A stretch of DNA of 60,000 bases from Bolinopsis microptera (Eukaryota > Ctenophora > Tentaculata > Lobata > Bolinopsidae), in the NCBI RefSeq assembly GCF_026151205.1, contig NC_087076.1:10146902-10206901 (forward strand). Reading direction: 5' to 3'. The notes beneath the pieces were generated by a model. The model was not told the DNA's origin. It saw only the letters and a list, made by a program, of their open reading frames with translations, and did not search any database. Below, piece by piece: positions 1 to 60,000 of the stretch. Both the position numbers and the translations under genes were made by a program. The stretch's first letter is position 1, and each line of letters opens with the position of its first letter.

Positions 1-118
1 GCTTCGACGCGCCGCGCAAACTATGAACTAGCATAATTCTTGCTTCGCATCGTTGATCGTTGATCGTTGATCGTTGATCGTTGAGCAACGATCTCGATGG
101 GTTGACACCGTCAATCAA
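1..118 (+). repeat. Dispersed repeat family A, copy 1
   Basis: This GC-rich stretch recurs inverted at 17700-17790 and in part at 57376-57420. Shared words include CTTGCTTCGCATCG and AACGATCTCGATGGGTTGAC. About four tandem GATCGTT units sit at 53-82. The copy is cut by the window edge, so its true start is unknown. No coding capacity is seen. Confidence 0.8.
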
Positions 119-413
119 GTTTCAATGTGATTGCTCAAAAAATGTAGGAGAAGATAGATTTTCAGACTCGATTTTCAGCTCAGGGCACGCAATTAAAAAT
201 AAAAAATAGATTTAATGTTTAAATATTGAGCCCTTTGGCTATACTAGAGAATACTTTCTTAGATATTTTGGACAGTTTTTAATATTGGTAATGTAATGAA
301 TTGTAATTGATTGATATGTAATATTTAGGCCCGTGGCCAGTTTTCAAAAAAATTTAAAATCGCTCGCGCAATACAATTAGTATTACACATGTGACATGAG
401 CGCTGACTTTAGA

Positions 414-558
414 TTACCTGGGGACCTCAGGCTATTATATAATCAAGAGGCTTGCATATAATGAACATATTGACATGGGTACGTAGAGGTGGGCCTATTT
501 ATGTTCATAAATAGAGATTCGGCGGAATGTGGGATGACAGGCTGAGCGCGGCCCAGTT
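414..558 (+). repeat. Dispersed repeat family B, copy 1 (with internal insertion)
   Basis: It starts TTACCTGGGGACCTCAGG and ends GCTGAGCGCGGCCCAGTTA, matching compact copies at 40967-41046 and 41677-41753. The ends are weak inverted repeats (TTAC-TGGG and CCCAGTAA). This copy carries roughly 65 extra bases in its middle relative to the 77-80 bp copies. It is probably a very short non-autonomous element. Confidence 0.75.
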
Positions 559-1812
559 AGTGGTTAGTAAGTAAACCTTAGAGAGTTAGACTGGCGATAA
601 ATTCGGCTAACAAAATATTTTCCCATGGGGCCAAAAGCAACTGATAGATATCATTCCCCTCTATCAGAAACTTAACTATATAAAAAACAATTTCGAGAGA
701 AAGACCCCCCTGCCTCCTTAATTGTTTTGGACATAACGATCAAAGAGACGGTTTCGACGGTTCAGAGGAAACTGATGTTTATGTTGGTCGTCTCGCGATG
801 GATTTTGTTTCAAGACATCTTGGACTACTTCCATTATTTTCGGAGAAAAGTAGCATTTTTAACTACCATATCTATCAGAACGATGCTTTGCAATATATTG
901 TTACGTAAAATTCTGCCAAGTGCACATATGCATGATAATAAGCGGAGGACAATGGACATGGCAATATTAAAGCTAACCAGATCATGCATGCATGCAGGGC
1001 AGTTTAATTATGAATATAATTAATGCGCGCGCACACTTCCGTGCGCGTTTCAGTCGGCCTTTGTATTCGACAAAACGAATAAAACGAGCAATACGAGAGA
1101 TCTCAAACAGTTTATCGTCATCACCATAGGACACGTAAAACCAGACGAGTTTATGTAAAATGAAACGAAATTATTTTCAAAACACATATTTACAGGCAAC
1201 ATAGTACACTGTCCTTCTTGAAAATTATCTTAAGATCGCGAAATTACATATTTTCAAAAGCACTCTGCGTTTGAAGCAGTTAATCCTTACGTCAAGATCC
1301 TTTCGTAACAAAATGCATTAAAATTAGCCACAAATGTTTTACTGATCCACGAATTCGAATAATTATGATGGCATTTGTTCTTAAATATTCAACATTGCAA
1401 AAAGGTAATTGCTATCACAATTCTAAATAAATTACCTACAGTAGATTGGGATACATCTGAAAAGCCTGCAATAATTTAATAAACTCTAAGCATTTTGAAA
1501 ATTGAAACAATCAATCTGCTTTTTCTCGCAGTGTAAGTACGACATTGTGACAATAATTTTGGCGTTTATTCGAACGATTTGAAATGAAAATACTTACTTT
1601 TTCATATTTTTTGACAATTAGTCAGTCTTCTGTTTTTTTGTTGGTAAAAATGCGGCAGAAACATAATCAAATAATCTTGCAAACAATTTGATAACATGGT
1701 TCATGATGGATATGTTCATATAAATCGTCATTTTTAATCGAAAATGCCCTACAAATTCTTAATCGTATAAAAACATGCGTTTTCTCCTAAACTACAAAAG
1801 AATTTGTCGTTA
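559..1812. other. Intergenic / LARP6 3' flank, no gene seen
   Basis: The only longer open frame (727-1023) lacks an ATG start and resembles nothing I know. A minus-strand AATAAA (plus TTTATT near 1565) could serve the LARP6 transcript. A short GC-rich hairpin lies near 1024-1048. Confidence 0.5.
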
Positions 1813-3553
1813 TCAGTTATTACGGTGTCCGAATCCCCTGGACCCGTCAGGACCCCTAGGTTCTCGAGTCAAAACCATTGCGATCAAGGCGGGGCCGTTT
1901 GCGTGACTCTTCTCGTGGGCAAGGCGCTGACCCAGATACGAATTAGCAGAGGGGCTGCAGCTGAAACTGTCGCTGTACGATCCTGCGGTTCCAGACCGCG
2001 TGACTGAGGACCGGCTTGAGTAGGAATGAGGAGACTTCTCGGGGCGTTTCACGATGTGACTTTGTGGCGAGGAGCCAGCAGTGGGTGACGTGCCACTTAT
2101 TGACATTCCAAACATTTGCTTTGGAAGACTCTTTGCCATACCATACCCGTTGCTGTCACGTGGCACGCCCGTGCTGTGGTTCAGAGAGTACGCCATAGCA
2201 CAGTGCTCTGAAGACTTCCTTACTTTGGGACCATGCATTATCTTGTCGGCACCCAACTGTTTCTGCTGTCTTGTCCTCAACAGCTGCACTTGAGAGGAGC
2301 TCCTCCAGTTGTTACTGTCAGACAGCTTCAGAACAGCCAGCTCTGCCGCCTCCACTGTCTCAAACTCCACAGCAACCATGTCAGCGGTGGGGCTGCCTCG
2401 CCACCCTGGTAAGTGCAAACTGGTGATGTCGTCAGGGTACGGTTTACCTGGCGACAAAAACCTAACCAGAGTCACCCGACCAAATCCTTTAAAATAGTCC
2501 TTCACACAATCAACACTACGTTCAGAGAGCGGCAAGTTGCTGGCCATCACTGTTTTATCTGCAAACTGGTCACTTTTCTTGGGTATCGGGTGCTTCCGAC
2601 GCACCATCTTTTTATCCGTCGAAACTTTCAGCTGAGTGGACTCCTGCAGGACCTTGGAAACAGCTTTCCAATCTTGAGTCAAAGCTTGTATCTTGCGAAA
2701 TGACGTGATCCACTTTATTGATACGTAACCCATTTCATTTCGACGAATCTGCTTCGCGAGCTCCTTATCCTTGGTGACGTTGGCGTCGCTGAAGTAAAAT
2801 TCGACCTGTTCCAAGATCTTCGCCTTAGTGACGTGATCCAGTTCCGTGATAGGCGTGCCACTTGGTGTGTTAGGGGTGTTACTAATGCTGTTGTTATTGC
2901 TGTTGTTGTTGTTGTTGATGACGCTGTGCTTGTTGTTATCTAGAGCAATGTTGGTGGTAGTTGGAGGGGTCAAGAGGTCCGGTTCCTTGATCATGAGATC
3001 ACCTACTGTGGACTTGTCCGGTCCCTCTTCAGTGTCTGCTCCTGCCACAATCTTACCTGAGAGAGGGGATGGTTTTACTTCTATGTTTTCCAAGGAAATT
3101 ACCTATTTTTGATTTGTAGTCAAGGACATTGAGATAAATCGCTGATATCCATGATAATGAGTTATTGCAAAGAAAAGGATAACATTTGGAATTTTAATAA
3201 TATCTCACAGGAAACATTCATTGAAACGGAATAGCCAACTGAAGAAGTCATTACGTAAAATTATAAATGGTACTGGAGTGCTACTCAAAATAAGATTATT
3301 GTAACGAATGTTTACGATACAAAATATGTACTGACGGTTAGTCATAATATTGGAGGCATGGATAATTAGTTAACAATACAATTAATGTACATATCTTAAT
3401 AAGTTAAAAACATAATTAGTGTACACTGTACATATATAATTACCAATTATTAATAATTTTATTGATTTACTAACGGTTGTCCATAGTATTGGAGGCATTG
3501 AAGTCCAGGTCATCGAACTGAAACAACGTCTCGGCAGTGTAGAACCCCTCCAT
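1813..3553 (-). CDS. LARP6: La-related protein 6 (LARP6), two exons
   Basis: RNA-binding protein of the LARP6 family, which binds stem-loops in specific mRNAs and controls their translation and localisation. Exon 1 (3553-3475) begins with ATG and encodes an acidic start, MEGFYTAETLFQFDDLD. Exon 2 runs 3080-1813. Joining them (donor at 3474, acceptor at 3081) gives 1,347 nt, an exact 448 codons plus stop. Exon 2 has an Asn-rich low-complexity tract (NNNNNSNNNS), then a La motif with the signature QVEFYFSDANVTKDKEL, an RRM-like domain (VMASNLPLSERSVDCVKDYF), a Ser-rich tail, and a C-terminal SUZ-C type motif (REPRGPDGSRGFGH) that is diagnostic for LARP6. Exon 2 has no usable ATG before the La motif, which is why the upstream exon is needed. 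The intron is about 394 bp. Splice sites are inferred from consensus and phase. Confidence 0.9.
3331..3363 (-). repeat. Partial duplicate of LARP6 exon 1 and donor
   Basis: About 33 bp match 3470-3502 (end of LARP6 exon 1 and its splice donor) at roughly 27 of 33 positions, e.g. ATTGGAGGCAT. It sits inside the LARP6 intron and keeps the orientation. It looks like a small tandem duplication that left a decayed exon tail. Confidence 0.55.
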
Positions 3554-4036
3554 GCTTAATAAAGTTACGTAGATTATTAAAGCGTTAATTAATGAAATAA
3601 TAATATATTACACGCTACATTTACATTTTACATGTCCATTTCAATCACATTTAGAGTTATTTGGATTCCTAATGTCAATATGTCAAAATTTTGAGCGTCA
3701 ACTTTGATCAGACTTTCTTTTTATACACGTTCAAAACAATGAAATTCGTAATAACCTAATAAGCTTACGAATGTGATTTATACAAATAAGTTAGGAAAAA
3801 AATTGACTTAATCGCATCAGACAAGTAATGGAAATAAAAATGAGGTATTACCAACAAACAACGAAAGTAAGTTTCCTACAGAACAAAATATGATGACCAA
3901 AATTCCAGCTAGAACACCTCAAGATAACGTGATAAATATTTTGAAACCTGATCCCCTTGCTGGCTGCACTACAGTCCACTTTCCTCACTTGGCATCTCGC
4001 CAATAAATTACAACATGACACACAGCAGAGAAGATT
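3554..4036. other. Intergenic between LARP6 and ATP5PF
   Basis: AT-rich sequence, about 480 bp between the start of LARP6 and the stop of ATP5PF. It must hold the LARP6 promoter and the ATP5PF 3' UTR. I see no open frame, repeat or clear motif. Confidence 0.5.
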
Positions 4037-5043
4037 CTAGAATTTAGCCTCAGGGAAGGACTGCACGTCGCCCGATACCATGTACATCTTCTTGAGACGT
4101 TCCAGCTGGAGCTGCTGTTCGGCCACGTCCTTCTCGCTAACGTCAACCATGTCTCCCTTATCAACTGCCAGTGCCTTGTATTGGGACAGCTTCTCTGCGA
4201 ACAGGGCTGCTATCGGGTCCTGAGATCCCGTGCTGAGTAAAGATATGAATAATTAATAATATATTTTCACTTTTAACCTTTAAACTTTTAATGTATACTA
4301 AATAAAAGGATACTTTAAACCTACTTCGTCTTCAAAAACTGTAAAATAAACTTTACTTAATTTTTCCCGGAGCAAGTAAATTAAAAAACACTTTGCAGAA
4401 TGCCGCATGGTACCAGCGCTAAAAAGTAAATTGCAGACTGAATCGATATATATTAATCCATATTTGGTGTATATTATTTTTTAGGCATGGAACTCAAAAC
4501 GTGTCTCTTTTATAGAAACCAACTACATACCTACAGTCTCTCTCAAGCAAGGGGTGCAAATAACTGAGCATATTGCAGCAATGTTGGGAAGCTGTTCTAT
4601 AATGGCTATAATATCGTAGTTAATAACTTGGGTGCAGCGTTTGCAGCTTGCAACTGTAAACAAAATGCTAATACATTGTGCAATATCTAAGAGCGCAGTA
4701 CTGTTTCATGCATTTGAAGGGGCAAGCTAGGGAGGCCATTATATATATTATATAATAATGCAGTGGATCCAGCGACTTGCGATATTACCTGCAAGAGGAG
4801 AGAAAGATCTACTGGTTGATTTCTACCTTAACAATCATATCATTCCGACTTACTGTGTTATTGCAGGTTCAAGGTCAGCCGTCAGCGCTCATATTATCAG
4901 AATTTAATAAAATCATTCTTACAGAAGTGCGATTTTCCAAAAATAAATACCTAAAATGTTTGGTGAGGACGTAAAGTAAGATGTTGCAATTACCTCATGT
5001 GTCTAAGAGCAGGAAGTGTTTGAAGAGCTTTTCGTAGAGACAT
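4037..5043 (-). CDS. ATP5PF: ATP synthase coupling factor 6 (F6), two exons
   Basis: Subunit of the peripheral stalk of mitochondrial F1Fo ATP synthase. Exon 1 (5043-4994) encodes a short presequence rich in Arg/Lys and Leu (MSLRKALQTLPALRHM), as expected for mitochondrial import. Exon 2 (4232-4037) encodes the mature protein. The splice GT-AG sites join in phase and give 246 nt, 81 residues plus stop. Family hallmarks are DPIAALFAEKLSQYKA near the N terminus and the C-terminal pattern LERLKKMY...DVQSFPEAKF, equivalent to the LKxMxGxxDMxxFPxFxF of animal F6. The protein is a little shorter than vertebrate precursors (about 108 residues) because presequence and C-terminal tail are short. The intron is about 760 bp. 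The gene was below ordinary ORF size limits and was found by reading both exons by eye. Confidence 0.88.
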
Positions 5044-5338
5044 GGTAAGAGACATCACACTAGTTCTGGAATAAAAAGTCAGTACAGGGGAATTTCATGA
5101 CCAATTGTAATCTGAGCAATATTAAATATATTATTATATAATAGATTACAGATACATCGATACGGTACAGGGACAAAAGAAAATCGCGATTATTCTGGCC
5201 AAAAATCGCGATACTGCGATAAGCCAAACAGTCGACATATAAAATTTGTCGCAAAGAATGGGAAAAATCGCAATCCCGCACATGTCGCGATTTCCTTTTG
5301 TCCCTGATACGGTAGTGTCAGTTTAAATTTATCTTTGA

Positions 5339-5525
5339 CTTGGCTATGTATCTCAGCTTGGCTATGTATCTCAGCTTGGCTATGTATCTCAGCTTGGCTA
5401 TGTATCTCAGCTTGGCTATGTATCTCAGCTTGGCTATGTATCTCAGCTTGGCTATGTATCTCAGCTTGGCTATGTATCTCAGCTTGGCTATGTATCTCAG
5501 TTTGGCTATGTATCTCAGTTTGGCT
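5339..5525. repeat. 18-bp minisatellite
   Basis: About ten near-identical units of CTTGGCTATGTATCTCAG. The last two show a C-to-T change. The unit is a multiple of three, so all frames stay open and give repetitive peptides, but there is no sign of a real gene. It lies about 300 bp upstream of the ATP5PF start. Confidence 0.95.
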
Positions 5526-5989
5526 TTTAAGAAATAAAAGTCGAAATATTAAGAATTTGCAACTAAGAAACATATCAAGAAACATAACAAGAAAAAAAAT
5601 TAACGTTGTAAACAGTTCAAATTTCGAATATCTTGTACGATATTTTATAAATGAATAGTGCAAATCATTATAATAATATACTAATTGTGTTCTATTTCAG
5701 AATGTACCACAAACATGTTGTCTGTGTGGTTTTGATAATTGCTTAGTACTAACTGGTGTTTCATTGCTTTGTGATTCCTATAAAGTTAACAGTTTGTTCC
5801 AATATGGAATAACTTGCTCCGGGAGAAAAGACTTCTGGATATTCTTGATTTTAGTTAAACTTCTACTACATCTGTTGCTTGAAACAAGATTAAGACCGGC
5901 GCGGATCTGCTAATTCTAAACATTGATTGAAATAAATTTTCGTGCACATACAGAATAAATGGTTAATAATTTAATATATATGTAGACCA
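5526..5989. other. AT-rich flank, no gene seen
   Basis: No supported open frame. A possible acceptor (TTCTATTTCAG near 5699) has no convincing exon after it. The left limit of the neighbouring LINE may lie here. Confidence 0.4.
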
Positions 5990-6600
5990 AGCTCTGTGCA
6001 CGGGATGCTTCCTGGAAGAATCCAGTTCTTTTAGCGGGGCACCCTACCTAAAGCCAAATTGAGATATAATAATCATATTCCTAGAGAAATAATCAGAAAT
6101 CGAATACCAATCAAATAATATGATATATATGAGTAGTAACCATATTTACTATGCAAAATGCCCCAACCACATAGTGTAAATTTATATAGAATTCAAATTC
6201 CATATCATCATTAAACCTCAATACCTAGTCAATATAATAGCCCAAGCAAAATTAAATAACTTCTTATATACCTTACTGTCATACTACAAATTAATTAAAC
6301 ATTTGAAATCTGTTGACCAGAGAATAAATTTCTAAGCCTAATGCAAGTGAAATAATTTAGATGCAATAATGAATGCCTAATGTGAGTATCATTTGTCAAT
6401 GTCCTTGTAAAAAAGTCTGTACAAGAGATATGAGTAACTAATATAGAAGAAAAAACAGGAAGTTGTCGTCTGTTGTAAAATAAATAAAATATCTAGAATA
6501 TAAATTAGAATATAAAATAACATTCAGTCAATGTGTCGTCAATAAACTGTACAATTATCAAATGTTAAAACTGGGTGATACAGTCACCAAAAAAAAATAC

Positions 6601-6694
6601 TAAGTATGATAAGTTAATAAATTAAATGTGGTCTATAAAACTACCACTAAGTATAATAGGTCAATAAATTAAAAGTGGTTTATAAAACTACCAC
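6601..6694 (-). repeat. 47-bp tandem pair in the LINE 3' UTR
   Basis: Two adjacent copies of a 47-bp unit (6601-6647 and 6648-6694) differ at a few positions. Each contains CTATAAAACTACCAC or TTATAAAACTACCAC. They lie about 140 bp past the ORF2 stop. Short tandem repeats near the 3' end are known in several LINE clades, where the 3' end is recognised by the reverse transcriptase. Confidence 0.8.
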
Positions 6695-6829
6695 TGTGGG
6701 AACCCCTTCTCCAGTTAAAACATGTCAGTCATGTGCAAAATCAATCAGAATGGTAAGGTGGTAAAAAAGGGAATATCTTTTCGATACATCAATTATATAT
6801 GCCTCAGATTTAAAAGAATTAGAAGTTAC

Positions 6830-9805
6830 TTAGTTATCGGCGACTATGATTGCAGTGTAAAATTTGTCATATGAATTGTCGACGGTATAATTAGGGTCTG
6901 TTGTTATAGATGATAGTAGCTGTTTCTTATACGAATCACTAAAGCTTTTAACATCGGGCAGATTTCGTAGATCTGTTGGAACATTATTCCAACATTTTGC
7001 CCCCAAGTATTGAAAGTTTTTATGTGATGTTGATCTATTGACATAAAGGTTGCAGCTTTCGCCGCTCCTACTACCTCCTGATATGTAACTAAATTTGTTC
7101 ATAAAGTTTGTAGGACAATTGTCATGGATGATTCTAAACATATAATTTGACAGATGGAGTTGTCGTCTAAGATGGAGTGGTAACCATTTCATGTCTCTAT
7201 AAACATTAAGGCTGCTCTCTGTTTTTGGAACGTTGAGAGCTATTTTGGCTACCTTTTTGTACAGAGTGTCAAGTTCAGCAAGTTTTGTCTTGCCAGCTCT
7301 ACAATAGATCGTGTCTAAATAATCGAATTGTGGCAACATGAGTGCATTGGCAAACATTTTCCTATATTTAATGGGTAGCAGTGCTTTACTTCTATACATG
7401 GCACCAATTCTCTTCATGACCTTCCTGATAATATAATCTACATGGCTTTTGAAGTTTAATTTACTATCTAGAATGAGGCCAAGATATTTTGTCTCTTTGC
7501 ACTCCTTGATTGTGAAAGTTACCTCATTACAATCAATGGTTATTTCATCATGTTGGTCAACAGAATCAAACAATAGGAATTCAGTCTTCTTTTCATTGAG
7601 TGATAATTTATTAACACTGAGCCATTTAAAGATTGTCATAAGTTCTATTTTCATGTTTATAAATGTGCTTCTGCAGGTTTGATCAAAGAATAGTGCACCA
7701 TCATCTGCAAATAGAAAGGGCTTAGATAGGTTACAGGCATAAATGATGTCATTTATGAAGATACTAAATAATATAGGCCCAATGATGCTTCCTTGTGGTA
7801 CACCACTCAGAACTTCTAAAAATGAGCTTAGATTGCCATTGATCCTAGTGCATTGATATCTACAAGATAAGAAGTTCTTAAACCAGGTTAAAGCAATGCC
7901 ACCAATTCCATAATATGCCAATTTTTGAAGCAATATTTCATGATTCACTGTGTCAAAGGCCTTCTTAAGATCAAGAAAGATGATTCCTGGTTTATAAGAC
8001 TTAGATTTACTCATATATATTTCGTCCATCAGATCGTACATCAGATAAGTTGTGGAGTGATTTTTCCGAAAGCCATATTGATGCCGGATGAAAAGTTTGT
8101 TCTCTTCCATGTAATCAGTGAGTTGCTTGCCGACAAAGTATTCTATAAGTTTTCCTACAAGTGGAAGGATGGATATTGGCCTATAATTATTAGGATCATC
8201 TTTCATTCCTGCCTTATGGATGGGAGTTACTCTAGCTTTTTTACAAAGGGTTGGTACAACACCTGTATTAAGGCTCAGATTGACAATGTGGGTCAGTGGC
8301 TCAACTATGTGTGGTACAGCTTGCTTAAGTAAAAATAGAGGCACATTGTCATATGAGGCCTTGTCATTCTTGAGCGTTTCGACATACATTAGGATATCAG
8401 TTTCATTTATTTCTTGGAATCTATCAAATGAGATATTAGAAGTTCTAGGAGGTAAAAAATCAGTAAAACTAACTCTTTCAATATTGGGGGCCTGATTTTG
8501 TAATCTTGATCCAACATTTGCAAAATGAAAGTTAAATAGCTCAGGATCATTCTCATTGATAGTTTGACAATTAGTTGTACCAGGGGTCATATTTGATGCC
8601 AGTTTGATAGTTTTCCATATCCCTTTAAGATCATTCTTGGCACTTTTAACTTGTAGATCATCGATTACATTAGCCTTTTTGCAGGTTTTAGCTAATTTAT
8701 TTCTAATATTTCTCTGAATCTTGTAGCAATCCCAGGCCTCATTACACTTTATACATTTGCTACATGTACCACATTTATTGCAATTTCCATTGTCTCTCTT
8801 ATCCTTCTTTTTACGGAATTTCTTTAGAAGAAAATGTGTATGATTAATGGCATATAAAAGTTCAGTAGAAGGTTTATGTATGAACTTTTCATGCCTTTCT
8901 ATGGTCTTGCAAGGGAAGAAGGTTGCATATGCCTGTTCAATATGATGACAAAGGCCAGCTGTGATAGCTTCAACATCTGTACTTTCCAATAGTGGACTGT
9001 AATCAGAACAGGTGTCTAGATAGTCTAAGAATTGTTTAACATTACGTTTACAATGATTTCTAATTTCAACCTTCTCAAATTTAGGAGCTATAGGTACTTT
9101 ACAATCTATCTCACACATAATAGCTTGATGATATCCAATACGTTCATCAAGAACAGAAGATTGGACAAAATCTGCATAACAGTTAGTGAATATTACATCA
9201 ATAGTAGTCTGGGTAACATTGTCTCCACGTTTAGCAACTCTAGTTATCCCTTGAATGGTTTGAACTAGATTGTAACATCTCAAGGTCATATCTAATTTTT
9301 TGTACTGGGTGGATGAGATATTATTCTGGTCAATGTTTATATCCCCAATCCAGATAACCTTTTTCCCATTCAATTTTTTCATGCAAAAATGAATGTATTC
9401 AATAAAGTTATCAACACTGCAATAATTTCCAGAGCGATAGAAGCAGCAAACATTGATCTTGCTATTCTTAAGCTTCACCCATAATGCTTCAATGTTATCA
9501 AGCTTACTATCCATAACTAATTCTGTGTAAGCTAGTTTTTTGTTTATCATTAAGCCACAACCACCCCTAGAACTGTTTGGCCTGTCGCATCGCATAAGGT
9601 TGAAGGAGGAAGGAATATTTATGGTGTCTGTGTCAATAGTATCATTAAGATTCATCTCATTTAGGGAAAGTATGTCTAATTTATGATCTCTAATAAGTTG
9701 GGAAAGTTCATTACTTTTAGCTAAATTGAGAAGCCCTCCTTGAATGTTACAATGACCAATGCAGAGGTTGTGAAACCTATCAGCTGCATTATTAAAATTT
9801 GTCAT
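6830..9805 (-). CDS. LINE ORF2: AP endonuclease + reverse transcriptase
   Basis: Cuts target DNA and reverse-transcribes the element RNA at the nick. The ATG at 9805 gives 991 residues. The N-terminal 1-235 is an APE-type endonuclease: N20 (GHCNIQGG), E50 (LSLNE), D155/N157 (WIGDINID), D203 (TTIDVIFTN) and H226. The usual SDH box reads GYH here, so the Asp before the catalytic His is replaced. Residues 342-354 hold five Cys at exact CxxC spacing (CNKCGTCSKCIKC), an extra zinc-binding-like knot. The reverse transcriptase spans about 520-800: YRPISILPLVGKLIEY, motif A FLDLKKAFDTV (D612, D618), GVPQGSIIGPILF, catalytic FADD at 699-702, then NKLSLNEKKTEF and YLGLILD. No RNase H domain is visible. 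The C-terminal part (LPLHLRRQL...) is typical of CR1/L2-like elements. No stops or frameshifts interrupt it. Confidence 0.93.
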   Translation of the reverse strand: MTNFNNAADRFHNLCIGHCNIQGGLLNLAKSNELSQLIRDHKLDILSLNEMNLNDTIDTDTINIPSSFNLMRCDRPNSSRGGCGLMINKKLAYTELVMDSKLDNIEALWVKLKNSKINVCCFYRSGNYCSVDNFIEYIHFCMKKLNGKKVIWIGDINIDQNNISSTQYKKLDMTLRCYNLVQTIQGITRVAKRGDNVTQTTIDVIFTNCYADFVQSSVLDERIGYHQAIMCEIDCKVPIAPKFEKVEIRNHCKRNVKQFLDYLDTCSDYSPLLESTDVEAITAGLCHHIEQAYATFFPCKTIERHEKFIHKPSTELLYAINHTHFLLKKFRKKKDKRDNGNCNKCGTCSKCIKCNEAWDCYKIQRNIRNKLAKTCKKANVIDDLQVKSAKNDLKGIWKTIKLASNMTPGTTNCQTINENDPELFNFHFANVGSRLQNQAPNIERVSFTDFLPPRTSNISFDRFQEINETDILMYVETLKNDKASYDNVPLFLLKQAVPHIVEPLTHIVNLSLNTGVVPTLCKKARVTPIHKAGMKDDPNNYRPISILPLVGKLIEYFVGKQLTDYMEENKLFIRHQYGFRKNHSTTYLMYDLMDEIYMSKSKSYKPGIIFLDLKKAFDTVNHEILLQKLAYYGIGGIALTWFKNFLSCRYQCTRINGNLSSFLEVLSGVPQGSIIGPILFSIFINDIIYACNLSKPFLFADDGALFFDQTCRSTFINMKIELMTIFKWLSVNKLSLNEKKTEFLLFDSVDQHDEITIDCNEVTFTIKECKETKYLGLILDSKLNFKSHVDYIIRKVMKRIGAMYRSKALLPIKYRKMFANALMLPQFDYLDTIYCRAGKTKLAELDTLYKKVAKIALNVPKTESSLNVYRDMKWLPLHLRRQLHLSNYMFRIIHDNCPTNFMNKFSYISGGSRSGESCNLYVNRSTSHKNFQYLGAKCWNNVPTDLRNLPDVKSFSDSYKKQLLSSITTDPNYTVDNSYDKFYTAIIVADN

Positions 9806-9960
9806 CTTGTGAATCTTATTAATTCACAATGGAATGAATAAAAGTTGTAAAGTTGTGTTTAAACTAAAAAACAGAATAAAAGCAGGTTGTATTTGTCTGG
9901 ATGTCGTACTGTAAAAATAAAACTGATGGTAGGAGTGTTATGTCAGTATTCAGCAGTATT

Positions 9961-11388
9961 CTAATGGTGTGCATGATACTTCAAGTGCCTTGCTAATTTA
10001 ACTATGCCATAATCATTGAGATGGACATTATCCTCTCCATAACTACTAAAAAATGACGATTTTCTAAAGCCTTTCTTATCACTAAACAAGAAACGATTTG
10101 TCTCGGTTGAGAGCAGTTTTACATAGGTGTATTTTCTTTGCAGATTTGATATACATTCATTGATATCAGTTATAACCTTGTTTCTGGAGAAACTCTCCCG
10201 AGGTAATAAGTTAACAATTTTAATATCAGCTCCAGGTGCCCACTTGTGAAGGAAAAGTACAGGTTTTTCAATACAATTGTTTGTAAAGTCAAGAGCTCTA
10301 GCATCACCTGAAAAACTATCAGGGCACAGAAGTTTAGTCCTCATGTTGCGAGGGCTGTTCAGGATAGAGTCCACGTCATTTGTACCACACATAAGTACAA
10401 TGCTTTTCACATTATTGGTATTAAGAGTGTCTTTTCTTACATCTGATTGAAACCGTTCATTGATTGCATTGGCTGTGGCACCAGGGTAGCTGAATACATG
10501 TGCCTCATGATGTTTGGACGATAGCTTTTCTCCCTCTAATTTGGAGAACATACTAGAGCTAATGTAGACACACAAAGATTTACCAGAATGTTCTATTGAT
10601 CTAGTCTTAGGGGCCGAGGGTTCAGTGTTCTTAACTTGACTGGAAACATCAGACAGAGTAGATAAGGTTGCGCTGCCATCAATTAGGCGCAGAGTAATGT
10701 TTATTCTCATGGTTTCAGACTTGTCCTGGATGAGGCTGTGTTCAAAGCTGGTCTGGGATTGTCTGGTCATATTCATTATGTCACCATGGGAGAGGGTGAG
10801 GTCAGCAATATGAGCTCTAAGTTTGTATCTGAAGCTTAGGACTCTAGTAGCCCCTAAAGAGATGGTGGAGATCATGGAGCCTGGTGAAATTGACCTCTCG
10901 TCATCCGAGTGAAAGGGAATTCCTTGCTGACCATTTCTATACTTGGTAATCATAGCACTATTGAATTTCAATTTTGGGAACTGTGAGCGTAAGCGTTCTA
11001 GAATAGACTTTAGGTATGGATTGTCTGCTACTGGCCTTGTGTTGTGAAAGCCTCCATTGTAAGCGTAGGGAAAGTCCCCGTAATATGCAACTGCCCTATT
11101 CTCAAACTTATGAGTATAGTGGGTTTCTATATCTAACTTGGCAGTGTCAACAAACTGAAAAACTCCTCGACTCAAATCTTGGTATGGATTGATAGAGTTG
11201 CTCACATCATTGTCACCATTTACAGAGTGTTTGGGATTTTCCAAATTGATAATTTCTGCTGAATGTTCACTGTCTTCTGCTAATTTGGATAGCTCTTGGG
11301 TTAACTCAGAAACAAGATGCGAGGATGACCTATTACTGAGGGGAACATTGATAGACTGTTCACAGTGATCAGGTACCTGGGGCAACAC
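9961..11388 (-). CDS. LINE ORF1: AlkB-like 2OG-Fe(II) dioxygenase + SGNH esterase
   Basis: Accessory protein of the LINE. The frame is open from about 11445 and lacks an ATG, so the listed start is arbitrary and the N terminus may be missing. Numbering from 11388 (475 residues): about 90-236 is an AlkB-like double-stranded beta-helix domain. Visible marks are the N-Y-N pattern (N143, Y150, N152), the iron triad HSDDE (H160, D162) with H217 (FEHSL), and the 2-oxoglutarate arginines in MRINITLR (R228, R234). Residues 270-475 form an SGNH/GDSL hydrolase: SSS nucleophile block (277-279), G303, GTND (335-338) and DNVH (D453, H456). All catalytic positions of both domains look intact. Esterase domains in ORF1 are known for CR1/L2-type LINEs; AlkB domains are known from plant RNA viruses, where they repair alkylated RNA. 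The pairing here suggests repair of element RNA, which is inference. Confidence 0.85.
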   Translation of the reverse strand: MLPQVPDHCEQSINVPLSNRSSSHLVSELTQELSKLAEDSEHSAEIINLENPKHSVNGDNDVSNSINPYQDLSRGVFQFVDTAKLDIETHYTHKFENRAVAYYGDFPYAYNGGFHNTRPVADNPYLKSILERLRSQFPKLKFNSAMITKYRNGQQGIPFHSDDERSISPGSMISTISLGATRVLSFRYKLRAHIADLTLSHGDIMNMTRQSQTSFEHSLIQDKSETMRINITLRLIDGSATLSTLSDVSSQVKNTEPSAPKTRSIEHSGKSLCVYISSSMFSKLEGEKLSSKHHEAHVFSYPGATANAINERFQSDVRKDTLNTNNVKSIVLMCGTNDVDSILNSPRNMRTKLLCPDSFSGDARALDFTNNCIEKPVLFLHKWAPGADIKIVNLLPRESFSRNKVITDINECISNLQRKYTYVKLLSTETNRFLFSDKKGFRKSSFFSSYGEDNVHLNDYGIVKLARHLKYHAHH

Positions 11389-11730
11389 AGGGATAAGTGA
11401 ACCATCGCTGAGGGGAACTTTGAGTGCACTGTCACTTTCTGATAATTAATCCCCGATCCATGACCATAATCAGTCAAACCACTTGTTACTTTAAAAGCTT
11501 CTATGAAGTCCCACGTATTCGCCACTCTGCCAGCGTTGTCAAATTGAGGATTTCCAGTCTACGGCTGTAAGGAAGAGTACCCACCTCATCAATCAGACGG
11601 GTAAACCGCCTCTGGACGCTCTTCAGCTCCAAAACAGTCCCCCAACTTCCATGAGCGCAGGTGGATTCCACAATTGGACACAATACTCAAGATGAGGTCT
11701 TATTAAAGCTTCATATATATATTGTAAAGA

Positions 11731-11826
11731 ATTGTAAGGAATTTAGTTATCAGAGTAAAAGTTGTTATGATTGCTATATATAGCAATCATAACAACTTTT
11801 ACTCTGATAACTAAATTCCTTACAAT
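11731..11826. repeat. 96-bp perfect palindrome
   Basis: Two 48-bp arms with no spacer and no mismatch, centred at GCTATATATAGC (11778/11779). Arm start ATTGTAAGGAATTTAGTTAT pairs with the far end. It sits inside the decayed LINE RT tail, between the catalytic block and QRRFTR. It may be a very small foldback element or a local inverted duplication. Confidence 0.95.
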
Positions 11827-12597
11827 CCAACAAATCATACGACATGCTTTGATCTGTTCGTTCCAAAGCAGGGAGCTATGGGTAATAACCCCCAAATCTT
11901 TTTCCTGTGCAGATACTTCAAGTTCTATACCATATACCTTATAATTTAAAATAGGATTGTTGTTAAAATTAATTATATGCACTACTTTGCACTTGGCAGG
12001 ATTAAATTGTATAAGCCGAATACTTTCCCAAACTTCTAATTCTTCAATGTCTTCAGCAACACTACTGTGGTTAGCTGCATTACCAATTAATTTAAGATCA
12101 TCAGCAAATAATTGAATCTTATTCTTTACAAGGTCAGACAAATCATTTGCATAAACATACAGAATGAATAGGAGAGGGCCTAGAACTGACCCCTGAGGAA
12201 CACCAGATAAAACATGTTTAACCTCAGACCATTGTCCTTCTATACAAACTCTCATAGTCCTGTCTGTTAGAAAATCTTTTTAATAACATCTAAAACCTTT
12301 CCTTTGACACCAAAGCCTTCCAATTTAAACAGAAGTCTAAAGTGGGGGACTGTGTCGAAAGCCTTACTAAAATCAAAGCCAAATCAAAGTATAGAAAACC
12401 AGGGCACCTTCATCTAAAATGTCAAGAATATCGTTGAATGTCTCTAAAAGATTAGATAAACACGATTTACCCTTAACAAATCCATGCTGATGCTTGGAAA
12501 TTCGATGTTAGAAAATCTACTACATGTGATCTCACCAATGTTTCATCAACTTGTATTTTGTGCAAAGTGTACCTGTGTGGATCAGGTACTAAGTGCC

Positions 12598-13104
12598 GTA
12601 CGTGACGTTGACTAATTGCAGTTTTGGAATTTACAAAAAGGACCCACCCACCACCCTCACGGTACTAACTGATTTTTCGGCACCCACCCCCTTTTGCGGT
12701 ACTAACTGTTGAGAAATCACGGTACGAACTGTGTCTAGGTATATAAAATAAGATACCCACCCAGAAATTGCTCTAAACAGCTCATTATACATGGGAAATG
12801 GGCAAATTATACCCACTATTTAGTAGGGTTTTGTTTTCAATGTAGTCGAATTAAATAAAAAGTTACAAAAAAAGGAAAAAAATTTTTAAAAACCCAAAAA
12901 AAGGGAAAAAACCTCAAAACTCAAAAAAACCCATTCCCAAAATTGAAATTTGAGGTAAAATGTTTTTTTTGGGGTTAAACACCCCCCTTAGTACCTTGTA
13001 CTAACTGATTTTGGTGGAAAATGAGCAGCAGACCCACCACTTAGTACACAAGGACTAACTGCGTTTTGGAAGAAAATATGACCCACCCACCCAACGTCAT
13101 GTAC
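12598..13104. mobile_element. MITE-like insertion in the decayed LINE
   Basis: Bounded by near-perfect inverted termini GTACGTGACGTTG and CAACGTCATGTAC. The LINE coding sequence resumes on both sides. The interior is rich in GTACTAACTG and CCCACCCACC words arranged in both orientations, so subterminal repeats flank an AT-rich core. About 507 bp with no ORF. Target duplication is not clear. Confidence 0.65.
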
Positions 13105-13313
13105 GTTGGTCTATAATTGCATTGGAGGGGTCGGATTTAATACCCTTTTTAAACAATGCTACAACAGATGCAGATTTCCACACTGCAGATCCTGTACATC
13201 TGAACACTTTTGAAATAATTTAGTTACTGCTTCCACAAAATCGTTGTCATAAGCTAGCGATTACAACAACTTTGGATGAACACCATCCAGACCAGAACTC
13301 TTAAAAATGTTAA

Positions 13314-14164
13314 AGCCACAGGGGGGGGGGGGGGGTCGAGGCCTCAAAAAATGCAAAAAAACATTATGCTTTGAATCAATATATATTTTTGTGGTGGATA
13401 CTTTGCCACCACTCATTTGTCTGTAGCTATTTTACTTTTTTTTATAAATGAGGTTAACCAATTCTCATTTAACTTCATTTTTTTGATAAATCGATAATGG
13501 AGGGCAGAAATATTGATGCCATTACAACTGAAAACTACGATAAGCTTTGTTTTTATTGTTTTTGTGTTATTTCAGCAGTTAAACTTTGAAAAATATACAA
13601 ATAAAGGCAAAATTCTCAAAAATCACATAACATAAAAAACAGTTTTTTGCCTCTCCTGAAAACCTCGAATTTTTGACTTCAAAATCTATCTTCTCCTAGA
13701 GTTTTTATCCATTTCACCTCAAATTTTGAACTTATGTTCCTGACATAAATTTAAAAGTTTGTTATGTAACGATTGTTGTAATTTTGCTCCTAACTCTTTT
13801 TATGAGGTTAACCATTTTAAATTTTGTAACCCGCACTCATGGTTAACCTCATATCTCAGCTTTGGAGCAAGATATCATAAATCGTTACATAACAAAAACT
13901 CAAAATACCTTGAAGAACATTGTTGCCAAGTTACAAGGTTCTAAGTCATAAACTGAAAAAGAAGATAGATTTTGAACACGATTTCATTTAAAGTTTTCAT
14001 TTACAATAGAATTACAGGTAAACCTCAAAATTCAACGCGCGATATCTTCAAATAGGAAACTTTGTTTTCGGTAAGGACAAAAGCATTTGAAAATTTAGAT
14101 CGAGCTCTACAACATATCTCAAAATCTCAAAATCGACCTCGGACCCCCCCCCCCCCCTGTGGCC
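13314..14164. mobile_element. TTAA-flanked TIR element (MITE) in the decayed LINE
   Basis: Ends are inverted: AGCCACAGGGGG at the left and CCCCCCTGTGGCC at the right, each with a G or C homopolymer run followed by TCGAGG or CCTCGG. Both sides carry TTAA (13310-13313 and 14165-14168), the target duplication typical of piggyBac-type and Kolobok transposases. The 851-bp interior has no transposase. It interrupts LINE RT coding sequence, so it is younger than that LINE. Confidence 0.75.
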
Positions 14165-15100
14165 TTAAGCTTTAAAATTTCCTATTTTATATCGGAACTG
14201 CTGACTTCCATATCATCAATACTCTCATTATCAGGGCCTAAATTCTCAGTTTTAGGGAGAATGCCAGGTGGTTCACGCACAAAAACAGAGCTAGAGGCAC
14301 TTTCAAGTACCTCAGCTGACTCAAACTATCTGTGCCATCTCCTTTATCTAAAGAAACCACACTTGATTTAACTTGACGTTTATTTTGTAAATAGTCTGAG
14401 TAAAAATATTTACAATTCTGCTTCAGATTAGACGTAATTTTCTTTTCATATTTAACTATAGCTTTAATTTCTGCTACTTCATAGGTATGTTGCTTGCTAC
14501 TTGCATGACTAAAATTAACACCAGATGGATTAATATCAAACTCAGCCCACGCTTTATCTTTATTCGTTTAAGTTCAAATGTACTCCATGGCAACTTGACA
14601 GGTCTGTTATCGAGATAAACCGAAGCAGTTGGAACAGCTGCGGCAACAGTCTCCAGTTTACCATGTAATTCAGCCCACATGTCTTTAACACCATTTGCAT
14701 TGGTAGAACTATAATCTCAGTCAAAATTTTTCAAACTAAAATTCTATAACTCTTCAAAGAAAATCTTGCCCCATGTAGGTTTAGAAATCTTCTCTATTAG
14801 ACATTTGTTAGTATCCGGAGAAACAACAAGTTCGACAAGTATCCCAACATGATCACTCTTACCAAGCAGAGAAACGATCTTTTACAACCCTTGACAAGAG
14901 CATCATTTGTATACAGGACCTGATCAAGAAGACTCTCCCGGAGAGTATCCTCTACAAGCCGTCTTCTAGTTGTCTCCAAGTTAAACCACTCAAGAAAACA
15001 ACAATTTCAAGAAAACAACAATTTTATTTAGTATCAATTAAAGCAGACAAAAATATATTTCATATATATATAACTAGCACGAACTTTAGATCAGATATCT

Positions 15101-15292
15101 TAGGGGACTTGGAGTAGCAAGAGATTGACTAGAAGGTATATACCTTTTACAAAGATACGTCGAGAAGAATCCAGGGTGATACAGGATCGGAGAGTGCAGA
15201 CCAAAAGTTTACGCACCCACCTTTGCCTCCTGAGTTCTTGGGTGGATAGAAATTTATGCAAACTTGGTCGTTTATACTCCAAGTCCCTTTCT
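15101..15292. mobile_element. Short TIR element (about 190 bp)
   Basis: The left end GGGGACTTGGAGTA is mirrored by TACTCCAAGTCCC at the right. The interior contains an open frame of 60 codons without similarity. It lies just upstream of the decayed LINE endonuclease remnant. Confidence 0.6.
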
Positions 15293-16387
15293 TAAAAGAA
15301 GTAGTATTAACTATGTCTAGAGTTAGCTTCGTTCAATAATAACAATATCAATATAATCAATATCAATACCAGATAAACCTACCGAATAAATTATTAAATA
15401 TCAATTAATTCATTCTGATAAAAAATGTTATAAATTTAGATATTTAGTATCTAAAAACATTACAACAAATGGTTAAAAAGCGCCCAAAATCGATTTGAAA
15501 GATTTTCTGTCTATAGTACAATCATGATAGTAATAGTAAGTGTGTGCCGCTGCAATTAGATTTGATTACTGCAATTTAAAATTGTTTGGAGTCCAAGTAT
15601 CTTTTAAGTCAGCTGCCTGTGCTTGTATTAATAGTGCTTTGGTTCTCAGTTTTATCAAGCTAATGGACGTTTCTAGGCAATTGCTTGAAGTTAAAATTTG
15701 TTTATGAACTCCTGTGAATAGGGTTACTAATATTTACAAATATCCTCAAACTTCACTATATAATAGTGTTCAAAGCGTTCAAAGTTTTGAAATTATGTCC
15801 ATGTTAGCATACGCTTCAGTGCTCGATTTTCAAACTACGCTGTAAATCTGCACAAAAATATGCGCGGCGTACGTTTAAGTTTCATTTTAAAATAATTTTG
15901 GCCATATTTATACTTTAAACGTTTATATTGTTTAAATTAAAGTATTTTTGGTCATTTTTATGCTATTTTTTTACAAAACAGCAAAATCAACGTACCAAAA
16001 ATGAAATGCGCGTGTGCTCAGAAAAAACCTTTTTTCAATTTTCACCCAAAAATGTTGTATAACTGTTTCAATTTAGTTTTATACAATTTTTGTGTGCAAG
16101 CAAAATTAATTTACTTAAAACACTTTGTAAACAAGTTTTTGGTACATTATATTTAACGCGCCGCGCAGCGCACATTATGATTATAACAATTGCTGTGCAG
16201 AGCTACGATATTAAAAATTTTTTGAATGTTTTGTATTATTATAACTTTATTCAATAAAACTTTTATATATAACTTTATTCAATAAAAGTCAAAAATAAAA
16301 TATTTTAAAGATCTTATTTGATAAATAGCCAGAAAAAATACGGATTTGCTAATAACTAAAACAATTTTTCAATTCCGCTCTATACTA
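15293..16387. other. AT-rich intergenic, nothing recognised
   Basis: No open frame of note. Contains GC islands such as GCGCGGCGTACG near 15862 and GCGCCGCGCAGCGC near 16157, resembling cores of other repeats in the window but too short to assign. Confidence 0.4.
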
Positions 16388-16480
16388 ATTGCTCTAACCA
16401 GAGCCCTCTCGCTTGATGTGACACAAGCGCGTCGCGTTACGCAGTTCGCGTATACACATGGCTATGTGAACTATACTATC
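16388..16480 (+). repeat. Dispersed repeat family C, copy 1
   Basis: Begins TTGCTCTAACCAGAGCCC and ends CACATGGCTATGTGAAC. It is the reverse complement of most of 39575-39712, with a block missing in the middle. Contains GCGCGTC and CGCGTAT palindromic words. Non-coding. Confidence 0.75.
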
Positions 16481-16805
16481 AGAGGCTAAAATTTTTAAAT
16501 TGTACAAATCGGTGGCGTTTAAATTTCGACCGTTCTGTATGAGTGAGATGTGGGATTGTGAAAGTAAGCTATACCAATGTATTTTTACACTGATTTCAAA
16601 TATAAAACCTATTACGTAGCATGAAAATAATTTTTTGGTGAGTTATCAGCTATGAGCAAATAATCATTTTTGTCAGACGCGCGCACGTGACAGGTTTGTA
16701 AAACTTAACTGTATTTTAGCTGTTTATGCTTTAAGATTCGAGTCAGTTTTGGTTTCAAAGTAATCGCGTGAAGATTATATAAGGATTTGAATTAATGATT
16801 AATTG

Positions 16806-16890
16806 ACAATGTCAATTCATCGCAGTGCAGCTCAGCGAGGCCCAGTCGCACATTTGATCGCCGATCTAGCAAGAATGGTTGCGAGGAGCA
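16806..16890 (+). repeat. Dispersed repeat family D, copy 1
   Basis: Shares GCAGCTCAGCGAGGCCCAGT and GCCGATCT words with the inverted copy at 42761-42836. Unknown element type. The following 300 bp, to about 17200, hold nothing recognised. Confidence 0.65.
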
Positions 16891-17199
16891 TAATTGAGTG
16901 TGCGGTGCAACCTAGTAACGCAATAACGCATCACGCTACAAGGATTTGAAGTACAAATTTGTTGTCATATGTTGTATGACCCGCCTAGTGTATATAATCT
17001 CGTAGAAAATCTACAGGGGTTCCACCATAGTTAAACGACCGCGGGGATCACGACGTGATACAAAAAGTTTGTGCACCTTAACTTTAAATACATTTATATC
17101 GAAATGAGCATTTACAAATGTACACAGAACGGTCGAAATCTAATCACGACCATACGAATCGTAACCAAATAAAATGCTACTAGCTACTATCTAAATCAA

Positions 17200-17760
17200 A
17201 TTCTATAGTTCTGACCAAGTTCGACGGGTGTCTGCCTACTTTACCCTTTTTAATACTCTCTACTGCAAATATCCAGTTTATTCGATAGCTGCTTTGAAGC
17301 AGCCCAGCAGCTACATTAAGATGAAGCTAAGACCACATGGGCTTCATAGAACTTAAGTTTGGTCTTAAGAGGTATGCATTTACCCTGTTCCCAAACTTTC
17401 TTGTAGTTTTGGAAAGCAAGATTTGCCAGATATAAGAATACAGCGTCTTTTTATGTCCTCATTGCTGCACAATTTGGTACCAAGTGAGATCGATGATCTC
17501 CAGGCCTCTCTTCCTCGAAGTGGCTCTCCTTTGTCATCAACTTCGTTCTTATCAGCCAGATAGAAATGTATGAACTCAGTTTTTGATTCGTTGACAAAAA
17601 TATTCCACTCTTCCAATACCTTGCATATTGGTAACATGGACTCCAAATTCTTATTGTCCTCATCCGTGAAGTCTGTGTCGTCTGCGTACTCCCAGTTGGT
17701 TGACGATGTCAACCCATCGAGATCGTTGCTCTGCGAAGCAGAGCATTCGATGCGAAGCAA
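17200..17760 (-). pseudogene. LINE reverse transcriptase fragment (YADD block)
   Basis: Right to left: EYADDTDFTDEDNKNLE with the catalytic YADD, then ILPICKVLEEW-like and NESKTEFIHFYLAD, LRGREAWRSSISLGTKLCS, RRCIL and, after a frame change at about 17400, a continuing but interrupted tail. The same RT subfamily is the likely source of the C-terminal piece at 20500-20885. Its clade differs from the two LINEs at 6-15 kb. It has frame breaks and no 5' half here. Confidence 0.75.
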
Positions 17761-17790
17761 GAATGCTAGTTCGCGCGGCGCGTCGAAGCG
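17700..17790 (-). repeat. Dispersed repeat family A, copy 2 (inverted)
   Basis: The reverse complement reads GCTTCGACGCGCCGCGCGAA, then CTTGCTTCGCATCGAATGC, then AACGATCTCGATGGGTTGAC, matching the first 118 bp of the window. It abuts the LINE RT fragment. Confidence 0.8.
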
Positions 17791-17799
17791 GTGAAGTCC

Positions 17800-18475
17800 T
17801 CCAAACTCCCAGTAGCAGGTTTTCCTCGCTACTCAAGCAGAAGCACAGACACCAAGGTTATGTCGCTCCTACATGGCCATGACATCACCTTTGCAGCCTT
17901 CCAGGCAAGGGTGGCCAACAACTGCGACCCTCAGTGTCCAAATTGTAAGGTATTGAATTTTTATTTAAATTTTGAATTGCGCTGATAAAAATGTATGATT
18001 GAGACGAATCTTCGAGTAGTTCACTACTATATACTATGAGCATTATATTTTTATAAATTGTTTTACATCTCTTTATTCTGTAAAATGTGCTAAAAATTAA
18101 ATTTCTTGTTTCATTGAAAAATTGCTTGTTTCATTGATATAGTAAAAAGCTTATTTTACATTTCGATAGCATATCCAATATTCATGAGTTTATTATCGGA
18201 TGTTTAAGTTTAACTATGTTTATTATGATATTATTATTCATTGTAATATGGCAATAAAATTTAAATTTTGTTTTACTAAAATTTTTGTTTTACTATTGGA
18301 CACCAATTATCACAGACTCTTCTACTGTCCACTGTGCAGCTGCTCTTACAGGGAAACCCTGCAGGAGCATTCCTTTAATGACCAACCATGCTGGTCTATC
18401 TTAAGAGATGATAGTGATAACAGTATCACTGCCTTCTGCTCTCTAGCACAAATTGCCATTGGTGAACTATCATAG
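17800..18475 (+). pseudogene. Possible LINE C-terminal fragments
   Basis: Two short open stretches. The first (to 17949) encodes LLHGHDITFAAFQARVANNC and DPQCPNCK. The second (18310-18474) encodes LFYCPLCSCSYRETLQEH and a tail ending at a stop. Together they resemble the 'GH...F..R......CPNC.....LF.CP......R..L' region that follows RNase H in some LINE polyproteins. Splice phases do not fit a single gene. The second piece lies inside a TIR element. Weak evidence. Confidence 0.3.
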
Positions 18476-18511
18476 TAAAACAAATTTTTAGTAAAACAAA
18501 TTTTATTTTAT
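18254..18511. mobile_element. TIR element (MITE), about 258 bp
   Basis: AT-rich inverted ends of roughly 45 bp: the left has TTTTGTTTTACTAAAA and TTTTGTTTTACTAT, and the right has ATAGTAAAACAAATTTTTAG and the mirrored continuation. The repeated TTTTGTTTTACTA words suggest doubled transposase-binding sites. Confidence 0.65.
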
Positions 18512-19715
18512 ACCCACAATCAATTCATATTTAGTTCAAATATTTAAAGTCAAAATAACCATTTCACATAAGTGGTTATATTATAATAAAACAATTTGTG
18601 ATAAATTAATAAATTAATTTACACTCAAAAATGAACAAAATATACACAATTTTTACCTAGTGCAACACTGGTTCAGCGCGCGGCTGATCGAAAAAGTTTG
18701 ATTTGATTTACTAACTACAGTGTACAGCGTACATGAAAAAATTACTTACTGAATCTTTTAATACTAGACACATTTTAATTCAGATGTTGTTCAATGAGTT
18801 AGCCACAAAAATGTTCAAATTATGTAGGAGGGTAAAGGACACAATTGCTAGTAGTGCTTCTTTGTGCCCGTTGACTACAATGAACATTTTGCGGAGTTTC
18901 TCCAGACGGCTTTTTTCGGAGTGCGTGTTATTTACTTGGTTGTGCACAAGCCAGGCCAACATTTTGTTTTTGTGTCAGCCGTGCTACCAGGTTGCAGAGT
19001 ATTATAAACACTAAACAATTATACACTATACAAATTTGCTAATACAATATCATGCAGAGTCCGATCTAGCTGCAAACGTCAGACACCACAGTTCAGCCGC
19101 CAAGTACCGTTTAGGTGAACACCGAAACACGAGGTTTAGGTGTCATTTTGTAAATCACTTTATGGATGGATAATTCAGTAATTGTTGAAGAAAATTACAG
19201 TCACTGCCACCTATAGCGTTATGTCATGGGTCTGATTAACGGCCAAGAATAAACGTACGTGCGCGCTTAAGAAACCCGCGCAAATGTTGAGGTAGGGAGT
19301 AGCTGCGGCGCGCTTTTAACATATATTACGTATAGCGCCGTACGGATAAAGTTGATTATTATAGTGCTCATCTCCTTGTGACATTTTCTCCCCTTCAGCT
19401 TCTACTACTCACTCTACTGCCTCATCTTCTGAACATCATTAATTTTAGTATAGTTGTGGATTCTCAACACCCACTTTCAAGTCGAGTGCTCTCGACCCAC
19501 TTAGTCCACATGCCTTGCAAACTTACAGCACGGTATTTGCAATGGTCTAAGTTCCTAATACTTGCCAAAGATGGTTCCTCTAGTCAATCAAGGAGAAGAG
19601 AAAGCTTAACAACAAATTAGGTGGCTGCATTTTGTTTTGATTTTATTAGGTCCTAGTATTTATCCCTTTCGTCTTAAAGTTTTATGATAACTCTCCTTAA
19701 ATTATTTTAATGCAG
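18512..19715. other. No confident gene
   Basis: Open frames at 18733-19014 and 19378-19620 carry no recognisable motif and have no clear exon structure. A CpG-containing GC-rich patch lies at 19255-19340 (ACGTACGTGCGCGC). Exons of the gene whose exon is at 19716-19803 could lie here but I cannot support any. Confidence 0.4.
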
Positions 19716-19803
19716 TCACTCAGATAAGTTTATACCAGGACACTTCAACAAAGACACATACTCTGCCCACTATAAGGGGCCAGGCCATAATTGTTTCAAT
19801 TAT
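19716..19803 (+). CDS. Possible exon of an MKRN2OS/DUF4796-like gene
   Basis: An 88-bp exon between a good acceptor (TTTTAATGCAG) and a donor (TAT/GTAATG). It encodes HSDKFIPGHFNKDTYSAHYK and then GPGHNCFNY. The arrangement of a Lys/Pro-Gly segment, a short spacer and a G-P-G-H-N-C-F-x-Y motif recalls the C-terminal part of the poorly characterised MKRN2 opposite-strand (DUF4796) proteins. Neighbouring exons were not found; surrounding DNA is full of LINE remnants on the other strand. It may be one exon of a live host gene or a stray fragment. The assignment rests on memory of one motif. Confidence 0.35.
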
Positions 19804-19959
19804 GTAATGTATAGAATTCTTATTATTATTCAGAAAAAGGAGGGTTGGGTCTTAGATAAGACATAGAGGCACGAAGGTGGTAAAGTGCGCCAACCAAATA
19901 AAGGGTGAAAAGGTTTGCATCAGTCAGCAGTGCTTTGCTCCTGGACTTGTAAAAAGTAT

Positions 19960-20420
19960 ATATATAGACATAGTCTATCTATATATGTGAGAAATATGGT
20001 TTACTCTTTCTGGTGGATTGGTCTCTTATCTTAGAATGAAGTATTGGTAGCAAGTAGGCCGTTTGCTGCCAGGAAATGTAACAATCTCTCTTCATTCTCG
20101 TTCCTTCTACCAACACCATGCCTACCTATGTAAACCATTTTCTTCAGGAACACTGATGGCCTCAATCATAAAATTGATCAGCTAGTTGAGGGTTCTGGAC
20201 TGATTTTGGATTAGTAGGTCTGTAACTATTAATAATTCTGATATAACAAGGTGGTTTGTTTACCTGATTGGGCTTAAGTTTAACGTCCATGTAAATTGTA
20301 AACAACTCTGTCACTGATCTGATGATGGGATAAAACACTGTCCATAAAACGATTGTTAACAATAAAACCTAGACCACCATGTCTACCTGCTTCTGGTCAA
20401 ACAGAAACAGTCTATGATGA
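19960..20420 (-). pseudogene. LINE endonuclease fragment
   Basis: Reading right to left over several frames: GRHGGLGFIVNNRF, SDRVVYNLHGR, INSYRPTNPKSVQNPQLADQ followed by FYD (the Y-A-P-T strand and EFY helix), then GRHGVGRRNENEERLLHFLA and NGLLATNTSF (the G..N.NGERLL.F....L...NT.F block). These are the ordered motifs of an APE-type LINE endonuclease, with stops and frame changes. It is probably the 5' part of the element whose YADD block is at 17200-17760. Confidence 0.7.
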
Positions 20421-20499
20421 CAGGGAAGTGTTGTTTCCAAGAATTCCCAAAATTGAGTGTCCTATGTTAAGCCCTATTGGCAGAGATGGCCGCGGTAAA

Positions 20500-20885
20500 T
20501 CGGGGTTTGCGATGAATCACTTCGACTTACTCGACTTAGGGCGGCTTCAACGTCCAAACAGAGATAGTTTTTTTCCAAATCTGTCTATCCAGCATGAGTT
20601 TGTTAATCTCCTTGCTGTTGTCAAGCCCCATGTCCTTCCGAAGGATGTCAATACATGTGAGGTGTGGTCTTCCCCTTCAACGATGTCCTTGAAGGGGTTC
20701 CCAGAAGAGAAGTTGATGACTCAGAAGTTCTTCATGTCTGGCTAAATGACCTGCAAGTCTCATCCTCCGTGCAGCTATCTTATCAGATGCTCTGATTCAG
20801 AGGTGTCCATACTCCTTGGCGTTAGTCTGCCGCTCTTTCCAGTCAATGTTAAGTGCCATCCTTAGGGTGCGGTAAATCGGGGTTT
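20500..20885 (-). pseudogene. LINE reverse transcriptase C-terminal fragment
   Basis: Right to left: LRMALNIDWKERQTNAKEYG, then after a stop RRMRLAGHLARHEELLSHQL, LFWEPLQGHRRGRPHLTCID and ILRKDMGLDNSKEINKLMLD ending RQIW. This is the R..R..GH..R....L....LLW.P..G.R..GRP..TY.D.L..D.G block at the C terminus of a common animal LINE type. As it precedes an endonuclease fragment in reading order, it must come from a separate insertion. Confidence 0.75.
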
Positions 20886-21064
20886 TACTGTATCCAGCGA
20901 TCTTTGTCTGCTTTTACTGTCATGCTTTCACTGCCATGTGGACTCGTTACTGTCACACACCATCCTAAAAACAATACATTTTGTTATTCTTTGATATTAT
21001 ATTTTAAAGAAAGGGTGCATTGAGGTTTCCATCCTTGCTTTTTTTAAATATGGTAATTCTACAC

Positions 21065-21120
21065 GCTAATCTTTATTTTCTACACTTATTTGTAAATCAG
21101 TGTAGAAAATAAAGATTAGC
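21065..21120. repeat. 22-bp-arm hairpin
   Basis: GCTAATCTTTATTTTCTACA followed by CT, 12-bp loop, then the exact complement ending AAGATTAGC. About 200 bp upstream of ENY2. Confidence 0.9.
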
Positions 21121-21216
21121 ACGTAGATGCAAGTATCAGATTTGTATTCTTCATGTACACACTACACTGCACTTCGTATCAATACATATTTTCTTGAATT
21201 TTTTGATCCAAAGATT

Positions 21217-21272
21217 AAGAGTCAAAAAGTCATTTATGGAGTGATTACAATATTAATGACTTTTTGACTCTT
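21217..21272. repeat. 18-bp-arm hairpin upstream of ENY2
   Basis: AAGAGTCAAAAAGTCATT, 20-bp spacer, then AATGACTTTTTGACTCTT, a perfect inverted match. It ends 53 bp before the ENY2 start codon. It could be a remnant element or sit in the 5' UTR or promoter. Confidence 0.9.
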
Positions 21273-21325
21273 GATGATTTCATCAAATGAAATAACCAGA
21301 TTTCTTATGCTAGGGGCTAAAAGAA

Positions 21326-21637
21326 ATGGGCTCAGAAATGTCAGAAAAGCACATCCGGAGTGTTTTAAATCAATCTCTCATGGCATCTGGAGAGAAAGAG
21401 AAACTGCTCGATTTATTGAAAGTGAAACTCATAGAATGTGGCTGGAGGAATGAAATGAAACAACTCTGCAGAGAATGTCTGAAACGAGATAAATCGAAGG
21501 CAAATGTTGAAGAACTGATAGAGGAGCTCACTCCTAAAGCCAGAGCAAGTGTTCCTGATGAGGTCAAGAAAGAGCTTCTTGTGCGCCTTCGCACATTTGT
21601 TGACAATAATTCAGATCAGTTTCTCAGCGACAGTTAG
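21326..21637 (+). CDS. ENY2: Transcription and mRNA export factor ENY2, single exon
   Basis: Small subunit of the SAGA deubiquitinase module and of the TREX-2 mRNA export complex (yeast Sus1). A 103-residue single-exon frame beginning ATG GGC TCA GAA ATG; a second in-frame Met at codon 5 could also start. Family marks are LIECGWRNEMKQLCRECLK (human LIECGW.D.LK..CKE), VEELIEELTPKARASVPD and VKKELLVRLRTFV. Length matches the usual 96-101 residues. FTSJ1 follows 570 bp downstream on the same strand. Lack of an intron is notable, as vertebrate ENY2 is multi-exon; since the frame is intact and the neighbourhood is ordinary, it may be simple intron loss or a functional retrocopy. Confidence 0.93.
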   Translation: MGSEMSEKHIRSVLNQSLMASGEKEKLLDLLKVKLIECGWRNEMKQLCRECLKRDKSKANVEELIEELTPKARASVPDEVKKELLVRLRTFVDNNSDQFLSDS

Positions 21638-22206
21638 TTGGAAAAACCACAAATGAAGATCGATAAAAAATGACAGTAGCTGCTTTATAACTTTTATTTG
21701 ACTGAAGATATCTGCCAAGTTTTTCTGAGACAAAGGAACATGGTAAACCTGAGCGTGTGCATGTCTTAAAGAATTTCATTAAACTGCACATCTCATGATT
21801 GTTACTTGAATGTGGTGTTTCGAGTTTAATATGTTGTCCTGATCCTTTTGGGTTGCTTTTAAAAGGACAAAGGAAATTATTGGGCTGTAAAGTGACTTTA
21901 GTTACGGACAAAATATATATAATATTTTATTGTTTGATAAAATACTGTAATATTAAAATATAAATGATTTTTACATCCAGATGACTTACAGACTTACATA
22001 CGTGACAGTCTAATGATTTGATGACTATCCGATAAAAAATTCAAGTTAAATTCCATAAATTGTTTTTTCAGGGTTCATCATGAACTTGACGTGTGCATGA
22101 CGTGTATTAAAATGAATTCTTTAGGCATCACATGAATACCTTAATAATACGACTAATGTGCTGTCCATAAGTTTGTTACAACATAATATGATCTCTCTTA
22201 CATAGC
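21638..22206. other. ENY2-FTSJ1 intergenic
   Basis: AT-rich, about 570 bp. It would hold the ENY2 3' UTR and FTSJ1 promoter. No open frame or repeat seen. Confidence 0.5.
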
Positions 22207-25200
22207 ATGGGCAAAAGTTCTAAAGACAAGCGCGATATATATTACAGACTAGCCAAAGAGCAAGGATGGAGAGCACGCTCTGCATTTAAACTGCTACAAG
22301 TGAATGAAGAGTTCAGTATATTTGAGGGTGTCTCTAAAGCGGTGGATTTGTGTGCTGCCCCCGGCAGTTGGAGTCAGGTATTTAATTTGGAGTTTTTGAT
22401 ATTTTCAATCGCTGATAAACTTCCATCGTAAAGAGTATTAACCATAATGGGGGGGGGGGGGGGGGGGGGGGGGGGTGACACGTCCGTCTACCCAGTGGAA
22501 TAAATTTTAAATATGACTAGGAATCCATTTTGGGAAGAAAAAAAGGCTATATATTTTTCGGCCGCTTTGCGGCCGACTTGTCACTGGTCAGCTCTTCTCC
22601 CAGGTCAAGATTAGTTTGAAATGCTTAGCGTATCCATTAGAATAATTACCGGATGAATATGCAATTGCAAATTTTGAAATTAAATAAAAAATTTCTGAGA
22701 ATTCTTTAATTTATTTGAAACGCAAGGAAATATTTTTTAAAAGAAGTATAGAGCCTAGCCCACAATCAATTTTTCATACTAACTCGGTAGATCGAGTTCA
22801 AAGATTTGACTCTCATCAGCATGATGAATGATTCGCTACTCTGAAAGTGGCATCGACCTTGTGTCGATATTTATGGTCTGACTCTGGATCTGAAGCTTGC
22901 TTCTGCCAGGTTAGATACAATATTGGACTATAAACAATGATAAACTTCGGACTTAAAGCGGGATAGGGATGTATAATGGAGGGGGTTGTCTGCACTGTAC
23001 TCTAGATGATCTAGGATGTGAAGCTTGCTTAAGCCTAGAACACACGAGTTCCCCTGATATAGTAGCAATGGCTAGATTCACTTCCTTCCCACTTGCACTG
23101 TTGTTGACTTGTAGCTACAATATTAAATTGATTCGTTGAAATCGGTCTCGGATGTGAAGCTTCCTTAAGCGCCAAACCCTGAGAATACTGTATTACTCGA
23201 ACTTCGAGAATTTTCTAAATGAATCTAGACTAAAGGAGCCAACTTGAATCCATAAAATTTTGAATGCTACATTTTAAAATACCGCTCTATATTTACACCG
23301 TTCACCAGTTAATATGGCTGGGAGGATTGGGAGGATTCATATTAGATTGTCGATTGTTTAAGATTAACTTGATATTTTAGCGTATCAGAGCTGAAATTTT
23401 GCATGACTATTTCAAATGACTATTTTACATGACTATTTTTTCATATTCCGGGATGTTGAGGAAGGAGGAATGGATAGCTCGCGTTTTCTGCGCGTTTTTT
23501 TGGTGTCTGAATGCGCAAAAAATAGTCAAGCAATCTTATAGGTAAGAAATAGTCATGGAATCTAGGAATGCGCTCGATTCGAACTTCGAGTCGATAAAAT
23601 GATGTAACATCGCGTTAGCCCTGAGAGCGACCAATTTTGATTTAATTTTAAATTAATGTGAATATTTTTTCCACAAGAATCTTTTTTTACCGGTTATCAA
23701 CAAATTTTGACTAGGTGTTAAATTCCTGGACGCCTGACTATTTGCCACTGGGTCCGTCTATGTCCGCTTGTCTCATAGAATCCAAAAAGGACAGGACATA
23801 GGCGGACATAGACGGACATAGGCGGACATAGGCGGACATAGGCGGACATAGACGGACATAGGCGGACATAAACGGACATTGGCGGACATTGGCGGACATT
23901 AGTGGACACCAAAATGAACTAAATGTTGCTAAATAAAACGTTAAATTTTCTCAATTTGTGTTATATTTCGCTAAGTAGGTACTGTGCCTACTGTTTAGTG
24001 TGTACTCTTCATACAAGGCTACTGGAGACTCATACCAGGCTAATAGAGGCCAAGATCAATTCGACTATTTTGCAATTCAAATTCCACTCAATTTCACTAT
24101 AATAGTGATACAATTTGGAAATCGATCAAAAATCCGGCTATAGTAAGTAGTTAAGAAGGTGCTTGGCTCGCTGGAAGAGAACGAATTGAACCCAATGGTT
24201 CCTTGGTCTGGCTATTTATAGGCAATGCGTGCTGAGATGCAGCCCGGGAGCAAATCAGAGTGCAGGATCGATATCACGTGATCATTTGAAATCCAATAGA
24301 ATCGCTCTATTTGTGTCACGTGACTTACAACCAGCGGTGCTTAATAGGGCTGTTCACAAGCAGTCACTGTCTAATACAGTGCTAATCACCGTCTGGCGTC
24401 TAGAGCTGAGTCACGTGATTGTCCAGTAATGAGCCAAATACGTAGCTACCCTGAACACGTGACCTTCATATTCCGTCACAAAGTTTCAATCTCAAAGGAC
24501 AAGATGTCGCCCAATCAGACTTTTTCTATGGAGAAAATGGAAAAGCTCATGAGATATTCTCCATTTATGCCGTTGGCCCTCCCACAATATTGTGATTGGG
24601 CGACATCTGTCCGACAGCGACACCTGTCCGACAGCGACATCTGTCTGTCAGCGACATCTGTCCGACAGCTGAATTAGGGATTTCGGACAGATTTCGCTCT
24701 CGGACAGGAATCGGTTTTTGCGACATCCGTCCGATTACATTTGTAAATTCGGATCACATTCGTATGTCAGAAGCTTACGGGTAATCTTGTGACATTGCTT
24801 GTACAAATATCAATTAGCAAGTAATAGTTCAGATCATGTCTCTGGAACTGCGTTGAATCGAAATCAGATCGAAATTTCGGACAACTGTCGCTATCACAAT
24901 TTCGAAGTGCACCTTACCCCTGGCCTCCATACATAATTTTGGACTCGACGTTTCCCCCCAGTAATGCGATCTCGGAAGGCAGGCCTACCTTGCAACACGA
25001 GCTCGGAAGCGGGAGCTCTTGATACAGGAGGGACGTATCGAGAATGACTCGGACCAAAAATTTTCTAAGACACATTTTTTTCAAAGTTTTTCTGAAAACC
25101 ACTTTATTCCACGATTTATGTCACCCTGATCATTATGAGCCAAAGATATTTTTTCGATTTTCGAAGTCCGGATCTACCCTTCGATATACGATTTCGGACT

Positions 25201-27484
25201 CGAGGGTTCCTTCTTGTAATGTGATCTCGGAAGGCAGGCCTCCCTTGCAACACGAGCTCGGAAGCGGGAGCTCTCGATGTACAGGAGGGACGTATCGAGA
25301 ATGACTCGGACCAAAAATTTTCTAAGACAAAATTTTGTCAAAGTTTTTCTGAAAATCACTTTTTTCCACGATTTATGTCACCCTGATCATTATGAGCCGA
25401 AGATATTTTTTCGATTTTCGAAGTCCGGACCCGAGGGTTTCCCTATTATGTCCGTCAATGTCCGCTAATCACCCTACGCGCGTGGGGTGGACTCCTGGGG
25501 TGGACTTTTATTCAGCGCGTATTTTGTAGCCTGTTCAACTTGACGTTTTGAATCGTTACTATCTCAATGTCACAGATACATAGAATGTGAGGTGATCATC
25601 TTAAAGAGAAACGTCTCAGCTTTCACCTGGTGTAAAGTTTATCTTTGTTCTCAAAATATAGCTCGCTCAGTGTGCAACAGAAGTTGACATTACAATAACC
25701 ATGTCCGCGACCGGTCGTCAGATACCGGAGTCTTGCACAAAATTGGGTCCCTAAATTAAAATTTTATGACACAGTTACGATGAACTAGTGTCTAGGGAAA
25801 CATTTGGTGAAAATTTGAAGGGTCTACTGTTAATATTGCAAAAGTTATTGAAAACAAACTAGCTTAGTCAGAAGTTTTTGGGAAAATTTCAAATTTTGTA
25901 CGTAGTGGGGTCTACTGGGGTGGACTCTCGTGACGCGCATCTGATGGCGTGGCTTTTTCAACAGCAGTCAGTACGGCCAATATCAGAGCACAAATTATTG
26001 TGAGTAAGACCTTAATGGTCAGCTATGAACCCCTCACTAGAATAGTAACCGTATCTAAAAACAAGGAAATGTTATTCCGTCAAAGCTCAAATTTTTTACT
26101 CTTCTCAGTGCAGTTACTATGAATGTACTAGCTAAGTATCGTTGATCGTAGCTGCATTACACAGTAGAAGGTAACCAAGGAAGACTGCTGATTAACAAAG
26201 CAATTTCAACGTGAACAGTTCCAAAATACATAATCATGGCGACGATAGTTCAACTTGAACCTTTATAGTTTTTACAGTCTAAGATCACAATAAAATCACG
26301 TGAACTGCGAATCACAAAATCAAATCACTCAAATCTGATACAGTCCCGTTACAGTACGCTTTCGTGACAACCTCAACGCTTAAAAAAATAAATATTCTGC
26401 AGTCTTGTGACCACCGATGGCCCTAACTCTCCCTTGTCCGCGAGGAGCATCGTTGCGACCATGGGTTTCAGTTCTTTGTTCTTCCCACTCGGCTTCGATA
26501 GATCGAATTGGCTGGAAGTCAATCTATCAGAAAGACCTTTGTCGATCTCAGGGGCGTGGTAAATTGTGGATGTCGGAGTATAAAGCTTCCTGAAAAGATT
26601 GAGACATTCACTCGGTCTGTTGTAAATATCGAATAGTCCTTGTAGGCCGAGATTTAATTTATGTTGGGTTTGATAACTAGAGAAGGCGATTTGATATTCA
26701 TTGATAGTATAAGAGTATAAGCATATAAGCATAAGTGATAAGTTTATATACCCTTTTTATGGTACCTCGATATCAGTAGTGAGTAATCATCACTCAAAAT
26801 CTACTTATTAAATTTATTAACTAAACAAGTTAATGTATTACCGTCCTAGAGAGGTTTTCCTGAGAATTTGAAGTCTCTGTAGGTTGCTGACATGTCTACT
26901 AAGCTCTTCGATTGAGGAGTTTTGGACCCCTCGGCGTTCCAAATGATTTATAATGCTGTGGGCATTTTCAACATCTATCGAGCTAAACGCCCTCGCAGCA
27001 TAACCTGTAGAGAATGAACATGTCATCAATGCAAAGTTCAATGATAAAAATCAGAGTGGCCGATTTCAACGGGCAGAATTCGAATATCATGGCCTTGGGG
27101 AATGGACTATTTTTTGTCGATTTTACTAACCAAACTGGCAAACGATTGTTGATTTTCGTCACTAGTCTAAAATGAAAGCAAACGTTCGGCCGAACATTTA
27201 CATGATTAAAAACTTACCGGTTTCTTTCGTTATTATGTACAGACATAGCCGGGCTTGGGTTCCGCATACGATATCTTCTATCAGATTAAAGTTGAACCCA
27301 CACTTTGTACTGCTCGTGGGAGGAGAAAAGCAAACTGATACCTTTTCCATGAGCATCTCGTGTAGTACCATCATCATTTCGATTCTGATATCAGCTGCAA
27401 AATTCGTCTATTACTAAATGCTATCTTTTCGAACTTCGTATCTTGGAAATAACAACTTCTATGAAAGAACACACACACACACAC

Positions 27485-27582
<98 letters not shown>

Positions 27583-27666
27583 GCACAGAGACACACTCAC
27601 ACACACACACACACAGACGCACAGAGACACACACTCACTCACACACACAGACAGACAGACAGACAC

Positions 27667-27707
<41 letters not shown>

Positions 27708-30700
27708 TACACACACCCACAAACACATACAGACATAGACACACAGACACAGCATAAACACAGACACACACAGACACAGACGGACACACAGACAGACACA
27801 GATACACACAGACACATACACACACAGACACATACACACACAGACACATACACACACAGACACATACACACACAGACACACACACATAAACACACATAGT
27901 TCACTTCAGTACACTACATTACAATTACGGACACACGCAGTACAATCAGAGACACACACTCGATACAAAGACAGACACAGGCACAAACACACAGAGTACA
28001 CTTCAGTACAATCACAGACGCAGGCACAAAGACATATACAAGAAGAGCAGATTGAAGTACCTTCATTTGCAGATGTTGACGCATTGATCTGTGGGATATG
28101 TTCTTCAGTCTGTAACTGATCAATGATCATCTGCTAGAACTGTCTCATCTGGATCAACCGGAGGAGTATCTTCCGGCAGGAGTCTGAGTGGGTCTATCAG
28201 GACAGCCATGGATCGCTCTCCGTACCTTGCTGAAATAAAGACAAAGGTCAACGACGGATGTCGCATGTCAGTCCTGTAACTAAATGTAATGCAAAATAGT
28301 GAATAAATAATTTTTACATCTGAACGATTGTTCATTGATTCTTTGAATCTGTTCATTGATTCAAAGAATCAATGAACAAAAGTTCAGGATTTTACCTTCT
28401 GTTAAGCTGTTAGCACTGACTCTAGCCCCCTCTCCCTACAAAACGACCATATCTCGGGCTGGAGCTTTCAACCGTCTTGCCTCAGCAGCCATCTAGCACA
28501 GTCGACCTGTCCTGTTAATTATGTGATCATCAAGTTACCAAATTTAATCCTTCAATATTCAAATAATTGATTATCAGACAAAACAGAGTTTAGAGCTCGA
28601 CGTATGCTTCAGGGTTTCACACTGTGCTGTAATCAAACGCATGACTAAAACCTCTTGCTACTATTACCAATGTTAGATAAACCCATATTGTTAAGGCGGT
28701 CAAATGATTTACCTGAGTTGATCGCGTCCATGAAAGGGTTCAACTGCGCTCTGTCCAGCTTGTTAATGTCCGCTCCAGCAGCCAGCAGTGCCTCCGCCTC
28801 CGTCACTCTCCCTGCTTTGCATGGCCAGTGAAGCGTAGAGCTCCCCTCTAAGCTCTGTGACGATCCGACGAAGGATCCAGATTCCCTTCTTTTCTCTTGA
28901 GATTGCTTCAATTCTTCCTGGAGTATGCGGATTACCATTTTTATACTTCCATACAGGGCGCGTGAACAATCAGCAATGAATTATCAATTAATCAATCTAG
29001 TTTTTGAGTAAAAAGTCCACAGATTGTGATACATTGGATTTGATATTGGAAAAGACATGGCTTACCAAGTACCTTTTCATGTGCTTTTTGGAGGACAGGG
29101 ATGACTTATTCCTGCGTGCCATTATACCATAACTATATCCTGTAACAGCAAAAATTAGAATTATGTCGGACATAATTCTAAAAAATTGGAACATTGTAGT
29201 TAATCAGTGTGGTGCTAACAACAGAGAGCGATTTGAACGGTAGGCAATTTCATAAATTTCATTAACTCGATATAAGGATGATTGGAACAGGCTAAAATCT
29301 ACAATGTGGCATTAATAACTGGCTATATCGCTGCATTAAACGATTAAAGTATTGCTAACTATGGATATTCTAAGTGATCTAGGCAGAGGGGAACCGGCAC
29401 AGCCAGATTGCGTTGTCTTCACTTTCAGTGACTAAGTTTCACGATAGAAAAATTGACCTTATGTATTTGAAAAAAAGGATGCACAGTTCAAGCAATAAAT
29501 CGATCGGCTGCTCATATGATATTTGTATTTAACGGAGGGCCCAGTGCAGTGACCAGTAAGTCTGTTAAGGCAACATTTAGATCTGAGATAAGCTGAGTCT
29601 TGACAAAAATAAGCGAGTTTCGAGAAAGTGCACACGGATAAAGTTATCAAGTGACAATGATAAGACTAAGTTAGGGTCAAGTCAACAGAATGGCAGCTGT
29701 AACAGAAACAGTTCATTGGATAGGGGAGTAGGGGATTATGACGGAGTGAAATTTATTTAGCAGGGCAAACAAAAAACAACTGACAGCACTGAGCAAGTGA
29801 ACTGGAAAATTGAGGAACGAAAATAACAGTGGTTGTCAGCCCTTTCCGTAGCAATCAGGATTTCCCAGGAGATCGATCAGGCAATCAATATTTCCCATGA
29901 GAAAGGTCAAACAGATGCGCGCACTTGTGTCACGTGACGGCCACGTGACGCTCTAATCGTTGTCACGTGGTACAGAAGGGATGTTCTGATAGCGTCGATC
30001 CCGACAAGAGGAATTTTCTCACGGTTTATCTTCAATAACTATAGCTATTTTTATAGTAGAGAGTTGAAACTTTCACCAAATGTTTCCCTAGACACTAGTT
30101 CATCGTAACTGTGTCATAAAATTTTAATTTAGGGACCCAATTTTGTGCAAGACTCCGGTATCTGACGACCGGTCGCGGACATGGTTATTGTAATGTCAAC
30201 TTCTGTTGCACACTGAGCGAGCTATATTTTGAGAACAAAGATAAACTTTACACCAGGTGAAAGCTGAGACGTTTCTCTTTAAGATGATCACCTCACATTC
30301 TATGTATCTGTGACATTGAGATAGTAACGATTCAAAACGTCAAGTTGAACAGGCTACAAAATACGCGCTGAATAAAAGTCCACCCCAGGAGTCCACCCCA
30401 CGCGCGTAGGGTGCTAATGGCCCAAAAAACACGTCTGTTGTCTCATAGAATCCTAAAAAGGACAGGACATAAGCGGACCTGGGCGGACAAACATGATGAG
30501 ACTTTTTTACAAATGATTAAGGACTCAAGGATTCCCCTTTGTTTTGCGATCTCGGAAGACAGGCCTGCCCTTTGCAAAACGAGTCCGTCTGAGTCCGACA
30601 ATGTCCGTCCGAGTCTGCCAATGTCCGTCCAAGTCCGCCATTGTCCGTCCAAGTCCGCTAATGTCCGTCCAAGTCCGCCAATGTCCGTCTATGTCCGCCA

Positions 30701-33609
30701 ATGTCCGTCCAAGTCCGCTAATGTCCGTTTATGTCCGCCAATGTCCCAAAAAACACGTCCGTTGTCTCGTAGAATCCAAAAAGGACAGGACATAGGCGGA
30801 CATAGACGGACGTGACACCCCCCCCCCCCCCCCCCCCCCCCATAATTTATCAGTAGTTATCAAAACACAAGCGGAGAGCCATTTAAAGACCCTAATGCTG
30901 TTTTGGGTGGCAATCGCACCAAAGTAGCTTCAACAGCGGTCTTGCTTTGAGAATATTTAGTATTGATAATCAAATTTTCCTGGTTCATATTAATAATTTC
31001 ATATTTTGTCATTGGCCATACTGCTAACGTTAGCTTAATCTCCAGGTCCTCAGCAGGCAACTATACCAAAACCAGAACGATGTAAAGATAGTGGCTGTAG
31101 ACCTGCAAGCAATGGCACCTCTACCAGGTGTTATACAGATACAGGGTGACATCACCAAGACATCTACTGCTGAGAATATCATCCGACACTTTGAAGGTTA
31201 GTTAACTGAGCTCACCGGTAAGATGTTCAGATATCTGGTCTGAGTTTGTTACAAATTGTTAATATAACAAGTGTTTATGGACTTAACAGTAAAGTTGGAA
31301 GGTGAATCGGATTTGTTCTGACACATGACAGCAATTCAATGAATTGATCGATTTGATTGGTTGTTGCTGAAACTGGTCATTGGAGTTTGGACGTCACTTA
31401 TCATATTTAAGATTTATTATATGTTTCATCGCCCCACTAATATTGAATTCTATATATTATTAGATTCTATTATAAAGAATTCTCTTATGGTTTGAATATT
31501 TGAAATACCAATCACACAATACACAGACCTAGAAATTACAACATATTCGCAGGAGAGGAAGCTGATCTAGTTGTATGTGACGGAGCACCTGATGTGACAG
31601 GACTCCACGATATCGACGAGTTTATTCAGGCCCAGCTGCTCCTGGCTGCTCTCAACATTACCACTCACGTATTGAAGCTGGGTGGCACTTTCGTTGCTAA
31701 GGTAACCAAGTTTTAATTACAAATTCATATGGCATTGTATTAGTGTCATATAGCGAGGGAGGTAGTTATCAGGGCCAATGATATGATGTGATGTTATATT
31801 CTGTGTTATATATCCCAAATCGTTTGTCCCAATGACATACGCTCTTAACAACATAAGATGAGTACATGAGCTGTAAAATGATTCATTTAGCGTCTCTTAC
31901 TTAGCTCGAATACAATTCCTGAATTTCTCCTTGAATAATTATAAACAGAGGTAGCCGCTGGAATTCTGTAAGACAACAATTTCAGGAGTGAAACAACAAA
32001 AGAGACAAACTTTCAAATTGCAAAATTCTAATATTAACCAGAAATAAGAAGATTCAAATTAGTCTTCTTCTATGGTGGCCGGTTTTTAGATTAAAATCAG
32101 GCTGAAGTATTTTCAGCCGAAACTCTTGATAGCTTTATTATATTAAGTCAAAATACTCAATTGCCCCATAAGTAACTTTTATCTCACATACGGCCACGAC
32201 CTTGTAGACTCCAAATATCGTAGCATATGCATTATGCCTAAGATTCATCATAGTACACCTTCCTGATGCAATGGTTGATGAGTAGGGGATATCAGCTTTG
32301 TACTCGGTACCAGCAATGACAGCTGTTATCTTGGATCTTCCCGGTAGTTGCACCCATGCATTGATGCTATCCGTGTGGGTCTTTGTGGTGGTGCTTCCAG
32401 TTTCAAATGTGGAGGTGGTCGAAGCGCTAACTGTTGTCTTTGCACCTGCTCCTATGATAGGTACTTTTGCCTCGATCTCCACTGCTATGTGGAGGAGCTC
32501 ATCACAGCAACCAACAATTTAGAAACAATCGCTGCCAAACCCAAACAATCGCTGTTAGCAAAACAAACGTCTTTCGAATGTTGGACACTTCATAAATATT
32601 TAGTACCTAGTATTGATATTTGATAGTGAAAATAACGAATAATAGAGTAGTTCAAAAGATGAAAAGCTTTCGCTGAAATATTGCTCACTGCGCTCCCTTC
32701 TTTAACCCTTCCTCAAATCACAAATGATATTATAAACCCACCTGAATTTCAGATTTTTAGAGGGAAGGATGTAGCATTACTGTTCAGTCAGCTGAGAATA
32801 TTCTTTGAGGATGTCAAGTGTTGCAAGCCTCGATCGAGTAGAAACTCCAGTATTGAGGCATTCGTCGTCTGCAGAGGTAAAGCTAATTTTATTATTGGTT
32901 TTAAGTGGACAAATTATAAAATATGATATAAAATGTTTCCCAAATATATATTTTGATTAATTATCACTAATTAAACCCTATTTATCAGGCTACAATCCTC
33001 CGGAGGGGTACATTCCCTCCATGATAAATCCCATGTTGCAGCTGGACTACAACTTTGATTTCGATAGTTTGGATGGAGTTAACAGATACGTGGTTCCTTA
33101 CATAGCATGCGGAGACCTCAGGTAACTTCTGTTAGGGTCACCAGGTCAACTGATTCAGTTCATGTTAATGATTTCTATTATGTGTGAGTGATTCTAGAAT
33201 CTCTTCAATCTTGGAATCCCCCTGGCCTGGTTGCGTATCTGATCTTAAACACAACTTCAGTGCGTACGATTCAGATAAGAGTTATACACTAGAGGAAGGA
33301 GACATACCGTACGTTTACAGACCCCCAGTACAGTCCCCAATAAACCCTCCTTACAAGCAAGCTTGTCTTCTAAAGAACGGCAAAAATATCGAACAGAATA
33401 GTGTTAATTTATCAGACGTTACTGTTAGTATTTTATCACAAGCTACTGATAAGAATTTATCAGAAGCTACTGATAAGAATTTATCAGAAGCTACTGATAA
33501 GAATTTATCAGATATTGGTGTGAGTGATTTAAGAACTGATGAGAAAGTAGAAGCAAATATTGAAGTTGACCGGACTGCTGAGAAATTGAATGATTTGTCT
33601 GTGAAATAG
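22207..33609 (+). CDS. FTSJ1: tRNA 2'-O-methyltransferase FTSJ1, six exons
   Basis: Methylates the 2'-OH of tRNA anticodon-loop riboses (positions 32/34; yeast Trm7). Exons: 22207-22377, 31046-31196, 31553-31701, 32753-32876, 32989-33121, 33261-33609. All introns are GT-AG, phases match, and the sum is 1,077 nt (358 residues plus stop). Exon 1 has [20 protein letters not shown], the catalytic K28 (ARSAFKLL) and SAM motif [11 protein letters not shown]. Exon 2 has [13 protein letters not shown] and QGDIT, exon 3 [16 protein letters not shown] and FVAK, exon 4 IFRGKD and SSIEAFVVC (catalytic Glu), exon 5 GYNPPEGY and VPYIACGDL, exon 6 [10 protein letters not shown] and [15 protein letters not shown]. 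So the K-D-K-E tetrad is complete. The C-terminal tail is extended by a tandem octapeptide (ATDKNLSE) of 24-bp units. Intron 1 is 8.67 kb because of a nested transposon; the other introns are 0.1-1.05 kb. Confidence 0.95.
23791..23905. repeat. Subterminal array of GGACATAGGC-type 10-mers
   Basis: About eleven units of GGACATAGGC, GGACATAGAC or GGACATTGGC. The opposite-orientation family (GTCCGCCAATGTCCGTC) forms 30590-30805 at the other end. Subterminal tandem arrays of this type often bind a transposase; that role is inferred. Confidence 0.85.
24597..24672. repeat. 17-bp tandem array
   Basis: Four units of GCGACATCTGTCCGACA with small changes. Inside the outer TIR element. Confidence 0.8.
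24941..25430. repeat. Tandem duplication, about 255-bp units
   Basis: Two adjacent copies begin GGACTCGACG and GGACTCGAGG and share GATCTCGGAAGGCAGGCCT, GAATGACTCGGACCAAAAAT and CACCCTGATCATTATGAGCC. A more diverged partial third copy lies at 30520-30590. The inner element inserted just after this block. Confidence 0.9.
25470..25812 (+). repeat. Left 343-bp terminal inverted repeat
   Basis: Starts CACCCTACGCGCGTGGGG and ends CATTTGGTGAAA. Matches the reverse complement of 30071-30413 at every base I compared; the match stops at the next base (A against G). Confidence 0.95.
26373..29122 (-). CDS. Ankyrin-repeat-type gene inside the TIR element, six exons
   Basis: Exons, right to left: 29122-29066, 28917-28713, 28229-28061, 27394-27218, 27004-26842, 26676-26373. 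Five GT-AG introns link them, and phases agree at every junction. The first exon begins ATG ([19 protein letters not shown]). Exon 2 contains a typical ankyrin stretch ([20 protein letters not shown], then [16 protein letters not shown]). Exon 3 is acidic and Pro-rich ([18 protein letters not shown]) and contains a one-base frame break near 28130; with it the exon total is 1,075 nt, one over a multiple of three. Exons 4-5 encode a compact conserved-looking region ([20 protein letters not shown], then [18 protein letters not shown]), exon 6 a helical tail. Product about 357 residues if the extra base is ignored. No transposase motif. It may be a captured host gene or an undescribed element-encoded protein. 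Intron 3 carries the CA microsatellite. Confidence 0.65.
27471..27900. repeat. CA microsatellite with CAGA and related variants
   Basis: Pure (CA)n of over 100 bp, then CAGACAGA blocks, then CATACACA-type units. Lies within intron 3 of the ankyrin-type gene. All long frames across it are artefacts. Confidence 0.97.
28329..28380. repeat. Hairpin, 20-bp arms
   Basis: TTGTTCATTGATTCTTTGAA and its complement are separated by 12 bp. It lies about 100 bp upstream of exon 3 of the ankyrin-type gene, in intron 2. Confidence 0.9.
30071..30413 (-). repeat. Right 343-bp terminal inverted repeat
   Basis: Reverse complement of 25470-25812. Ends GCGCGTAGGGTG immediately before the CTAAT target duplication. 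Confidence 0.95.
32138..32482 (-). CDS. Aerolysin-like (ETX/MTX2-type) pore-forming protein, terminal exon
   Basis: A 115-codon open stretch on the strand opposite FTSJ1, within its intron 3. It shows the marks of aerolysin-type beta pore-formers: a Ser/Thr-rich alternating stretch that fits the membrane hairpin, followed by a strand with Pro-Gly-Arg-Ser, and later an IPYSST strand. There is no ATG; upstream a CAG/TGGAG acceptor and a pyrimidine-rich tract suggest it is the last exon of a longer gene, or a lone fragment. The stop is followed at once by AATAAA (ATATAATAAAGC), which supports a transcript end here. No earlier exon was identified. Whether it is expressed, and whether it acts in defence, prey capture or internally, cannot be told. 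Confidence 0.5.
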   Translation of the reverse strand: MEIEAKVPIIGAGAKTTVSASTTSTFETGSTTTKTHTDSINAWVQLPGRSKITAVIAGTEYKADIPYSSTIASGRCTMMNLRHNAYATIFGVYKVVAVCEIKVTYGAIEYFDLI

Positions 33610-33951
33610 TAGAAATCAAAATAAGATCTAGATTTTGAGAATTTTAATGAGTATTTCTTGTGTTTTGTTTTTACTCAATTTTACTTCCGGGAAATAATTT
33701 ATTCTTTTAGAGGTTAGATGTAAGTTCAGTCTATTAACTTTGTCATGTTTTAGATCTGTTGCTATATACTACATAATATCCAAACAAAAAAGGTACGAAT
33801 TATTTTAATATTATGATCTTTCATTAATTTTACCCTGAGTTCAATAACACGATACATTTACCCTTACTTGTAAACAGCTTGTACAACCTTTAAGAAACCA
33901 ATCCATTTCTTATTTCAAAATTAACAGGTTTACTTCAGAATAGCTATAATC

Positions 33952-34259
33952 ATGCCACTAGAAGACGAAATAAAACAAGTTGAAAACAAGATACAAAAGG
34001 TTACTTTCATTACATTATAAGATTTATTTCCGTAATTTAGCTTATCCAATGTATCGTGAAAGGAAACACCGAAATTTGCATTTCTTACATTTTAATCTTA
34101 GGTAACTTTCAATAACATTATGTAACTTTTCATTTAACTTTATTTCAGTTCGATAAATCTGTATCAAACGAGGAAGATAACATCCTGAATTTGATGGAGA
34201 AAGCAAGTCACATCGCTAAACAGCTTGAAAAATACGATAGGGATTACGTCAACATCTAA
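33952..34259 (+). CDS. Small coiled-coil protein, two exons, unknown
   Basis: Exon 1 (33952-33999) starts ATG and encodes MPLEDEIKQVENKIQK; exon 2 (34149-34259) encodes FDKSVSNEEDNILNLMEKAS and a tail ending in a stop. Introns are GT-AG and phase 0, giving 52 residues. The sequence is charged with heptad-like Leu/Ile spacing, suggesting a short coiled coil. It follows FTSJ1 by 340 bp on the same strand. I do not recognise the family. Its tiny size and clean splice joint support a real gene, but similarity is absent. Confidence 0.5.
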
Positions 34260-34768
34260 TGAGCTGTATGGATTGGCGAGCTGACCTATTGTATTGATCA
34301 ATCAAACATAGGCATTATAATATCAATCATTTTAATATTCAGATTTCATAATATTTAAGCATTTTATCTGTCAGAATGATACAAAATTTGTACTTTATAT
34401 TTTACCATATTATATTATTAACTACATATTATTACAGTATACACAGACATGTTTATAAAACAATATTTGTAAATTTATTTCTATCCGCTTTTCACATAAG
34501 CTTTTATCGAACCATGTTGTGAATATGTCAATATTTTAATATTATCGCTTTAATTCATTAATTTAGACATTTAGTTACTTATCAAATTGTGATCGTTTCA
34601 TTTTTTGAATAAAACTCTATTCTTGTTGATAACATGAATTTTGCACCTCTATTTAATTTGCAGTTGATTAACTGTGGTTAATACTAATATCTGAAACTGA
34701 AGACGATTAACACGTCATGTTTTTCAAAGCTCCTCCGGTAGTATCTAAAAGTCCATATTTCAGGTCCA
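34260..34768. other. Intergenic, no gene seen
   Basis: AT-rich, with a plus-strand AATAAA near 34608 that could end the upstream transcript. Confidence 0.45.
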
Positions 34769-35613
34769 ATGGATATTTCCGCCCCCTCCAACAGAGAATT
34801 AAACTTTAGAAAAGCTCTCGAAGTTTTCCGCAATTGTTCGCTACAAAACTGTCAGATATCATCAGAAATAAAAATACCAGCACCATGTGGTAACTCAGTG
34901 ACATCAGAGAAACCATCACTAAACGGAGAGTTTGGTAGAACAAGAAAAATCATGATCTTGATAACAGACAAACAAAACGGATGAAACTTCATAATCCTCC
35001 GAATGAGCCCTATGACTGTAGTCCTTGTAGTTCACATACTCCAGACAGTGCAGCATCTTACATGACGGCCCTTGAGACTGAGGATGTGACTTCACATGAT
35101 CCTGTGACGTCACGTGATCCTGTGACGTCACGTGATCCTGTGACGTCACGTGATCCTGTGACGTCACATGATCCTGTGACGTCACGTGATATTGCCATAT
35201 CACGTGACATTGTTATTTCGCGTGATCCTGTCTCGTCACGGGAGAATGACCGTTCACCAGAGACGATGTTACTGGACTCTCAACCGCACACAGCAACCAG
35301 AGACATCAAGGCTCCCAGGAGATCGAAAAGGAAATCTGAAAAACTGAACGCGTTAAGTAGTTCAAATAATGATGTTCGTAGTAAACCGAAGAAAGTTCAG
35401 TCCGATTTGTTTGAGTATAGAATAAGGAGAAGGCCGGGGATCGATAAAATTAAAGAAGATATGAAGTATCTTCTTCTGGTCCATCCTTCAGATCTTACGT
35501 CCCATCAAATGTCTATAACGTGGAATTCCCATTTGGGCGATTGCGTGATTCCAGATAAAGATCGGAAGTCGGACCGAGAATTTACAGAACGTTACAGGAA
35601 AAAGGGTTATTAA
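34769..35613 (+). CDS. Unknown gene with an 18-bp coding repeat, frames do not join simply
   Basis: The first frame (34769-34984, starting MDISAPSNRELNFRKALEVF) and the second (open from 34939, with ATG at 34981, to 35613) are in different phases. A good donor (TGTG/GTAACT at 34889) and acceptor (GGTAG at 34938) exist, but their phases do not match, so either an unrecognised exon boundary or an indel lies between. The second part includes NKKNHDLDNRQTKRM, a run of TSRDPV/TSHDPV repeats, then a basic segment (PRRSKRKSEK, a possible nuclear signal) and a conserved-looking C terminus (DLFEYRIRRRPGIDKIKEDM, then YLLLVHPSDLTSHQ). No family recognised. The codon use and the ordered C terminus support a real protein. 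Confidence 0.5.
35093..35205. repeat. 18-bp coding minisatellite rich in TGACGTCA
   Basis: Six or so units of GATCCTGTGACGTCACGT. Each contains the palindrome TGACGTCA, identical to the consensus CRE. Units of 18 bp keep the frame and encode hexapeptide repeats. Confidence 0.9.
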
Positions 35614-36272
35614 TTGTCGAAAATATGAATTTGCTGTGAAATCTGTTTGAAAATGAGCTATTTGATATTTTCAGTAACGTATCTTGCGACAGAAAGTGCC
35701 ACCAGAATCTTTTCCGTTAAGAACGAGTCTACTAAATTTGGCGTTGGAACGCGCGAAATGCATAATAACATATCAAGTTGCTGTTTGTATTCGTCAATGC
35801 GCATTTTGGCGCGCATTTTTCCTTATATGGCAACCAACATTTCCTAAAAAGGTAATGATTTAATTTGTTAGTCAGATTTGATCTTGTGACTCCTTTGTTT
35901 GTATGTGATGTTGTGTTATATTACATTTTGCATGTTTACATATAATTAAACCTTTTAACTCCAACTTCTTACCCTTTTCGACTTGTTTTATGTCCACGTC
36001 TGGTTTTCGTTTTGACAATTTGACATTTTGTATTTCAGTTGATATTCTATGTAATTCCTGTTTATTATTCTCTGCATCAACCACATCTAATTACTGATCT
36101 TAACCGAAATAATTCTAAGCTGTACTTCTATCTGGAATAATTGCCAATCTTCTAATATGTTGGTTCATTATCAAGCAATAATTTTTTACCATACACTGTA
36201 GTGATTTGTAATAAACACGAAAAACCATTCAGTTGAGCACTTCAATTAATCAATTAATTATCTTCCCAGTTT
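35614..36272. other. Intergenic before TRPML
   Basis: About 660 bp, AT-rich, no supported gene. A minus-strand open stretch at 35872-36084 is Lys-rich and has no recognisable motif. A TAATCAATTAATTA run lies near 36246. Confidence 0.4.
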
Positions 36273-38134
36273 ATGTACAGGATGAGTGCACATTCTTCAG
36301 CCAATCTACTTCGTCCCAACCTCAATCACACTGACCCTCATTTTCTACAACGCAGTATCAACTCAGGAAGCTTTCACCAGGGTAGCATAAACTTCCAAGA
36401 GGCTTCTCAGCGCCGTGAGGTTGCTTCTAAAAACAGAGCAGACAATGAATCTGATGACGACCCTCTCCTGGAAGAATTAAGTCAGAGTGAAAGCATTTCA
36501 TCTTTTGGCAGATCAACCATGTTTTACAATCAGCGCCATCAATTACGGACATCCCTAAAAAACTTCTTATGACTCCATTCGAGAAGTACACGTCACGGGG
36601 TCGTGTGCCCTGGAAGCTCATATTCCACCTGCTCAAACTGCTCTGCTTAACAATGCTGCTGTTACTATTCGGACAGGATAAGTGTCAGTTAAGGACAGTA
36701 TTGAATGCCTACACAAACAATCTGGGAAATTTGCTGATTAAGGATTACAGTACAGATTCGAATCGGGACGCGTCTTTGCCAGGCGGGCCCGTTGTGCACA
36801 AGCAGTACGAAATAGCTGACTCCACTTCACATAGCCTCATCCACTTTTTCAATCTCACCAGTAGTGCTGTCGGTATATTTGGGTTCAATAAAGATAACAA
36901 CAACAAAACTGTTCTGCCAGACTTGTGTGTCACACGGTTCAACAACACCATCGTCGATGTCTCGGAATGGAATTTCACTTTCGACGAGAAAACATCGACC
37001 AAATGTACAAAAGTTGACTGCAGGAACAGTACCCGACTGGAGTGTAAACGGACAGTGGTGGAAATGTTGCCCGAATCTTACAATGGCTTCATCAGCTTGA
37101 AGATGACATTCCAAATCAGGACCATCTTCTTGTCCGTGAAGGCTCGACCAAAGTGTGTGTTGTTGTATGCAACTCAAACTCTCCGGAACCAAGTTATGTC
37201 GGGAGCAATCGTCAGCGAATTTGTGTTGAGTTATGACGAATTGCCGTGCAACAAATCCAGCAAGTACGCTCCACAAGACGGTATGATCGGTTTGAGAGAG
37301 ACCCTGGGACAGATAATTATTGATTCCACTGTAATGATCCTATCCCTCATAACCGGGTTTTTGGTTTTGAAAAGGATCAGGGCAACCCTGAGGTTGTTGA
37401 TCGAAACAAGAAATTTCTACCACTTCCATTATAACAGAAAACTAACATGGTCTGAAACATGTACATTTTTCAGTGGCTGGGACTTTTTCAGTATTTTTGC
37501 TGAAATAATCACGATAGCCGGAATTGTGTTTAAGATAAACCTGGATTACGACGCAGATAGTCATCTTGACATGACTGCTGTTTTGATCGGATCTGCTGTA
37601 GCAATAAACTGGATAACAGGACTAAGGTTCCTTTCGTTTGACAAAGGATATTACATCCTGGTGTTGACATTGTCAGTAGCAATGCCTAACATTCTCCGTC
37701 TCATGATTTGCATCCTGGCCATTTATCTTGGTTACGTTCTGTGCGGCTGGGCTGTTTTTGCTCCCTACACTTACAAGTTCGCTTCAATCGGCCAAACAGT
37801 GGACACACTGTTCGCTATCATAAACGGAGATGAAATCCTTGACACCTTCATGCAGGTAACAAGCTCAAGTCACCTTCTATCCATATTCTCCAAGGTATAT
37901 TTCTACTCCTTCATTATTCTCTTCATCTACGTGGTGCTCTCTGTGATGATCTCACTGATCGGGGAGGCTATGATTGTAGCTCAGAGTTCAGTTAGGACTG
38001 GGATTGGACACTGGCTGATCGATGGGGACGTGTTCCCTGAGCTGTCTCTGGGGTATTGCACAGAGAAGGGCGAGGAGGTTGAACCCCAGCAACCCTCCGG
38101 TCAGGACATTACCGCTCCTCAGAACAGACTTTGA
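36273..38134 (+). CDS. MCOLN: Mucolipin (TRPML) cation channel, intronless, with a -1 frame change
   Basis: Endolysosomal Ca2+/cation channel of the mucolipin family. Two overlapping frames make one protein: 36273-36572 (N-terminal cytosolic part, Ser-rich with an acidic cluster ESDDDPLLEEL that contains a dileucine-type signal) and 36569-38134 (521 codons). Homology runs straight across the junction: LRTSLKN, then LLMTPFEKY, then GRVPWKL, as in the LRRxLKxFFMxPxxKYxxxxxxPWKL of animal mucolipins. In the second frame: TM1 at about 17-36, the lumenal polycystin-mucolipin domain at 40-240 with paired Cys, TM2 at about 250-270, TM3-5 at 300-392, pore helix and filter TLFAIINGDEILDTF near 410-425 (NGDD in vertebrates), TM6 at about 435-465, short C tail. 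The join needs a -1 shift at A AAA AAC. It is either programmed frameshifting, a homopolymer sequencing error, or a recent frameshift mutation. Product about 618 residues. Confidence 0.88.
36557..36563 (+). other. A AAA AAC heptamer, candidate -1 frameshift site
   Basis: In the zero frame the codons are CTA AAA AAC TTC TTA TGA, so the heptamer has the X XXY YYZ phasing of a canonical slippery site and a stop follows two codons later. After a -1 slip the frame continues as CTT CTT ATG ACT into the channel body. A small hairpin (ACACG, 9-nt loop, CGTGT at 36588-36606) lies downstream but is 24 nt away, further than the usual 5-9 nt spacer. Confidence 0.5.
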
Positions 38135-38652
38135 ATGAAGTTTTTAAAAGTTTCTCGAACTTCTGCCTCAAATATTTGGGAAAGCAACTTTATTAAAGAA
38201 CTTTCCATGAGTATGTTGGAGGTTTTGTGTGGGATTGTTAAATTTGTTGTTACTTATTTTATAATTAAGAATGGAATACTTTAGAATTTAGATCTTTTGT
38301 CGTGTTGCCCGCCGCTCGGCTGGGTGTAGAATATTTATGTATTAATTTTTTTTCAGAATTGGTATTCGATTTTGGTAGTAAAATCTTCTTGACTGTTCAA
38401 GGAGGGCCAGAATTAACTGTCTATAAACTTATAAGTTCTGAAACCTAGTTGAATCGATTTCTCGTGCAATTTTAGGTCAAGAACAGTCATCAAAATGAGT
38501 TAATAACAATGTCAATATCTCGGTTATTTTTAAGCTTTCGTTCAGAAATAATTCGGGACTTTCAAAGGGGGTAACAAGAATGAGTTACAAGCGTTCCATA
38601 ATACAAAATGTGCATCACCTCTTTCCTCTGCTGAGCGGGTACAGGACCGTCG
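38135..38652. other. TRPML 3' flank, no gene seen
   Basis: No open frame. Word pair GCATCACCTCTTTCCTCTGC (38612) and GCATCACCTCTCTCCTCTGC (38702) flanks a family F copy, about 33 bp duplicated on each side. Confidence 0.5.
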
Positions 38653-38699
38653 ACGAGCTAGTCCAACTCGGCGCGCGTCCTGGTAGGTTGTAAACCTAC
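38653..38699 (+). repeat. Repeat family F, copy 1 (3' half only)
   Basis: AGGACCGTCGACGAG, an extra CTA, then GTCCAACTCGGCGCGCGTCC and the terminal hairpin GTAGGTTGTAAACCTAC. Confidence 0.85.
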
Positions 38700-38746
38700 A
38701 AGCATCACCTCTCTCCTCTGCTGAGCGGATACTTACTATTGAAGTA

Positions 38747-38786
38747 AGGGGTCGTTCACATATTACGTAATATGTGAACGACCCCT
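38747..38786. repeat. Family H solo palindrome (40 bp)
   Basis: A perfect palindrome made of two head-to-head family H termini, AGGGGTCGTTCACATATTAC and its complement, with no interior. It looks like a collapsed copy of the family H MITE. Confidence 0.9.
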
Positions 38787-38829
38787 AAACAAATGTACCT
38801 CACCTCTCCACGAGAATCCACATCTATAT

Positions 38830-39568
38830 TAGGGGCCATCTACTTAGGACGGCAAATAGGGAAGGGGGTGGTCTTAAAAAATTCGGACACACCTGAACAG
38901 GGGGAGGGGGTGGTCTGACAATCTGCGATTTTGGCGGACGCCATCTACTTAGGACGACCGGCAATTAGGGAGGGGTTGGTTTTGAATTTTCGGACACAGG
39001 ACAGGGGAAGGGGGGTGGTTTCTGAAAATCCGGACGTCCGGAAATTTTAAGAGAATTAACGAAAAAGTCCCATTTATTTCAACTCTTTGAAATTGAATTC
39101 TATTTCAACTCTTTGAATTTTATTAACAATGAATTTGAGTTGGTTTTATTTGTACTCTTAAGAGTAGCTAGAAATCCGGAGTAGGGGAAGGGGGGTGGTT
39201 TGAAAGGGGGGGGGGGGGTGGTTTTGAAAATTCGGACACACCCAATTCGGGCGCGCAACTGCTGAAAACTGCCGCTAACTGCTTAACGGGTGATACTCGT
39301 AAAATATCTGTTCCATATATGGACCGTCGACGAGTCCAACTCGGCGCGCGTCCTGGTAGGTTGTAAACCTACAACTAACTGCCGCTATGGGCGCGCGCGC
39401 GACAGCAGCAGTTACTGTTAGTATAGTAGCAGTGATCTTAGCAGCAGTTTCTTTGCACTATATAGAATATATAGTACTCCTGTGACCCGGTCAGGGGGAG
39501 AGCCGGAGGGAGGGTGTCTGAAATCTGCGATTTTGGCGGACGTCCTAAGTAGAACTAGATGGCCCCTT
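38830..39568. mobile_element. Composite TIR element, family E
   Basis: The left end TTAGGGGCCATCTACTTAGG and the right end CTAAGTAGAACTAGATGGCC followed by CCTTA are inverted, sharing GGGGCCATCTA and CTTAGGACG. The internal end sequence recurs at 38939 (GCCATCTACTTAGGACG) and the GATTTTGGCGGACG words occur near both ends, so it is a multi-copy or nested structure. A family F copy lies inside at 39286-39373. No coding capacity. Confidence 0.7.
39286..39373 (+). repeat. Repeat family F, copy 2 (full)
   Basis: Starts AACGGGTGATACTCGTAAAA, continues TGTTCCATATATGGACC, GTCGACGAGTCCAACTCGG, and ends GTAGGTTGTAAACCTACAAC. Four successive hairpins can be drawn. Confidence 0.9.
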
Positions 39569-39574
39569 ACTTCA

Positions 39575-39712
39575 CATAGCCATGTGCATACGCGTAATGC
39601 GTGACGCGCTTGTTTCACAAGTAGAATATACTCCCGTGCCGCCTTCGGCGGTCGCGCGCTACTGCTTAAGCGAGATCGGGCTCTGGTTAGAGCAAGCCCC
39701 TTACTTCAAGTA
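39575..39712 (-). repeat. Dispersed repeat family C, copy 2
   Basis: Reverse complement of the 16388-16480 copy plus an extra GC-rich hairpin block (GCCGCCTTCGGCGG). Shares CACATAGCCATGTG and CTCTGGTTAGAGCAA. Confidence 0.8.
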
Positions 39713-40132
39713 CATAACATATAATATTATTGACGGATGTTACTCGTCTAAATTTCTTCGAAGTAGCCCCAGCAAACCCTACCAGCTGGGGTATATCTCC
39801 AAAAGTAAAATAAATAGAACCTTCCGGTTTTCAACAAAATTTCCGTCTCGTAATTTACAGTTGGCTCCCCAGGAGCCAAATTTGGGACAACGTAGATTCT
39901 GAATTAAACCGAAAAGTTTTATTTTGGGCTAAATAAAAGATCACAGCTTTTAAACTTTGCACAGAAATGTCGTTGTCATGACTACTAGGCTCAATGCAGC
40001 GTGCGAAAGGTAAACTTGACGTGACGCGCGACGACAAACGTGCTGTTGAAAATGGCTTTTACTAAATCGCTCGCCCAAAAATTTCACGTGACTTTGGTTT
40101 TTTTGATTTTGCAGCCGTACAAAACGGTTTTA
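39713..40132. other. No gene seen
   Basis: A weak open frame without motifs. Non-coding by appearance. Confidence 0.4.
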
Positions 40133-40226
40133 CATAAACCCTAATCCCAACCCTAACCCTTACCATAACCCCGAAGCTATCTATAATCTTAACCACAACC
40201 CTAACCCTAACCCGAACCCTAAATAA
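40133..40226. repeat. Degenerate interstitial telomere-like (CCCTAA) tract
   Basis: CCCTAATCCCAACCCTAACC, then imperfect units, then AACCCTAACCCTAACCCGAA. A second tract with the complementary strand lies at 52944-53036. Confidence 0.8.
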
Positions 40227-40486
40227 TCGAATTCACGTTTTACTAGCCTGTCACGTGACCAAAACGGTTTTTTGCCCATAACTTTCCAGAGAAGCATTTT
40301 ACCCTACGTCATGCGGGGTGATTCGGAATCAGCGTCCAAAAATACACCGATACAGATCACTTTCATGCCTAAAGGGCCTTTTCACAAGAATTTTCTTAAA
40401 ATTTGGGCGAGCGATTTAGTAGGAGCGGTTGAAAATCTATCACCTCTAGCATGCAGTCTCGCAAGCCCAGCAGGCGGTAAGGTTTT

Positions 40487-40561
40487 CTGGGGCGCGCGCC
40501 GCTTTCTTCTCGATGGCACGTGCTACGAAGCAGCGCGCGCCGGGCCAAACCATTAACAATG
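40487..40561 (+). repeat. Repeat family G, copy 1
   Basis: GCGCGCCGCTTTCTTCTCGA through GCCGGGCC to ACCATTAACAATGG; inverted match at 41308-41386. Confidence 0.8.
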
Positions 40562-40951
40562 GTCAAATAATATTCGAGAGTCAAACTTTCTAGAGGACGC
40601 ATTTGAAAATATTGTGCGAACTGCAATAGCGTAGAGTGCAGTTGGGTTTCAAGTTTTGTCGAGATTGCTATGTGGCCATAATCCTATTATTATTATTATT
40701 ATCCTATTTTGTTTTAATAAGGAACTATATTACTGCATTGCAGTGAGAACTTCCTTTTATCAAATGTGCTTTGGTTATACTTAAATCTTTTGGCTGTGGA
40801 TTTACTGCGCTTGCTTCGATAACCGTTTTTCACAATAAATGTTGTTGTGACATCTTAAAGTTTGCATGCAGTTTATTTAGTTAATTCAGTTTACTAGTGT
40901 ATTAGTGTAACCCGGCCATTTTTATTTAAATCGTTTTAGAAATTAACCCTT

Positions 40952-41189
40952 AGGGGTCACATATTACTTACCTGAGGACCCGGCCAGGCTATTATGTTCA
41001 TTAACATAGAGATTAGGCGGAATGACAGCTGAGCGCGGCCCAGTAACAATTACGTAATCAGCTGAGGGGGGGGTTTCCGAATGATTACGCTAGTGTAATT
41101 TTGACACAATAGCTAAGTGTAAAACTGATTACGGAGGGGGGGGGGTAAAATTTTCCAACAAATGATTACGTAATATGTGAACGACCCCT
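40952..41189. mobile_element. Family H MITE with nested family B copy
   Basis: The left terminus AGGGGTCACATATTAC is decayed; the right terminus ATTACGTAATATGTGAACGA followed by CCCC is intact. A family B copy sits at 40967-41046. The interior matches the 45750-45903 copy (TAGCTATTGTG/CACAATAGCTA words inverted). Confidence 0.8.
40967..41046 (+). repeat. Dispersed repeat family B, copy 2
   Basis: TTACCTGAGGACC through GATTAGGCGGAATGACAG to GCGCGGCCCAGTAA. Inserted into a family H MITE next to a TTAC word. Confidence 0.85.
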
Positions 41190-41307
41190 TATTATTATTA
41201 ACTTGCACCACACCCGCCTATTATTATATTTGAAAACATGCATTGCATTGTCGTATGAAAGTAAACAGACACTGACACATGACAGACCACAATGAGTGCC
41301 CCCTGAC

Positions 41308-41386
41308 CATTGTTAATGGTCTGGCCCGGCGCGCTACTTCGTAGCCAGTAGCATTTGCCATTTCGAGAAGAAAGCAGCGCGCGCTA
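41308..41386 (-). repeat. Repeat family G, copy 2 (inverted)
   Basis: Starts CCATTGTTAATGGT and ends near GCAGCGCGCGCTAC, the mirror of 40487-40561 with small indels. The two copies flank about 750 bp that include the family H and B copies. Confidence 0.8.
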
Positions 41387-41401
41387 CTTCGAAGAAATTT
41401 T

Positions 41402-41500
41402 TAACGGGTGATACTCGAAAATATTTGTTCCATACCGTTGACGAGTCCAACTCGGCGCGTGCCCTGGTACGTAGGTAAGTAGGTTGTTAACCTACAAAGA
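41402..41500 (+). repeat. Repeat family F, copy 3
   Basis: AACGGGTGATACTCGAAAAT, GACGAGTCCAACTCGGCGCG, and a terminal GTAGGTTGTTAACCTAC hairpin enlarged by an extra GTAGGTAA. Confidence 0.85.
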
Positions 41501-41538
41501 AATTTAGGCGAGTAACATCCGTCAACCCCCCCTAATAA

Positions 41539-41641
41539 TTGTATCACGTGGTGACCCCCACGGTCGCTTCACTATAGCGTCTTCGACGCTACAGGGGGAG
41601 CCGCGCACTTCGTGCGCGGCGGGTCATACAACGTATGACAA
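41539..41641 (+). repeat. Family I structured element, copy 1
   Basis: Ends TTGTATCACGT and ACGTATGACAA are weak inverted repeats. Inside are three hairpins: GACC/GGTC, TAGCGTC-TTC-GACGCTA and GCCGCGCAC-TTC-GTGCGCGGC. A second copy at 59414-59511 keeps the hairpins despite sequence changes. Confidence 0.85.
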
Positions 41642-41676
41642 CCTAATAGTAATAAGCTTATACCTATTACTATTAG

Positions 41677-41753
41677 TTACCTGGGGACCTCAGGCTATCA
41701 TGTTCATAAGAATAGAGATTAGGCGGAATGACAGGCTGAGCGCGGCCCAGTAA
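41677..41753 (+). repeat. Dispersed repeat family B, copy 3
   Basis: TTACCTGGGGACCTCAGGCT, GATTAGGCGGAATGACAGGC, ending GGCCCAGTAA. Confidence 0.9.
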
Positions 41754-41904
41754 AGTATTAGATGACAGTGAATATCGAGGCCAAGCTAACCTTATTATGA
41801 CTTATGTACCAACGCAGCCTATGCATTATGCAGTAATGAGAGAGAAAGCAAAGAGGGAGAAAAAGTTTGAGATTGCCAAATACTTTGGCCATGAGATTGA
41901 GTAA
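41751..41904 (+). CDS. Possible last exon of an unknown gene
   Basis: An open stretch starting just after the family B end (CCCAG, an acceptor-like sequence) encodes DDSEYRGQANLIMTYVPTQP and MHYAVMREKAKREKKFEIAK and closes with YFGHEIE and a stop. The highly charged C terminus looks coding, but no upstream exon was found and the family is not recognised. It could be exonised sequence using the repeat as splice acceptor. Confidence 0.3.
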
Positions 41905-42051
41905 TTTATTTTGTATGTAATTATTATATTGTTGAGTTTGAACTATCATTATCTTAAAAAATCTTTGTCTTAATCTTAATTAATGCAGAAATACATAAGG
42001 TGTAGTATTGCCAGATCCCAGTTCATTTTTTAACGGAGTTTTATATAAACA

Positions 42052-42121
42052 GGAAACGATGTATAACAGAGTCGATATATTTTAATGATGCCATGGGGTG
42101 GCAAGTCCCCATACATCGTGG
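42052..42121 (+). repeat. Family J repeat, copy 1
   Basis: GAAACGATGTATAACAGAGT, GCCATGGGGTGGCAAGTCCC, CATACATCG. The ends CGATGTAT and ATACATCG are inverted. A second copy lies at 56361-56433. Confidence 0.85.
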
Positions 42122-42760
42122 ACCGGTAGTTTCATTGCGTCCTAATATACAGCACAGCTGTGAAATCAGTGGAAATCTGAATGCTTTAAGTATCTCGATC
42201 CAGAGGTTCTTAGTTATCGGGGATATGTAATGATTGGTTCTTAGTTGTCGGAGCTGATTGGAATTCCCAAGCCTGCATGTTAATTATATTACTATTAGTT
42301 TACTAGGTAAAATAGACATGTTCTTAGTTGTCCGTCAGCCCTCCACGACCTTGCCTTCACTTTCTGCAGCTGTATGTCTGCGCCTCGGAGGCTGAAAGGA
42401 GCAGTCGCGTCTCAACCGTTCATCAAGAGAACTTTCAAAATGGAGTAACAAATAAAGTGCGCATTAGTGGGGGTAGATACACTTACTTTTGCTCTAAGAA
42501 CTATGTTTCAGTTACTGTATCATTTATAGGTATTTTAAGCCTCAAATCTGCCATTTTTGGCACTTTTTTACGGTGAATTTTACTAAGTCCTTTGAGGCCA
42601 AATTTCATACCTTAAAACTCAAAATTGAGAGAAATCCTGTTGCAAAAAGTTGGATATTGATCATCAGCTACCCTCACAAGAATTTTTGAAGCGATATCTT
42701 ATGACCTGGGTGATTGGTAAAATATTCAACTTTGATAGTAGACAAACATTTGCGCATCAA
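42122..42760. other. No gene seen
   Basis: Open frames of 69-82 codons have no motif. Nothing recognised. Confidence 0.4.
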
Positions 42761-42836
42761 ATAATTCTTCTCGCAGATCGGCGGGATGCACCACTGGGCC
42801 TCGCCGAGCTGCGAATGGTCATGATTGACATCGTGA
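42761..42836 (-). repeat. Dispersed repeat family D, copy 2
   Basis: Reverse complement shares CAGCTCGGCGAGGCCCAGT and GCCGATCTGCGAGAAGAA with 16806-16890. Confidence 0.7.
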
Positions 42837-43077
42837 ATCAACCCTTAAATGCACAGTAAAATTACAAAGTTGAGTTTGACGCAGAAAATCAACAATATCA
42901 TAGATTAATAAAATTATAAATACTTATTAACTAAAGTTACATTAAAATTCGATTGTTAACAAAATAAATTACTTAATAAGATGATTTAATTTTTCCTAAT
43001 TGACTGAAAAGAAAATTGTTTTTGGTTCCAAGATCTTGGAAACAGCTTTTTTCTTTGCATTACAGATATAGCTCTTT

Positions 43078-43262
43078 GGGGTCGTTCACATATTACGTAA
43101 TCAATATTTTAGCAATTTTTACCCCCCCCCCCCTCCGTAATCAACTGTAATCAATTTTGATTACGTAATCAACGACCAAACCCCCCTCCCGCAATCAACC
43201 GTAAGCATTTGGAAACCACCCCCGGCCCCCCTCGGCTGAGTACGTGATATGTGAACGACCCC
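43078..43262. mobile_element. Family H MITE
   Basis: GGGGTCGTTCACATATTACG at the left, ACGTGATATGTGAACGACCC at the right. C-rich runs next to GTAATCA words recur inside in both orientations. No coding capacity. Confidence 0.9.
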
Positions 43263-43309
43263 TTTCTGAGTCATTTATAGTTGCTGAGAGCTTTCCTAGA
43301 AATGGTTCA

Positions 43310-43680
43310 GCTGCTTCAAGAACTGTGCTGTCAAGTACCAGTCTTCTTTCTCTAGGAACTCTGTGCTAACTTCTACAAGGTCAAAGAGCAATCTAGTTAG
43401 AACGAGGTCTGCAGCTAGTCGAGTTGAGGGATCTTTTACTTCAGGCAGCTCTGGTTTCCTCACTTCAAGTTTTGCTTTTTCGTCGTTCTCACGATTGCCG
43501 CAGCCAGCTTCTCTCGTACACGAATAGGCCGTTTCTCATTAAACAGGGTCCAGGGAGAATGGGATGTCCTCTTTCATTGAGTACCAGTACCAGATGTGTC
43601 TCTGAAATACTTTGTTGCAGCTACCTGCTAATGTTACTTTCTTGTCGATCTTCTTGTAGACTGTCACATTCCTGGTAATT
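43310..43680 (-). CDS. Possible coding fragment, unknown
   Basis: Two open stretches on the minus strand: YKKIDKKVTLAGSCNKVFQR followed by HIWYWYSMKEDIPF, then after stops KLEVRKPELPEVKDPSTRLA and ADLVLTRLLFDLVEVSTEFL. They look protein-like but are broken and unassigned. Could be transposon-derived or decayed exons. Confidence 0.2.
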
Positions 43681-43867
43681 TATCAATTAATATCAAAAAT
43701 GCAAGATATTCTGTTTAACTATGAAGATTGAAGAATGAAGAACGAGAATACAAATTATAATTTTCATCCGTAACAAATTTAGATGCTATTATATTATTTA
43801 GTAGTTTGAAATGGAAAATGTAAAAGATTTAGCTTAAGAAATGGTCTTTAACAAATCTGAACGGTAC

Positions 43868-44432
43868 CGTGACAATTGACCCCGACAATTGACCCCCTAT
43901 GTAATTACACTGGGGTCAATTGTCGCGAAATCTAGGGTTTACTACGACAATTGACTCCCCGACAATTAACCCCCCGACAATTGATCCCCCGAAAATTGAC
44001 CCCCTATGTAATTACACTGGGGTTAATTGTCGCGAAATCTATGGTTTACTACGACAATTGACCCCCCCCCCCCCCCGAAAATTAACCCCCCGACAATTGA
44101 CCCTCGACAATTAACCCCCGATAATTAACCCCCCGAAAATTGACCCCCGACAATTGATCCCCCGAAAATTGACCCCCTATGTAATTACACTGGGGTTAAT
44201 TGTCGCGAAATCTATGGTTTACGACGACAATTGACCCCCCCCCCCCCCCCCCCCGAAAATTAACCCCCCGACAATTGACCCCCGACAATTGACCTCCCGA
44301 CAATTGACCTCCCCCGACAATTAACCCCCCACCAATTGACCTCCCCCGACAATTAACCCCCCAACAATTGACCCCCCAACAATTGATCCCCCGACAATTG
44401 ACCCCCCCCCGACAATTGACCCCCGGGGTCAA
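43868..44432. repeat. Minisatellite of ACAATTGACCCCCCG-type units
   Basis: Units of 13-16 bp built on GACAATTGACCCCC, with C-run length variation. A larger block (TATGTAATTACACTGGGG, then TTAATTGTCGCGAAATCTA) recurs three times at about 43898, 44008 and 44177, so there is a higher-order duplication. Confidence 0.95.
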
Positions 44433-44890
44433 TTGTCGCCCATCTGAACAGGTCAAGGCCAAGGTCATTTGAAGCAGCAAAGGAAACGGAGTGACCTTTA
44501 AATCAAGGTTTAATCTAAATTCTAAACAAAAACAACGAATAGCCCCAATTTCGTTAACTTTTACCATTTAGTGTCATGTGGTGAATATTGGTTAGCTGGT
44601 TCTGCAAAAAGCACATTTTAAGACGTAGAATTAGATGGCTTTAGACATCCACTTTGCGTGATGGAAGGCACCATGACTGACCAGGAGTCTGGATCTGATA
44701 TTCGTACCCTTTTTTCTACTCACAGATTCGCCATTCGCCAAAGAATATCTGCGGGAATAAGAGTTTTGAGTTTAAAATTACAATAGAGTTGCAGTAAGAA
44801 TTGTGTATAAAATAAAACAGAAGTACCGACTATAAAGTGCAAAATAAACCCAAAATTGCAATCAAAATGGTTAGGTAGTAGGCAGATTAC
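44433..44890. other. Intron or 3' region of the next gene, unresolved
   Basis: Lies downstream of the donor at 44890. Acceptor-like AG sites occur near 44720-44650 on the minus strand but no following exon could be supported. Confidence 0.3.
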
Positions 44891-45445
44891 CTTGGCAAGT
44901 TCTAGTAGCTCCTTGTAGTCCTCCAGGGTCCTCCTTGTAGTCCTCCAGGGTCCTCCTTGTAGTCCTCCTCGGTCCTCTTTATGTAGTCCTCCTTTGTCCT
45001 CCTTGTAGTCCTCCAGGGTCCTCCTTGTAGTCCTCCAGGGTCCTCCTTGTAGTCCTCCAGGGTCCTCCTTGTAGTCCTCCTCGGTCCTCTTTATGTAGTC
45101 CTCCTTTGTCCTCCTTAATTGTCCTCCTTGTAGTCCTCCTCGGTCCTCCTTGTAGTCCTCCTCGGTCCTCCTTGTAGTCCTCCTCGGACCTCCTTGTAGT
45201 CCTCCTCGGTCCTCCTTGTAGTCCTCCTCGATCCTCCTTGTATTCCTCCTCGGACCTCCTTGTATTCCTCCTCGGTCCCCCTTGTAGTCACACCGAGGAG
45301 GCTTCTCCCCCTCTATTCTCTCATTGATAAAAGTACTGATATTTTGTTTCTCCGGTTCAAGGTAACTCGGGATGTCTGGTAGGCTGTTGTGTGCTGGCAA
45401 CTGGGTAGTTACGTTGTGTGAAGACCACGCGGTACTACTCATCAT
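44891..45445 (-). CDS. First exon of an unknown gene containing a coding minisatellite
   Basis: ATG at 45445 (a second follows at once). The first 50 or so residues look unique and conserved-like: MMSSTAWSSHNVTTQLPAHN, SLPDIPSYLEPEKQNISTFI, NERIEGEKPPR. Then comes CDYKGD and a long repeat of 15- and 22-bp units giving DYKEDRGGLQGG / TRRTEEDYKED patterns, and finally DYKELLELAK at a clean donor (CCAAG/GTAATC, exon end 44891). Since DYKE of the last unit runs straight into the exon end, the array seems to have grown from native coding sequence. The family is not recognised and the downstream exons were not found. Indels of units not divisible by three shift the frame inside the array. Confidence 0.5.
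44905..45290. repeat. Coding minisatellite (TCCTCCTTGTAGTCC units)
   Basis: Units of GTCCTCCTTGTAGTCCTCC with C-A-G-G-G or T-C-G variants. A block of about 100 bp including TCTTTATGTAGTCCTCC is itself duplicated (44935-45010 and 45055-45110). Confidence 0.95.
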
Positions 45446-45749
45446 TTGTAGCTACTGTGTATGTACATTACAATACGGGATATTTATATTGTTAGTGAGT
45501 TGAGAAAGATGTAAATTGTTACAAAAACCATATTATCAACATTTTGATTTAATTACCATTTCAGTAGATTGGACATTAGTTAATTTTGTGCGCCAATCAT
45601 GATTGGTCGAATATAATTATAACGTTTAAACGTCTATCCAATACTAAATAGTTATGTTTAAAAAGAATAAGACAAAAAATTACCCAAAAATGCGATAGGA
45701 ATAATTCATAACATAATCATGCGTAATAATAATATTCATACATCTCTTT
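45446..45749. other. Upstream region of the repeat-bearing gene
   Basis: AT-rich, about 300 bp, no open frame. A CCAAT-type box (GATTGGTC/GCCAATCATG) lies near 45592-45608. Confidence 0.4.
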
Positions 45750-45903
45750 AGGGGTCGTTCACATATTACGTAATCACTTTTTGAACAATTTTCAACCCCC
45801 CCTCCGTAATCAGTTTTACACATAGCTATTGTGTCAAAATTACACTAGCGTAATCATTTGGAAACCCCCCTCAGACTGATTACGTAATAAGTGAACGACC
45901 CCT
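45750..45903. mobile_element. Family H MITE (154 bp, best copy)
   Basis: AGGGGTCGTTCACATATTAC and GTGAACGACCCCT form the termini. GTAATCA occurs four times in mirrored positions beside C runs. Confidence 0.9.
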
Positions 45904-46013
45904 CATCAATTTAATAACAATTCCCCATCACAGACATTTTTTTTAAAAACATAAAATTTCTTGAAACTATCCCAAATAAAACTAAATAAACTTTTTTTGA
46001 TACGGCAAACATA

Positions 46014-46536
46014 CAGGATGGTCCAAAAGTAACTACCCACACGTAACCCGTAACAAGTAATAATTAATTCGTGTCAGAATTGCGCAAAGATTTCAGAGAA
46101 TATAAATATGGGTTAAATTTAGATTTCCTGAAAGGTTCGTAAAATGTCATTGAATACAAAGGTTTAAGTGCCAAGATCAGTGATCTCGGAGATCACGTAT
46201 CTGCAAGATCTTAAAAGGGCCATAACTCGCTTAAATTGTGAACAAGCAACTTGAAATTTTATGAAAGCACTTCAATTATCAAACTAAATGTGTCTAAAAT
46301 TAACTTTGGAATTCCTAGAATAGCTCAAAGCGTTCTCAAGTTATGGCGACAATAGTGAAAAAGAGGAAGTGGCGTGCCAACACCCTCTGTATTCAATGAC
46401 ATTGTACGAAACTTTCAGGAAATCTAAGTGTTTGACCCATATCTATAATATTCTCTAAATGTTGTAAGCAATTCTGACACGAATTACGTGAGTTATTAAA
46501 GGGTTGCTTGTGGGTGGTTGCTTCTGGGCTACCCTG
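46014..46536. mobile_element. Tc1/mariner-type MITE with TA duplication
   Basis: Ends CAGGATGGTCCAAAAGTAAC and GTTGCTTCTGGGCTACCCTG are inverted (CAGG.T.G.CC..AAG.AAC). Both sides carry TA (46012-46013 and 46537-46538), the mariner target. The interior repeats around GAAAGTTTCGT/CTTTCAGGAAATC words are also mirrored over a long distance. No transposase. Confidence 0.85.
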
Positions 46537-46910
46537 TATTCAACAACAAATTACTTTTTGTTTATTTTTAGATAAATATGCAAGGTCAAAATTCTACCAA
46601 ATATATGATGTGTCAAGAAAAAAGTAATTAATCAAAAAGATGTTAATCTTTTGAAAATTTAACAGTAGTCTTAAATCACGAAGTATTCAGATCTATAACG
46701 AGTATTGAAAATTATGGTCAAATTGAGATATCGTTTGCCATCGAAATCAAAACTAATCGACTAATTATGCTTCCATCTCTTCTATTTCAAATATCCCTTC
46801 CGTTAACTGTATTTTTAATTTTTTTAGTCTTTCACTTCAATTTATTTAAAATAAGACTTCTGTCAACTCCCTAAAATTGTTGACAGAAAAATAAATTGTC
46901 ACAGTCAATA

Positions 46911-47316
46911 ATGAAAATGAAAATGAAAATGAAAATGAAAATGAAAATGAAAATGAATTAAATGAAAAGAAAAAATGAAAATGAAAATGAAAATGAAAAT
47001 GAAAATGAAAATGAAAATGAAAATGAAAATGAAAATGAAAATGAAAATGAAAATGAAAATGAAAATGAAATGAAAATGAAAATGAAAATGAAAATGAAAA
47101 TGAAAATGAAAATGAAATGAAAATGAAAATGAAAATGAAAATGAATTAAATGAAAAGAAAAAATGAAAATGAAAATGAAAATGAAAATGAAAATGAAAAT
47201 GAAAATGAAAATGAAAATGAAAATGAAAATGAAAATGAAAATGAAAATAAAAATGAAAATGAAAATGAAAATGAAAATGAAAATGAAAATGAAAATGAAA
47301 ATGAAAATGAAATGTG

Positions 47317-47318
<2 letters not shown>
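46911..47318. repeat. GAAAAT hexamer satellite
   Basis: About 65 units of GAAAAT with one-base slips, including a duplicated block (AATTAAATGAAAAGAAAA at about 46954 and 47144). Long frames across it are artefacts. Confidence 0.97.
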
Positions 47319-47395
<77 letters not shown>

Positions 47396-47399
47396 AAGT
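47319..47399. repeat. GAAAGT hexamer satellite
   Basis: Thirteen pure GAAAGT units adjoin the GAAAAT array, a single A-to-G change amplified. It ends 6 bp before the stop codon of the neighbouring minus-strand gene, so the mRNA would begin its 3' UTR with a pyrimidine-rich (ACTTTC)n run. Confidence 0.97.
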
Positions 47400-47404
47400 A
47401 ATTC

Positions 47405-50400
47405 TTATGGAGTGAACTCACGCCACATGCTCCCTGCGCCCTTTTTATTCACTTTCATCATGATACCCTTCGGCGCCTTCGCTTTCAACATTTTGCTTCC
47501 TAGTTTTATACCATATTCGTGGACCCAAACATTATCCCCAGAGTCGCTCAGTAGTTGGTATTTCAGTGGTCTCGCTGGATCAAAATATTCACGACAGCCA
47601 TTGCTCCCTGTGATAGTATACTCTTTGCATTTCATTGGTGATATGATTATATCGCTGGAACTCTCACAAATTTTGTCATCCTGTTTTAATTTGAATCTAA
47701 GCTTTGCTGATGACGTAGAATTTTTCAAGCAGGATGTATGCACGTAGTACCCAGTGATTGCTTCACCCGGGGGAACACTGGCAGCAACGCTAACAAAATG
47801 GAATTGTTTGCCACCCTTGTTAACAGTCTTTGAACCCTTCCATACCTTCTTAATGTCTCCAAAATTCACTCCGATTTCTTCCACTGTCACATCGTCAGCA
47901 GAATCAGACACAATCCGAATATACATTTCTTTGTAGGGATCAAATTTACTTAAACATGAAAATGGTCCTGACACGGGGAGGGTTTCACATTTACCAATAT
48001 GTTCAATGGTAGGTCTTTCTGTTGTACACTTATTATCGCCTTGTTTTATTTCGAAGGTAATCTTTCCAGAAGTAGCATCCCAATAAGAGCATCCAGTTTT
48101 AATCCAGTATCCTGTCGGTTGTTTGCAGCCGTCAAAAATCCGATCATATGTTTCTATCAAGATGTCTCGCTTGCAACTACTACCGTGCCGGTTTTTAAAT
48201 TTGTCTTCGCATCTTCGTTTTCTTGTTTTCGTCTGATCATATCCAGATCTGCCTGTACTGTCACAATTATTTTGATCTATCCATGCACTCCAATCATCCC
48301 ATTCTGTCAACTTACCATCTTTGATAATGGGAGTGCACTCAGGGAAAGTTGAGAAATATTTTTCACATTTAAGGCCAGGACAGCAACGGCCACAGTCTGG
48401 CCCGTTGGTCTGTTTGTTACAGCTACATTTTCCAGTTCGTGCATTACATATTTCAGATGTAGTACCCTGCATACTGCAAGCACATCGCTGACAATCCGGA
48501 AAGCCAAAATACCCTGCCGCACACTTATTACAGTACGGGTAGTTTGTGTAACCTTCTGCACAAATTTCACAATCATCCCCAGCCACGTTGTTTCTGCAGT
48601 GGCAAACGCCAGTTTCCCTGTTACAGAAGTCCTCAGTTACGCCATCTTCCTCGCATCCACATGCCTTGCATGCAGGCTGTTCCGTTTCACTTAATAAGTA
48701 TGCACCAGGAAGACAAACACACCCGTATCCGCCGACTGTGTTGTTACACAATCCTAAAGATTGTGCTGATAAGCATGCTATGCTGCCTACTTCACCACTT
48801 TTGCACTCATTGACATCTTCACATCCTGTTATAACATTCTCTACAAATCCTGATGGGCAGTTACAAGTGTAAGAACCTTCGAGGTTTGTGCATGAGCCGT
48901 GTTCTCCGCATTCAACTCTGTTATCTTCACATTCATCTATGTCAACTTCTTCATATGATGACCATTGACCTGAAGTTTCCAAAGCAGAAAACTTGCAGAC
49001 TGACTCTGCAACAACATCTCCTTCTGAGTCTATCCACTGATAACCTTGTGTCGGTTCTGGTAGTTTCCGTGTTCCTCCGATGGAGTACGGAACTTCTTCA
49101 AACATGCAATTATCAGCACAAGCTAAATCTGTGACATCTAGGCTCCAGTTACCGTCCTCTCCACACTGTAAGTCGTGCACTGCCTCTTTTGAGCTCAGTA
49201 GAACAAGTGATTGATTTTCGTCAACACACTGCATATTTGTGATCGTTTGGCCCCGATAAGTAGTCCCGGCTTTGCATCCACCTCCGATCATTTCCTCCAT
49301 AACGAATGTGGAACAAGTTGAATTGATAATCTCCTTAAAATTGTTAGAATCTAGTTCAGCCTGAAGTTCCACAATTTTCATTGCCAGTTTCTTAGCAGTG
49401 ACTTCTGACCAATTATTAGATTGTCTAGCTTTCTTCAAACGATATGCCAGGTTCCAGTTCTCTATGGTGTAGGTTGCAGCGTGCAGCTCTAACAGCCTTT
49501 TCGAAGCTGCTTTGATTTGCTCAGTGTATGATTCTGTGCACCCTGGCCCTCCTACCATGTTTCCATTCATTTGTGATTTTAAGTATGAGTCTGGTTGACC
49601 TGTTATCGCATGACTAACAGCTTCTCTAGATACGTAAAGGTAGTATATGTTCGCTTCTAAGAACTCACTGAAGTCTTCCTTTAACTCATCTGTCGAGTTG
49701 TCTTGGGTGATACTAGAAAACCTTGATAAGAATACGGGAATGTACAGGCTTAATTCGTCGAAGTACCTGTTTTCAACAATTTTTTTGTCTAGGCTTACCA
49801 ACTGATCAGTCACTTTTTGGCTTGTTTCAGCGATCGCATGAACCACTATACTTGTAGCTTTCTCTGATCTATAAATCCTATCATCACGGTCCTTTTTCAG
49901 GGTCAATTGCATGGCTGTTTTCAAATTAGAAAATTCTTCTAAGATCTTTCCGGTCTCCGATTTTAGTTCGTTTAGTATTACAGACTGTGCAGACATGATT
50001 GCATTTTTATTACTTTGTTGTCCATTGCTTAATGAACGGATTTCAGTGAATATTTCATTTTTGCTATCTTCAATATCTTGTATAATGGATTCTGTTTGTG
50101 TCTGAATTGTGTCTTGTAAATCAAACATGCCGGGTACCTTGTATTTGCCTGCAATTGATAAGACTGATTCCATGAGTTCGCCATCAGGGTGGTCTTTCGA
50201 AGATACTGATATGTCGCATGCATCGCCACCCCAGCCGTAATCACACATACAGAAAGGCATAGTTTGATCAAAAGTTATGTATATCATTCGGCCATATTCG
50301 CATGGGGTTTCCTTAACTAAATTGAGGTTGAAAAGAAAACCCAATTTAACAGGAATTGTGTAAAATAAATCCATCGGATTTGACAGATCTACCTTTTTAA

Positions 50401-52552
50401 AGTCCACCTTCTCCCCAAATCTTCCGAAATCGTCCATACCAGGATTGAATCTTGTTAGATTTATTTCTTCTCTTAAGCCTTTTAAGGGTTTAAAAATATC
50501 TTGCTCAACTAGAATTTCGAACTCTGCCTCAAGATCCCATCCTATCAACATTGGATTATCAGTTTTCTTTCCATCAAATATCAATGCCATCGCTGCGTGT
50601 TCTCCTACTACTGGCCATACGTCGGGGTTTTCCTTTTTTAACAAATCTCGGAAGTGTCCAAGCTCCTCATCGACCATATTTTTGTCAGATAATTCATTGC
50701 TTTTCATTTGTAGCTGAATTTTATAAGATTCGAGAGAAGTTTTTTGGGTGCCATTCTTTGCTATATTTTCAATATACGTGCTCGATCCTAATTTCTGGTC
50801 CGAAGCAGATTTTGATGTTATGTACATGAATAGTGCCTTTTTCTTCTTATCATCTTCCGTGAGTTCTTCTAAAGGCACTTCGAAGCGCATTGATGCTGCG
50901 GTTAATGTGTATTCAGAGGAAGCAATATTTTCTCTATCATTTTCTTCCAAAAAACTAAATTGGTAAACGGAGTATTTTTTCTCCAGTTCAACTTTGATTT
51001 CATCGAGTGTCTTTTCTTGGTCTCTTAAAAGCTTGACGTCCTGAAAAATATTCAGATTATTATTGATTAGACTTGCCCAATATATGTATTCTGATACTAA
51101 AATACGTTGATTCTGGTGGGGCGGTGACACATATTTTGTGGCACGTGCAATTAAACGTGAAATTATGTGGCTAAAGATTTAGAAGCTCCAAATAAGATAA
51201 TTCGGGCGTGCATCGAAACAGTTCCTACAAAAACTGTTCAAGTACGAGCTTTGCGAAAAAAAGTTTCTTTGGGGATTTTCCAATTTCACCATTGTTCAAA
51301 ATTTGTTTAAAATCGTTTAAAGAACATGAGCATAGTCTCTTCAGTCTTCATGCGTCACACATTAAACTTAAAATATTGAAAAACAGGCTACATGGCATCA
51401 TCAGAGTACATCATTACTTACTGTGAGAGCATAGTCAGACACTTTCTTGTTACAGCCGATCCACTGCTCCGATATTTCTGCATTGATATCATATAGGTCT
51501 CTTGGGTAGCCCTTATCGTCTCCAGCCTTCACTAATCCTTGGTTCATTTCGTAGAGAAATTGTAGTTTTTGTGCGTCTTTTATGAGACCAAACATCTTAT
51601 AGCCAAATCCAAGGATCTTGGAGCAATCGTTTTTCTGTGATTTCCTGAACATGGTAAAGAGATGTTCACTGTGTAGTTCGCTTCCCTTCAAGATGAGTTG
51701 TGTGAATGTTTCAAGGTTTTTCCCGATGTCGCCGGTGCCTCTTACATAGTTAATTAAATCCTCGAGCATCCCTTTTCCTATGACAGACATAGGTTGGGTT
51801 GGGTCATTTTCATTTAGATGCATTTGGAGGCTCCCGAATTTTTCCATTCCGTGGCTTACAGATCCTTCAAATGCAATGAGTTCCGATACTATTGCGTTGA
51901 AGTCACTGTTGTCCTCCATTTGATCCAATTTAACAGCCATGGCATTTAGCGCTTTTTCTGTTTCAGCATTTCCCTTTTCAATTGCATTTAGTTCCGCCGA
52001 CTTTGCTGCCGGGATGAATAACATTACTAAGTCGAGAATAGGACCCAGGAACTGTACACAGGAAGCTAATCCTTTCAACATGTTTAATCCCTTGCTGAGC
52101 AGTTTGCTAGTTTGCTTGCCATCAAAAAAGCTTGTTAATGCCTTGGTAACTGTTTCGCCCATACCACCTTTTTCAGATAATACTGCACCTAATGCCTTAA
52201 CCCCACCAAAAACGCCTCTTGTTTCACCTAATCCTTCCAGGATTGTTTTGGTTTTATTTTTATTGTTGGTTGCTCTACGACTGTTGCTTTCATCTGAATA
52301 ATCTCCACTGTCTTTATTCCCCATAAGATCGTCATAAACATCTCTTGTCCCACTATATGGATCTTCACTCCGAGAACAAGGAATTATTGATCCAGACGTG
52401 ACGTCGTCAGTATTACCATCTACACATTGCGATTGAGACTGTGTTGTCCCATCACTAATGGCATTATAAAATGCACCTATATCTTTCCCATAATATCCTG
52501 TGCACAAGACCGCGAGTAGCAGAAAAGTCTTCGAGGATACAATTATCAGCAT
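47405..52552 (-). CDS. Large secreted EGF / laminin-EGF modular protein, two exons
   Basis: Exon 1 (52552-51422) starts at the ATG after TATTTAGG and encodes a signal peptide (MLIIVSSKTFLLLAVLCTGY); donor ACA/GTAAGT is perfect. Exon 2 (51112-47405) joins in phase 0; total 4,839 nt, 1,612 residues. Layout: acidic Ser/Asp-rich N region; helical region with a hydrophobic segment (FLGPILDLVMLFIPAA); a second helical region with one EGF-like finger (CDYGWGGDAC) and coiled coil; a TY.IENWNLAYRLKK helix block; a Cys-rich module; two calcium-binding EGF domains (DIDECEDNRVECGEHGSC, DVNECKSG); two laminin-type EGF domains; a thrombospondin-1-like stretch (LTEWDDWSAW); and two copies of an uncharacterised C-terminal domain of about 95 residues that share F.IKQ/F.LKQ, C, F.DP and SDS.D.V.V..IGV. 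The order resembles SE-cephalotoxin-like secreted proteins, which also exist in cnidarians; that match is from memory and the function is not known. Confidence 0.85.
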
Positions 52553-52803
52553 CCTAAATAGCAATAAAGAATTAGAGTCAAACTCAAAGTTGACGAACGT
52601 GTTAAAAATAAACTTAAATCACTCTACACTCGATCGCGATCTCCGAAATTTTTCTAAAAGGGCCCCCAATAGTTAAAACCAACTTGAATCAATGTATTTT
52701 CGGGCGCTGATTCCAAATCGCTCCACATAACATATAATAATAAGGTTAAAATGCTCCCCTGGCGAGATATTGGTAAAAAACTGTCGATCACGTGATATGA
52801 CCT
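52553..52803. other. Upstream flank of the secreted-protein gene
   Basis: About 250 bp, no repeat until family F copy 4 begins. Promoter presumably here. Confidence 0.4.
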
Positions 52804-52901
52804 TAACGGGTGATATTCGATCGTAAAATATTTGTTTCAAATATCAAGGACCGTCGCGACAAGTCCAACTCGGCGCGCGTCCTGGTAGGTTATAAACATA
52901 C
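52804..52901 (+). repeat. Repeat family F, copy 4
   Basis: AACGGGTGATATTCGATCGT, AAGGACCGTCGCGACAAG, TCCAACTCGGCGCGCGTCCT, and a decayed GTAGGTTATAAACATAC end. Confidence 0.85.
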
Positions 52902-52943
52902 AAAATATGAGTATGACCGTATAAGGAAATTGGTCTAATTTCT

Positions 52944-53036
52944 CCTTAGGATTAAGATTAGGGTTTCAGCATATGCTTTTGTTAGGGATTGGGTTAGGGT
53001 TAGGGTTGGGATCAGATAAGAGGCTTAGGGTTTCAA
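52944..53036. repeat. Degenerate telomere-like (TTAGGG) tract
   Basis: TTAGGATTAAGATTAGGG, then GTTAGGGATTGGGTTAGGG and TTAGGGTTGGG, ending GGCTTAGGGTTTC. Complement orientation to the tract at 40133. Confidence 0.8.
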
Positions 53037-53271
53037 ATAATCGTTTGCAGTTTGTCCTGTGGAGTGTGGAGAACGGGTTGAACAAGTTACGTGACAGTCG
53101 AGTACAAAGTGATTAATCGTCATCCCAAACTTGCAGATGAATCTATTCCACTAAAATAAAGTTTTCGATATAACAAAAATTGAATATTTGGTTGTCTTCT
53201 TTAATCCTGGACAATACGGGAGAGGGGGGCAAAAGTCAGTTTGCATACGTTGGGTCTTATCTTATTTTGTA

Positions 53272-53335
53272 GGTTTCCGTTTATAACCTACGAAGACGCG
53301 CACCGAGTTGTACTTGTAGTCGTACGGTCTTAGTT
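53272..53335 (-). repeat. Repeat family F, copy 5 (inverted, diverged)
   Basis: The reverse complement reads AAGACCGTACGACTACAAG, ACAACTCGGTGCGCGTCTTC and GTAGGTTATAAACGG. The only inverted copy. Confidence 0.7.
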
Positions 53336-54423
53336 AATGGAAAAAATATTTGATGAGTATGCACGTCTATCACTGGTTAAAATAAGCTTAATTGAGAACA
53401 CTCATAAAAAGTGCGTTAAAGATAATTTAGGTTGCATTAAATGCTGTGAGTCGTTATTAATCCCAGGTTACTAATACTATGCATGAAATCTTATAATCTT
53501 TTTATGAGCTGCAGCAGCCGATTCACTGCTCATTTTAATCCGTACAACCACTCACATGCTATAGGTTTTATTGGTAACGCTTTATACCAGGGGCAGGATA
53601 GCGATGAAAGTTACCAATACTGGAACAAAATCAGTAAAATCTCAACAAATTGTAGGTATCAACAGCCATCAAACGTTTAAAGTCCCTTCCGTGAATATGA
53701 ACTTCTCTCTCAACAGCTAGTTCAACAAAACTAATTGTAAATTAGATAACTTACTTAATTGAATCTCCGAAATCCTGAAAAAAAACTGAAACTTTTTTGA
53801 CTGTGTCAAATGCTTTAATGGCCTTCAAATCAGTTAGAAAAAATAAAAAATCGGCCTAGGAATAGGAATTTTAGAGCCCAAAATTTGGACCCCCAAGTGG
53901 TGTCAAAAACGCGAATTAAATAGGTAATAATTATTTTAGTCTCTTGAGTCTTGACACCATTTTAGTGTTATACGGGTTCCTGCTGGTATAGATAATGCTT
54001 AAGGAAACTATGGATTCCGAAGACACGTGCGTTGAATTTCATTTAGTTTAGGTTAAGGTACATAATTGCAAACCAAACTAAAGTAATACTAATTGTAAAG
54101 TTCTATAGATCTTACGGATTGTACTAAAATCTTCTTAAATTCAATGAGTACTATAACGAGGTCTGAATAGACACTCTCGCAATCATATCATGTGTTTGCC
54201 TTTGGAGACGCGAACATTGATCTTATAAAATACAGAACTGATATTTCTGGACAGAACCTATTTAAAGCATTGGAAATGTATGGTTTTTGCGCAAACGGTT
54301 TACAAACCGACGTAAATCACTGGATCGCAGTGCTTCCTTAATTCAAATTGATCACGTTTAAACAAATAGCAACACAATAATCAGTAACGTTGTAGCATTG
54401 TCCATTGCATTTTGTATAATATA
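53336..54423. other. No gene seen
   Basis: An open frame at 53483-53680 lacks motifs. AT-rich and otherwise unremarkable. Confidence 0.4.
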
Positions 54424-54755
54424 TTGACCAAAACCCATAATCATGGGTAGAGTGTACCGCTGCCAGTGTCTCTCTTTTCCAAACAAAAGGAAATGATATT
54501 AATTTGAATAACCGTCCGCAAATGCAAATTGATACCGAGAATGAAATCGGTCGCTCGCTTTTTCTAATCAATAAGCTTTATTACCAATTACAATTCGTAA
54601 GCCGTGATCGAATGGAAAAAGCGAGCGACCGATTTCATTCTCGGTATCAATTTGCATTTGCGGACGGTTATTCAAATTAATATCATTTCCTTTTGTTTGG
54701 AAAAGAGAGACACTGGCATCGGTACACTCTACCCATGATTATGGGTTTTGGTCAA
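54424..54755. repeat. Long inverted repeat: 141-bp arms, 50-bp spacer
   Basis: The left arm 54424-54564 (TTGACCAAAACCCATAATCA ...) is mirrored by 54615-54755 with one mismatch (54460s: GCTGCC against GATGCC) and no indel. The arms contain GGTCGCTCGCTTTTTC at the inner end. No terminal duplication is obvious. A transcript would form a hairpin of roughly 140 bp. Confidence 0.95.
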
Positions 54756-56360
54756 ATATCATCTCTTTTTGATTATAATGTCAGGATAATTTACAAAGCC
54801 GAAATGTAAACTCATAACTTCATTAATATTTACATTAATAATTAGGAGGTAATTTCATCGATTTCGAAATTTTACCTGACTGAATATGGCACTTTTTACT
54901 CATTCAAGTTGGCATTAGATTGATATATAATTCCATTTAAATATCGCGGGAAAGCAGAATTTATTCGAAATCACGAATGAGCAAAATTCTCACCTTTCGC
55001 ACGTGCAAACTTTGAGCGGACGTTGCGTGCGCATACAATATTGAATCACCGTAAATTTTTGCATAGCAGTATTTTATATATAATTTAATAAGCATGCAAA
55101 GTTTCAGAAGATTTCGTATAGAACTTGGATCACAACGGGACTCCAAAGTTGATAAAAATGGTGAAAACAGCAATTTTCAGTAATTTTAGCAATTTTCTAT
55201 CAATTTGGGCGTGTCCCCACGTGTGCAACTTTTCGATTTTCAACTTTAAAACTAGCCTATAACACAATTTAGACCTTTAGAAAGCACAATCGAGCTCCAC
55301 AACCCAAGGGATGGCCCAACACCAGAGAATACTAATTCACAACTTTTGTATTTTTATAAAATTATTCTTCAAAAAAGCACTAACTTCAATAGCGAATATC
55401 TTTATGAAGGAGCAAGGTAGGAAAATTTTCCGGTAGATTTTCAGAATGCTTGAACAATTATCCAAGATGAAAATGTCCTCAGATTTTGAATAAAATTACT
55501 CCTTAATGGTTTAAAATCGATTTGAAAAGTTGTTATTTTGTTAAAAACCAAGTTTTAAAAACACTTAACTTGATGACGTCATCAAGTGATGATGATGACG
55601 TTAAATTATTTGTTAATATAATGGAAACTAGAGTGTAAACGATTATCTTCAAGACCTGTGGTTCGAAATGACTGTATCTTTTATACTTTTGAATCTACGG
55701 ACACTTAAATGTAGGCTATAATTGACTGCAAAAGCGTCTATATATATATATATATACTTCACGACAATCTGTTGTAAAACAGGGGTTCCAGAAAACCCAC
55801 TTGCCGATACTCCTGAAACATGAAATTTTGTTTACAGTCGATTTGGACAAGGTCTAGACGCCCTGCAAAGTTTCATATCTCTAACTCAGTTTTAACATGG
55901 TTTTTAAGGCACCTGAATATGGCGATTTTGGGTTTTTTACCTAATTTCGTATAACATGCTGGCGCGTATTTTGCGCAAATTTCTTAAAAACCTCCACATA
56001 ACTATTTCTTATTCCTGTCATCTTTAACATTGAATTAGAATGTTTTGAACTTAAATATGCCTGCTGAACTACTTTCGATGAATCTTAATGCCTGGAAATC
56101 AATAAAGGGGATATACTAGTATAGGGGGTAAATAGTATTGTGAATATAAGGGCGACGGTAATGCTTGCCAGCATTGTGATTTGATCATTTATACTAGCTA
56201 TCGTCACGACGCCACCACTTTTAAATGGAGGAACACGTCGCAACCAAGTTTCAACACAAAATAAAAAACTTTATGAAATACGTAGCCTACATGGGACGGA
56301 AAACTTGCAGAAATATAGTTTTAAACTATTTTCACAACTACAATTAATTACATTTATTGA
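54756..56360. other. Gene-poor AT-rich stretch
   Basis: No supported gene. A (TA)n run lies at 55738-55756 and a TGACGTCATCAAGTGATGAT motif near 55572. Repeated phrases such as AAAATTTGTTTACAG or TTTTAAAACT do not form an assignable element. Confidence 0.4.
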
Positions 56361-56433
56361 GGAAACGATGTAATAGAGTCGATATAATTATATTTTAATG
56401 TTGCCATGGGGTGGTAAGTCCCCATACATCGTA
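56361..56433 (+). repeat. Family J repeat, copy 2
   Basis: GGAAACGATGTAATAGAGTC, TTGCCATGGGGTGGTAAGTC, CCCATACATCG. Close match to 42052-42121. Confidence 0.85.
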
Positions 56434-56691
56434 GTCTGATAGTTTCTTGTTTCACTGCTTCATAATATACTAAGCAAAACTGGGTTAAATCCACCCTGGA
56501 TATTGCTATGGCTGGAAAAAAGCTTGTGCACACAAACAACAAAAAATAAAGTAATCATCGTAAAATCCTTGAACCCACTGAAACTAAAATAATATAATCG
56601 GCACCTACATTTAAAAAAATAACAAAGGTAAATAATCATGTCAATGGTATACCGGGCAGAAATTAGAAGACTGAGCAGATAAGACTTAAGG

Positions 56692-57083
56692 GGACATACA
56701 TCAAAACTGTCGCACGCTCGATTTTTATGAAAATGTGGGGGAAAACCAAAAAACTATAAGTTTAGCCTAGGCACATAAAATTTTGTTTTGAAAATTAGCA
56801 CATTACCAAAAATTCACTTTTATCTTTTTGAGCTTTTGGCTGTCTATTCTTTATAAGCAGATAATCCTTTGGGGAGGTTCTCGTAGGGGTTAAACTTTAA
56901 AGAATAGACAACGAAAACTTTAAATTTTAACAAAAGCTTAAAAAAGATGAAATCGAATTTTTTCGAATGTGCGAATATTCGAAACAAAATTTTATGTGCC
57001 TAAACTTATTATTATTTTTTCCATATTTTCATAATATGAAGTGAAATCGAGGGTTCAACCATAAACGGTTTTGGTGTATGTCC
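56692..57083. mobile_element. Long-TIR MITE (about 392 bp)
   Basis: GGACATACATCAAAACTGT at the left; ACGGTTTTGGTGTATGTCC at the right. The inverted match extends imperfectly over about 130 bp per side, including GGCACATAAAATTTTGTTT on both arms. The interior is a weak foldback (ATTCTTTATAAG.../TTTAAAGAATAG). No ORF. Confidence 0.85.
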
Positions 57084-57375
57084 ACTGAAAACTTAGTTCT
57101 TAAGATGCCGTTGCTGAGATAAGAGGTTTAGTGGCTTTTTCTCAAACATTGCAGCTGAAATAAAAACTCAGAGAGGTGCCCGTCAGACCTTTTATTCGTG
57201 CAATATAATATTGTTTTTGGTATACTAGCTAAAGTAATCATCAATCGAATATTCCCATCCACAAAGGAGGTTCACAACTGGACGTGGCAAACTATACCTT
57301 ATCGGACTTTAATTGGATGCTGGAGGTCCTTAGTCCTAGCGTTCATTTTAATGTCCGTTCTTGGAGGACGTCGCC

Positions 57376-57420
57376 GCTTAGATGCGCTGCACGCGAACTA
57401 TTATTCTTGCTTCGCATCGA
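57376..57420 (+). repeat. Dispersed repeat family A, copy 3 (partial)
   Basis: GCTGCACGCGAACTATTATT followed by CTTGCTTCGCATCGAAGATC. Its AACGATCTCG segment leads directly into the minisatellite that follows. Confidence 0.75.
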
Positions 57421-57899
57421 AGATCTCGTCAGCAACGATCTCGTCAGCAACGATCTCGTCAGCAACGATCTTGTCAGCAACGATCTCGTCAGCAACGATC
57501 TCGTCAGCAACGATCTCGTCAGCGACGATCTCACGATCTCGTTGCCGACGAGATTGTTGCTGACGAGATCGTTGCTGACGAGATCGTTGCTGACGAGATC
57601 GTGAGATCGTCGCTGACGAGATCGTTGCTGACGAGATCGTTGCTGACGAGATCGTTGCTGACAAGATCGTTGCTGACGAGATCGTTGCTGACGAGATCGT
57701 TGCTGACGAGATCGTTGCTGACGAGATTGTTGCTGACGAGATTGTTGCTGACGAGATCGTTGCTGGCGAGATCGTTGCTGGCGAGATCGTTGCTGGCGAG
57801 ATCGTTGCTGGCGAGATCGTTGCTGGCGAGATCGTTGCTGGCGAGATCGTTGCTGGCGAGATCGTTGCTGGCGAGATCGTTGCTGGCGAGATCGTTGCT
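57418..57899. repeat. Inverted minisatellite of 15-bp units
   Basis: About seven GATCTCGTCAGCAAC units (57418-57527), a switch region (CACGATCTCGTTGCC), then about two dozen units in the opposite orientation, GAGATCGTTGCTGAC (57545-57899). The variant GCGACGATCTCACGATCTCG (57522) is mirrored at 57594, so the left array and switch were copied as an inverted unit. The last nine or so units carry GGC instead of GAC. Frames across it are artefacts. Confidence 0.95.
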
Positions 57900-58104
57900 C
57901 TTCCTCGCAGGGGTGGTCGAGAGAAATTATGATGCTATCTTGGAGATGACCAATATGAGAGCATCCGTTGGGGCAAATCGTGGACCTCATGAAACCTTGT
58001 GCCCGATAGGAGATAATAACCTAATTACTACTATTGCTATAGTATTACTAAATATTTTACCTACTACTTTGCCTATTATCTCTCATTTTGTCCTGTATGT
58101 AATA

Positions 58105-58640
58105 TCAAATAGCGGTCGAATCCAGTATATAAGAGCTTTTTAATAGTAATTAATAATACTCTAATATACTCCAATAATATTACTGCAACGGCTAATTATG
58201 GTTCTTTGTCACTCTGCTTCTCACCCCTCTATTGTTTTTAAATAATTGGTGGGCTGTACGACTTACAGGGCCCCCAATTATCATATCAGGGTTATTAGAT
58301 CATGTTAATCCTGTTCAATCCTGTTTAATCCTGTTTAAATAATTGGTGGGCTTTATTATATATGTAATATCAAATAGCGGTCAAATCAAGTAGCGGTCGA
58401 ATCCAGTATATAGGAGCTTTTTAATAGTAATTGATACTAATTTTACTGTGATATTACACTCTAATAATGCTACTGCAACGGTTAATTATGGTTCTTTGTC
58501 ACCCTGTGCTGCTTCTTATCTATCTCACCCCTCTATTGTTTTTAAATAATTGGTGGGCTGTACGACTTAGAGGGCCCCCAATTATCATATCAGGGTGATC
58601 AGATCATGTTAATCCTGTTTAATCCTGTTTAATCCTGTTT
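58105..58640. repeat. Tandem duplication of about 270-280 bp
   Basis: Two copies share AGCGGTCGAATCCAGTATAT, TACTGCAACGG, CACCCCTCTATTGTTTTTAA and GGGCCCCCAATTATCATATC. They differ by small indels. Both end in AATCCTGTTT units. Confidence 0.9.
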
Positions 58641-58700
58641 AATCCTGTTTAATCCTGTTTAATCCTGTTTAATCCTGTTTAATCCTGTTTAATCCTGTGA
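58612..58700. repeat. 10-bp satellite (AATCCTGTTT)n
   Basis: About nine pure units; the same unit occurs three times at 58306-58338 at the end of the first tandem copy. Confidence 0.95.
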
Positions 58701-58861
58701 CAAATTAGTGACGTATAATTAGTGATGTGATCCATCAGTCGAATTTAATTGACCTAGAAATGGGCTAGATATAATTCACATGTCATCTCGTACGTCATAG
58801 CTGTACATTAAGAAGTTAACATGATCATTGATCTTTAAGATTTATTTGCTCGACTCGTAAA

Positions 58862-58953
58862 TTAACGGGTGATACTCGTAAAATATCTGTTCCATATATT
58901 GGACCGTCGACGAGTCCAACTCGGCGCGCGTCCTGGTAGGTTGTAAACCTATA
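58862..58953 (+). repeat. Repeat family F, copy 6 (full)
   Basis: AACGGGTGATACTCGTAAAA, TTCCATATATTGGACCGTCG, ACGAGTCCAACTCGG, GTAGGTTGTAAACCTA. Nearly identical to copy 2. Confidence 0.9.
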
Positions 58954-59160
58954 AATCGATTATAAACTGCGTGAGGAAGTGAAGTTACAGAGCCAGACAA
59001 AATTGATGAGCGCTCGATTTTATCACAGAATTTCGAACTGCAGAGTGATTTTACGCCGCGCATAGCTCACGTGACTCAATATAAGCTCTCCTATTGGCGC
59101 AAACGTCTCAGCCAATCAGCATCTACGGCACTTTTCTGCCGTAATTGAGTCGTATTTCTA

Positions 59161-59221
59161 CCTACCAGGACCGTCGACGAGTCCAACTCGGCGCGCGTCC
59201 TGGTAGGTTGTAAACCTATAA
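59161..59221 (+). repeat. Repeat family F, copy 7 (3' half, closed stem)
   Basis: CTACCAGGAC pairs with GTCCTGGTAG around the core GTCGACGAGTCCAACTCGG, then GTTGTAAACCTATAAC. This copy shows a 10-bp closing stem not present in the full-length ones. Confidence 0.85.
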
Positions 59222-59265
59222 CTCGTAAAGTACATCCCTGCACTTCTGCAGGGATTTACAAGTCA

Positions 59266-59413
59266 ATAGTGAATACTGAATACTGAATACTGAATACTGA
59301 ATACTGAATACTGAATACTGAATACTGAATACTGAATACTGAATACTGAATACTGAATACTGAATACTGAATACTGAATACTGAATACTGAATACTGAAT
59401 ACTGAATACTGAA
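59266..59413. repeat. 7-bp satellite (TGAATAC)n, interrupted
   Basis: About twenty units. The array is cut at 59414 by a family I element and resumes at 59512 for two or three units. Confidence 0.97.
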
Positions 59414-59511
59414 TTGTATCACGTTGCGACCCCCACGGTCGTTTCACTTATCGTCCTGACGATACAGGGAGCCGCGCACTCGTGCGCGGCGGGTCATACA
59501 ACGTATGACAA
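59414..59511 (+). repeat. Family I structured element, copy 2 (inserted in satellite)
   Basis: TTGTATCACGT at the left and ACGTATGACAA at the right. Hairpins CGACC/GGTCG, TATCGTC-CT-GACGATA and GCCGCGCAC-TC-GTGCGCGGC correspond to those of copy 1 at 41539. Satellite sequence on both sides defines its ends. Confidence 0.88.
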
Positions 59512-59717
59512 AATACTGAATACTGAATACATTAACTAATAGTACATTAACTAATAGTACTAATAGTTATTAGTTTACTAAATATCGTGCCCAAACACGT
59601 ACTGAGGCTACAGCAAACAAATACTTGATCTTGCTAAGTATGTGAAGTAGAATGAGCAGATATCATGAAGTTGAGTGTGGCAATTCCTAACTCATTTGTA
59701 GTATAGCTATACTGCCG

Positions 59718-59947
59718 TTTTCTCAGAAAAGGCAGTAAGTCCAATTTTTCGAAATATGACAATATTGGTATCAAAATTTTCAGTAGAAAATTCTCTACAA
59801 CATGAGCTACATATTAATGTATAGAAACATTGTTGCATGCAATTTCTAAGGAAGTAAGTCCTAGTTGAGAAACATTATGTTCGGTTTTGGCCAATTATTT
59901 TCTGAGAGAAGGACGTAAGTCCGGACTTACTGCCTTTTCTGAGAAAA
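59718..59947. mobile_element. TIR element (230 bp) at the window end
   Basis: The 25-bp ends TTTTCTCAGAAAAGGCAGTA followed by AGTCC are inverted perfectly at 59923-59947. The word GGACTTACTGCCTTTTC occurs again at 59984-60000, so a second copy may begin there. Internal GAAGTAAGTCC words repeat the terminal motif. Confidence 0.8.
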
Positions 59948-60000
59948 TCTTGAAAATCTTCTGAGATAAGGAAGTAATTCCGTGGACTTACTGCCTTTTC

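Follow-up and report, generated by a model that had tools for sequence, protein, structure and literature searches.

The LINE copy and its surroundings

The locus described here is a copy of a LINE retrotransposon on the minus strand of a 60,000-nucleotide stretch of Bolinopsis microptera DNA (the whole of this analysed stretch is referred to as the window). The following features were assigned, with the basis of each assignment in parentheses:

5923..11447, minus strand: whole LINE copy, 5'-truncated (99.8% identical to copy L022 across 5521 bp)
9961..11445, minus strand: ORF1, from codon 57 to the stop of a 550-residue protein (open frame, alignment of copies)
10681..11136, minus strand: predicted AlkB-type 2OG-Fe(II) dioxygenase domain, frame residues 104-255 (Pfam stretch 127-253, PDB match, alignment)
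10582..10680, minus strand: poorly conserved inter-domain linker, frame residues 256-288 (alignment, selection comparison)
9964..10581, minus strand: predicted SGNH (GDSL-like) hydrolase domain, frame residues 289-494 (Pfam, profile match, alignment)
6830..9823, minus strand: ORF2, 997 codons open, first Met at 9805 (open frame, Pfam)
9308..9751, minus strand: ORF2 endonuclease, Exo_endo_phos, residues 25-172, E-value 3.9e-7 (Pfam)
7472..8215, minus strand: ORF2 reverse transcriptase (RT), RVT_1, residues 537-784, E-value 6.3e-36 (Pfam)
5923..6829, minus strand: 3' UTR, ending in TTTCAA and one TCAA unit (comparison of copies)

Comparison with 20 other copies from the same genome defines a full-length element of ~6.0 kb, composed of a 5' UTR of ~300 bp, a 550-residue ORF1, a short spacer, ORF2 and a 3' UTR of ~900 bp. 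The window copy, truncated at 11447, cannot be regarded as a complete element: it is devoid of the 5' UTR and of the first 56 codons of ORF1. Judging by the alignment, the stop codon that directly precedes its first residue was created where the element joins the flanking DNA and does not stem from a mutation within the frame. At the 3' end, all 15 copies compared have TTTCAA, which in 13 of them is followed by at least one TCAA unit (mostly a single one). Target-site duplications were looked for and none was resolved, and a search for structured RNA in the full copy L022 (1950-8100) returned no Rfam match up to E = 1. With its two ORFs, the second of which carries an endonuclease and an RT, the element is probably of the CR1/L2-like (Jockey-superfamily) type.

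Upstream, the element is flanked by what is left of a different LINE (208 residues at 25% identity to ORF2); this remnant harbors a perfect 96-bp palindrome (window 11731-11826). Elsewhere the window contains long open frames with metazoan domains, which encode a mucolipin-like channel (36491-38134, plus strand), a La-domain protein (1813-3102, minus strand) and an EGF/laminin-EGF protein (47405-51178, minus strand). An additional frame (17380-17832, minus strand) is similar by eye to the beginning of P0058, a Mnemiopsis gene model, and is perhaps another retroelement.

The interval 9961-11445 is a 494-codon open frame on the minus strand, encoding an AlkB-type and an SGNH domain; frame 1 of the plus strand contains many stops across the same interval. 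The first-pass annotation had described one frame with complete active-site patterns of both domains, and all residues it listed are present, namely H179, D181, H236, R247 and R253 of the AlkB domain and the Ser block, G322, N356, D472 and H475 of the SGNH domain; the residue numbers given there (H160, D162, H217, R228, R234, G303, N337, D453 and H456), however, are 19 below the numbering of the frame and have been replaced.

Relatives, genomic copies and selection

A protein search reported 171 proteins related to ORF1, of which 120 were listed; 110 of the latter (ten near-identical ones were left out) were aligned with the window copy in an alignment of 111 rows (A1). Together with the two predicted domains and the adjoining ORF2, these relatives uphold the original description of the frame as a LINE ORF1 in which an AlkB domain is fused to an SGNH hydrolase. 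In the window ORF1, Pfam identified PF13532 (2OG-FeII_Oxy_2) in residues 127-253 with an E-value of 6e-19 and a score of 69.5 bits, above the curated cut-off of 31.2, and PF13472 (Lipase_GDSL_2) in residues 310-480 with an E-value of 0.0033 and a score of 18.4 bits, below the cut-off of 32.9. A Pfam scan of 80 proteins (78 A1 rows plus P0243 and P0249) at E <= 0.01 found PF13532 in 80 of 80 and PF13472 in 40 of 80. The first-pass annotation had suggested a search with exactly these two types of profile and regarded failure to find a 2OG oxygenase fold as fatal to its proposal; the 2OG oxygenase is recovered by both Pfam and PDB profiles, whereas the SGNH profile gives no such clear call.

Among proteins of known structure, the best match in a single-sequence search with the window ORF1 was human ALKBH2 (E-value 3.6e-14), with ALKBH3 also reported, and the profile built from the 111 ORF1 proteins matched ALKBH3 (1.2e-25), ALKBH2 (3e-24), E. 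coli AlkB (3e-6) and ALKBH5 (5e-3). The catalytic residues of the window frame align with those of human ALKBH2/ALKBH3. The SGNH half alone gave no single-sequence PDB match up to E = 10, but the family profile identified a putative PAF-acetylhydrolase-like (platelet-activating-factor hydrolase) chain with an E-value of 8.8e-6.

For counts of active-site residues, six A1 rows that do not contain both domains were set aside, which left 105 rows. The AlkB motifs HxD...H and RxxxxxR, which comprise the five Fe/2OG ligands, are intact in all 105; the SGNH Ser/Asn/Asp/His set (the latter two as Asp-x-x-His) is intact in 104, the exception being P0058, a gene model. P0069 and P0095 have Ser in place of the oxyanion Gly. 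In pairwise comparisons of 104 rows, identity falls to 32% in the AlkB domain and to 30% in the SGNH domain. The acidic residue E183, aligned with the ALKBH2/3 acid that contacts the base, is found in all of the 110 rows that have a residue at this position.

A CxxC motif within the first 90 residues is present in 91 of the 120 listed proteins. Two of these 120 are gene models from Mnemiopsis leidyi (P0058 and P0118); P0118 comprises the N-terminus and the SGNH domain without AlkB, which is either a real loss or an artefact of the gene model, and on this evidence AlkB may be dispensable in some lineages. Among the ORF1 and ORF2 relatives listed, four cases of identical contig size, recognized by eye (834619, 203281, 6219 and 5858 bases), indicate that the two ORFs share a contig; a fifth case of equal size (3850 bases) is too short for both ORFs and was dismissed as chance. 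Viral contigs and prokaryote genomes, searched with one peptide pattern each, yielded no confirmed relative.

In the genome itself (264.65 Mb, 232 contigs), 87 of 807 candidate matches to ORF1 were scored, hence all counts given here are lower bounds. We found at least 90 matches, which include three families of long copies: family 1 with at least 26 rows (96-100% identity over at least 487 of 494 residues; 25 of them stop-free, including the window copy), family 2 with at least 15 rows (66-68% identity, extending from residue 49 or earlier to 494; all stop-free) and family 3 with at least 6 rows (35-37% identity; all stop-free). Decayed copies, with 42% identity and 22 to 25 stops, are also present. 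The three families together provide at least 46 long stop-free matches, which is the outcome of the genome-wide search for other copies proposed in the first-pass annotation; these rows were picked for their length and hence cannot show that AlkB was never lost. Both ORFs are open in 14 of 20 fetched copies (551-552 codons in ORF1 and 996-997 in ORF2), and no more than 8 of 1485 ORF1 bases separate L022 from 18 of 19 other family-1 copies. These near-identical copies show that the element was recently mobile.

According to the first-pass annotation, other copies without the first half of ORF1 would refute the proposal by exposing the frame as a chance join. Among the 90 matches, 13 start downstream of residue 240, and, according to the coordinates, the AlkB part forms a separate neighboring match in eight of them and has no such match in five. 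This refutation finds little support, and ordinary 5' truncation would explain these five SGNH-only matches.

Comparison of L022 (family 1) with L041 (family 2) gave dN = 0.100, dS = 1.133 and omega = 0.088 for the AlkB domain and an omega of 0.43 for the linker; for the SGNH domain dN was 0.224 with dS saturated, and in comparisons with family 3 both domains were saturated. Within family 1, substitutions were counted in 20 copies (19 of the 20 fetched copies, L039 being left out, plus the window copy) and, for ORF2, in 15 copies; neither the singleton counts nor the pairwise sums include a model of mutation bias, and the pairs are not independent. Singletons in the AlkB domain comprise 11 synonymous and 12 non-synonymous changes (p = 0.0048, omega ~0.30), those in ORF2 35 and 37 (p = 6e-8, omega ~0.27), those in the SGNH domain 6 and 12 (p = 0.15, not significant) and those in residues 1-88 2 and 14, indicating no constraint. 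The pairwise-sum ratios are 0.18 for AlkB, 0.35 for SGNH and 3.2 for residues 1-88. Within the limits of these counts, selection on the AlkB domain looks similar to that on ORF2.

A chance join or an assembly artefact could be invoked on the ground that the window copy is 5'-truncated and lies beside a fragment of another LINE, but the 171 related proteins, the at least 46 long stop-free matches in the genome and the purifying selection rule it out, and its probability is practically nil. Purifying selection maintains the AlkB-SGNH fusion, and its two catalytic centres are intact.

Placement of the AlkB domain and probable exchange of ORF1

The phylogenetic tree was calculated for 56 AlkB domains, i.e. 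26 A1 rows including the window copy, 28 rows picked from another listing of 120, and human ALKBH2 and ALKBH3, with viral AlkBs and host ALKBH genes outside its scope. The LINE AlkBs sampled, together with the three close fragments P0242, P0243 and P0249, occupy one side of a branch with 100/99 support, and a quicker tree of 77 rows reproduced this split with a support of 98. Human ALKBH2 and ALKBH3, which are cellular stand-alone enzymes, are placed on the other side with the free-standing AlkBs, despite being the best matches among solved structures. The LINE rows without P0243 and P0249 do not form a single side of any branch in the best tree and do so in 24% of bootstrap trees; judging by this topology, P0243 and P0249 adjoin the LINE AlkB group or fall inside it. 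By eye, both proteins continue into SGNH-like motifs of another type, which Pfam does not call. This is a hint of a second AlkB-SGNH lineage, and the fusion may be older than the LINE family.

The ORF2 proteins of families 1 and 2 are 97-98% identical, as opposed to 66-70% for their ORF1 proteins, and such ORF1 and ORF2 matches lie side by side, according to their coordinates, in at least 13 pairs (46 of 6540 ORF2 candidates were scored). At the DNA level, L043 (C9:3876900-3882000) is 69.9% identical to L022 in ORF1 (1085 of 1553) and 70.6% identical in the spacer and the start of ORF2; beyond about codon 50 of ORF2, identity rises to 98.6% (2779 of 2818). Because this step in identity is sharp, we place a putative recombination junction at approximately codon 50 of ORF2. 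Thus, the 5' part with ORF1 appears to have been exchanged between lineages as a module, as judged from the one pair measured at the DNA level. Both exchanged versions of ORF1 retain AlkB and SGNH. Exchange of ORF1 between LINEs has been proposed earlier (PMC4120745).

Proposed function and relation to known systems

We propose, with a probability of about one half, that the ORF1 protein strips m1A and m3C from the RNA of its own element, the AlkB domain serving both to hold the RNA and to protect its reverse transcription. The protein would multimerise via its CxxC/leucine-rich N-terminus and coat the element RNA in cis; its ALKBH2/3-like domain would hold single-stranded RNA and oxidatively remove those methyl groups of the Watson-Crick face (m1A, m3C) that stop or mislead the RT of the element, which would favor full-length and faithful copies. 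The esterase would act at membranes or in the RNP, as has been suggested for the esterases of other ORF1 proteins. According to a review (PMC9636272), RTs stop or introduce mutations at bases modified on the Watson-Crick face, and treatment with AlkB before cDNA synthesis removes m1A and m3C.

We favor m1A/m3C over m6A because the domain scores far closer to ALKBH3 and ALKBH2 than to ALKBH5. An AlkB domain could also erase m6A or another mark from the RNA of the element or the host and allow the element to escape silencing, a role proposed for an AlkB of an orchid Ty3/Gypsy element, which provides a precedent: according to PMC9289625, this ALKBH5-like protein binds RNA, and demethylation of m6A was measured in vitro. 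The LINE domain, on the contrary, matches ALKBH5 with an E-value of 5e-3 as compared to 1e-25 for ALKBH3, and we regard such an evasion as unlikely. ALKBH2 works on DNA, hence the substrate could instead be cDNA or the target DNA; in the course of target-primed reverse transcription, the AlkB domain would then mend alkylated single strands of either. Such a role is favored by the single-sequence search, in which this DNA repair enzyme ranks first, but the family profile slightly prefers ALKBH3, and ORF1 proteins are generally known mainly to package RNA; altogether, we find repair of DNA quite improbable.

Returning to the template RNA as the preferred substrate, the AlkB domain would supply an RNA-handling domain, since the esterase ORF1s studied so far are devoid of a structural RNA-binding domain: PMC3905857 describes none in the esterase ORF1s of RepBase, and reports that the ZfL2-1 esterase bound lipid and did not bind oligo-A RNA. 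The same deficiency would agree with AlkB being an RNA-binding scaffold whose catalysis is irrelevant, but this is very unlikely, given that the Fe/2OG ligands have survived in every row compared although the sequences around them have diverged as far as stated above. The broader account, in which an ORF1 protein that cleans its template of m1A/m3C is at the same time a module that LINE families swap through recombination close to where ORF2 begins, and the source of the RNA-handling domain missing in esterase ORF1s, is put forward tentatively, as a possibility to which we would assign somewhat less than even odds.

The closest counterpart among LINE proteins is the type IV (esterase) ORF1 of CR1/L2 elements, exemplified by ZfL2-1 from zebrafish. 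The two have in common a zinc-finger/leucine-zipper-like N-terminus, an SGNH esterase with Ser, Gly, Asn, Asp and His, and an element with two ORFs, the second of which contains an endonuclease and RT; the ctenophore protein differs by the AlkB domain between the N-terminus and the esterase. Another difference concerns the transposon-specific H191 of ZfL2-1, located four residues before the oxyanion Asn, whose position is taken by Met, Leu or Phe in 105 of 105 rows, assuming no gap between them. Since this His, a hallmark of the transposon esterases described so far, is absent (0 of 105), the SGNH domain may be a separate capture. The ORF1 survey PMC4120745 places esterase ORF1s in vertebrate groups only, and its main text makes no mention of AlkB, dioxygenase or 2OG; AlkB and dioxygenase are likewise not mentioned in PMC5408684.

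As to other replicons, the Phalaenopsis Ty3/Gypsy paALKBH5-like protein is similarly an AlkB with HxD..H and RxxxxxR encoded by a retrotransposon, but it is an ALKBH5-like product of a separate ORF of an LTR element in one orchid genus, unlike the esterase-fused domain of the LINE, which is nearer to ALKBH2/3. The orchid element is the nearest precedent, and carries the only retrotransposon AlkB, that we found in the open literature. The AlkBs of Alphaflexiviridae, Betaflexiviridae and Closteroviridae are also carried by RNA-based replicons (PMC9289625); they belong to plant RNA viruses and are likened here by description and not by sequence. We found no LINE with an AlkB domain in the open literature, i.e. 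outside Repbase and subscription papers, where an earlier record may exist. As far as searched, the protein is a variant of the esterase-type LINE ORF1 with an added AlkB domain, apparently undescribed in the open literature.

If the proposed function is true, the element would be, as far as the open literature goes, the first non-LTR retrotransposon with its own nucleic-acid demethylase, encoded in an ORF1 protein with two predicted enzyme domains. Two questions would become accessible to testing: whether methylated bases in the template RNA restrict retrotransposition and are partly responsible for 5' truncation, and by what means ORF1 proteins of the esterase type hold RNA. The system lends itself to experiment, as a single genome provides many nearly identical copies in which neither ORF is interrupted.
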